This document shows positions 1 through 38,349 of a stretch of DNA of 38,349 bases, piece after piece (position 1 is the stretch's first letter; every line of letters begins with the position of its first letter). This stretch comes from Coemansia sp. RSA 487 (Eukaryota; Kickxellomycota; Kickxellomycetes; Kickxellales; Kickxellaceae). The notes under the pieces were generated by a model, which did not search any database, was not told where the DNA came from, and was given only the letters and a program-made list of their open reading frames with translations. The translations under genes and the position numbers were made by a program. Location of the stretch: positions 1-38,349 of the forward strand of contig JANBRJ010000127.1 in NCBI GenBank assembly GCA_027577595.1. Direction: 5' to 3'.

Positions 1-3000
1 CGAGCAAGAGATGTCTTTCCAGCACCTGTGCGGCCAACGATGCCTATCTTTTCTCCAGGCTTAATGGTCAAGCTGATTTCTTTCAAGGTATACTCCAGAT
101 CCTGACGATATTTCATGCTGAAGTTGCTGAATTCGATTTTCCCAAGAGACGGCCAGCTTTGTTCTGGGATTTCCGCGTCATCAGTACAAAGCTTTTCACG
201 CTCTAAATCAGTGTAACTTCTGAATGTGCTAGTTCTGCCTTCATATGATAATAGCTTTCTTGGTATATCCAGTATATTGCCAGCATTACCTATAAGTCTT
301 TCTGTCAAGTTTGCGAACAGTACAAATTCTGCAGATGATATTTGATTTCCAAATATTTGGCTGTGTGCTATTAATGCCATCTTGCACATAGTACAAGAAA
401 GTTCATTCAGAAATTCAGATATTGAGACTGAAAAATCACCAAATGAAGAGCGTGGGATAAGAATGCGCTGGCTTGTGTCTTTCTCCTTAATGTACCTGGA
501 TGTGAAATGGTTTTCCACATTGAAAATACGAATCATCTGCTGCCCATCTGCAATAACATCCTCTACCTTGCTTTCGTCGATACAGGCTTCATCTTCTATA
601 GCTTCAAGAGATGAATTTGCCGGAATAGTAGCTGAATCCAGTTTTCTTTCTGCCCACACTAACAATGGAACAAGTGCTAATAGCTGTGGTGCATTTGTTC
701 CGACTCTATATAGCGAGAAACACGTATCAGCAAGTGAAGTAAGAATCTCAATCAAAACGAATGGTATTCTTTTGGAAATAACTCTTGTACCATTGTTATA
801 CGCACTGGAAAGCTCTTGCCTGGTTGTCCTGTCAAAGAACGACAAAGGCGCATGGATGATGCTTTCAAGGAATATGCTTTTGACTTTGGAGTTGAGGAGC
901 TTTCCCGGAATGATAATTCTTAAATATTCCGTCAGTTGTGCAAGGATTAGCAATACTGTTTGACAGATAAGCGCAATTAGTAGATAGTTTAGCATTGCTT
1001 GATTACTTTCTGCACCTGTGCTGTTGTCTTTCTTGAGAGCTGCCAACTTGTACCCATCAAATATGAACCTGGATAATGAAATTGGCACTGCAGAAATGAC
1101 AACTAATGTTAAAGTAGGAAGCCCACATATCTTTAAAATATAGCACGCATTGTTCCAGTTGCTGTATTTTTTCTTTCCTGAGCTTGGCAAATCTTGCGTA
1201 GCACAATCTTCTTCGTCATCTAGCTTTTCGCTTAATGAGGAATTCAAGCTATCATTGTCCGATTCGGGGTTATCTGTTTTGGAATCGAGTTGGGTAGATG
1301 CGTCTAAAAGTCTTGGTTGATATTTGCGTGGATTCTGCTGTAAAGTGGTTACACTTCCCTTGCTGTCAAGCTGTAGGATTGTGCCAAAGTATGGCAACAG
1401 CTTTTCTTCATGCGTGGCCATAATGCGAATCTTCCCAGCAAGCAGCCCCGAGTCTATTATTACGTGCTCAAGGATGTGACGCTTAACATGGGCATCGACA
1501 GCCGACAGTGGATCGTCCAAAACGTAGATTTCAGCTCTAGAGTACACAGCGTGTGCAAGTGCTAGCCGCGCCTTCTGACCTCCAGAGATGTTGATGCCAC
1601 GCTCTCCAATCACCGTCTGATCGCCATTTTTCCAGTTAGCAACATCGTCAGAAAGCGCACAGGAAAATATGACCTTGTTGTAGAACTCTTGGTCATACTC
1701 ACGTCCAAACAGAATGTTTTCACGCAAGGAGCCGCTCATAATCCAAGGCGTTTGCTCAACAAGAGCAATGGATCCGACAACAGAACCCGCTCCTTTCGTC
1801 ATCTCGACCTCGCCACAAATGGACATCAAAAGCGACGACTTGCCGGATCCTGTTTTGCCAACGACAGCAACAAGCTCACCTGGGTTTGCCTCAAAGCTAA
1901 TATTTTTCAGTACGGGTTTGTCTTTTGTCCAAGCAAATTCACATTCGTTCACTCTGACAATAGGACCAGAGTTAGCCTTCTCTTGATCAGAAGAATCTGC
2001 ATAATTGTCACCATTGGAAAAATGATTATGCCGCAAGGTATTTATATAATCACCTTTTAATGCCTGTTCAATGATATAGCTGTTTTCAACAAAGGAGCTC
2101 AAGGAACGAACCTGATTGTACAAAATGGCGAAATTTGACTGTATATCGCTTATAACATCACGAAGCTGAAATATGCTTGCAGCTGATAGCGCAGATGCAG
2201 AGTCTGGGTTCAAATGAATATATACAAATAATGACAAGTATGCCGATAGTTGGAGGGATATGAGGTCGAAAATATCGATTCCGAGCCAGACAGCTTTGGC
2301 AAATGGTGCATACCAGACATCATATTTTTTTGCTTCAGCTGTTTCCCAATGTTTTAGAAGCTTCGGATCCGAATACATTCTTTCCCAGCCAAACATTTTG
2401 ATGGACTTTATGTTGTGGAACACCTCATCTACCTTGTCATCATACTCATATGGCTTGCAATAAACATCCCACATATAACTTGGACCGAGCATCTTGGATG
2501 TAGCAGCCTCGATCAAAAGATATGTAAAGTTCACAGCTAGAGGTATAAATGCCAACCATCCAATGCTAACATATAACAGTGTCAAGGTCGACAAGAGGCT
2601 GGTGAGTGGTGAAAAAAATGGTGAGTATAAGCTCAAAATCATATAGCAAGCCATAGGTAGCATCATGTGCCTTGTGTATGCGATAACTGTTTTGAACCCC
2701 ATTGTTCATGAGTGGCAGGCGGAACAGTTCTAGCTTTAATGCTTCAATACCTCGTGTTGCTTCCCTGCGCACAAAGGATTTGATGCAAAACAGCTGCTTT
2801 GAGAGAATTGTCAAGACAAATGCACCTGCAACGTTGAAGTAGGCACCATACCAGCCATACTCCAATGGTGCATCAAAAAAGTAGAACACACGGCTTTCAG
2901 CAACCAATGCCATGGTATGCAGAACATTTAGGAAAAGAGTCAGTATCACTAGTGGGGCCATCGGTCGCCATGCCATTCTGAATATAGTTCTTAGCAGAAA

Positions 3001-3558
3001 CAGCGGCTCGTCCACGTTATACTTGAACTCTTCAAGTATCGACCTCAATTGCATGCGCTTTGGAAGCGCTTCAATATCGTCCAGCACAATATCACGAATC
3101 TTTTGGATGCCAATCAAGCGACGCGCTTGTGTGTAGAGCAGCATCTCCTTGATATCCTTCAGCGTTTGTTGGCTATTTTTTCCGAGACTGGATAGTAAAA
3201 GATACCCGTGGATTACAGCACAGAATAAATTGTGCCAAGTTAAACCATCGTTACTACTGATGCTTATAGCTCTGTAGACACCGAAAAGGTTGGCTAGTTG
3301 GAATGGACGACGCCCTTCGACATACAGACTCAGGAGAGGCAATGCGGCAACCGACAGTGGATAGTGAATATCCGACCAGTGCACACATGCTTGAGAAGCG
3401 AGCGCCCCCAGCGCTGCATAGCATAGCAATGCAAGCGTAGCTCCTGGTGGACGGTTCCTTATTCTCTTACTTCTAACAGCAATGAGTATCGCATACGATA
3501 TCAACGAAACATTGCATATAGAATGCATAGTGGAATACCCGAATGTTAGAACACGCAT
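1..3558 (-). CDS. ABCC/MRP-type ABC transporter, partial (3' end outside window)
   Basis: The gene reads leftwards and runs off the window inside the second nucleotide-binding domain, whose Walker A (GRTGAGKTS) lies at about 1-35. The N-terminal part has hydrophobic segments of a reduced TMD0 and the linker, followed by TMD1. NBD1 is complete: Walker A GKTGSGKSS near 1825-1855, Q-loop EQTPW near 1745, signature ISGGQKAR near 1570-1595, Walker B YVLDDPLSA near 1500-1530, and H-loop ATHEE near 1405. The order TMD1-NBD1-TMD2-NBD2 and the LDDPLSAVDAHV motif are typical of ABCC full transporters, which export conjugates or drugs from vacuolar or plasma membranes. The substrate cannot be told. The frame changes once near 2690-2750 (see separate entry); downstream of it, one frame stays open to the window edge. 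The ATG at 3558 follows an in-frame stop, so it is the likely start. A good branch point and acceptor (about 3572-3600) suggest a 5' UTR intron. Confidence 0.87.
2687..2750 (-). other. Reading-frame break inside the ABCC gene: indel or 64-nt intron
   Basis: Upstream of this point TMD1 is read in the frame starting at 3558, which would stop at about 2566. Downstream the conserved sequence (LSLYSPFFSPLTS, then LLYVSIGW) is one frame over. Removing one base from the GGGG run at 2697-2700 would join the frames cleanly (LMNNGFKT). Alternatively, a 64-nt phase-1 intron from GTATTG at 2750 to ACAG ending at 2687 also restores the frame, but it would delete a helix expected in TMD1. I favour a single-base indel, real or a sequencing error in a homopolymer. 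Confidence 0.6.
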
Positions 3559-4003
3559 AGAAACTTTTCAGACCTAAAAAATTGGAGGTTAGCGATTAGT
3601 GCTGACAAGGATATGCGAAAGTAAGGCAAGAATTTAGTTAAAACAAAGGAAGAAGGAATCAAGACTTTATATTAACCGTAGACAAAATGAAACCCGAAAT
3701 ATCGATAGGGATATAGTAAGTTTAATTTTAACTTTAAATTTAGCTTTCTATTTTTACAAAATAGAGTGTATATACATAAATAGTTTGAATCTGAAAAGGT
3801 TGGTATAAATTACACGGGCAGAAATTTCGATACACCGGGGTTTAAATATTATTATATTGCAGTTTCTGTTTTTGATATCTGCGATATTTGAAACTATTAG
3901 CTATGATGTCAGCCGTTATTATCTGAGGTCTGATCTGTTGCATCGGATGCAGATATTGGTGCTAGAAAGGTGTCCGCCTCCTAACAAAAAACAAGGATAG
4001 TGT
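3559..4003. other. AT-rich divergent intergenic region
   Basis: This spacer separates the leftward ABCC gene from the rightward small secreted gene, so it must carry both promoters. It holds a candidate 3' splice site for the leftward gene: branch-like CTAAC, a T run and TAG near 3572-3600. A second plus-strand TATAAAT sits at about 3803. No coding potential was seen. Confidence 0.5.
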
Positions 4004-4012
4004 TATAAAAAG
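4004..4012 (+). promoter_or_regulatory. TATA box of the small secreted-protein gene
   Basis: The sequence TATAAAAAG lies 131 bp upstream of the ATG at 4135. The leader between them is rich in CAA/AAC and poor in G, as in efficiently translated fungal leaders. Confidence 0.6.
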
Positions 4013-4134
4013 ACATTTCCTCGTGCTGCTGGACTATTCCAATGCAATCCATATCACCAGCACAAACAGCACATATGAGCACTGCCAACACCAGCAACAC
4101 CGGCAAATAACAAAAAGTATCGATAATAACAACA

Positions 4135-4500
4135 ATGTTCAGCTACACTTCTGCAATCGCTTTTGCTCTTCTTGCACTCCCCACCGCTCTACTTGCAGCA
4201 CCAATTGCTGACGCTTCTGCCGAGCCAGTTCCAGCTGCTGGTATTGCTGCTCCTGGTAGCATGCATGTTGCCAAGCGCTGTGGCGGGTGCGGAGGATGGG
4301 GCGGCATCGGTGGCTGTGGCGGTTTCGGCGGCGGATGGGGCGGCTTTGGCTTCCCGTTTGCTTCCAGCTTCACCAACGCGCTGAACACCAACAACAACGC
4401 TGCGCACTTCAACGACGACACGCTCTTCGTCAACAACAGGGATGGCAACGCAGTCAACAGCAACCTCAATGCTTTCACCAACAACAACCTTATTGCCTAG
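4135..4500 (+). CDS. Small secreted glycine-rich protein with a KR processing site
   Basis: The 121-residue product starts with a clear signal peptide (hydrophobic core at residues 6-20, likely cleavage after AAPIADA or LLA). A short Ala/Pro-rich pro-segment ends in a dibasic KR at residues 47-48, a Kex2-type site. Cleavage would release a peptide starting with Cys49 and consisting of Gly-rich repeats (CGG, GGW, GGF) with cysteines at 49, 52 and 61, followed by an Asn-rich C-terminal half (residues about 81-119). No family was recognised; the architecture fits cell-wall or surface-associated fungal peptides. It has a TATA box at 4004, a CAA-rich leader and AATAAA-like signals at about 4617-4630. 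It converges with the VPS10 gene, with 222 bp between stop codons. The function is unknown. Confidence 0.8.
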   Translation: MFSYTSAIAFALLALPTALLAAPIADASAEPVPAAGIAAPGSMHVAKRCGGCGGWGGIGGCGGFGGGWGGFGFPFASSFTNALNTNNNAAHFNDDTLFVNNRDGNAVNSNLNAFTNNNLIA

Positions 4501-4614
4501 GGAACCACAACATTATTGCTTGTATAGATTAAAGCCGGGTGCTGCATGTCGTTGTGCACAACTATTCTATAGATCTTTCTTTTCACTATTTCTGAAAACA
4601 TGAACATCGGCAAT

Positions 4615-4630
4615 ATGAATAAACAATAAA
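4615..4630 (+). terminator. Polyadenylation signal candidates
   Basis: Two overlapping AATAAA-like words (AATAAACAATAAAT) lie about 115-130 bp after the stop of the small secreted-protein gene, in the short convergent spacer before the end of VPS10. Confidence 0.5.
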
Positions 4631-4722
4631 TCAGGCTTAGAATATCAAAATGGATGGGCAAAATATACTAAATGTGACCTAGATGCAGAAAAGAGCGGAG
4701 CAGCATGATCAGGGCTGAATTA

Positions 4723-7700
4723 CTAGTCTTGGTTGGTTTCATCGTCTGAGAGCTCGGTGTTTGCAAACAAGATCTGGCGGTCAACAGGACGGGCGTCGTC
4801 TTCGCCAGCACCGATATGAGAGTTGGCCAATGCATTGGATCCAAGATTTTCTTCCTCTAGGAAATGATTGAATCCGGATTCGACAGCATCATACTCATCT
4901 ATATCAGACGCACTGTCGTTGACATCCAGACCGTGCGACTCAGCGCTAAACAGGTGCGGCCCAGACTCGCTAGTTCGCAGCGGGCGGTATGTGAATCTGC
5001 TGCTACCTTCGCCACGACGCACCTCGTTCCTGGGTCGTCCATCTGCGGCACGCAAGAGAGTGCCCCAACGCGGCGGGTGTTCATAGGACCAGCGCTGCAC
5101 GCGACTCGGTAAATATGGTGCGGCGCGGTCCAGTCCCCAAAGGAATCCTTCCTTAGTAGCGCTGGCCACAGCACCGGCAGTTGACAGGGCACCAAAGAAC
5201 ACAGGCTCGATCTGTTTCAGCAAACCAGAGTTTGCGTTGGGAAGGCGCGCAGCGCTGTAGATGGCCGGACGCACAGCCGCGCCGATATCCTCGAGCCGGA
5301 AGTACGGGTACCGATCGCGCCACCAATTGTATGCGACATATGCCAGCCCCAGGCAAACGACAGGCAGGACCAGGGCCCAAAGGAGAGCAACTGTGCGAGC
5401 CCGCCCGGGGCACCAGACCTCAGTGGCTTTGTCAAGCACCATTCCGCCTTGGCAAATCGACTGCGGAATCTTGCGGTACGCACTCTCGATAACAAAGTAC
5501 TCTTGCTCGGCGTTGGTACAGTTGGTTCGCGGCGCCTTCATGCCCTCAACTAGCACGCACTGGCCCCATGGATCATCGTCTCCAGTAGACTTGCGCACAA
5601 AGTTGTGGTTGCACTCATAGTCGCGCACAGTGCATTCGCAGGTTTCGGAGATGTACCGCACCGGTTCGAACTCGTTTCCTATATAACAGGCGCGATCAGG
5701 CTTGCGGCGGTAATACTGCGCCTTGCGTCCAAGCAGGCAGCCGGATTCGTCGGACTGCTGCGGGTCAATTGGCGTCGAATGGAAGAGCTCAAAGTCCGCC
5801 GAGCCATCCGCCTGCTTCTTTTCGTCAAGCACGCAGATGCGCGGCTGCGCGCCAGTAAAGTCCAGCCCCACGACTATTCCCTTGGGGCTGCCGTCGCGCC
5901 GGCCGTGCAGCACAAAGCGGCGACTGGTGCTGTCGGGGACCGTGGTCAGAGCTTCAACACGGACGCCTTGGGCGTCATGTGGCAGAGGCAGCGGCAGCCA
6001 CGACGCTCCGCGGTCCAGCGAGTACTCAACCTCGGAGACCGGATGGATGCGGTCCGCCACAACGATCAAACTGCCATGGTCGCCAAACTCGTGCCATTTG
6101 GGTCCTTTGCGCACCGACCGCCACGTCGCGCCACCATCGTCTGATAGATATGTGTCGCTTGCGCCGATGCGCTCCAGATGCGTGCCAACGTTGCCGACGC
6201 CCATCAACAGACCAGGTGCCCCAGACGCCGAGTATATGTTTTCCGGATCCGACACCTCGGTGTATCCGTGCAGGTGCAGCGCACACCCGCCAGTGCGTGG
6301 CGCGGTCTGGGTGCACGGTGTTCTATCGCTTACGCGCAGATAGTGCCAGCGCGAGCCGGCATCAACGGTGACCATCGTGCGCAACTGCTTGGGCACTCCC
6401 TTTTCGCGCACAGCATCGGGATTGGATACAACGTTGGCGATAGCCACGCCCTCAAGCGCGCGGATGCGCTCAAAGTCAACAAGTCCCGATTCGTCGCGGT
6501 TAACCAGCTCCAGCGATCGACGGTAGTACGTGCCATTGGAGTTGGACGCATAGATCGTGCCCCACTCGCGCCCTGGCTGACTGCTGGTCGTCACGTGAAG
6601 CATCACGCCGCCACCAGGCATCTTCTGGTTGCGGCCACGCGCGTCGCGGTACTCGAAACCCTCAGGCGGCTCCAGAACAGTGTAAGCGGCATCGAACGTC
6701 CTTTTGTTGCCAGGGAACCGCGCCTCTGTAGCTGTGCGTCCGTCCAGTGACACATGCAGCGTCAGCGCGCGGCCCTCGTCAGCGGACTGTGACACCAGAA
6801 GGAACTCGCCCATGATGGCAAAGTCCGTTGCGTTGCGCACTAGCATATCAGATGTGCGGAACCAGTCTGCGCTGACAAGGACGTCGCCCTCGCCGTCGCG
6901 TGCTGCCGGATGCCGGGCACAGACGATGAGGTTGCGCTGTGCCGCTGTCAGGCGGTCTGTGCGGACGAACGCGCACCCGCCGGCGCCAACAGGAGTAAGC
7001 ATTGTGCTCCAGTGCGCGCCATGGTCGCGCGACACAAACGCCTCAACAAGGCAGTCGCTTGTAGAGGTACAGCCTCCGTTTCTTGGCTGTGCCAGGAAGA
7101 TCAGCCAGTCTGGATACTCAGGATGGAAGAGCAGCGCTGGGTGGTGCAGCGGCGAGGGCAGTGCAGGCAGGTGCAGCGGCCGCGTTGTGCGCCCCGCGTC
7201 GTCGGTGTACAGCGCGACGGTGCCAGCCGATGGGACAAAGTAAGCGCGGTCTCCAGCGTACGGCTGCTGGACGACCGCAGAGAACGACCTTGGCATACCA
7301 TCATTCTCATTTGATTGGGAGCTGTCTGGCATGGGGAGTGCAGCCCACTGGCCGCTGCCGCCCTCATTGAGGCTGACAAGCACGCTTCCTTTCTCTGTAC
7401 GCAGAACAGCGTGGCGTGACTCGCCAAAGTACACAAGCTCAGCTACGGGTGCATCGATCTCAGTCGCGCTGGCATGGATGCCTCCGGCACGGCCGCAGAT
7501 GCGGTCAATGGGAGCTGCCAGGTCATCACCGCCAGTGCACTGGGACTGCGCGATTTTGCGGTATCCCGAGCGGCCCTTGTACGTCGAGCCCTCGCTGCAA
7601 CCCGCGGGCTGGTGCGGATCAGGCCCATCCAGCTCGCAACGGCCGTAGTCATCGAGCCAGAAGCCTTCGTCGCATTCAAAGTCCTGCCACGCGCACTCGC

Positions 7701-10700
7701 ATGTACGTGTGCGCGTCTCTGGCGGATCAAATTCGTTGCCGACATAGCACGCGGCGGACTTTTTGCGGCGCCAATACGACGTGGCGACGCCCAGCGAGCA
7801 GATCGGGGCTGCGCTGCCGGTGCGGTCCATCTCCCAGCGCGGCGTCCACAGCTCAAAGTCGCTGTTCGTGTGGTCTCTGGAGTCCAAGCGGCACTGGCGC
7901 TCGTGCAGCGCTGTGAAGTCGACAGTCACGACAGCTGTACGGTCCTTGACGCCGGAGCTAGTCACCTCGCGTCCGACAAGGGTGATACGCTGTCCGCCGC
8001 CCATAGATCCGCCGTCCAGCAGCTCCTCAACAACAATGCGCACACCTGCGGTGTCAACAAACCGGTGCGTGTGCCATGTAGCGCCTGAGTCGTATGAGTA
8101 CTGGAGCGTGTCGACTGGCGCCGTGTCGTCAACCAGCACCAGCAAACTACCGTGGTCTCCGACCGCTGACTGTGCTTGTGCTGCATGGATCTCGGTCCAT
8201 GCCACGCCGCCATCCGTCGAAATAAATGTCTTGGCGTCAGCGTACCGGCCAATGCGTGCACCAACAGACCCAACGCCAATGAGCAGACCAGGCGCTGCAG
8301 CCGCGCCATATGCTGCGCCGGATGATAACAGAGAAGATTGGCTGTACAGGTTGAGCGAGCAGTCGTCGCAGTCTATAGGCTTTCCAGCGCTGTTAGCAGC
8401 GGGTGGACGCAGCGTGTGCCACGAGCGGCCATCATCCCAGCTCGCAACAGTCTGCAGCTCCTTGCGGACACCTGCGCGGCTCAGTGCATCGGCGTTGAGC
8501 ACGCGGTTGGCCACTAGCACGCCGCTCAGGCCAGCAACACGCTCGACATCGACAGTGCCTAGTCTGTTGCGGTTCGTGTGACGCAGCACGCGGTGGAAGT
8601 GCGAGCCGTTTGTGTTGCTGGCAAACAGCGTGCCCCACCCAGTTCCCCACTCAGGATCGCCCGTGTTGGGCGCACCTTCAACATCAATCAAAATCGTGCC
8701 AGCGTGCGACGGGAGCAGCGTGAAGCCCTCGGCGCGGATGTTGGTGCCTGGCGGGAATCGTGCCGCGTGCGCCGTCCGTCCGTCGTCCGATACAAACAGA
8801 CGCAGCGTCTTGTCAGTACCAACAACGGCTGCCACAATAAAGCGGCTGTAAACGTGGAACCCGACAATCTCGTTGTGCTCGGGGTCTGGTATATCAATTG
8901 CATAATGTTTAGTGTCCGTGAACGGCGTTGGGAACACAAGCAGCTCAATGTAGTTTCCAGGGCTCGGGTGCATGTGCTGTGCATCCTGCTCGTTGTCCTT
9001 GCCACTTGTCAGCTTGTAGTTGGTGCACACGATGGCCTCTTCTGGAAGCGACGAGAACTCGCTGGCTTGCGCGAACCGACACTTGGTCGCATGCGTGGTG
9101 AACCGGTTCCATGTGGCACCGTTGTCGCGCGATGCCCAGAACTCGGTGTGGCAGCCGGGACATGTTGTGCCGCCGACAAACAGCAACCAGTCTGGGTGCG
9201 TTGGGTTGAAGTCGACCAACGGCCGGACGCGCAACCCGTTGGCTGCGCCTGGCAGGTTGCGCACTGTGGCCCACGACGCACCGCGGTCCCCAGTGAATGC
9301 CAGCGTGTCGGCGTCTGTGTATATGAATGCACGCTTGTTGTCGTACTGGTGTTCGGCCAGATACACGGGCTTTCCAATCTTGGAGTTCCCGGTGCTGCGC
9401 GCCAGGTCGATGCGCGTCCATCCAAGGCCCTCGTCGTCGCTGCGGTACAGCTCCTGTGCAGACGTCATCAGAAGATATGAGGTTGTGTTGGGGAACGCCA
9501 TAACATGCACGTCACCATCCAGTGCCAGCGTGTGGTGGCTGATCGATCCAGTCGCTGCCGGGTGGTCACCATTGTTGTTGTGGTTGTGGTCGCCACTGCC
9601 TGGCGTCTGGACTCGCGGACATGGCTTGTCGATAGGCCGGTCGAGCTGCTCGCTGCCTTTATCGTCGAGCAAGCAAGTGTTACCTGGGATCAATCGGTAT
9701 CCAGACGATGCCTGGAAGCGGTCGCCCTCGTGCAGGCACTGGCCCTTGGGGATAACCTCATTGCCTACCAGCTCGCACTTGCGGTTATCAGCGGTAGTAG
9801 GAGCGTAGTTGTAGTCGCACTCAAAGTCGTGCGCTGTGCATCTGCAGTCCTCCTGGCGTGGCAAAAGCACTTGGTCCAGCCGCAGCGTGCATTGGGCTTT
9901 TGGCTTGCGGCGGATGTGCTCGGACCGGTGGCCCATTACGCAGTCGTTGTCCTCATGCGCTGCTAGCACAAAGCTCTCCATATCGGCATTGGCCACAGGA
10001 TCCTTTGGGTTTACAGCGCAACGGCGGCCCCACGCGTCCGTGAAATCGATCGCCACCACAACTTGCTCCTTTCTGTTCATCGCGGTGCCTACCGCAATAA
10101 CGGTCGGGCTGAGCCCGTCGTCGTCAACGAACAGTGCAGATACGCGCACCTTCTCCTTACCTAACGATGTACTCTGCCAAGAGTCACCGCCATCCAGCGA
10201 GTACCGCACCTCATCAGTCCCATCGTCGTTGTCGCTTAGCAAAACAAGGACCGAGCCTGAGTCAGCCAACTGTACATGATGCGCACCGGCATGCACTGCA
10301 GACCATGAGAGCCCAGCGTCTCTGCTCAAAAATACATCGCACTCGCCCCACTTAAGTAGTTTGGGTCCAACACTGCCAACAGCCAACACAGTGCCCGACG
10401 CTGCAGGCTCCCCAAATATCTTGCCACGCGCCCTGCTGGATGTCAGCGAATGCAAATGCAGCGAACACTCGCCCGTGGCCTGTGCATCTTTGGAGCACCG
10501 GTAGCTCTTGCCTTGGGCGTCATTCGCGGGCGGCACAAGGAAGCGCCACCGCGCACCGTCATTGAACGAGATGCGACTGCGAAGCTCCAGCTTATCGCGG
10601 TGGAATATACCGCCTGTTTTTTCCCAGTTGGACACTTGGTTGGCAATCACGACACCTTGTACACCCTGGACACGCTCAAAATCAACGACGCCTGCACTCG

Positions 10701-12012
10701 ACCGGTGTGTGTGCTCCAGAGACTGTGTGTAGTACGTACCATTCGAATTCGACCGGAACAGCGTGCTCGTGGCGCCAGTTGTCGCAGTCAGCACATCGAC
10801 AAAGATCGCATGTTCCGTCGACTCCAGGATTGTGTACGCATCCTCCTCGGCTCCCGGCGGAAGCGGCAAGTGTGACTCGGCCCACGTAACGCCGTCCATC
10901 GACACAAATAGGTCCATCTCCTCCGAGTGTGCGTGGCTGATTGCCGCCAGAACGTAGTTCTTGACAACGCTGACTGCCAGTACGCCGCCACCAGCGCGAT
11001 CACCACCTGTGCCATCGTTGCCTGCCCCAAAGTGTACTGTGCGCTTTGTGCTAAAGAAGTCCTCGGACAAGACCATTTGTACAGTTTTCTGCGTGAACAG
11101 CGAGTCGAGAATGCCGCCAATGTCACTGGATATCGAGCGCTTCCCTGGGTTATCGTGTTCCACAAGTGACGTACCATCGTCTGGATGTGCGGCACGGCGT
11201 TGCGTGTGCTGCCCGACCATGCTGCGTGTGTGCAGTTTGGGAAGCGCCACTGTCGGATGAGTCAAAAGCTGCCGCCTAGTATTGGTGGTTGTGGTGGTGT
11301 TCTTTGATACGACTTCGAGGCAGAAAATGGCTTCCTCGGCCATCGCCTCAAACTCCTTGGTGTGCCTGGCCCAGATGCACTGGACCACTGGTTTGTTCTC
11401 TCCCAGCAGTGCAGTAAGCCCAGCACCCGAGCGGTCGCCCTTTCGGTAGTCGGCCACGGCCTTTTCAAAGCCATCGCGCGTGTAATACGGCTCGTCTGCA
11501 CATACGATGCGTGGCAGCGGCCACCAGCCACCGGTCTCTTCAGTGCACCGCTCAGCGATAAACATGATCCACCCTGTGCGGTCAGCATGGAACGACAGCG
11601 GCCGCTCGCCTGACGATGTCGGCGGCAGGGGCGTACTAAACGCCTGCCATGTTTTGCCCTCGTCGCGCGTCGCCCAATGTTCTGTTTCTGAGGACAGCGC
11701 ATACGCGATCTTGGGCTCGAATGGATGTGCATATAAGCGTGCCGCTTTGCCAGCTGGGATTTCTTCCACTAGTTCCCAATGTGCGCCTGAATCGGCACTC
11801 CGATGCAGCTTGCCATTTGTGCGGTCGATACCCAATAGCTTGGCCGGGTCCTTGAAGTACAAGAGCTTGGAAAGAGGCTCTTTGAAGTACGTGTGTGTTA
11901 TTTTGGGCGCTGAGCCCACGCTCTTTGCAGCGCTGATGGCCACAAAGCAATGCAAAAGAAGCGTAACCGCAATGCAGAGCAATGGGGCGACTCTAGTCAC
12001 CAGTAGCTGCAT
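4723..12012 (-). CDS. VPS10: Vps10/sortilin-type vacuolar sorting receptor with three tandem Vps10 units
   Basis: The product (2,429 residues from the ATG at 12012) has a signal peptide, a huge lumenal part, one transmembrane segment (about residues 2206-2228) and a tail of about 200 residues. The lumenal part contains three Vps10 units. Each has Asp-box turns (S/T-x-D-x-G-x-x-W), the ASNxNGxxxxR and VDxERxxxLxGVxxAN motifs, and a 10CC cysteine module. The units start at roughly residues 35, 826 and 1513, and their cysteine modules at roughly 665, 1374 and 2059. Vps10 cycles between late Golgi and endosome, carrying hydrolases to the vacuole through clathrin adaptors and retromer. The tail has YFRLEDI just after the membrane and an acidic end. 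Yeast Vps10 has two units, so three is unusual. An in-frame ATG at 12084 would add 24 polar residues before the signal peptide, so 12012 is preferred. No introns are needed. Confidence 0.95.
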   Translation of the reverse strand: MQLLVTRVAPLLCIAVTLLLHCFVAISAAKSVGSAPKITHTYFKEPLSKLLYFKDPAKLLGIDRTNGKLHRSADSGAHWELVEEIPAGKAARLYAHPFEPKIAYALSSETEHWATRDEGKTWQAFSTPLPPTSSGERPLSFHADRTGWIMFIAERCTEETGGWWPLPRIVCADEPYYTRDGFEKAVADYRKGDRSGAGLTALLGENKPVVQCIWARHTKEFEAMAEEAIFCLEVVSKNTTTTTNTRRQLLTHPTVALPKLHTRSMVGQHTQRRAAHPDDGTSLVEHDNPGKRSISSDIGGILDSLFTQKTVQMVLSEDFFSTKRTVHFGAGNDGTGGDRAGGGVLAVSVVKNYVLAAISHAHSEEMDLFVSMDGVTWAESHLPLPPGAEEDAYTILESTEHAIFVDVLTATTGATSTLFRSNSNGTYYTQSLEHTHRSSAGVVDFERVQGVQGVVIANQVSNWEKTGGIFHRDKLELRSRISFNDGARWRFLVPPANDAQGKSYRCSKDAQATGECSLHLHSLTSSRARGKIFGEPAASGTVLAVGSVGPKLLKWGECDVFLSRDAGLSWSAVHAGAHHVQLADSGSVLVLLSDNDDGTDEVRYSLDGGDSWQSTSLGKEKVRVSALFVDDDGLSPTVIAVGTAMNRKEQVVVAIDFTDAWGRRCAVNPKDPVANADMESFVLAAHEDNDCVMGHRSEHIRRKPKAQCTLRLDQVLLPRQEDCRCTAHDFECDYNYAPTTADNRKCELVGNEVIPKGQCLHEGDRFQASSGYRLIPGNTCLLDDKGSEQLDRPIDKPCPRVQTPGSGDHNHNNNGDHPAATGSISHHTLALDGDVHVMAFPNTTSYLLMTSAQELYRSDDEGLGWTRIDLARSTGNSKIGKPVYLAEHQYDNKRAFIYTDADTLAFTGDRGASWATVRNLPGAANGLRVRPLVDFNPTHPDWLLFVGGTTCPGCHTEFWASRDNGATWNRFTTHATKCRFAQASEFSSLPEEAIVCTNYKLTSGKDNEQDAQHMHPSPGNYIELLVFPTPFTDTKHYAIDIPDPEHNEIVGFHVYSRFIVAAVVGTDKTLRLFVSDDGRTAHAARFPPGTNIRAEGFTLLPSHAGTILIDVEGAPNTGDPEWGTGWGTLFASNTNGSHFHRVLRHTNRNRLGTVDVERVAGLSGVLVANRVLNADALSRAGVRKELQTVASWDDGRSWHTLRPPAANSAGKPIDCDDCSLNLYSQSSLLSSGAAYGAAAAPGLLIGVGSVGARIGRYADAKTFISTDGGVAWTEIHAAQAQSAVGDHGSLLVLVDDTAPVDTLQYSYDSGATWHTHRFVDTAGVRIVVEELLDGGSMGGGQRITLVGREVTSSGVKDRTAVVTVDFTALHERQCRLDSRDHTNSDFELWTPRWEMDRTGSAAPICSLGVATSYWRRKKSAACYVGNEFDPPETRTRTCECAWQDFECDEGFWLDDYGRCELDGPDPHQPAGCSEGSTYKGRSGYRKIAQSQCTGGDDLAAPIDRICGRAGGIHASATEIDAPVAELVYFGESRHAVLRTEKGSVLVSLNEGGSGQWAALPMPDSSQSNENDGMPRSFSAVVQQPYAGDRAYFVPSAGTVALYTDDAGRTTRPLHLPALPSPLHHPALLFHPEYPDWLIFLAQPRNGGCTSTSDCLVEAFVSRDHGAHWSTMLTPVGAGGCAFVRTDRLTAAQRNLIVCARHPAARDGEGDVLVSADWFRTSDMLVRNATDFAIMGEFLLVSQSADEGRALTLHVSLDGRTATEARFPGNKRTFDAAYTVLEPPEGFEYRDARGRNQKMPGGGVMLHVTTSSQPGREWGTIYASNSNGTYYRRSLELVNRDESGLVDFERIRALEGVAIANVVSNPDAVREKGVPKQLRTMVTVDAGSRWHYLRVSDRTPCTQTAPRTGGCALHLHGYTEVSDPENIYSASGAPGLLMGVGNVGTHLERIGASDTYLSDDGGATWRSVRKGPKWHEFGDHGSLIVVADRIHPVSEVEYSLDRGASWLPLPLPHDAQGVRVEALTTVPDSTSRRFVLHGRRDGSPKGIVVGLDFTGAQPRICVLDEKKQADGSADFELFHSTPIDPQQSDESGCLLGRKAQYYRRKPDRACYIGNEFEPVRYISETCECTVRDYECNHNFVRKSTGDDDPWGQCVLVEGMKAPRTNCTNAEQEYFVIESAYRKIPQSICQGGMVLDKATEVWCPGRARTVALLWALVLPVVCLGLAYVAYNWWRDRYPYFRLEDIGAAVRPAIYSAARLPNANSGLLKQIEPVFFGALSTAGAVASATKEGFLWGLDRAAPYLPSRVQRWSYEHPPRWGTLLRAADGRPRNEVRRGEGSSRFTYRPLRTSESGPHLFSAESHGLDVNDSASDIDEYDAVESGFNHFLEEENLGSNALANSHIGAGEDDARPVDRQILFANTELSDDETNQD

Positions 12013-12585
12013 GCTTTCAATGGTTCTTTTTCGTTTTACTGTGTTGTTATTGTTGTGGAATGAAATGAAAATAAATGAAAACAAGAGATGGTAAAAGAGG
12101 TAAATCTACAAGAAAGGTATACAAAAGAGTCAAAAAGGATATAAAAATCAGTGACGAAACACAAAAAGAGCTACAGAAAGATGCCAAGAGCTCAGCAATT
12201 AAAAGGTCTGCTGGCTTCTCTTTCTGAACCCCGAAGAGCCTAGACATGAAAAGAAAAACCTTTGTAAGGCAGAGGAACCCATTTTCCATGTTTCCTGCTG
12301 CCGTGTTATATCGTTATATTATGTGCGCGTGCATTGATCTGAATAATAAGCTCGCTTGTATCTGAGAGCATTCCACCACAAAAAATTTTAAGCAAGGAGG
12401 GAAAGCCATTGTGAGTGCTCACTGGTAAAAAAGCGTACATATTTTGGATCCAGTGGGAAGAAGTGGTGATGCTGCGTGTGTGCAGAGTGCAAAAAGCTGC
12501 GATCAAGATTGTTGGCTGGGAAAATAAGCAGGGGTGACGATTGAATAAGGAGCACACCGTTTGAGCTGGGGTGTGCGTTTCTGCG

Positions 12586-12593
12586 TTTTTATA
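12586..12593 (-). promoter_or_regulatory. Candidate TATA box for VPS10
   Basis: TATAAAAA is read on the minus strand, about 575 bp upstream of the VPS10 ATG. A long or spliced leader would be needed, so the assignment is tentative. Confidence 0.35.
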
Positions 12594-12926
12594 CCATGGA
12601 TAGCACAAAAATAATGGCTGCAAACCCCGGAAAATGGCAAATGTTTGTCTTTTCGCTTATTTATTTTATATTGCAGGAACTTTGAAGAGTGGACATGATA
12701 AAATACCCAGAATGATCTAGCAATGAAACAGCAACGACAGCGAGAAGAATGGCTCCGTTACTTAAACAAGTATATTTTCCACCGCATTTTATAGGCGCTA
12801 ATATTTAAACATCTTGCGTTGTAAACATATACTTTACTTGTGCTGGCTAGGAAACTGGCGTTGGCACACTGCAACGAAAGCAACAGTATTTTTAATATAT
12901 AGATTTCTCGTTTACTAGTTCCTAGC

Positions 12927-13193
12927 ATGCTAAAAAAACCTAAAACTATCAAGGAAGTATTGTCGATTTTTGAAACAGATTGTATTGTGGATGTGCTAAA
13001 GCGGTTATACGTGATTGAAACCACAAATAATTCATGTTTCTCATTAGAAAACGACATAAACTATATTAACCACATAACACCAAAAACCACAACAGCCAGA
13101 TTGATGTGGTTTTATGTGAAATCACAAAATATTTTTGTAGTGATTGGCATGTATGTAAGCCTATTGCGGTATTTTAAGGAGCTAGATTTGTAA
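12927..13193 (+). CDS. Doubtful small open frame, 88 codons
   Basis: This ATG-initiated frame lies in AT-rich DNA and has a TATA-like stretch (AATATATAG) about 30 bp upstream. The product would be rich in Ile, Asn, Lys and Thr, with no domain, signal peptide or clear membrane segment. Its base use is unlike that of the surrounding genes, which favour G or C at third positions. An equally long frame on the opposite strand overlaps it. It is most likely chance, and is listed only because a start, stop and TATA-like site all exist. Confidence 0.15.
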   Translation: MLKKPKTIKEVLSIFETDCIVDVLKRLYVIETTNNSCFSLENDINYINHITPKTTTARLMWFYVKSQNIFVVIGMYVSLLRYFKELDL

Positions 13194-13249
13194 GCTCGCA
13201 CGTTCGCCGAGTATGACGCTAATGGTGTTTTTTTTAATTCTGCTCCTTT

Positions 13250-13256
13250 TATAAAG
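13250..13256 (+). promoter_or_regulatory. TATA box of the sepiapterin reductase-like gene
   Basis: TATAAAG lies 131 bp upstream of the ATG at 13381, a distance like that of the TATA box of the small secreted-protein gene. Confidence 0.6.
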
Positions 13257-13380
13257 ACAGTGTACTACTGGCAGCAGTTATCTGCGCGTTTTAGCTCTCC
13301 CTCTTTTCTACTCTTCAAAAAAGTAGCAATTTTCCATCTTTTCGTTTTTCTTGCAGACACTACTTCTACAGACACTAGAA

Positions 13381-14235
13381 ATGGCAACAACTGAGCCACA
13401 GCACGTCTTTATCATTACTGGTGCCAATCGCGGTCTTGGTCGTGCCATCGCCAAGACTGTTGCTGATCGATCCGAGAGCGCTGGTGAGTCCCGACACCTC
13501 CTGCTTGTGGGTCGCAACCGACAGGCGTTGGAAGCAGCGGGTGCCGAGGTCGTCAACTCACGTACGCGCGTATACATCGCAGGCGATGTGGATTTTGCCC
13601 AGCCGCCACGCAAAACCACTGAGCGTGTGCTAGCTAGTCTCGAGCAGATCGTTGCAAATTTGCCAGCCCATGTGCGTATCCGGCTGACGCTTGTGCAGAA
13701 TGCAGGGACTCTGGGCGACTTGAGCAAGACTGTGGACCAGTATGACGATGACGAAATAGCTTCATACACGGTACTGAATTTTGTGTCCTTTGGGGCGCTG
13801 ACTTCCAAGTTCCTGGCATACAGCAAAGGTCTAGAAGCCGAGCGCATCACCGTGGTCAATCTGACGTCGCTTCTGGCCGTCGCTGCGTTTGCAAACTGGG
13901 GGCTGTACGCGGCACTCAAGGCCGCACGCGACCAGCTGCTCAAGGTCGTTGCTGTCGAGCATACAAATGATGCGCGGGTCAAGACGCTCAGCTACGCACC
14001 GGGACCACTGGACAGCGACATGCAAGCCGATGTGCGTGCCAACATAGGTGATGAGGCTCAGAAAGCAACGTATACGCAGATGCATCGTGAGAAAAAGCTC
14101 GTCAGCCCTGGTGCTACTGCGCACGTGCTATGTGACCTGCTCGACGCCTGGGACTTTGAGAGCGGCGCACACATCGACATCTATGATATCGTGGCTCCAC
14201 CCTCGCCTGCTGGCATCAGTGGCTCCACCTCTTAG
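13381..14235 (+). CDS. Sepiapterin reductase-like short-chain dehydrogenase
   Basis: The 284-residue enzyme has a Rossmann fold with the cofactor motif TGANRGLG (residues 13-20), NAG (107-109) and a catalytic Ser163-Tyr176-Lys180 set within LTSLLA and YAALKAARD. The combination NAGTLGD, YAALKAARDQL and YAPGPLDSDM is characteristic of sepiapterin reductase, the NADPH enzyme of the last step of tetrahydrobiopterin synthesis. Yeast Irc24/benzil reductase-type enzymes share part of this signature, so a general carbonyl reductase role is the main alternative. The family is usually about 260 residues long, which fits. The ATG at 13381 has a good context (GAAATGG), and the in-frame triplets before it hold no ATG. 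A pyrimidine tract ending in TTGCAG (about 13341-13356) just upstream could be a leader splice acceptor. The next gene follows on the same strand after 271 bp. Confidence 0.88.
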   Translation: MATTEPQHVFIITGANRGLGRAIAKTVADRSESAGESRHLLLVGRNRQALEAAGAEVVNSRTRVYIAGDVDFAQPPRKTTERVLASLEQIVANLPAHVRIRLTLVQNAGTLGDLSKTVDQYDDDEIASYTVLNFVSFGALTSKFLAYSKGLEAERITVVNLTSLLAVAAFANWGLYAALKAARDQLLKVVAVEHTNDARVKTLSYAPGPLDSDMQADVRANIGDEAQKATYTQMHREKKLVSPGATAHVLCDLLDAWDFESGAHIDIYDIVAPPSPAGISGSTS

Positions 14236-14506
14236 AAGAAGAGGTAAGAGTGTTGTTGGCTGAGCATGGGTCGCATCGCAGCCTAGTTCTAAGTGGAGTA
14301 GTGGATGCATTTCTGAGTACAAGCACACTATTTTCTCTGCTCTTTTTCTTTTCCTTTTGTTTTTTTCCTTGTCTTTTCAAAGCCTGTTTTATCCTCACTA
14401 TTTCACATTTGCGTAAATGCAACCACACAGCCAGTCTGAATTTCCTCCATTTACATAGAAAGCACAAGCATTTTACACAGAATTAACGCAGGCACCCGCA
14501 TTTTGC
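14236..14506 (+). other. Spacer between the SDR and multi-START genes
   Basis: This 271-bp spacer contains a strong T/C-rich tract (about 14329-14380) of the kind common in fungal core promoters. No TATA box was seen on the plus strand. Confidence 0.5.
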
Positions 14507-17500
14507 ATGGACGTCGCGGACCTCGACCTTGGCCAGTACGTGTGCCAGCCCAAGCAATGGCATTTCCTTTGGCGCTTCAATGCGCATTACAGAGAAAGAT
14601 AGAAAAATACCTACAAAGCTTCTAATTCACGCTAGCGTCTTTGCATTAATCGTAATGGTTCATAATTTGTAGGCTGCGCGAGCGGCAGGTCAAGGTGCTT
14701 TCGCGCGCACTCAGTCAGTTTGTATCGCTAAAGTCCTCGCCGGAGGGCTGGCAGCCCGTAGCACTGGACAACAGGCTTGCACAGACCGCAAGCATGGGTG
14801 GTGACGTCGACGTCCACATTGGCAAGAAGCCATTGCCTGCACCAACTGCAGCCGCAGCCGCAACTGCAACCACGACATCAGCATCAGCATCAGCAGCAGC
14901 AGCATCAGCATCAGCATCAGTATCAGCAGCAGCAGTCGGCGATGCTAGTATCATCGGCGGTGATGTGTATCGGATGACAGCGTCGATTCCGCTTGACCCA
15001 GATGTCAGCAAGGACACGCAGGGCCCATTCTCTGCTTACCTCTCCGAGCTGCGCGATTGGCAGGCGGTGCTCGAATGCCCGGGCTTGCGAAGCATGTGGA
15101 ACTACTACATCCGGTCGTGCAGCACGCTGGAAATGCTGGATGCGCACACCAGCATTACGCGCGCGGAGCTGCGTAGCCCCATTCCCGGACAGTCCAAAGA
15201 GTTTGCGCACCAGCGCGACATGATGATGGTCGAGACTTCGTTGGTCGACCCAACAACTGTAGTATACGTCTCGACATCTTTGCCAACGACAGAAGATGAT
15301 CCGGTGTACCTGCGCGAGCGTGCGCCATTTAAGCGCGCACACTCTGCGCTGTGGGCCTGGTGTGTGGAAATCGTCACACCGCCCATCGACGCTATCCCGC
15401 AGGCCGCCCATGCGATGGCGCCAGGATTCGGCGCCAGCCAGCAGCTGCTGCGGGCCACAGCCGCAGCATCGTCTCGTGCCAAACCGCGCGTCTGCGTCCA
15501 GGTCACTTGTTTCCTACACCTTGATCTGAACTCATCGTGGAAGTCGAACAATGCTTTGGCGTGCCGTGCTGCTGCAAATCTGATCCCCTCGCTCGTGGCG
15601 CATCTGCGGCTACACGGCGTCCCGCCACGCATAGCAAGGATCGGCCCGTCTATCGCGGTCGATAGAAGCGAGTGGCATCGGCCCGCAGGGGATACGCCCG
15701 TGTGGGAGGTATCGTACTCGGTTATGTGCACACCGTACGCGATGGATGTTCCTGGTAGCAGCAAAGGGCGATGCCACGAATCGTCGGATGCTGCTCGGTT
15801 GCCGCCACCTCTGCTGCAGAGCCGAAGCAGCGCAATGTCGGTTGGCCAGCCGATCATTGCCAGCATCCTCGATCTGGAGACAGCTTCATCTGGAGTGGGC
15901 AACGGCAGAGAATCGCTTGCTCCACGTGGTGCTGCATCGTCTTTGCATACGCGCAAAGTTTCAACGCTGACGTCGTATCTGTCTAGCTCGTTCCAACGAC
16001 GACAGGGCGAGGTCTCCTCGGCATTTGGGACACACGCAGGCGGGATCGTGCGTGACGGCGAAGAGATATCGCTCGTTGTGACGCGGGCGCGGCTCGGAAG
16101 CTGCGTGCTTGAATTTGTCGTGGATGCGTCCAAATGGCACAATGAAGGCCAGGCGGTCGACATAGCGCTGACTCTGTCTGGGTTCTCTAGCGCCGAACAG
16201 CTGTTTACATCGATTTCTGAGATGCAAGCAGCCGCGCCCGAGCTGTTTACGGAATCGCAGCTGCGACTCACGCACGATGATGTTGCGGCAATGATGACGC
16301 CCAAGAAAACAGAAGGAGGTGTATATAAACGTCACTCGCATCACCACCACAACCCTCGGAAGCAGCATCAGCATCAGCAGCAGCAGCAGCAGAAGGTAAT
16401 TGCAGAGCTTGCCGCCATGCAGCTTGTGCGTTGTTTTTCGCTTCCATCGCACAAAAACACACGGCTTCGGTACCTTGTACGTATACTGAACCCACCATCG
16501 ACTGACGAGCGTTTGAGTGCTGGCCATGAGCGCCTTCAGCCAGAAATCGAGGAGAGCAATGGATCAACAAAGCAGTCATTGGACGGCGAGTCTGTTGATA
16601 GGACATACCGCGTCGCTGTTGTTGTGCAGAAAGGCGCCATCGATGACAGTATCAATAACAGCAACAGCAGAGCCACCGGGCTTGTTGTTAACGGATTCTG
16701 CGCCGAAGTGATGCCATTTACGCTTGACCCCCCTACATATTCTGCGCTGAAGCCCAGGACCAGAGCCAGCAGCAATGATGAAAGAATGCTGCACAAGCGG
16801 GCCAGCACACCGGCACCGCGACTGGCAGTGCCTGAACGCAGCAGCGCCCCGCGACTGGAATCTGCAGTTGCAGAAATGACACCAGATGTATATACAGGCG
16901 ATACGACTGACGAGTGTATTGCAGCGCCTGCGATGGAGCTAGAGGATGAGGAGGGGGAGGATATCGAAGGCACACATAGCACTATGGAGATGAACAACAA
17001 TGGCCTGCAAGCGATCAACAGAGAATCAGCCAATGCATCAGCTGGTGCTGAGGATATGGCTGATATTTGCGATATCCCACTTGCGCGGCTTCGGCATGTG
17101 AGCAGGGTGCCTGCAGGTAACTGGATCTCGTTTGGCACCTCGGCTGCAGGGGGGATTGCTATTTCTAGAACAGATGTACGTGCTGGGAAAGAACAGCCTG
17201 TTCTTCGACCTCGACAACAGCAACAGCAGAACCGAGTGCGACTCGGCGATAGCGACAGCGATGCCAACGATACTGCAGGCAGCAGTGTAAGTCTGGCTAT
17301 CGTTGCCGACAGGGGTTCCATTAGCGGCACGGTTTTGCGGGCTGAGGCTTTGGTTGAGGGGTGGACGATATTCGATGTCTTCAGCGTCCTTTGTATCGGT
17401 AATGGACCACAAGAGCACCCAGTGTCTGGGCTGTGGAGTGCTTCGCAGATACTCGAGCAGCTTGCGTCGAACGCCGAGCTGCACCACCGCAAGACATCGG

Positions 17501-20500
17501 GGACATGGGCTACAGCGGCACGCGACGCCGTGGTGTGTCGAGTATGGACGACCAGCAGTCGCAGCAACAGAATCGATGTAGCCGAGTGCTCGGTTGATGA
17601 GTTTGCCAAAAGAACGCAGGACATGCCTGACACAACAAACGCGGTGCGCGCAGAATTGGGGCTATCTGCATGGCGGCTGGAGAAATCCAAGCTGCCGCCA
17701 GTGCAAGAAGGCACCGGTGACCAGCCAAGCCAGCAGGGATATGATGGCACAAGAGACCACGAGAGACGTAGCGGGGATGTGGTGGCTTCTGCGTCGGCTG
17801 GGACAAGACTGCGCAGCACATCAACCACCGGGTCGCCTGCGATTGATGCAGAATTTGAGAACCAGCGGCGCAAGCAGAACGTTGTCAAGATTACACATTA
17901 TCTCAGATACAACCCGCGTGGGTGGCTCAGCCCCGATGGTGCAACAGCGGCTGCTGCTGGTGACGATATGGCAGCCGGCTTCAGACGCATGGGCGCAGCA
18001 CTTGGGCTTAGTCCATCCTCGCAGCCAGAACAGCAGCAGCAGCAGCAGCAGCAGCAGCCAAACGTGCAAAGCATGCATGATGAATCGGCGGTGTTCCAGA
18101 CGATGCTGCTGCCAATGCTGAAGGATGCGGTTTGCAGTGACATCACCCGTGTTGTACAGCATCTGGACCAGCATGGCGCGCGTCCGGCAGTGGTGTGGTC
18201 GCGGAATGCCAGCGTAGTAAGCACGGACGCTACAAGTGACGGCGTGCAGGTGCGGTACCGGCTAGCGGGGTGGGGTGCGACAGGGTCAAGCAGGCCGTCA
18301 GTGGCTGAGACGCTGGAGCAGAACGAATTCGTCGAGATCGAAGTGCGCATCGAGCACCGCGTCTGGGCGCACGGACACCGCACCGGCGGAGCGGCGGAGC
18401 GCATGTCGCCTGCATCGATCGAGATAACAGCGGAGCCGTTCTATGAGACATCCGCGGTTGCATGCTATGTTGACCCAGAGTCTGATCCGCATGCAACTCG
18501 GGTGCGCATCAGCCACCACCGGTCGCAGCTGCTGCCTCGTGTTGAGGAGTCCGACGGCGGCATATTCATGGCCTGGCCAACTGTGCGGCTGGCAGTGAAT
18601 CGGCGTGTAGACGACGCAAAGAAGACGCCATTGTCGACGTCGTCGCTAGTGCTGCCTGCTGCCATGTCGCCATCTTCCAAGCGCACTGCTTCTTCGCCCA
18701 TCGCGCCATGGTCGGTGCCGCCACGGATGTCGGTGAATTTGGTCGATGCACGCGTGAGGTACTTGCGCAGGGACAGCACGGGGCATGCGTTCTATGCACG
18801 CTGCCAGTCTGTGGCGCGCAGGGACGCCGCACGCCTGGTGTGTGGCCCACCGCGTGCGGGCGAACTGTTTATGGAGCGACTGCTCGATCCCGTTCCGCAG
18901 CAGCCAGGCGCATCTGCGGCTACAGCCCCCGTGCAGGCAGTCAGCAGCGACAGTAGCGGAGATGGCGACGATGGTAGCTGTGTGGATGGCGATGCCTCGC
19001 GCATCGCAATAGAAAAGTACTCTGTGCACGGAACCGGCCACCATCGGGTGGCAACGCCCAACCAGTTTGCCAGCGTTATGTCCGGCGTGTTTGCACGGAT
19101 CCGGCATGAGCTCGAGCTGGCTGATCCGCAATCTGCGCGCAGTCGCTGGGATAATGTGCGGCGCCAGCAGCGAGATTCAGACAAGTGCAACGGCGACAGC
19201 GATGCCCGATCAGTCGCGTCATTGGTGACGGCAATCGCTGACGAGGGGTGGTGGAGCGTGCGTGGCCAGCCCGGCGGCGAACATGCCGCTACGTACCAGC
19301 GCGTTGTCGATGGGCTTCACAACGAGATTCCAGTCACCGTGGTCGTCGATGTGCTGCAGGGCGTCAGCGCAGCAACAGTGGCCCGGCTGCTGGAGCAGCC
19401 ATGGGAGCACGCGGACTGGGACACGATTCTGTTTGATGGACGCAAGCGGCGCGAGATTGAGTATGTTCCAGGCACGGCTGGCGGCGTTGGCGTGTGCTAT
19501 TCGTCCGTGCATGTGCCATTGCTCTGCGACCGGCGCGATGCACTAACCGTGCGAGCGACAGAGCGGGCGGCGTTCCTGCCAACGCGCCGACGGCTGCGCA
19601 ACTGGGAAGCGTCCCATTGCGCACGCTCGGCGGCGCCATCCGGACTGGCGGGCGTGGCAGCGGGGTGCGGCAACAGCGCTGCTGCGCTAGGCGACTGCCA
19701 CGACCCGACGTTCACTCTGGTCGAGGCAAGCATCCCGGGGTCGCAGCCGCTGTCGACCGCTGTGCGGGCAAACGTAGCGCTGTACGCCGTGCGCGTCGAC
19801 CCCATTGACGCATTCGAGCGTGTTGTTGGAGGGCGGCCGCTGGCGCTCCCGTCGTGCCGCATAACCATAGCGTGCTGCGTTGATCTGGCTGGCGCCATGC
19901 CGCTACCGCTACGCCGCGCAGCCTCTGCACGAATCCCTGGGCAGCACATTGCGCAGATGCGCGCGCGCCTACTGCAGCCTCATGCTCCGTCACCGCTGTG
20001 GCCTCTGCTCGAGGCGCCCTCGCGTTGCCGCCGCGTGTTGCCGCGCTGGGCCGGTTCAAGCGGCGACAGCACTGTTGCGGCTGAGGTGAGCGAGCAAGTC
20101 GTCGACGGCCAGCGCTTGGCATTCCACACGACGCTTGACGGGCTGCGGGTCGTGCACGAAGCAGTCGTCAACAAAGACAGCAGAAAAAGCGCAAGCTACG
20201 TATCTGTTGTTGTGCTGCCTGGCGCGCACCTGCATGGATCGGCGGAGGCCAAAGCGTTTGCCGATGCTGATTTCCATCTCTGCAGCTTACGCAAAGACGG
20301 CGATGCTTCGGACTCCGAAACTTTCCCACCCCTGCACAATGCTGGCGCAAATGGTGATGCAGCATTATCGCTGTCCGCATGGTCTCTGTGTCTTATCCCG
20401 GTCGTTTCCGATGTTGTCATTGACAGCGCCACCAGCTGCTTCCCGCATGGCTTTGACATTAATGTGAGCACAAGCTTGGCAGCGTCGGAAAATTCGCAGC

Positions 20501-21897
20501 CAATCGCGGAAGCTGTCTTGGGAAACATTGCTTCTGCCTGCGACAGAGAGCCAAGCGCTTTGGGGAGTGGCAAGCGTAGGAGAGGGTCGTCGTCTCGCGT
20601 GGCCGACCAGGCAGCGGAAATTCCGGCTGCCAGGTGGATTGGTGACGCCGGCGCGCACTGCCGCTTGGCGGTCTATGTCTTTGCTCATGGACGAGACAAC
20701 AATGGCAGCAACCCTGGGGCGCCAGCAAGGTTCCTTGTTCGCACAGTGCTTCTTCCGCCAGACCACGAGGATGGCTCTGCAGAACTCCACCACCAGCGCA
20801 CATCGCCAGAAAAGACAGGTGGTGCCATTGGAAGCCAAGCTAATAAGCGTCAAATGACAGCAGCTTCATGCACGATCGTTATTCGGGCAGCATGTGAAGA
20901 TAACTACGCACAGATCACCGCTATTTCTACTGCCTCTGGGTCAACAGCAGCGGGTCTTGCGGCGTTGGATCCACTTGACACCGCTAACACACAGAACGAG
21001 CGTGACATGCCTGCTGTGTGGTGCAACGGACAAAGACTGCGTGTTCATGAAGCGATGCCACCCAAGCAGTCGCTGTTGTTTGTCGCAACCACCGAGGGCG
21101 AGTATCTCGACGCATGCCACGAGTGCGGAGGGTTTAGATGCGATGCCCACAAAGCTTCTTGCGCGAATAGCAGTAGCGACAGCGATAGCAATGGTGTTGC
21201 TGTTGTCGGGTACGCATCGGACACGGATGAGGTTATTTTGCATGACGGCGGCGGACTGGCGGCTGCTGAGCAGCAGGATGCCGATAACGACGACGACGTG
21301 GCTGGTGACAGGCACGAGCTGCTGCAGCACATGGATATTGACAAACGCCAATATACTGCGCCCATGCTTTTGGCCGGAGACGGTGGCCAGTCATCGCCAC
21401 CTTTAGCAGTGACAGCAGCAGCGCCAACAAGTTCCCTTGTCGCTGGCCAAGGGCTTCTTGGAGCAACGCTTCGCCGACGTATCGCTGGCGTCTCCAGCAG
21501 AAACAGCAGCACGTCGGCCGGTCTTTTGACAGCCACGGATAACGACGGCAGCACAAACCCAACAAACACACCCTCCTCTTTTAGTGTTGGCATGCGGCGG
21601 TGGAGGACGACAGAAGCAGAGGCAGATCCGGATAAAGTGAGCAGCCATTGGACGGCGGACATTGCTGGGTGGATACCGGTCAAACGGGTCGTGTTTGCGG
21701 CATTCCTCCCTGTGCGGCGGCTGGTGATTGGCAGAGTATCCACAGGGTCAAGCGAGCCCGCTGGCGCTGTTTCGGTGGCGGCTGTCGCCACGAGAAAATC
21801 GGTGCTAGCCCTGGTTCTGATTCTTGTCGCCGCCGGCGTCTGCGTGCTTATTGGCATGCGAGTGTGCGAGCTGCTGGTTATCGCCCATCTGCCGTGA
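14507..21897 (+). CDS. Giant multi-START-like lipid-binding protein with a C-terminal membrane anchor (two exons)
   Basis: I propose exons 14507-14535 and 14673-21897, giving 2,417 residues; joining them creates a Gln codon and reads LRERQVKVLSRALSQF. Residues about 149-359 form a START-like domain: STLEMLDAHTSITR, then REF-like and RDMMMVE motifs, YVSTSLP and WAWCVE, followed by a helix. A second START-like region spans about 900-1320 (SGLWSASQILEQL, WATAARDAVV). A third spans about 1523-1782 (EIPVTVVVDVLQGVSA, PWEHADWDTILFDG, VPLLCDRRDALTVRA). Linkers are Ala/Ser-, His/Gln- and Gln-rich. Residues about 2387-2405 are a single transmembrane helix followed by 12 residues, as in tail-anchored proteins. 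START domains bind sterols, phospholipids or ceramides, so cytosolic lipid handling at a membrane is inferred. The exact lipid and organelle are unknown, and the domain limits are approximate. Confidence 0.78.
14536..14672 (+). other. Predicted 137-nt phase-2 intron of the multi-START gene
   Basis: The long frame has no early ATG; its first in-frame ATG would be at 14794. A GTACGT donor at 14536 follows a 29-nt exon starting ATGGACGTC, and a TTTGTAG acceptor ends at 14672 with branch-like ATTAAT about 20 nt upstream. Splicing joins the frames exactly. Confidence 0.65.
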
Positions 21898-22118
21898 GGC
21901 ACATAGAGCTGCTTCTTGTAATTTTAGTTTCTTGCAGTGTAAAAAAAAAAAGTCAATGAAAGCATTCGCAGACCGTATGTGGATCCGATCCATTTGGTTC
22001 GTAAGCAAGCTTTCCTTCCAGGCAAAAGTGGAAGCGGATAATTATCGGACCGCAAGAGCCAGAATAGCCATTGTAGAAAAAAGGCGCTCCATGCACACGG
22101 ACCAGGGGCGGATGGATC

Positions 22119-22135
22119 AATCCGGAACATTCCGG
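22119..22135 (+). promoter_or_regulatory. AATCCGGAA copy 1 in a perfect dyad CCGGAA-CA-TTCCGG
   Basis: AATCCGGAA occupies 22119-22127. CCGGAA (22122-22127) and TTCCGG (22130-22135) form a perfect 6+6 inverted repeat with a 2-bp spacer. The core GAAnnTTC also fits two units of a heat-shock element. A binding site for a dimeric factor is inferred. Confidence 0.5.
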
Positions 22136-22299
22136 CAGCCAACAAGACTGAAATCGGGCTTGTTGCATTTGATTTCAGAGTGACAAAGACATGCACAGTT
22201 CGGATCTCTTCTTTGGGGGAGGGAAGAAAATAAACAAAGCAAGCCTGTAAAAAATGCGAGAAATCTTTTCACACTCTTTGCGAACCCAACCATGGAAAA

Positions 22300-22308
22300 A
22301 ATCCGGAA
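22300..22308 (+). promoter_or_regulatory. AATCCGGAA copy 2
   Basis: This is an exact nine-base repeat of copy 1, 181 bp further on, upstream of the bZIP gene. Confidence 0.45.
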
Positions 22309-22501
22309 TTTGGGCCGCGTGGCTTTGGCGGCAGATGATTGGCCAGCCATTTCCTGCCTCCCTTAAAAGTTTATCTGAATTGTCACCCAAAAATAAGCAG
22401 TGGGTGGTGTTTTGTCACTTGTTCCTTGATAGCTGGCTGCTTTTTTTTGCCAAGATTTGCAAGCAAAGCCAAACTGCACAAGGCACTGGTCAACCCCAGA
22501 G

Positions 22502-22509
22502 TATATATA
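22502..22509 (+). promoter_or_regulatory. TATA box of the bZIP gene
   Basis: TATATATA within GTATATATAC lies about 390 bp upstream of the ATG at 22892. The long leader this implies contains a TC microsatellite and a strong 3' splice site (TTTTGATTTCAG ending at 22856), so it is probably spliced. Confidence 0.5.
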
Positions 22510-22551
22510 CAAATGCCAGTCCCCCTTGCAACTCTTGTCTCCTGTTTCCAG

Positions 22552-22571
22552 TTTCCGCAATAATCCGGAAA
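22552..22571 (+). promoter_or_regulatory. AATCCGGAA copy 3 with inverted partner
   Basis: AATCCGGAA occupies 22562-22570. TTTCCG (22552-22557) and CGGAAA (22566-22571) form a second dyad with an 8-bp spacer. This copy lies just downstream of the TATA box, within the probable leader. Confidence 0.45.
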
Positions 22572-22702
22572 GTTTACTTTGCGCATCTTTTCTTGCCTTT
22601 ACAAAAGTATTTTCGTTTACTCTGTCAAATGAGTACGCTTGACCTTGCTGGCACTATAAGCAGCTCATTTTGTTAAATTGCCAGTCCTAATTAGGATCCA
22701 CA

Positions 22703-22706
<4 letters not shown>

Positions 22707-22784
<78 letters not shown>
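22707..22784 (+). repeat. (TC)39 microsatellite
   Basis: There are 78 bp of uninterrupted TC dinucleotide. It lies between the TATA box and the 3' splice site of the bZIP leader, so it is probably inside a leader intron and may act as an extended polypyrimidine tract. The copy number is likely variable. Confidence 0.95.
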
Positions 22785-22790
<6 letters not shown>

Positions 22791-22891
22791 CGATCCTATT
22801 TCCAACCCACTTTGTACATTGTGGAATATTTTTCAGTCTATTTCTTTTGATTTCAGGACCCAAGACATACTATCCACAGTCCTTATTTATA

Positions 22892-24676
22892 ATGTCTCTC
22901 AGCAGACTTCCACAGGTCGCCTTGCGTCGCCTGGTGCCGGCGCTTGCCGCAGTGCCAAAGAGTCTGGACGACGACCAGCTGAAAAAGATCTTGGACCCAC
23001 AGCAGCAGCAGCAGCTACAGCAACTGAACGCATCTGCAGTCAGCAAGGGCTCGCTACCCGCAAAGTCCGAGTTTGCTGGTATCACGTCGGCCACCCAGGG
23101 GATCATTGCAGCACTGGCCAAATCAGGCGCTGCATCGACTTCTCCGGTACTTAGCCGCTTGCTGACCAACCTCAGCGGCAGCCAGGGTAACCTATCGTCC
23201 CAGGATTTGGCGCTTCTACGTGCCGCTAGCAGTGACTCATCATCGGTGCTGTCTGGCAGTTCTTCGCTGCTTACGACGCCCGAGCCTGCGAGCCCGGGGA
23301 ATGAGCTTGGAATGGTCGACTATGAGTCCGAGACAGGCGGCGCTCTCGACACTGCTGCCAGCATCGACGCACTGGTGTCTGCGCTCCAGGGAACGGCAGC
23401 CATATCCACAGCTGCCGCAGCTGCGGCTTCACCATCGGCTACATCGGCATCCAGACGCACTAGCTCTTCCGGACGTCGTAGCACCGCCAAAAAGGCCAAT
23501 CAGCCCCAGCATGTGGCTGCTCTGGAAGAACACAGCCAAATAGATGCTGAAGCCTCTCCATCTATTCACGACGATTTCGACAAAGAGTCGGACAGCGATG
23601 GACCGTCGTCGATCTCGGCCGAGCTTTCGGCAGTGGAGCGCAGAAAGGAGCAGAACCGCAGGGCGCAGAAAAAGTTCCGCCAGAAGGACAAGGTGCGGCA
23701 GAAGGAGGTCAAATGGCGTGCATCGCAGTACGAGGAACTTGTAGCGTCGAACAAGCGCTTCAAGCGCGACATTGATTCCGTTACACGCGAGCGCGACATG
23801 TACCGCAGCATTCTCGAGCGCAACGGTATCAGCATTGGCAACGACGACGCAACCAAGCCTGCGAGTGCTCTGTTGGCTTCTGCTTCTGGCGCAAATGCAA
23901 TCACCGCCAACATCACTAGGACGCCGTCGCTTGCATCGACGGTTACTGCCGCTACCACCCCAGTGCTCTCGCCAGCCCAGTGCCACTCAGTTGGTGGCAT
24001 GGAGCAGATTGCACAGGACACCTTTGGCTCGCTTCCTGCCCTGTCGACCATCAATCCTGCGGTGCTCCCGCTCCTCTCCCTGTTTGGTGGCTCGTTCGCT
24101 GGCGGAGCTGTCAAGGCCGATCCGATGTTTGGCGTTTGCGGCATCCCGTCCACTGCTCAGGCGTCATCCTCTGTCGCGTCGGCCCTTGCTGGCATTCCTG
24201 TTGCTGTCGCCAGCTCTGCTACCCTCAATTCGGCTTTGCCCGAGCAGGCTAATAATGCAGGTGGTAATGGCGCTGCGTTGCCAGCGAACTCTGACTTGGA
24301 CAATGCCATCAACGCACTCACAGCTGCTATGCAGGGAACGCCGTCAACAACAGCGGTAACATCATCCACAGCAGCAGCAGTGTCTTCTTCAAATGGCCTG
24401 TGGTTCGGCAGCGGCATGAGCCCAGCGTCGTCCTCGGACCCTCTGCTGATCGAGTCGCCGCTGATGGTTGACCAGCACAGCATTGACACACAGTACGGTG
24501 GCCCCTACTCGACCATCGACGGCCAGTTTGTCGATCCCATGTCGTTCATTGACGAGCTTTTGTCGTCGCCCGATTACTCTCCGTCGATGGGTCCGTCGTC
24601 CTCGCTGCCTCCTATTTCCAGCGGCAACGCCTTCTCACTCTCTCGCAAACGCTCATACGACGACGCCATGTTTTAG
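22892..24676 (+). CDS. bZIP transcription factor with Yap-type basic region
   Basis: The 594-residue protein has a single bZIP domain at about residues 245-310. The basic region NRRAQKKFR matches the NxxAQxxFR signature of Yap/Pap1-like fungal bZIP factors. The zipper carries few leucines: heptad core positions are Tyr, Leu, Asn, Phe, Ile, Val, Arg, Tyr, Leu. The flanks are Ser/Ala/Thr-rich and disordered, with a Gln run near residue 33. The C-terminus ends in a basic KRSYDD motif. The few cysteines do not form the redox domains of yeast Yap1, so oxidative-stress control is not supported. The ATG at 22892 is the first in the open frame after a probable splice acceptor at 22856. An alternative is a tiny first coding exon with ATG at 22629 spliced at 22633, which would add 16 residues or so. 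Its 3' end nearly meets the GATA gene. Confidence 0.87.
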   Translation: MSLSRLPQVALRRLVPALAAVPKSLDDDQLKKILDPQQQQQLQQLNASAVSKGSLPAKSEFAGITSATQGIIAALAKSGAASTSPVLSRLLTNLSGSQGNLSSQDLALLRAASSDSSSVLSGSSSLLTTPEPASPGNELGMVDYESETGGALDTAASIDALVSALQGTAAISTAAAAAASPSATSASRRTSSSGRRSTAKKANQPQHVAALEEHSQIDAEASPSIHDDFDKESDSDGPSSISAELSAVERRKEQNRRAQKKFRQKDKVRQKEVKWRASQYEELVASNKRFKRDIDSVTRERDMYRSILERNGISIGNDDATKPASALLASASGANAITANITRTPSLASTVTAATTPVLSPAQCHSVGGMEQIAQDTFGSLPALSTINPAVLPLLSLFGGSFAGGAVKADPMFGVCGIPSTAQASSSVASALAGIPVAVASSATLNSALPEQANNAGGNGAALPANSDLDNAINALTAAMQGTPSTTAVTSSTAAAVSSSNGLWFGSGMSPASSSDPLLIESPLMVDQHSIDTQYGGPYSTIDGQFVDPMSFIDELLSSPDYSPSMGPSSSLPPISSGNAFSLSRKRSYDDAMF

Positions 24677-24762
24677 AATAAACATCATCCCCCCTCGTTT
24701 TCTAATCTCCCTCTTATTTACTTATTTCGGTGGCATTGTAAGATAATACAAAATCTCTAATT
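24677..24762. terminator. Very short convergent spacer with AATAAA immediately after the bZIP stop
   Basis: Only 86 bp separate the stop codons of the bZIP (+) and GATA (-) genes. AATAAA starts directly after the bZIP stop codon, and AAATAAG-like words read on the minus strand at about 24712-24730. The two 3' ends probably overlap. Confidence 0.6.
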
Positions 24763-25872
24763 TTAATTACGTGGCTCAAAGCTAAGAGGGTTGTAATGTC
24801 TAAAGGTAACTGGCGTAACCACTGGCTGTGCATTTGTCTGCGGCTGCTGTTGGTTTTGGCCTTGGCTTTGGAATGGGATAGGCCCTGCGTTGTATGTCGA
24901 GACATTCGATGGATGACGGTCCAGCGATATGGCAGCAGTCGAAGCAGTGACCTGGATGACTTCCTGGCGAACAAGATCCAAAGGATTCTGATCAACGGCC
25001 CTGCGTCTGGCCTGCTGTGGCCGCCTTGCGGCAGCAGCCTGTCTCCTTCTCTTTGCCATCGACCCGCGCGGCTGGCGCTTGACCACCCTCTGGCCCCTTG
25101 CGTTGATAGTCCACTCTCTTTCCTTTTCGTGCAGCTGGAAATACAAGCCGCAGGCGTTGCACACGGACGATCCGGTACGCGGATGTCTCCGCCATGTGGA
25201 TGCTTCGGTGACCCCGCAGTTACTGCACGATTTGGTTCCAATGCCGCCACGATGAGTGCTGTTGGATATAGCTGAATTAATGTGCGCTGCTGGCGTATTA
25301 TCGGGTGCTATTAGTGGTAATGGTGCATGAAATTGCAAGTCCTCTTGCTGTTGATGGAACTGCCGACTGTTTTGGAACTGGTGGTGAGCTTGGAGCTGCT
25401 GGTGTGTCTGAAGCTGCTGGAGCTGTTGGTTCAAGTATGCAGGCATTGCAAATGACTCATTCACATTGGTCACCTGGCCCCACTCACTTCCTCCCATGCT
25501 ATGTAGGTCGTATTGCATTACGTTTGAATCTTGTGGAGTTTGCGTTCCCGTAGCCATCGGGGTAGTGAGTATTGCTGGCTGGATAAGCGGCTGTGTGTTG
25601 ATCGGTGTATGCCAGGGAAACAGCGGCTGCTGCGGTGCATGAATCGTTGGTACGGAATTCTGTTGTAGGTGCGGGAGAAACTGGAACTGGCTGTTTGCTT
25701 GGTGCACGAGGGATTCGGTGACAGATATATCAAATATTGAGGATGCTTGTGAATCTACGTACCTTATTAGCGGCGAATCAGCCCTAGAATTTGATACAGT
25801 ACTGACCCACTTGCTGGCGCCATCGTCATTTATTAGCGTCAACTGGCTACTGTCAGCAAAACCGTCCATCAC
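24763..25872 (-). CDS. GATA-type zinc-finger transcription factor
   Basis: The 369-residue protein carries one GATA zinc finger at about residues 216-241. Its cysteines are C216, C219, C238 and C241, with an 18-residue loop (CSNC...CNAC), followed by GLYFQLH and the basic tail that contacts the minor groove. The loop of 18 differs from the 17 of classical fungal nitrogen regulators such as AreA/Gln3. CX18C fingers also occur in fungal light-response and other regulators, so a pathway cannot be assigned. The N-terminal half is rich in Gln, His and Asn, as in activation regions, and a long basic run (about residues 262-290) is a likely nuclear localisation signal. The ATG at 25872 is followed directly by a second ATG. 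The gene converges on the bZIP gene. Confidence 0.88.
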   Translation of the reverse strand: MMDGFADSSQLTLINDDGASKWVSTVSNSRADSPLIRYVDSQASSIFDISVTESLVHQANSQFQFLPHLQQNSVPTIHAPQQPLFPWHTPINTQPLIQPAILTTPMATGTQTPQDSNVMQYDLHSMGGSEWGQVTNVNESFAMPAYLNQQLQQLQTHQQLQAHHQFQNSRQFHQQQEDLQFHAPLPLIAPDNTPAAHINSAISNSTHRGGIGTKSCSNCGVTEASTWRRHPRTGSSVCNACGLYFQLHEKEREWTINARGQRVVKRQPRGSMAKRRRQAAAARRPQQARRRAVDQNPLDLVRQEVIQVTASTAAISLDRHPSNVSTYNAGPIPFQSQGQNQQQPQTNAQPVVTPVTFRHYNPLSFEPRN

Positions 25873-27282
25873 TCTGATATATATTTTTTGGATTTTCTAT
25901 GTGGCCCTCTTTCAAGCGCTAGTTTGGGAAATGTTCAATTAGCGGTTAAAAGATAAAATAACAATGGCCGTTAAACTATTTTATTGCGTTTGGAATGCTG
26001 TCAAGAGAATTTATGCTTATAATGACATTTTCAAACCTCCTCTTCTTCGCCTTCCGGCTGCCTTACATTTTATACGCTTTGTGTTGCCTTCGTAAAAAAA
26101 TTTTCTTCACCGCTTTTCTTCTGCTGTAAAAGTGCAAATAACGGAACAACCTTATTTTCCATTTCCCACCTTCTATCCACCATATTTCACTCTATTCCCC
26201 TCCTCCTTCTTTCTATGGTGCAGAACTATCATATTTCTTGACTACGAATCCTCATTTCGACTCGATTGCATATATACATAAACAAAATAGGCATCGGAAG
26301 TGAAATACGACTTACAATTGTACGTGTATTTTTCGTGTTTTTTGCCCACCACCATGAACAGCATACGAAAAAGGAAATATGATAGATAACTTTGAACTTT
26401 TCACTACAAATAAAGACATTTTATTCGTACTTGTTGGACTTTTCACTTTCTTTCATGTAAACATGCAGAATGATAAACATCAGGGAATGATGCTTGAATT
26501 TCTTCATTGCTGTTGTGTATGTGTTCTTAATATAAATGGTGTCTTTGCAAATGGACGCTGTCATAGCCCTTCTTTTCTCGCAAAACTTGTATTTCCAAAC
26601 GAAGGATACACAAAATGCAATAGCGCCATATAAGGCTATATTGCGGTTTTGAGTAACTGGTTCTCTTTATTCCCAGTTTTGCATCATTTTTTTGCATTTC
26701 ATTCTCAAAATGGAAAATGGAGATATTTGAACATAAGAGTAACGAGTTGCAGTTTTGCATATTTTCCTATTCCCCTTACAAAAAAATTAAAAGCACTTGA
26801 AGTAGGGGAATATTGGGCCGATTGTCCGACTATTAAATACAATGCAGCATATGACCTAGACCCTCCGCAAACAGAATTTATTTTTGGCAATGATCAAGCT
26901 GGTCGTATAAAGCCACAGTATATGCGCATGAATCGACGAAGAAATTGCTCACTCGGGTTCGTAAAAAGTTGACAGATCCGGAAATATTAAGCCCATACGC
27001 ATATATTCGCCGTTCTTTCGTATCGTAAAATACGTAAAAGGCGCCACTACTATATGCACATAAGAAGCATAGTTGTGAGTTTGTACGATAGGCAAATGGT
27101 AAAATTTTGGGTCAGTTGTTACTCATCGCCAACCTCACGTTCCTCGCTACTCGCTGCAGCTCTAACCAAAAAAATACCCCTTTTGCTTTCTTTTCTCTTT
27201 TTGCACATATTTATACCAGTAAAATAAACTTTTACTATTATTTCCAGTCAATACTCGCACACTAAACCAGACCCGATTGAGG
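25873..27282. other. AT-rich divergent intergenic region, possibly with a gene remnant
   Basis: This 1.4-kb region separates the GATA (-) and 7TM (+) genes and should contain both promoters. A C/T-rich tract lies at about 26030-26215. Between about 26780 and 27028 two overlapping plus-strand frames read like protein (see separate entry). The rest shows only short AT-driven frames. Confidence 0.45.
26780..27028 (+). pseudogene. Possible unrecognised exon or gene remnant
   Basis: One frame up to the stop at 26970-26972 contains stretches such as LEVGEYWADCPTIKYN and LDPPQTEFIFGND. A second frame, open from 26894 to the stop at 27026, reads STKKLLTRVRKKLTDPEILS and then PYAYIRRSFVS. Both look less like chance translation than the surrounding DNA, but neither has a suitable upstream ATG. 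The pair could be exons of an unmodelled spliced gene or a decayed host gene with a frame break. No family was recognised. Confidence 0.25.
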
Positions 27283-27304
27283 ATATATATATATATATAT
27301 ATAT
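27283..27304 (+). repeat. (AT)11 microsatellite, probable TATA element of the 7TM gene
   Basis: Twenty-two bases of alternating AT end 34 bp before the ATG at 27339. This position could serve as the TATA element, giving a very short leader. Confidence 0.7.
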
Positions 27305-27320
27305 GTGTGTTTACTCGACA

Positions 27321-27335
27321 ATGACGGAGATATGA
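27321..27335 (+). other. Upstream open reading frame in front of the 7TM gene
   Basis: ATG ACG GAG ATA TGA ends three bases before the main ATG at 27339. An in-frame ATG at 27303 would extend it to ten codons. It acts only if transcription starts upstream of 27321. Confidence 0.4.
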
Positions 27336-27338
27336 GAT

Positions 27339-28398
27339 ATGGCACCAACCCAAGGACCATCAAAAATAAATGTCCAAGTAGAAGGTGCCACGTGGCTGGC
27401 TTGGTTTTCAGTGGGAGTTGGCATAGGATTAATGGCTATCAACACACTTTTGTTTGCGTACGCTGTTTGGAACCGCAAGTATCCACCACTCAAGGCGAAA
27501 AATATTCCGCTCATAGCCGCGCTCTACGTGTCAATGCTTTTTTGGTTCCTGGGAACAATTGGCACTAACTTCAACCTTCCAGGCATATTTGAGTTCAAAA
27601 GCAGTTGTATAGTATTTGCTTCGTGGTTTCGCGTCCTTCTCGGAATATTTCTTTTTATCCACATCCATATATTCCGCCTATACACGTACTTGCACATTTT
27701 TAGAAAGATGAAGCGAATGACTACCCGTGTGTATATATATGGCGCGCTAATATTCCTGGCAATTATCCTCGGGTATGGGATCCCAATTACAGTTTTGCGC
27801 AATACGCTGACAGTGCAGTACGTACCTGAACTAGGGACATGCATATACGGCACGGCGTTTATCGAGCTTTCGTTTGCAATAGTCTGGGCGGGGTGGGTAT
27901 CAGTTATAATTGTAACGATCGTGGCGCGGAACATCAATACATCGTTCAACGAGTACAAGGAAATGGTGATTATTATAATTCTGAGTTCGATTACGCTTAC
28001 GTACGAAACGATAACGCACAACATTGTCCGAGAATACGTGCTATATCGATGGTCGCGCACACTGAGCACATATATGGAGTATTTGGCCAGTCAGACGGCT
28101 CTTTTTGTCCTGCTCGGAGTGCCTATATATAACTGCATATTCAACCGTGAGGGCTACAAGAGACAATTCTTTGAAAAGATGAGGGCTGATGGAATGGTTG
28201 CCAGATACAACTATACAATTGCCAATACGACAGGTTCTACTAACGTTGTTTCAACGGCCATTTCTTCTGAGTATGGAGGAGTCGAGGTACCAGAGAACGC
28301 TAACCAGAAGAATATTCAAAATAATACCAGCTCAGCTGCAACAACAACATCAACAACAACAACAGCAACGACAACAGCAACAACAACAACAACAACAA

Positions 28399-28437
<39 letters not shown>

Positions 28438-28496
28438 CAGCATCAGAATTGCCAACGCCAACATCGCCACCATCAATAAATGACCAAAATGTTTAG
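27339..28496 (+). CDS. Seven-transmembrane receptor-like protein (fungal RGS-type GPCR family, RGS domain absent)
   Basis: The 385-residue product shows seven hydrophobic segments at about residues 19-44, 55-78, 88-116, 131-153, 172-196, 208-230 and 246-268. Cys90 at the start of the third segment and Cys168 in the second extracellular loop could form the usual GPCR disulphide. The sequence around segments 2 and 3 resembles the 7TM half of fungal RGS-GPCRs (GprK-like). Here, however, a tail of about 115 residues with no RGS domain follows the seventh segment. The tail ends in poly-Thr and poly-Ala runs encoded by CAA/CAG repeats, then a Pro/Thr/Ser-rich end. A plasma-membrane receptor coupled to G proteins is inferred and the ligand is unknown. 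The ATG at 27339 is immediately preceded by a short uORF. Confidence 0.72.
28340..28442 (+). repeat. CAA/CAG trinucleotide repeat coding poly-Thr and poly-Ala
   Basis: About 100 bp of ACA-, ACG- and GCA-phase trinucleotide repeats lie within the 3' part of the 7TM gene. In the gene's frame they encode Thr runs followed by an Ala run. Repeat slippage is likely to change tail length between strains. Confidence 0.85.
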
Positions 28497-28576
28497 CTAG
28501 TAGTATTTTTATACTAACATGTACTTTTATAGAAGGCTCAAAATATTCGCAATGTTCAGGTTGGAAAAATGGTAAA

Positions 28577-29743
28577 TCACAGATTGGCAGGTCTTACAGC
28601 CTTAAGAAGTTCCTCGAACTTGTTGTCAAACGAGATGTCGATCTGTTCGAGGATATTGGAAGACTGGGTGGCACGGCCGTACTCGTCATAGGCCAAGTAC
28701 GAAGCGTGGCGGGTCAACATGCATGCAGCGTACGAGGCGAGCATGGGAATATCCTTTGGATCAATCCCATCAGTGCTCGAAGAAGGAGAAGAAGAGGAGG
28801 AGGAAGAGGAAGACTGTTTCTTTCCGTCACTAGCTTTATCGTTGGTTACCGATTTCGACGCTGATTTCGACATCTTGTATTTCTGGCCCCAGGCCAAGAA
28901 GGTCACGGTTGCCCCGCTAAGAACATCGCCCTGCCCACCGCAACGTCTTAGCCCACCGGCCTCGTCACATACAAATACGCGGTCGCCATTTGAAATGACA
29001 TCGCTTGCGCCCTTACGTATAATGGTAACACCGCCCAGCTTGCGAGCCAGCAGCAATGTGGCATTGCTAATATTATCTTTCTTTACCGAAGGATCAGCTT
29101 TGCCATCGGAGGGGTTGTCAGGATCAATGCCAACAGCTTTGCACAGACGAGCGAATTCGGGCGGGTTGGGCGTCAATACAGCATTGGAGTATCCGCTGAT
29201 GACGGTGGGATCTCTGCACACAATATCCAGAGAATCGGCATCGAGAACTACGGGAATAGCGTTTCGTCTGGCCTCGCTAATCGCCCTGGCTGCGTACTCC
29301 TGAAGCGCATCGTTTTTGCCCAACCCCGAGCCAACCGATATGGCATGAACCTTTTTTAAAACAGACTCGATTTTCCCCACGACGTCAGCTACTACCGCGT
29401 CCTGTTTGGTAGAGCTGCGTAGCAGGTACGGCAGGACTATGATATCGGGTGTGTACGATTTGATGGCAGTGCCAGCATCTCTGTCGCATATCAAGTACGC
29501 GATATCTGTGCCAAGACGCAGTGACGACGACGCTACAAAATAGGGTGCGCCTGTGTACTCTTCGCACCCGCCTATGACAGCTACACGACCGCAATCGCCC
29601 TTGTGCATGTTGTATGTTAGCGGCGGGATCAGCTTGGCCAGGGTTTGGAGGCGTGGCTGGTGAACGTTCATTTTGGCAGCTACCAAAGGGGCCATGAAAC
29701 TAACCGATGTGTACGAGGCGCGTTGAAGCACGGCACGGTGCAT
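28577..29743 (-). CDS. NNR2: ATP/ADP-dependent NAD(P)HX (NAD(P)H-hydrate) dehydratase
   Basis: The 388-residue enzyme belongs to the ribokinase-like NAD(P)HX dehydratase family (yeast YKL151C, animal CARKD/NAXD, bacterial NnrD C-terminal half). It repairs hydrated NADH and NADPH back to active cofactor using a nucleoside triphosphate. Signatures include KGDCGRVAVIGG and YTGAPYFVA near the N-terminus, VLDADSLD in the middle, LTPNPPEF, and the nucleotide-binding RRCGGQGDVLSG at about residues 264-275. A Ser-rich insert (about residues 308-325) sits in a surface loop. The first 25 or so residues (basic, Ser-rich, without acids) could be a mitochondrial presequence. A second ATG at about residue 17 or 25 could give a cytosolic form. 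The gene converges on the 7TM gene, with 80 bp between stops. Confidence 0.95.
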   Translation of the reverse strand: MHRAVLQRASYTSVSFMAPLVAAKMNVHQPRLQTLAKLIPPLTYNMHKGDCGRVAVIGGCEEYTGAPYFVASSSLRLGTDIAYLICDRDAGTAIKSYTPDIIVLPYLLRSSTKQDAVVADVVGKIESVLKKVHAISVGSGLGKNDALQEYAARAISEARRNAIPVVLDADSLDIVCRDPTVISGYSNAVLTPNPPEFARLCKAVGIDPDNPSDGKADPSVKKDNISNATLLLARKLGGVTIIRKGASDVISNGDRVFVCDEAGGLRRCGGQGDVLSGATVTFLAWGQKYKMSKSASKSVTNDKASDGKKQSSSSSSSSSPSSSTDGIDPKDIPMLASYAACMLTRHASYLAYDEYGRATQSSNILEQIDISFDNKFEELLKAVRPANL

Positions 29744-29991
29744 TTATTTTATACAAAAAGTGGAATTTACTTTAATTTAAATATTTGCAAAAGAATTTGA
29801 AGCGGAAGGGGGAAGAGTGAAAAATAGTTTAAATTTTTTATCTTCAGGAAGAGGGGAGAAAGATTGAAAAAAAAATACCAGCAACACAATCAAAGCTCTC
29901 CCCCTCCCTCCTCCTTTTCAACAAAGCATTTGTATGTTTTTTCTAAAGAAACATGTCTAGTGTTATTTGTACTGTTACACAAAAGATGAGT
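29744..29991 (-). other. Spacer between NHA1 and NNR2
   Basis: This 248-bp AT-rich spacer holds the NNR2 promoter and the 3' flank of NHA1 is on its left. TATAAAATAA lies directly upstream of the NNR2 ATG on the minus strand, too close to act as a normal TATA box for that ATG. A C/T-rich tract sits at 29898-29915. Confidence 0.4.
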
Positions 29992-32559
29992 TCAGACGTT
30001 GTTTGTAGGGTTGGTGTGGTGGTGATGGCGTGTGCGACCGATAGCCGGAAGACGTGAGCGCAGCCTGCGGATGCTGCTAGCCAGATCGAGCGTCAGATAG
30101 TCGATGAGGCGGTCGTCGACGTTGTTGTGCATGAAGGATTGCTCAGGGTCGTCATCGTTAGGGTCGTCGTAGTCGACAAGCTCGCCATCGTCCAGGCGGC
30201 CGAGCGGATTGAGGTGGTTACCGATGTAGTGGCACTCGTCCTCGTTGTGAGCGGCCTCTTCCTCATCCTGCTGCTGCTCCTGCTGCTGGCGCTTGTGCCG
30301 CCTGCGCATGATGATGCGGCGGATGTTCATCATGTTGGCTGGAGCGGATCCCCGGGCGTCCCTTCTTCTTCGGCTGCGGCTGCGAGGTGCTGCAGAGTGG
30401 CCGTGGTGGGCGGCGTGGATCGAGGGCGATCCGCGGATGATGCCGATGTCGGGGAGACTTGGGTGGCGCGAGATGGCCGAAGACTCCTGGGGCGCATACA
30501 CGCTCTCGGGCACCTCGATGTTGCTAACCACCGACTGGCGCGTGTTGGCGCGCGTAGCAGCCGCAGACGCAATGCGCTCGTCTGCCGCAAGCACAAGTCC
30601 ATCGTTGTCCTCGTTGGCTCCAGGCGCAGCCTCTGGCGACGGCTCCCGACGCATGCTAATTCCGTCGATGCTGCCAGTGAACGAGTGTCGCTTCTTCTCG
30701 TGCTCCTTGCGTGCTGCTTCATCGGCAGATGTGTGTCGCCGCGGCCGTGGCCTTCCGATCTCTTGCGCGCTGTGCGGTCGCCCGAGCTCCACAGGCTCGG
30801 CTGGCCTTTCCAGCTGCTGCTGCTGCTGCTGCTGCTGCTGGAGGTGGGAGTATCCAGGCCCGTTGAGCGCGGTCGGGAACTGCATGCTCTGCACATGCTG
30901 CTTGTACTGTTCGTGAGTTTGGTTGATACGGTAGTGGATGTCCATTTGATCTCTAGCGACCTTTGGCGTTTCGTCTATAGTGATTGTGCGTGTCAGATCC
31001 AGCGAATCATCCGCACCACCCTGCTTGCCACTACCCCGCTTTGTCCCCGAATCGCCGTCACTTGGCGAGCTGTTCTCGTCGGTGGGGCTGTCGCCGGTAA
31101 AGAACAGCCTGCTGCTCCGTTTTTCCTGCGGCATTCCACCACCATCCTCGGATACAAAGCTCCTGTTATCTGCGGCCATGGGGATCTGGACCCCATGGAT
31201 GCCCGCGGGCGGCTCACGCGAGCTGACGAATGACAGCCGACTGGGAACCATATTGCGAATCGACATGGTCGAAAACGAGCGGCTCCGTGTGCGCACCACC
31301 TTTCCTATGTACATCAGCGGTACCGTGATCCCGTGCACCAGAACCGAAGTGAAGATCAGGAACATCACGATGGGCTGGATGATCTCGCGCGACCTGATGT
31401 GGAAGTTCTGGGGCTCGCTTTCGATCTCCTCCAGCACGATTTCGGCAAAAAAGATGGCGCCCACGCCGATGGGTCCAAACCACCCGGCAAACAGCGATTG
31501 CTTGTAGTTGCGAAACGCCGGCGTAATGCGTGTCAGCAGAACAACCACGGGCAATCGCCGCAGAAACAGAACCATGATGGCTGCCACTATGAGCCGCCAT
31601 GGCGCGATCACCAGAGCCGGGTTGTTGAACTGGTACCATGGGATGATGGCTCCAAAGTATATGAAAAACGTCACGTTGATCAGCCCGTCCAGAACTTCCT
31701 GGAAATGCGCATCTTTGGTTTCCTCGCGGAACCAGTCATCCCAAGTAAACGAATGGCCGGCAATGAAGCAGCACAAAACATCGTCGCTGCGGATAAGCTG
31801 CAAGCAGCCCACGATGAATATTGCCAGCCCGATTGAGAACGCCAGAAACGACTCCTTGTCGATCAGGTCGTAGGACTCCGCCAGTCGCAACAGCTTGCGC
31901 GCCACATACCCGACGACTATTCCGATGACCACCGAGAGCAAGATGTTGTAGCACCAGATCCAGTAAAACCACTTTCCTATAGCGTGTCCTGTCGAGTAGC
32001 TCTCATTCAAAAGGTACAGCGAGAAATACAGGAACGGTAACCCTAGTCCATCATTGACCCCCGATTCCGCAGACAATGCGTCACGGACATTCTTAGGTAC
32101 ATTGGCTTCGGCATACCTGCCCTTGACCACAGAGTTTGCCAGAATCGGATCCGTCGGAGCTGCACACGATGCGATCAGCAACGCCTGCTTGAAGCTGATC
32201 TGGAACATCAAATGCACGATACCTGCCGTCACCAGCCACATCACTACCATCGTTGGTCCCAATAGAATCGACATCGTCCGCCATTTGCGCACCATGTACC
32301 GGCCTGGCAGCGTGATCCCTGCTGCCATCACTTGGATCGCAATCACGTACCGCGCAAACTCTAGTGTGAACTTTTCTGTATCTACAAAGTCCCGTGGATC
32401 CACTACGTTTATCACTTGCGGTCCGATTATTATCCCGAACAGCATTGCCACCAGCGCTTCCGACAAAAACAGCCGCTCTTTGACAAACCCTGATACTAGC
32501 CCATAGATGCATATGAATCCCCCAAGAAACGCTGGTACTACTTTGGTCTGTGATACCAT
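29992..32559 (-). CDS. NHA1: Plasma-membrane Na+(K+)/H+ antiporter, Nha1/Sod2 family
   Basis: The 855-residue protein has a membrane domain of about 12 segments (residues about 8-425) and a long hydrophilic tail, the layout of fungal Nha1-type cation/proton antiporters that export Na+ or K+. Conserved sites include ASCAAPTDPILA (T136-D137-P138) and the ion-binding Asn169-Asp170 in SAESGVNDGLGLP. The family first loop motif (LVSGFVKERLFLSEA) is at the N-terminus. The cytosolic tail just after the last helix reads YIGKVVRTRSRSFS, like the conserved tail region needed for surface targeting in yeast Nha1. Further on it contains a Gln run, acidic stretches, Ser-rich phosphorylatable segments and a basic RSRSRRRR patch. 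The start at 32559 gives the expected N-terminus. The upstream leader is CT-rich on the coding strand. Confidence 0.95.
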   Translation of the reverse strand: MVSQTKVVPAFLGGFICIYGLVSGFVKERLFLSEALVAMLFGIIIGPQVINVVDPRDFVDTEKFTLEFARYVIAIQVMAAGITLPGRYMVRKWRTMSILLGPTMVVMWLVTAGIVHLMFQISFKQALLIASCAAPTDPILANSVVKGRYAEANVPKNVRDALSAESGVNDGLGLPFLYFSLYLLNESYSTGHAIGKWFYWIWCYNILLSVVIGIVVGYVARKLLRLAESYDLIDKESFLAFSIGLAIFIVGCLQLIRSDDVLCCFIAGHSFTWDDWFREETKDAHFQEVLDGLINVTFFIYFGAIIPWYQFNNPALVIAPWRLIVAAIMVLFLRRLPVVVLLTRITPAFRNYKQSLFAGWFGPIGVGAIFFAEIVLEEIESEPQNFHIRSREIIQPIVMFLIFTSVLVHGITVPLMYIGKVVRTRSRSFSTMSIRNMVPSRLSFVSSREPPAGIHGVQIPMAADNRSFVSEDGGGMPQEKRSSRLFFTGDSPTDENSSPSDGDSGTKRGSGKQGGADDSLDLTRTITIDETPKVARDQMDIHYRINQTHEQYKQHVQSMQFPTALNGPGYSHLQQQQQQQQQLERPAEPVELGRPHSAQEIGRPRPRRHTSADEAARKEHEKKRHSFTGSIDGISMRREPSPEAAPGANEDNDGLVLAADERIASAAATRANTRQSVVSNIEVPESVYAPQESSAISRHPSLPDIGIIRGSPSIHAAHHGHSAAPRSRSRRRRDARGSAPANMMNIRRIIMRRRHKRQQQEQQQDEEEAAHNEDECHYIGNHLNPLGRLDDGELVDYDDPNDDDPEQSFMHNNVDDRLIDYLTLDLASSIRRLRSRLPAIGRTRHHHHTNPTNNV

Positions 32560-34119
32560 TATGTAAGTAGTTTTCTAAAGCGCCCGCGCAGTGAAGAAAA
32601 AATATCAAAAAGATAAAAGTACGAATAAAGCCAAAATACAGAGAATAAAAATATACAGCTACAAAAAGAGAGAAGGAAGAGAGAGAAAACTATAGATAAA
32701 AGCAACCCCGTTTACCTTCAAACCTTTTGACCAAAAAATAATAATAAAAAGTCAAGGACTTTTTAGTATAAAGGAACTTTTGGCGCTCTTCTTTCTCTGT
32801 GGATTCAGAGTTGATTGATAATATATTAAGAGGACCTTTTTTTTTTGAAGCAACAATAACAAAAAAAAGTGCCTAAAAACAAATTGCTCCCAAGAACCCC
32901 TTTTATTCACAATGAGAATAATGGATGGCGTTTCTTGGCGTTTAGAGATTTGCACAGCCAAGTGAGAAGTGGCAAAACACAAGAAATGGGTTATACTGCT
33001 AGTGGCTTTTTTTGTCTGTGGGTCCCCCTTGTTAAGTAATTGGCAAAGAAAAAACCAGCAGAGAAAGTGCGGGGAGGGGAGGGTACAAACAACTGCTTAT
33101 AGGGAATATTTAGCTAATCTAGACAGAAACTATTCTATTTTGTAGTGTGGGATGGGAATGCTATACAAATAGAATATTTAAAAAAACAAGGTAAAATAGA
33201 GAATTCTTTTTCATTAAAATACAAAGTGGAAAGATGAGATTGATTCCGATTCATATGACGAGAGAAAAGAACTTGCACTATTTATTTGCTCTTTAAAGTG
33301 CGATACCCAATGATATTATTTGAACTCGGAGAAAGTCTTCTAAAAAGAAACAAGTGGAAAAAGTTTGTTCTAACATCATCACTGAGTAAAAAAATCAATG
33401 TGTGGAGTTTGTCAAAAAGCGCAAAATCATGCCAACAAAATCACTCTTCACTATTCTGATTTTCTGTATAAAGATCTGCTCAAAACAAAAAATTCCGCCA
33501 GAATGCATTGCTAAAGGAAAAACCTTATTCTCCCGAGCCATATAATGTAAATTTAGAATAAAAACCCTTGCTTCCTGCACAAGAGAATATCTGCAGTATC
33601 CAAGTATCTTTATTCTGGAGCAGCTGCTGACAAAATTTTATTTGTAAATAAACAATGTATAATGTTGCTTATTTACGTGCACTTTGAGCAGGAGAGCCGT
33701 CAGAACAAAGATGAATAAGATGGCCCAACTACATGAAAAATATTGCATTGTCTACGGGTTAGATCGGACACGGGTGTATCATAAAAGCTGCTTGTCCTTT
33801 TTTTGATCGGCGCCATAAACGAAAAAGCCGCCGGAACCCAATTCCCGAAAATGTCTTGCGCTCGGATGTTTTCGGAGAAAGACAATACAGCACGTGATTG
33901 TATGCAGAACAATAAAAGTTTCCCACAGCTCGGCTCTCCTCGCTCAAAACGCAGCCGAGCTGCAAAAATCCCAACTGCAAAGTTACCTGTGGCGTAAACT
34001 AACGAGTCATACTCCCAAGAACACACGTTACCTGGAAAACAGTCTCTATTTGTCGTTTCTCTTTTTTTTTTTCTTCTTCCAAATATTGTCATATAATTAA
34101 GCTGTATAGTATAATAGTG
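32560..34119. other. Long AT-rich divergent region between NHA1 and CTP1
   Basis: This 1.56-kb region must carry both promoters. The part next to NHA1 is purine-rich on the plus strand (about 32660-32690). The part next to CTP1 has a CACGTG E-box at 33891-33896 and a T/C-rich tract at about 34055-34080. Short open frames show no recognisable protein. No tRNA or repeat was seen. Confidence 0.5.
33891..33896 (+). promoter_or_regulatory. CACGTG E-box upstream of CTP1
   Basis: The palindrome CACGTG lies about 225 bp upstream of the CTP1 ATG, a usual distance for bHLH factor sites in fungi. One copy in a 1.5-kb spacer could be chance. Confidence 0.35.
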
Positions 34120-35040
34120 ATGGCACCCGCCAAGATCAAAGACAGCGCGGCGCATTCGCTGATCGCCGGGACGATAGCAGGCGCGGTGGAGGGAGCAGCA
34201 ACGTATCCGACGGAGCTAGTAAAGACAAAGATGCAGCTCCAGGGATCGCAGCAGTATGTGTCGCAGGGTGGGCATCTGTACAAGGGCGCCATTGACTGTG
34301 CGAAAAGCACAGTTAAGACCGAAGGGATCACTGGGCTGTACCGGGGCCTAACGCCGATGCTCGTAGGCAATGCAGCAAAGGCAGGGGTGCGGTTCCTGAC
34401 GTATGACACAGTCAAAGCGCGGCTGCGCGACTCAGAAGGCCGCTTGACGATGCCGCGGATGATGCTGGCCGGGCTGTGCGCAGGCGTCATCGAGGGCGGG
34501 ACAGTGGTGGCACCGACCGAGACCATCAAAACACGACTGATCCACGACCAATGCATGCCACAGCGACAGTACCGCGGCATGGTTCATTGCGTGGAGACAG
34601 CGGTGCGCATGGAGGGCGTGCGCGGAATATACAGGGGCGTGGTGCCAGTTATGGCGCGCCAGGGCGCAAACTCGTGCGTCCGCTTTGCTGCCTACGACAC
34701 CATGAAGCAGTGGGTCATCGGATACCGCGCGTCGAGTGGGCTCGGCGACAGCGACCAGCTGCCGTTTGCGTATACGTTTGGCATCGGCATGGTTGCAGGA
34801 ATCGTCACCGTCTACGCAACCATGCCGTTAGATGTCGTCAAGACGCGCATGCAGAGCCCGTCGGCGGGTCTCGAGTACCGCAGCTCGCTCCACTGCGCAT
34901 ACCGCGTGGGTGCCAGCGAGGGAATCACTGCCCTGTGGAAGGGCGCAACCCCGCGCCTGTCACGCCTGATGTTCTCTGGCGCCATTGTGTTTGCCGTCTA
35001 CGAGGAGGCCATCAAGCTTTTGCGCCGCTCTGCCATCTAG
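34120..35040 (+). CDS. CTP1: Mitochondrial tricarboxylate (citrate) carrier
   Basis: The 306-residue protein is a mitochondrial carrier with three repeats, each carrying the PX[DE]XX[KR] signature: YPTELVKTKM, APTETIKTRL and MPLDVVKTRM. The second signature (GGTVVAPTETIKTR) and the surrounding AHSLIAGTIAGAVEG match the citrate carriers (yeast Ctp1, animal SLC25A1). These exchange matrix citrate for cytosolic malate across the inner membrane, feeding acetyl-CoA to lipid synthesis. The length matches the family. The ATG at 34120 has G at +4 and is preceded by an in-frame GTG, so it is taken as the start. Two AATAAA signals follow the stop. It converges with the HADH gene, with 102 bp between stops. 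Confidence 0.93.
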   Translation: MAPAKIKDSAAHSLIAGTIAGAVEGAATYPTELVKTKMQLQGSQQYVSQGGHLYKGAIDCAKSTVKTEGITGLYRGLTPMLVGNAAKAGVRFLTYDTVKARLRDSEGRLTMPRMMLAGLCAGVIEGGTVVAPTETIKTRLIHDQCMPQRQYRGMVHCVETAVRMEGVRGIYRGVVPVMARQGANSCVRFAAYDTMKQWVIGYRASSGLGDSDQLPFAYTFGIGMVAGIVTVYATMPLDVVKTRMQSPSAGLEYRSSLHCAYRVGASEGITALWKGATPRLSRLMFSGAIVFAVYEEAIKLLRRSAI

Positions 35041-35049
35041 ATCAGTATG

Positions 35050-35078
35050 TTGAATAAAAGAGCAGCGTTGAATAAATG
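35050..35078 (+). terminator. Polyadenylation signals of CTP1
   Basis: GAATAAAAG and GAATAAATG occur about 10 and 30 bp after the CTP1 stop codon, in the spacer shared with the convergent HADH gene. Confidence 0.55.
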
Positions 35079-35142
35079 CTACCAAGATAAATGTTATATA
35101 AAAATGGAAAAGAAAAGCGCTGCAACCAGAGATCCAGTGCCT

Positions 35143-36153
35143 TTACTTTTTCGGATAATCGTAGAATCCTTTGCCTGCTTTAACACCCAGTCGTCCGCTG
35201 GCCACAAGGTCGTCCAGCGTCTTGCTGGGCCCAAATGTCTTGTCGCCCTTTAGTCCGGCTCCCTCTTTGTACCACCCATCGACGATAAACTTTATTGTGT
35301 CTATCCCGACGTAGTCGCACAGCTCAAACGGCCCCATCGGGTACCCGGCTCCCAGCTTCATTGCCGTATCAATATCACGGGCCGACGCCACACCGCGCTC
35401 CAGCAATCGGATCGATTCCATCATGTACGGAAGCAGGAGGCGGTTGACGATGAACCCCGGCGTATCCTTGCACACCGCCGGCTCCTTTCCGATCGACTTG
35501 ACAAACGCAACGGCCCGTTCAACCGTCTGCGCGTCCGAGGCATCGGTGCGCACCACCTCGACAAGCTTCATTTGTGCCACAGGGTTGAAGAAATGCAGCC
35601 CAATGAACTGGCTCCTCCTCGCCGGGTCCACCGCTTCTGCGATCCTGCTAATAGGCAAGGAGCTCGTGTTGCTTGCAAGAATCGCCGACTCGGGTGCCGC
35701 TTTCGCCAGCTCCGCAAACAGCTTTTGTTTAACTCCGATGTTCTCAACAATGGCCTCCACCACAAGATCCGTTTGCGCGACGGCTGAGCTTGGGTTCGTG
35801 GACAGCGCCACACGGCTCAGCACTTCGTCAACAAACTGTGTCTGCGCTTGCTCGTTATCGCCGTGCTTCTTCTTTGCCACGCGTTTCAGCGACTTGGCCA
35901 TGTACGCTTTGCCCCGGTCCAGCGCCTCTTGGCTGACGTCAACCAGTGTGACGTTGTACTTCTTGGTTGCTACTACTTGCGCTATCCCTGACCCCATTTG
36001 TCCACCACCAATTACTGTTACTTTATTGATATCTGTCGTCTCAGACGTCATCATCCACGCACGGGTGCTGGAAAACCCGCGTCTTGCTACGCCTTGGTGC
36101 CAGCATTGTCTTAGGCTGCTGCGTACTCCTAGTGCTGCGCTTGTTGAAAACAT
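35143..36153 (-). CDS. HADH: Mitochondrial (S)-3-hydroxyacyl-CoA dehydrogenase
   Basis: The 336-residue enzyme oxidises 3-hydroxyacyl-CoA to 3-ketoacyl-CoA with NAD+, the third step of beta-oxidation for short and medium chains. The NAD-binding motif GGGQMGSGIA is at residues 49-58 and the acidic residue ending the second strand is in LVDVS (about 70-74). VEAIVEN is at about 132-138, and the catalytic His187 lies in GLHFFNPV. The C-terminal dimerisation domain has TPGFIVNRLL and GAGYPMGPFELCDYVG. The first 33 residues are basic, Ser-rich and acid-free (RRGFSSTRAW), a typical mitochondrial presequence. There is no PTS1 at the end (YPKK), which argues against peroxisomal targeting. A role in butanoate or short-chain acyl metabolism is inferred. 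The gene diverges from the dioxygenase. Confidence 0.95.
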   Translation of the reverse strand: MFSTSAALGVRSSLRQCWHQGVARRGFSSTRAWMMTSETTDINKVTVIGGGQMGSGIAQVVATKKYNVTLVDVSQEALDRGKAYMAKSLKRVAKKKHGDNEQAQTQFVDEVLSRVALSTNPSSAVAQTDLVVEAIVENIGVKQKLFAELAKAAPESAILASNTSSLPISRIAEAVDPARRSQFIGLHFFNPVAQMKLVEVVRTDASDAQTVERAVAFVKSIGKEPAVCKDTPGFIVNRLLLPYMMESIRLLERGVASARDIDTAMKLGAGYPMGPFELCDYVGIDTIKFIVDGWYKEGAGLKGDKTFGPSKTLDDLVASGRLGVKAGKGFYDYPKK

Positions 36154-36481
36154 TATTCCTTTTGCTGCAACCTACAGGGCATATATTAAGTGAAAATGGG
36201 CGGTGGCTAAGCTGAAGAGAAGAGAAAATGTGCCTGCGTATCTTTTGTCTCGAATACCTCATTTCACATGCGCTTTATGCCCTGCTGCGCTATCTTGCTT
36301 GTTAAAAAATCGCATGTGATTCAGAAACCTTTATACTAACCCTACTCCTATGGTTTGCATTGATCAGATTTTAATATCGGAATTTCATAAAAATATAATT
36401 GTGTCCAGAATCCACATAATTTCCAAACGCTGACAAATGTTGCTGACAAAAAATGACAAATCTAATAACTAACTAATCTAC
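36154..36481. other. Divergent promoter of HADH and the dioxygenase
   Basis: About 330 bp of AT-rich DNA separate the HADH start from the dioxygenase TATA box. GCATAAAGCG on the minus strand at about 36271-36280 is a possible TATA-like element for HADH. A shared regulatory region is likely from spacing alone. Confidence 0.45.
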
Positions 36482-36488
36482 TATAAAT
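36482..36488 (+). promoter_or_regulatory. TATA box of the dioxygenase gene
   Basis: TATAAAT lies 120 bp upstream of the ATG at 36602, within the divergent promoter shared with HADH. Confidence 0.55.
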
Positions 36489-36554
36489 GTAAGCCGAACT
36501 GCTTGTTTCTTTCGTCATTCTTCTGGCATAAAATTTCACCCCAGCCTATATTAC

Positions 36555-36593
36555 ATGTTTATCAGACAATTAAAAAAACAACGAGAAAGCTAA
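36555..36593 (+). other. Twelve-codon uORF in the dioxygenase leader
   Basis: ATG at 36555 opens a 12-codon frame (MFIRQLKKQ and three more residues) that stops at 36593, only 8 bases before the ATG at 36602. It lies downstream of the TATA box, so it should be in the transcript. Confidence 0.5.
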
Positions 36594-36601
36594 ACGCACT
36601 T

Positions 36602-37549
36602 ATGCTTTCACCACAAAGGCTATTCATCTACTTCATAGCACTACCTGTCGGCCTCTTAATCTTCAGCAAAGCGTACCAATTCTTTTCAACGTTCATTTTA
36701 GCTTCTACAAAACAGACAATGGCTACAAGCGACACGGCAAACCGGATGCCCGTTTACTTTGTCAGCCACGGCGGGCCAACCCTCCTGGATAACACCGAGT
36801 ACCCACTAGATCAGCCGATTGGCAAGGGATTGCGCCAGATCGGCGATGAAATCAAGGCACTCAACCCACGCGGGATGGTCGTTGTCAGTGGCCACTGGGA
36901 GAGCGCTACGCGCGGTCTACAAGTGAACAGCCGCTCAGCTATCTTGCAACCACTGATCTACGACTTCTACAACTTCCCGCAATGGATGTACAAGGAGACG
37001 TTTGAGCACAAAGTGGATCCCAAGCTGGCGCAACAGGTAGCGGAAGTCTTTAACAAAGAGAGCATCAAGACCGATGCTGTGGACCGTGGTCTTGACCACG
37101 GAGTTTGGGTCGTACTGAAAAAGGCAGGTTTGGAAGGTGCTGATTTCCCGATCGTCCAGCTATCGCTGTTTGGCAATGAGTCCATGGAAGAGCACTTGCG
37201 CATGGGTGAGATTCTGTCCCCGCTGCGCGACCAAGGAATCGTTGTAGTCGGCAGCGGCATGGCCGTCCACAATCTGAGAGACCTCTTTGGATCCAACAGT
37301 GTTCGGCCATATGTCAAGCCCTTTGATAAGGAAATCGAACGCGCTATTATTGATTCACCACCACATGAACGCCGGTCTGCGATGGCTGCCTTGGCTGGCT
37401 CCAGCATTTTGCACAAGGCTCATCCAACACTCGAGCATCTTCTTCCTCTGCATGTGGTTGTTGGTGCAGCGGGCGCTGAAGCTAAGCCCAAGAAAATCCT
37501 TGAGGCATACCAGCTCTCAACCAGCTGGTCATGTTACAAACTTACCTGA
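36602..37549 (+). CDS. DODA-type class III extradiol ring-cleavage dioxygenase
   Basis: The catalytic part (276 residues from the ATG at 36719) belongs to the LigB/DOPA-4,5-dioxygenase family. These are iron or zinc enzymes that open catechol rings; fungal and plant members act on DOPA in betalain-type pigment routes or on other aromatics. Expected metal and catalytic histidines are present: His17 in FVSHGGP, His59 in SGHWES, His127 in DHGVW and His184 in GSGMAVHNL. The ATG at 36602 adds 39 residues with one hydrophobic stretch (LFIYFIALPVGLLIF), suggesting a membrane-anchored form, in codons that favour C at third positions like real coding DNA. The 36602 ATG has a poor context (CTTATGC) and follows a uORF; the 36719 ATG has a good one (ACAATGG). 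Both forms may be made. The substrate is unknown. Confidence 0.88.
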   Translation: MLSPQRLFIYFIALPVGLLIFSKAYQFFSTFILASTKQTMATSDTANRMPVYFVSHGGPTLLDNTEYPLDQPIGKGLRQIGDEIKALNPRGMVVVSGHWESATRGLQVNSRSAILQPLIYDFYNFPQWMYKETFEHKVDPKLAQQVAEVFNKESIKTDAVDRGLDHGVWVVLKKAGLEGADFPIVQLSLFGNESMEEHLRMGEILSPLRDQGIVVVGSGMAVHNLRDLFGSNSVRPYVKPFDKEIERAIIDSPPHERRSAMAALAGSSILHKAHPTLEHLLPLHVVVGAAGAEAKPKKILEAYQLSTSWSCYKLT

Positions 37550-37811
37550 AGATGCATGAGAGTTTTCGCTTTTTTTTGTTTTTAAGAGGATTTACAATCT
37601 CCAAATCTCCTTTATCCGATTACGTGACTTTTTTGCACTTTACTAATGCAGATGCGAACCACCAAAGCCTGTTTTTGTAAATGTTTCCGTCATGGATCCA
37701 GTTTATGAGAGAGAAAACCATGGTGAAAAATTATGTTACTTTAAAATGACACTTGACAACAATGTTCACAACTTTGTTGTTTTTCTTTGCTTATAAACCA
37801 ATTCCTATTGT
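37550..37811 (+). other. Spacer after the dioxygenase gene
   Basis: AT-rich DNA with T runs (about 37570-37580) that should contain the 3' end of the dioxygenase transcript and the promoter of the small terminal gene. No clear AATAAA was found near the stop. Confidence 0.4.
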
Positions 37812-37819
37812 TATAAAAA
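37812..37819 (+). promoter_or_regulatory. TATA box of the small terminal gene
   Basis: TATAAAAA lies 40 bp upstream of the ATG at 37859, leaving room for a very short leader. Confidence 0.5.
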
Positions 37820-37858
37820 CAGCTTGATATTTATCCTTTTTTCGTCTTTCCTTTTCTA

Positions 37859-38128
37859 ATGACAAGCACCATTGACACACATAACAAACAAGGTCGATGT
37901 CTTTGGAACCTTGACAAAGCTCATACGGACAGAGGTTTCGATGAACTTTCACCAAATGAGCGTGATACGTTTACACATGTACTCTGCCTCGATTTCTGTA
38001 GATATTTGGCCGAAAGCAAACCAGCTGCACGGTACACCATGGTTCCGAACAAAGCACGAATAATGCATGCCCTTTCGGCACTCCACCAAACACTCGTAGA
38101 CATTGATTTTACAGACATTACACTTTGA
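37859..38128 (+). CDS. Small hypothetical protein, 89 residues
   Basis: This frame starts at the first ATG after a TATA box and encodes a mixed, soluble-looking protein with three Cys. Its predicted helices lie in DELSPNERDTFTHVL and in ARIMHALSALHQTLVDI. It has no signal peptide and no membrane segment, and no family was recognised. Composition is balanced, unlike the chance frames in nearby AT-rich DNA, and the TATA box and pyrimidine-rich leader support transcription. It may be complete or the first exon of a longer gene leaving the window. The dioxygenase gene lies 309 bp upstream on the same strand, with only AT-rich DNA between. Confidence 0.45.
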   Translation: MTSTIDTHNKQGRCLWNLDKAHTDRGFDELSPNERDTFTHVLCLDFCRYLAESKPAARYTMVPNKARIMHALSALHQTLVDIDFTDITL

Positions 38129-38349
38129 TTGATATCGAGTGTCTTGGAATATTACATGTTCTGCTCTTCCTCCTTGTGTATCTCTGAATTAACAAGTGAG
38201 AAAACAAGGCTCTCTTTTACTGGAGTTGGAGAATGGCTTTTTCCTACAGACAATAGTTATATAAACTACTTGATGGAGCATGCAAGACACCAAAAAGGGA
38301 GGAAAGAGGCGTGGCGTAGAACACCAGGCGGCTTTTTGCATTCTACAGA

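Follow-up and report, generated by a model that had tools for sequence, protein, structure and literature searches.

The window analysed here, a 38,349-nucleotide stretch of Coemansia sp. RSA 487 DNA (contig JANBRJ010000127.1, read on the forward strand), contains a two-exon gene whose product bears similarity to START domains and ends in a hydrophobic segment. The simple-sequence inserts in the list below were seen in the translation.

14507-14535, + strand: exon 1 (29 nt; residues 1-10), from ATG to a GTACGT donor, with an in-phase join
14536-14672, + strand: intron (137 nt, GT-AG, GTACGT...TTTGTAG)
14673-21897, + strand: exon 2 (residues 10-2417 and stop), a single open frame of about 7.2 kb
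14827-14955, + strand: Ala/Ser-rich insert (residues 62-104)
14956-15678, + strand: START-like region 1, tentative (residues 105-345; +7.1 bits over the control mean)
16333-16392, + strand: His/Gln-rich insert
17269-18213, + strand: START domain, region 2 (residues 876-1190; +27.6 bits), enclosing the stretch reported by Pfam
18031-18060, + strand: Gln-rich insert
19204-20043, + strand: START-like region 3, probable (residues 1521-1800; +12.2 bits over the control mean)
21802-21858, + strand: predicted transmembrane helix (residues 2387-2405, VLALVLILVAAGVCVLIGM; Kyte-Doolittle mean 3.05)
21859-21894, + strand: C-terminal tail (residues 2406-2417, 12 residues)

When positions 14507-14535 are joined to 14673-21897, the translation runs in frame through 2,417 residues, and the codon of residue 10 straddles the intron, taking its last base from exon 2. 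This spliced model agrees with the gene coordinates and the length of about 2,400 residues proposed in an earlier interpretation of the bare letters (the sequence-only reading). Taken without splicing, the + strand frame ending at 21897 comprises 2,400 codons from a GTG at 14695 and 2,367 from an ATG at 14794, and its longest open stretch corresponds to 2,413 amino acids. As far as the sequence goes, we consider the gene real and its exon/intron model confirmed, with the ATG at 14507 as the predicted start and the ATG at 14794 as an alternative. If the gene were fast-evolving, dispensable or in decay, its frame being open by chance, it might likewise contain low-complexity inserts such as those found within or between the START-like regions, and might lack relatives, as was the case in the virus and prokaryote collections scanned. 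However, viruses and prokaryotes are all that those collections comprise, and decay would be expected to bring stops into a frame that is in fact open throughout more than 2,400 codons. Third codon positions are moreover 61.6% G+C (1489 of 2418), compared with 51.8% for the window, and we regard this reading as very improbable.

A Pfam scan of the open reading frame from 14695 assigns the whole protein to the START family (PF01852) with 34.9 bits (E 1.3e-8), above the cut-off of 22, and residues 11-1299 scanned separately score 29.9 bits. The sole START stretch reported in the whole frame covers residues 934-1016 (17443-17691 of the window), which lie within region 2 and within the second region marked by the sequence-only reading. 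The only other Pfam family listed, Tail_completion_gp17, falls below its cut-off (E 0.032) and is taken as a chance match. Shorter segments are mostly silent: START went unreported in all six protein pieces of one Pfam scan and in eight of the nine of another, including a 1,200-residue piece spanning regions 2 and 3 (residues 700-1899), and it went unreported in each of the three regions scanned alone. Similarly, a genome-wide search with PF01852 listed only one ordinary START gene, designated L001, with the window gene absent from the matches; such genome searches begin with a loose first look, and their counts are lower bounds.

Because HMMER discards weak pieces before full scoring, we used a carrier test, in which each region is fused to the START domain of L001. 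The carrier scores 64.2 bits for PF01852 by itself and 61.2-62.7 bits (mean 61.8) when fused to any of 12 controls, namely three reversed regions, three spacers and six shuffles; none of the three spacers raised its score. Increments are given over the control mean, also for regions with inserts left out; the scores of half-regions are set against a baseline of about 63 bits, estimated from length. A second profile was built from two sequences, a CERT fragment and L001, and its scores were compared with those of 1000 shuffles.

Region 2 raises the carrier to 89.4 bits (+27.6), with two START stretches reported, and reaches 92.8 bits once its inserts are left out. Set against the estimated baseline, the scores of its N-terminal half (86.2 bits) and C-terminal half (64.6 bits) indicate that the gain comes mostly from the former. 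The profile of CERT and L001 gives 14.4 bits for this region, a score equalled by none of 1000 shuffles, and without inserts the region scores 16.0 bits and clears all filters. An RD pair is found at residues 960-961, and the segment VVKITHYLRYNPRGWL at residues 1080-1095 resembles, by eye, the C-terminal START hallmark. Used as a query against the genome, region 2 finds a weak match to the gene of L001 (E 0.265), along with a match, through its Gln-rich insert, to a stretch on C35 (E 0.253). Even without inserts, region 2 scanned alone is still not reported by Pfam, which is surprising given its +31 bits in the carrier; we provisionally take this silence as an effect of the HMMER filters, but the profile of CERT and L001 lets the same piece through every filter. 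These similarity scores identify region 2 as a START domain.

Region 3 yields 74.0 bits in the carrier (+12.2), again with two START stretches reported, and 76.4 bits (+14.6) with its insert left out. Both halves contribute, at 72.0 bits for the N-terminal and 67.1 bits for the C-terminal half relative to the estimated baseline of about 63. The region contains an RD pair at residues 1631-1632 and the segment CRITIACCVDLAGAMPLPLRR at residues 1738-1758. With the profile of CERT and L001 it scores at shuffle level, 51 of 1000 shuffles reaching at least its score, as did 66 of 1000 when the insert was omitted and 45 of 1000 when the profile also included region 2.

Region 1 contributes less, with 68.9 bits in the carrier (+7.1) and 70.3 bits (about +8.4) with an insert left out, at which point a second START stretch is reported for the fusion. 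Residues 11-36 look by eye like a possible N-terminal START helix, parted from the region by the insert at residues 62-104; adding residues 11-62 to the trimmed region brings no rise in the carrier score (70.1 bits). Relative to the estimated baseline of about 63 bits, the gain comes from the N-terminal half only (70.0 bits, compared with 63.4 for the C-terminal half). An RD pair occupies residues 191-192. The profile of CERT and L001 places region 1 at shuffle level (its score was matched or beaten by 51 of 1000 shuffles, and by 65 of 1000 without the insert), and once the profile also took in region 2, 137 of 1000 shuffles did as well or better.

The proposal of the sequence-only reading that the protein carries three START-like regions is thus partly confirmed by these scores, and unevenly so: region 2 is borne out, region 3 is a probable START domain and region 1 only a tentative one. 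A more restrictive alternative takes region 2 for the only working START domain and treats the other two regions as degenerate or unrelated segments with incidental weak START scores. Consistent with such a view, the increments of regions 1 and 3 in the carrier test stay below Pfam's 22 bits (+7.1, or about +8.4 without an insert, for region 1; +12.2, or +14.6, for region 3), both score at shuffle level with the profile of CERT and L001, and a triplicate of either is not reported as START in a Pfam scan. Nor was the fold seen in single-sequence AlphaFold2 models of residues 11-345 (mean pLDDT 35.5) and 1515-1800 (mean pLDDT 37.0), a confidence at which the models speak neither for a helix-grip fold nor against one. 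Yet all 12 controls hold the carrier at 61.2-62.7 bits, region 3 gains in both of its halves, and regions 1 and 3 by eye display an RD pair and a hallmark-like C-terminal strand and helix in START order. We judge the restriction to a single working domain to be unlikely, and a multi-START architecture probable.

In each of the three regions, an RD pair is followed further on by a strand, then by a turn of the form D/N-x-x-G/S and by what may be an amphipathic helix, an order read by eye against the START hallmark pattern. Single-sequence pairwise profile alignment of regions 1-3 with each other gave no clear similarity and no sign of internal duplication; the best-scoring pair in that comparison was region 2 and L001 (probability 13%, E 0.0022). 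A MAFFT alignment of the three regions placed the RD pairs out of register and is not meaningful. Three sequence searches of the PDB, one per region, listed 1, 0 and 19 rows with no START chain among them; we attribute the antibody chains matched by region 1 (E from 0.03 upward) to chance. Searched against the genome, neither the full-length protein nor region 1 or region 3 matched anything but itself, and no paralogue emerged. Relatives were sought in viral and prokaryote contig collections with region 1 and with the alignment of CERT and L001, and in plasmids with the START domain of L001, and none emerged. The name 'Bet v1-like' is in use for proteins in fungal databases and may cover an annotated orthologue.

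The helix at residues 2387-2405 is the highest 19-residue Kyte-Doolittle peak of the protein; the peak at residue 1908 reaches 1.90, and one at residue 1562, within region 3, reaches 1.68. The expectation of a C-terminal helix followed by a 12-residue tail was upheld by this hydropathy contrast (3.05 versus 1.90 for the next peak), the one criterion applied to it. The protein may be tail-anchored, a class defined by a single transmembrane helix within about 30 residues of the C-terminus and by none elsewhere. Upstream of the helix, a Cys/His-rich stretch, DACHECGGFRCDAHKASC (21109-21162, + strand; residues 2156-2173), could, to judge from its composition, bind metal. An FFAT-like motif, EYLDACH (residues 2153-2159), overlaps this stretch; 0.12 such matches are expected per shuffle, and we do not use the motif as evidence.

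The carrier test and hydropathy support the original picture of a membrane-anchored chain with more than one START-like module, firmly for region 2, probably for region 3 and tentatively for region 1. The accompanying statement that one domain is the norm for START proteins should be qualified, in that passages of PMC12493155 and PMC12705765 describe yeast Lam2 and Lam4 as having two StARkin domains together with a C-terminal transmembrane segment. Lam/Ltc proteins more generally are characterized there (PMC12493155) as combining GRAM with either one or two StARkin domains and as ending in a predicted transmembrane segment and a short tail; Lam4/Ysp2 has two StARkin domains plus the C-terminal TMD. 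The nearest precedent for the window protein is this Lam2/Lam4 architecture: according to the same passages, Lam2/Ysp2 and Lam4 have more than one StARkin-superfamily domain per chain, as is probable here, and a C-terminal membrane helix with a short tail, as predicted here. A C-terminal transmembrane helix, as in LAM/GRAMD1 proteins, is present by hydropathy. However, LAM/Ltc/GRAMD1 proteins have GRAM and VASt-type domains, the latter being the subject of PMC4082322, whereas the window protein has neither listed and its match is to canonical START. GRAM is absent from the two Pfam families listed for the frame at E up to 10, a listing from which HMMER filters drop many weak matches. No VASt-type StARkin domain appeared in the Pfam scan of the frame, nor did Pfam list for it a PH, GRAM or other membrane-targeting domain. 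Because GRAM and VASt are not listed, we do not file the protein as a LAM member; because of region 2, we file it as a START-domain protein.

Among other genes of the genome, the VASt match resides in a separate one, L003 (688-3366, - strand), which has a hydrophobic segment near its C-terminus and, by eye, a GRAM-like N-terminus, and which is probably the LAM-type protein of this genome. L001 and L003 are the one canonical START gene and the one VASt gene listed, both counts being lower bounds. The 372-amino-acid START frame of L001 (1108-2226, - strand) has, by eye, a hydrophobic segment at its C-terminal end with an Arg-rich tail after it, so that L001 too may be tail-anchored. It thereby resembles the window protein in combining a START domain with a hydrophobic C-terminal segment, and differs from it in having one clear START match (63.7 bits in the genome search) and no giant architecture. 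CERT/STARD11 and other single-START proteins are like region 2 in their Pfam START assignment and in the match to a profile containing CERT, but have one START domain each, unlike the multi-START layout that is probable here. CERT is targeted to membranes by a PH domain and an FFAT motif, neither of which is established in the window protein. To our knowledge, START/StARkin lipid transfer proteins carry one or two such domains. The open-access literature searched, which takes in few subscription papers and no fungal sequence database, yielded no description of a three-START protein from a fungus, nor the wording 'tandem', 'three' or 'multiple START domains'; the phrase 'two START domains' occurs in PMC12705765 and PMC4226900, and 'several START domains' in PMC9678365.

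The reading that we tentatively favor, with a little less than even confidence, is that of a multi-START protein tethered to a membrane, binding lipid and probably transferring it, which would make it an unusual relative of the proteins that pass lipids from one membrane to another. The open frame, the START similarity (firm in region 2 alone) and the hydrophobic C-terminus are seen directly in the sequence, whereas the tail-anchored topology, ER location, lipid binding and transfer, any hand-over from module to module, and the contact-site relay or multivalent sensor of the sequence-only reading are inferred. The modules are about 530 and 330 residues apart, with about 590 residues from the last of them to the membrane. 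The C-terminal anchor would keep an otherwise cytosolic chain on one organelle, probably the ER, where each competent START module would most likely pick lipid out of a membrane and the modules would exchange it between the anchored membrane and a neighbor, as Lam2/Lam4 do with their two StARkin domains; the protein could plausibly work as Lam/Ltc proteins do. An alternative that we find rather unlikely is a lipid-gated scaffold, in which one or more START modules bind ligand without transferring it and binding alters the recruitment of partners on the membrane by the linkers and inter-module segments. The wide spacing and strong divergence of the modules, their long inserts and the large share of linker in the chain are compatible with such a role, and START domains have been proposed as ligand-responsive regulators of adjoining domains (PMC3127847). 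Nonetheless, the chain has no catalytic or signaling domain above the Pfam cut-off, and hence no obvious output to gate.

For the favored lipid-binding reading, a stronger version would have this protein represent a fungal tail-anchored class in which a single chain holds three canonical START domains, all of them working and each with its own function, that serve different lipids or hand lipid along the chain across a contact site; this we consider doubtful. If true, a three-START chain on one anchor would raise the question of whether cavities in cis trade lipid or serve different lipids, and a non-LAM design would be added to fungal membrane lipid traffic.

The neighboring frames of the window encode an SDR, a Vps10-type sorting receptor, an ABC transporter, a sub-threshold bZIP match, a Na/H exchanger, an NAD(P)H-hydrate dehydratase, 3HCDH and LigB, with no apparent functional link to the START gene. 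The receptor frame (4726-12084, - strand; 2,453 residues) contains three near-complete VPS10/sortilin units, its thirds scoring 345-395 bits for PF15902 and 99-130 bits for PF15901. Yeast Vps10 carries two units of this kind, which makes a receptor with three of them unusual.
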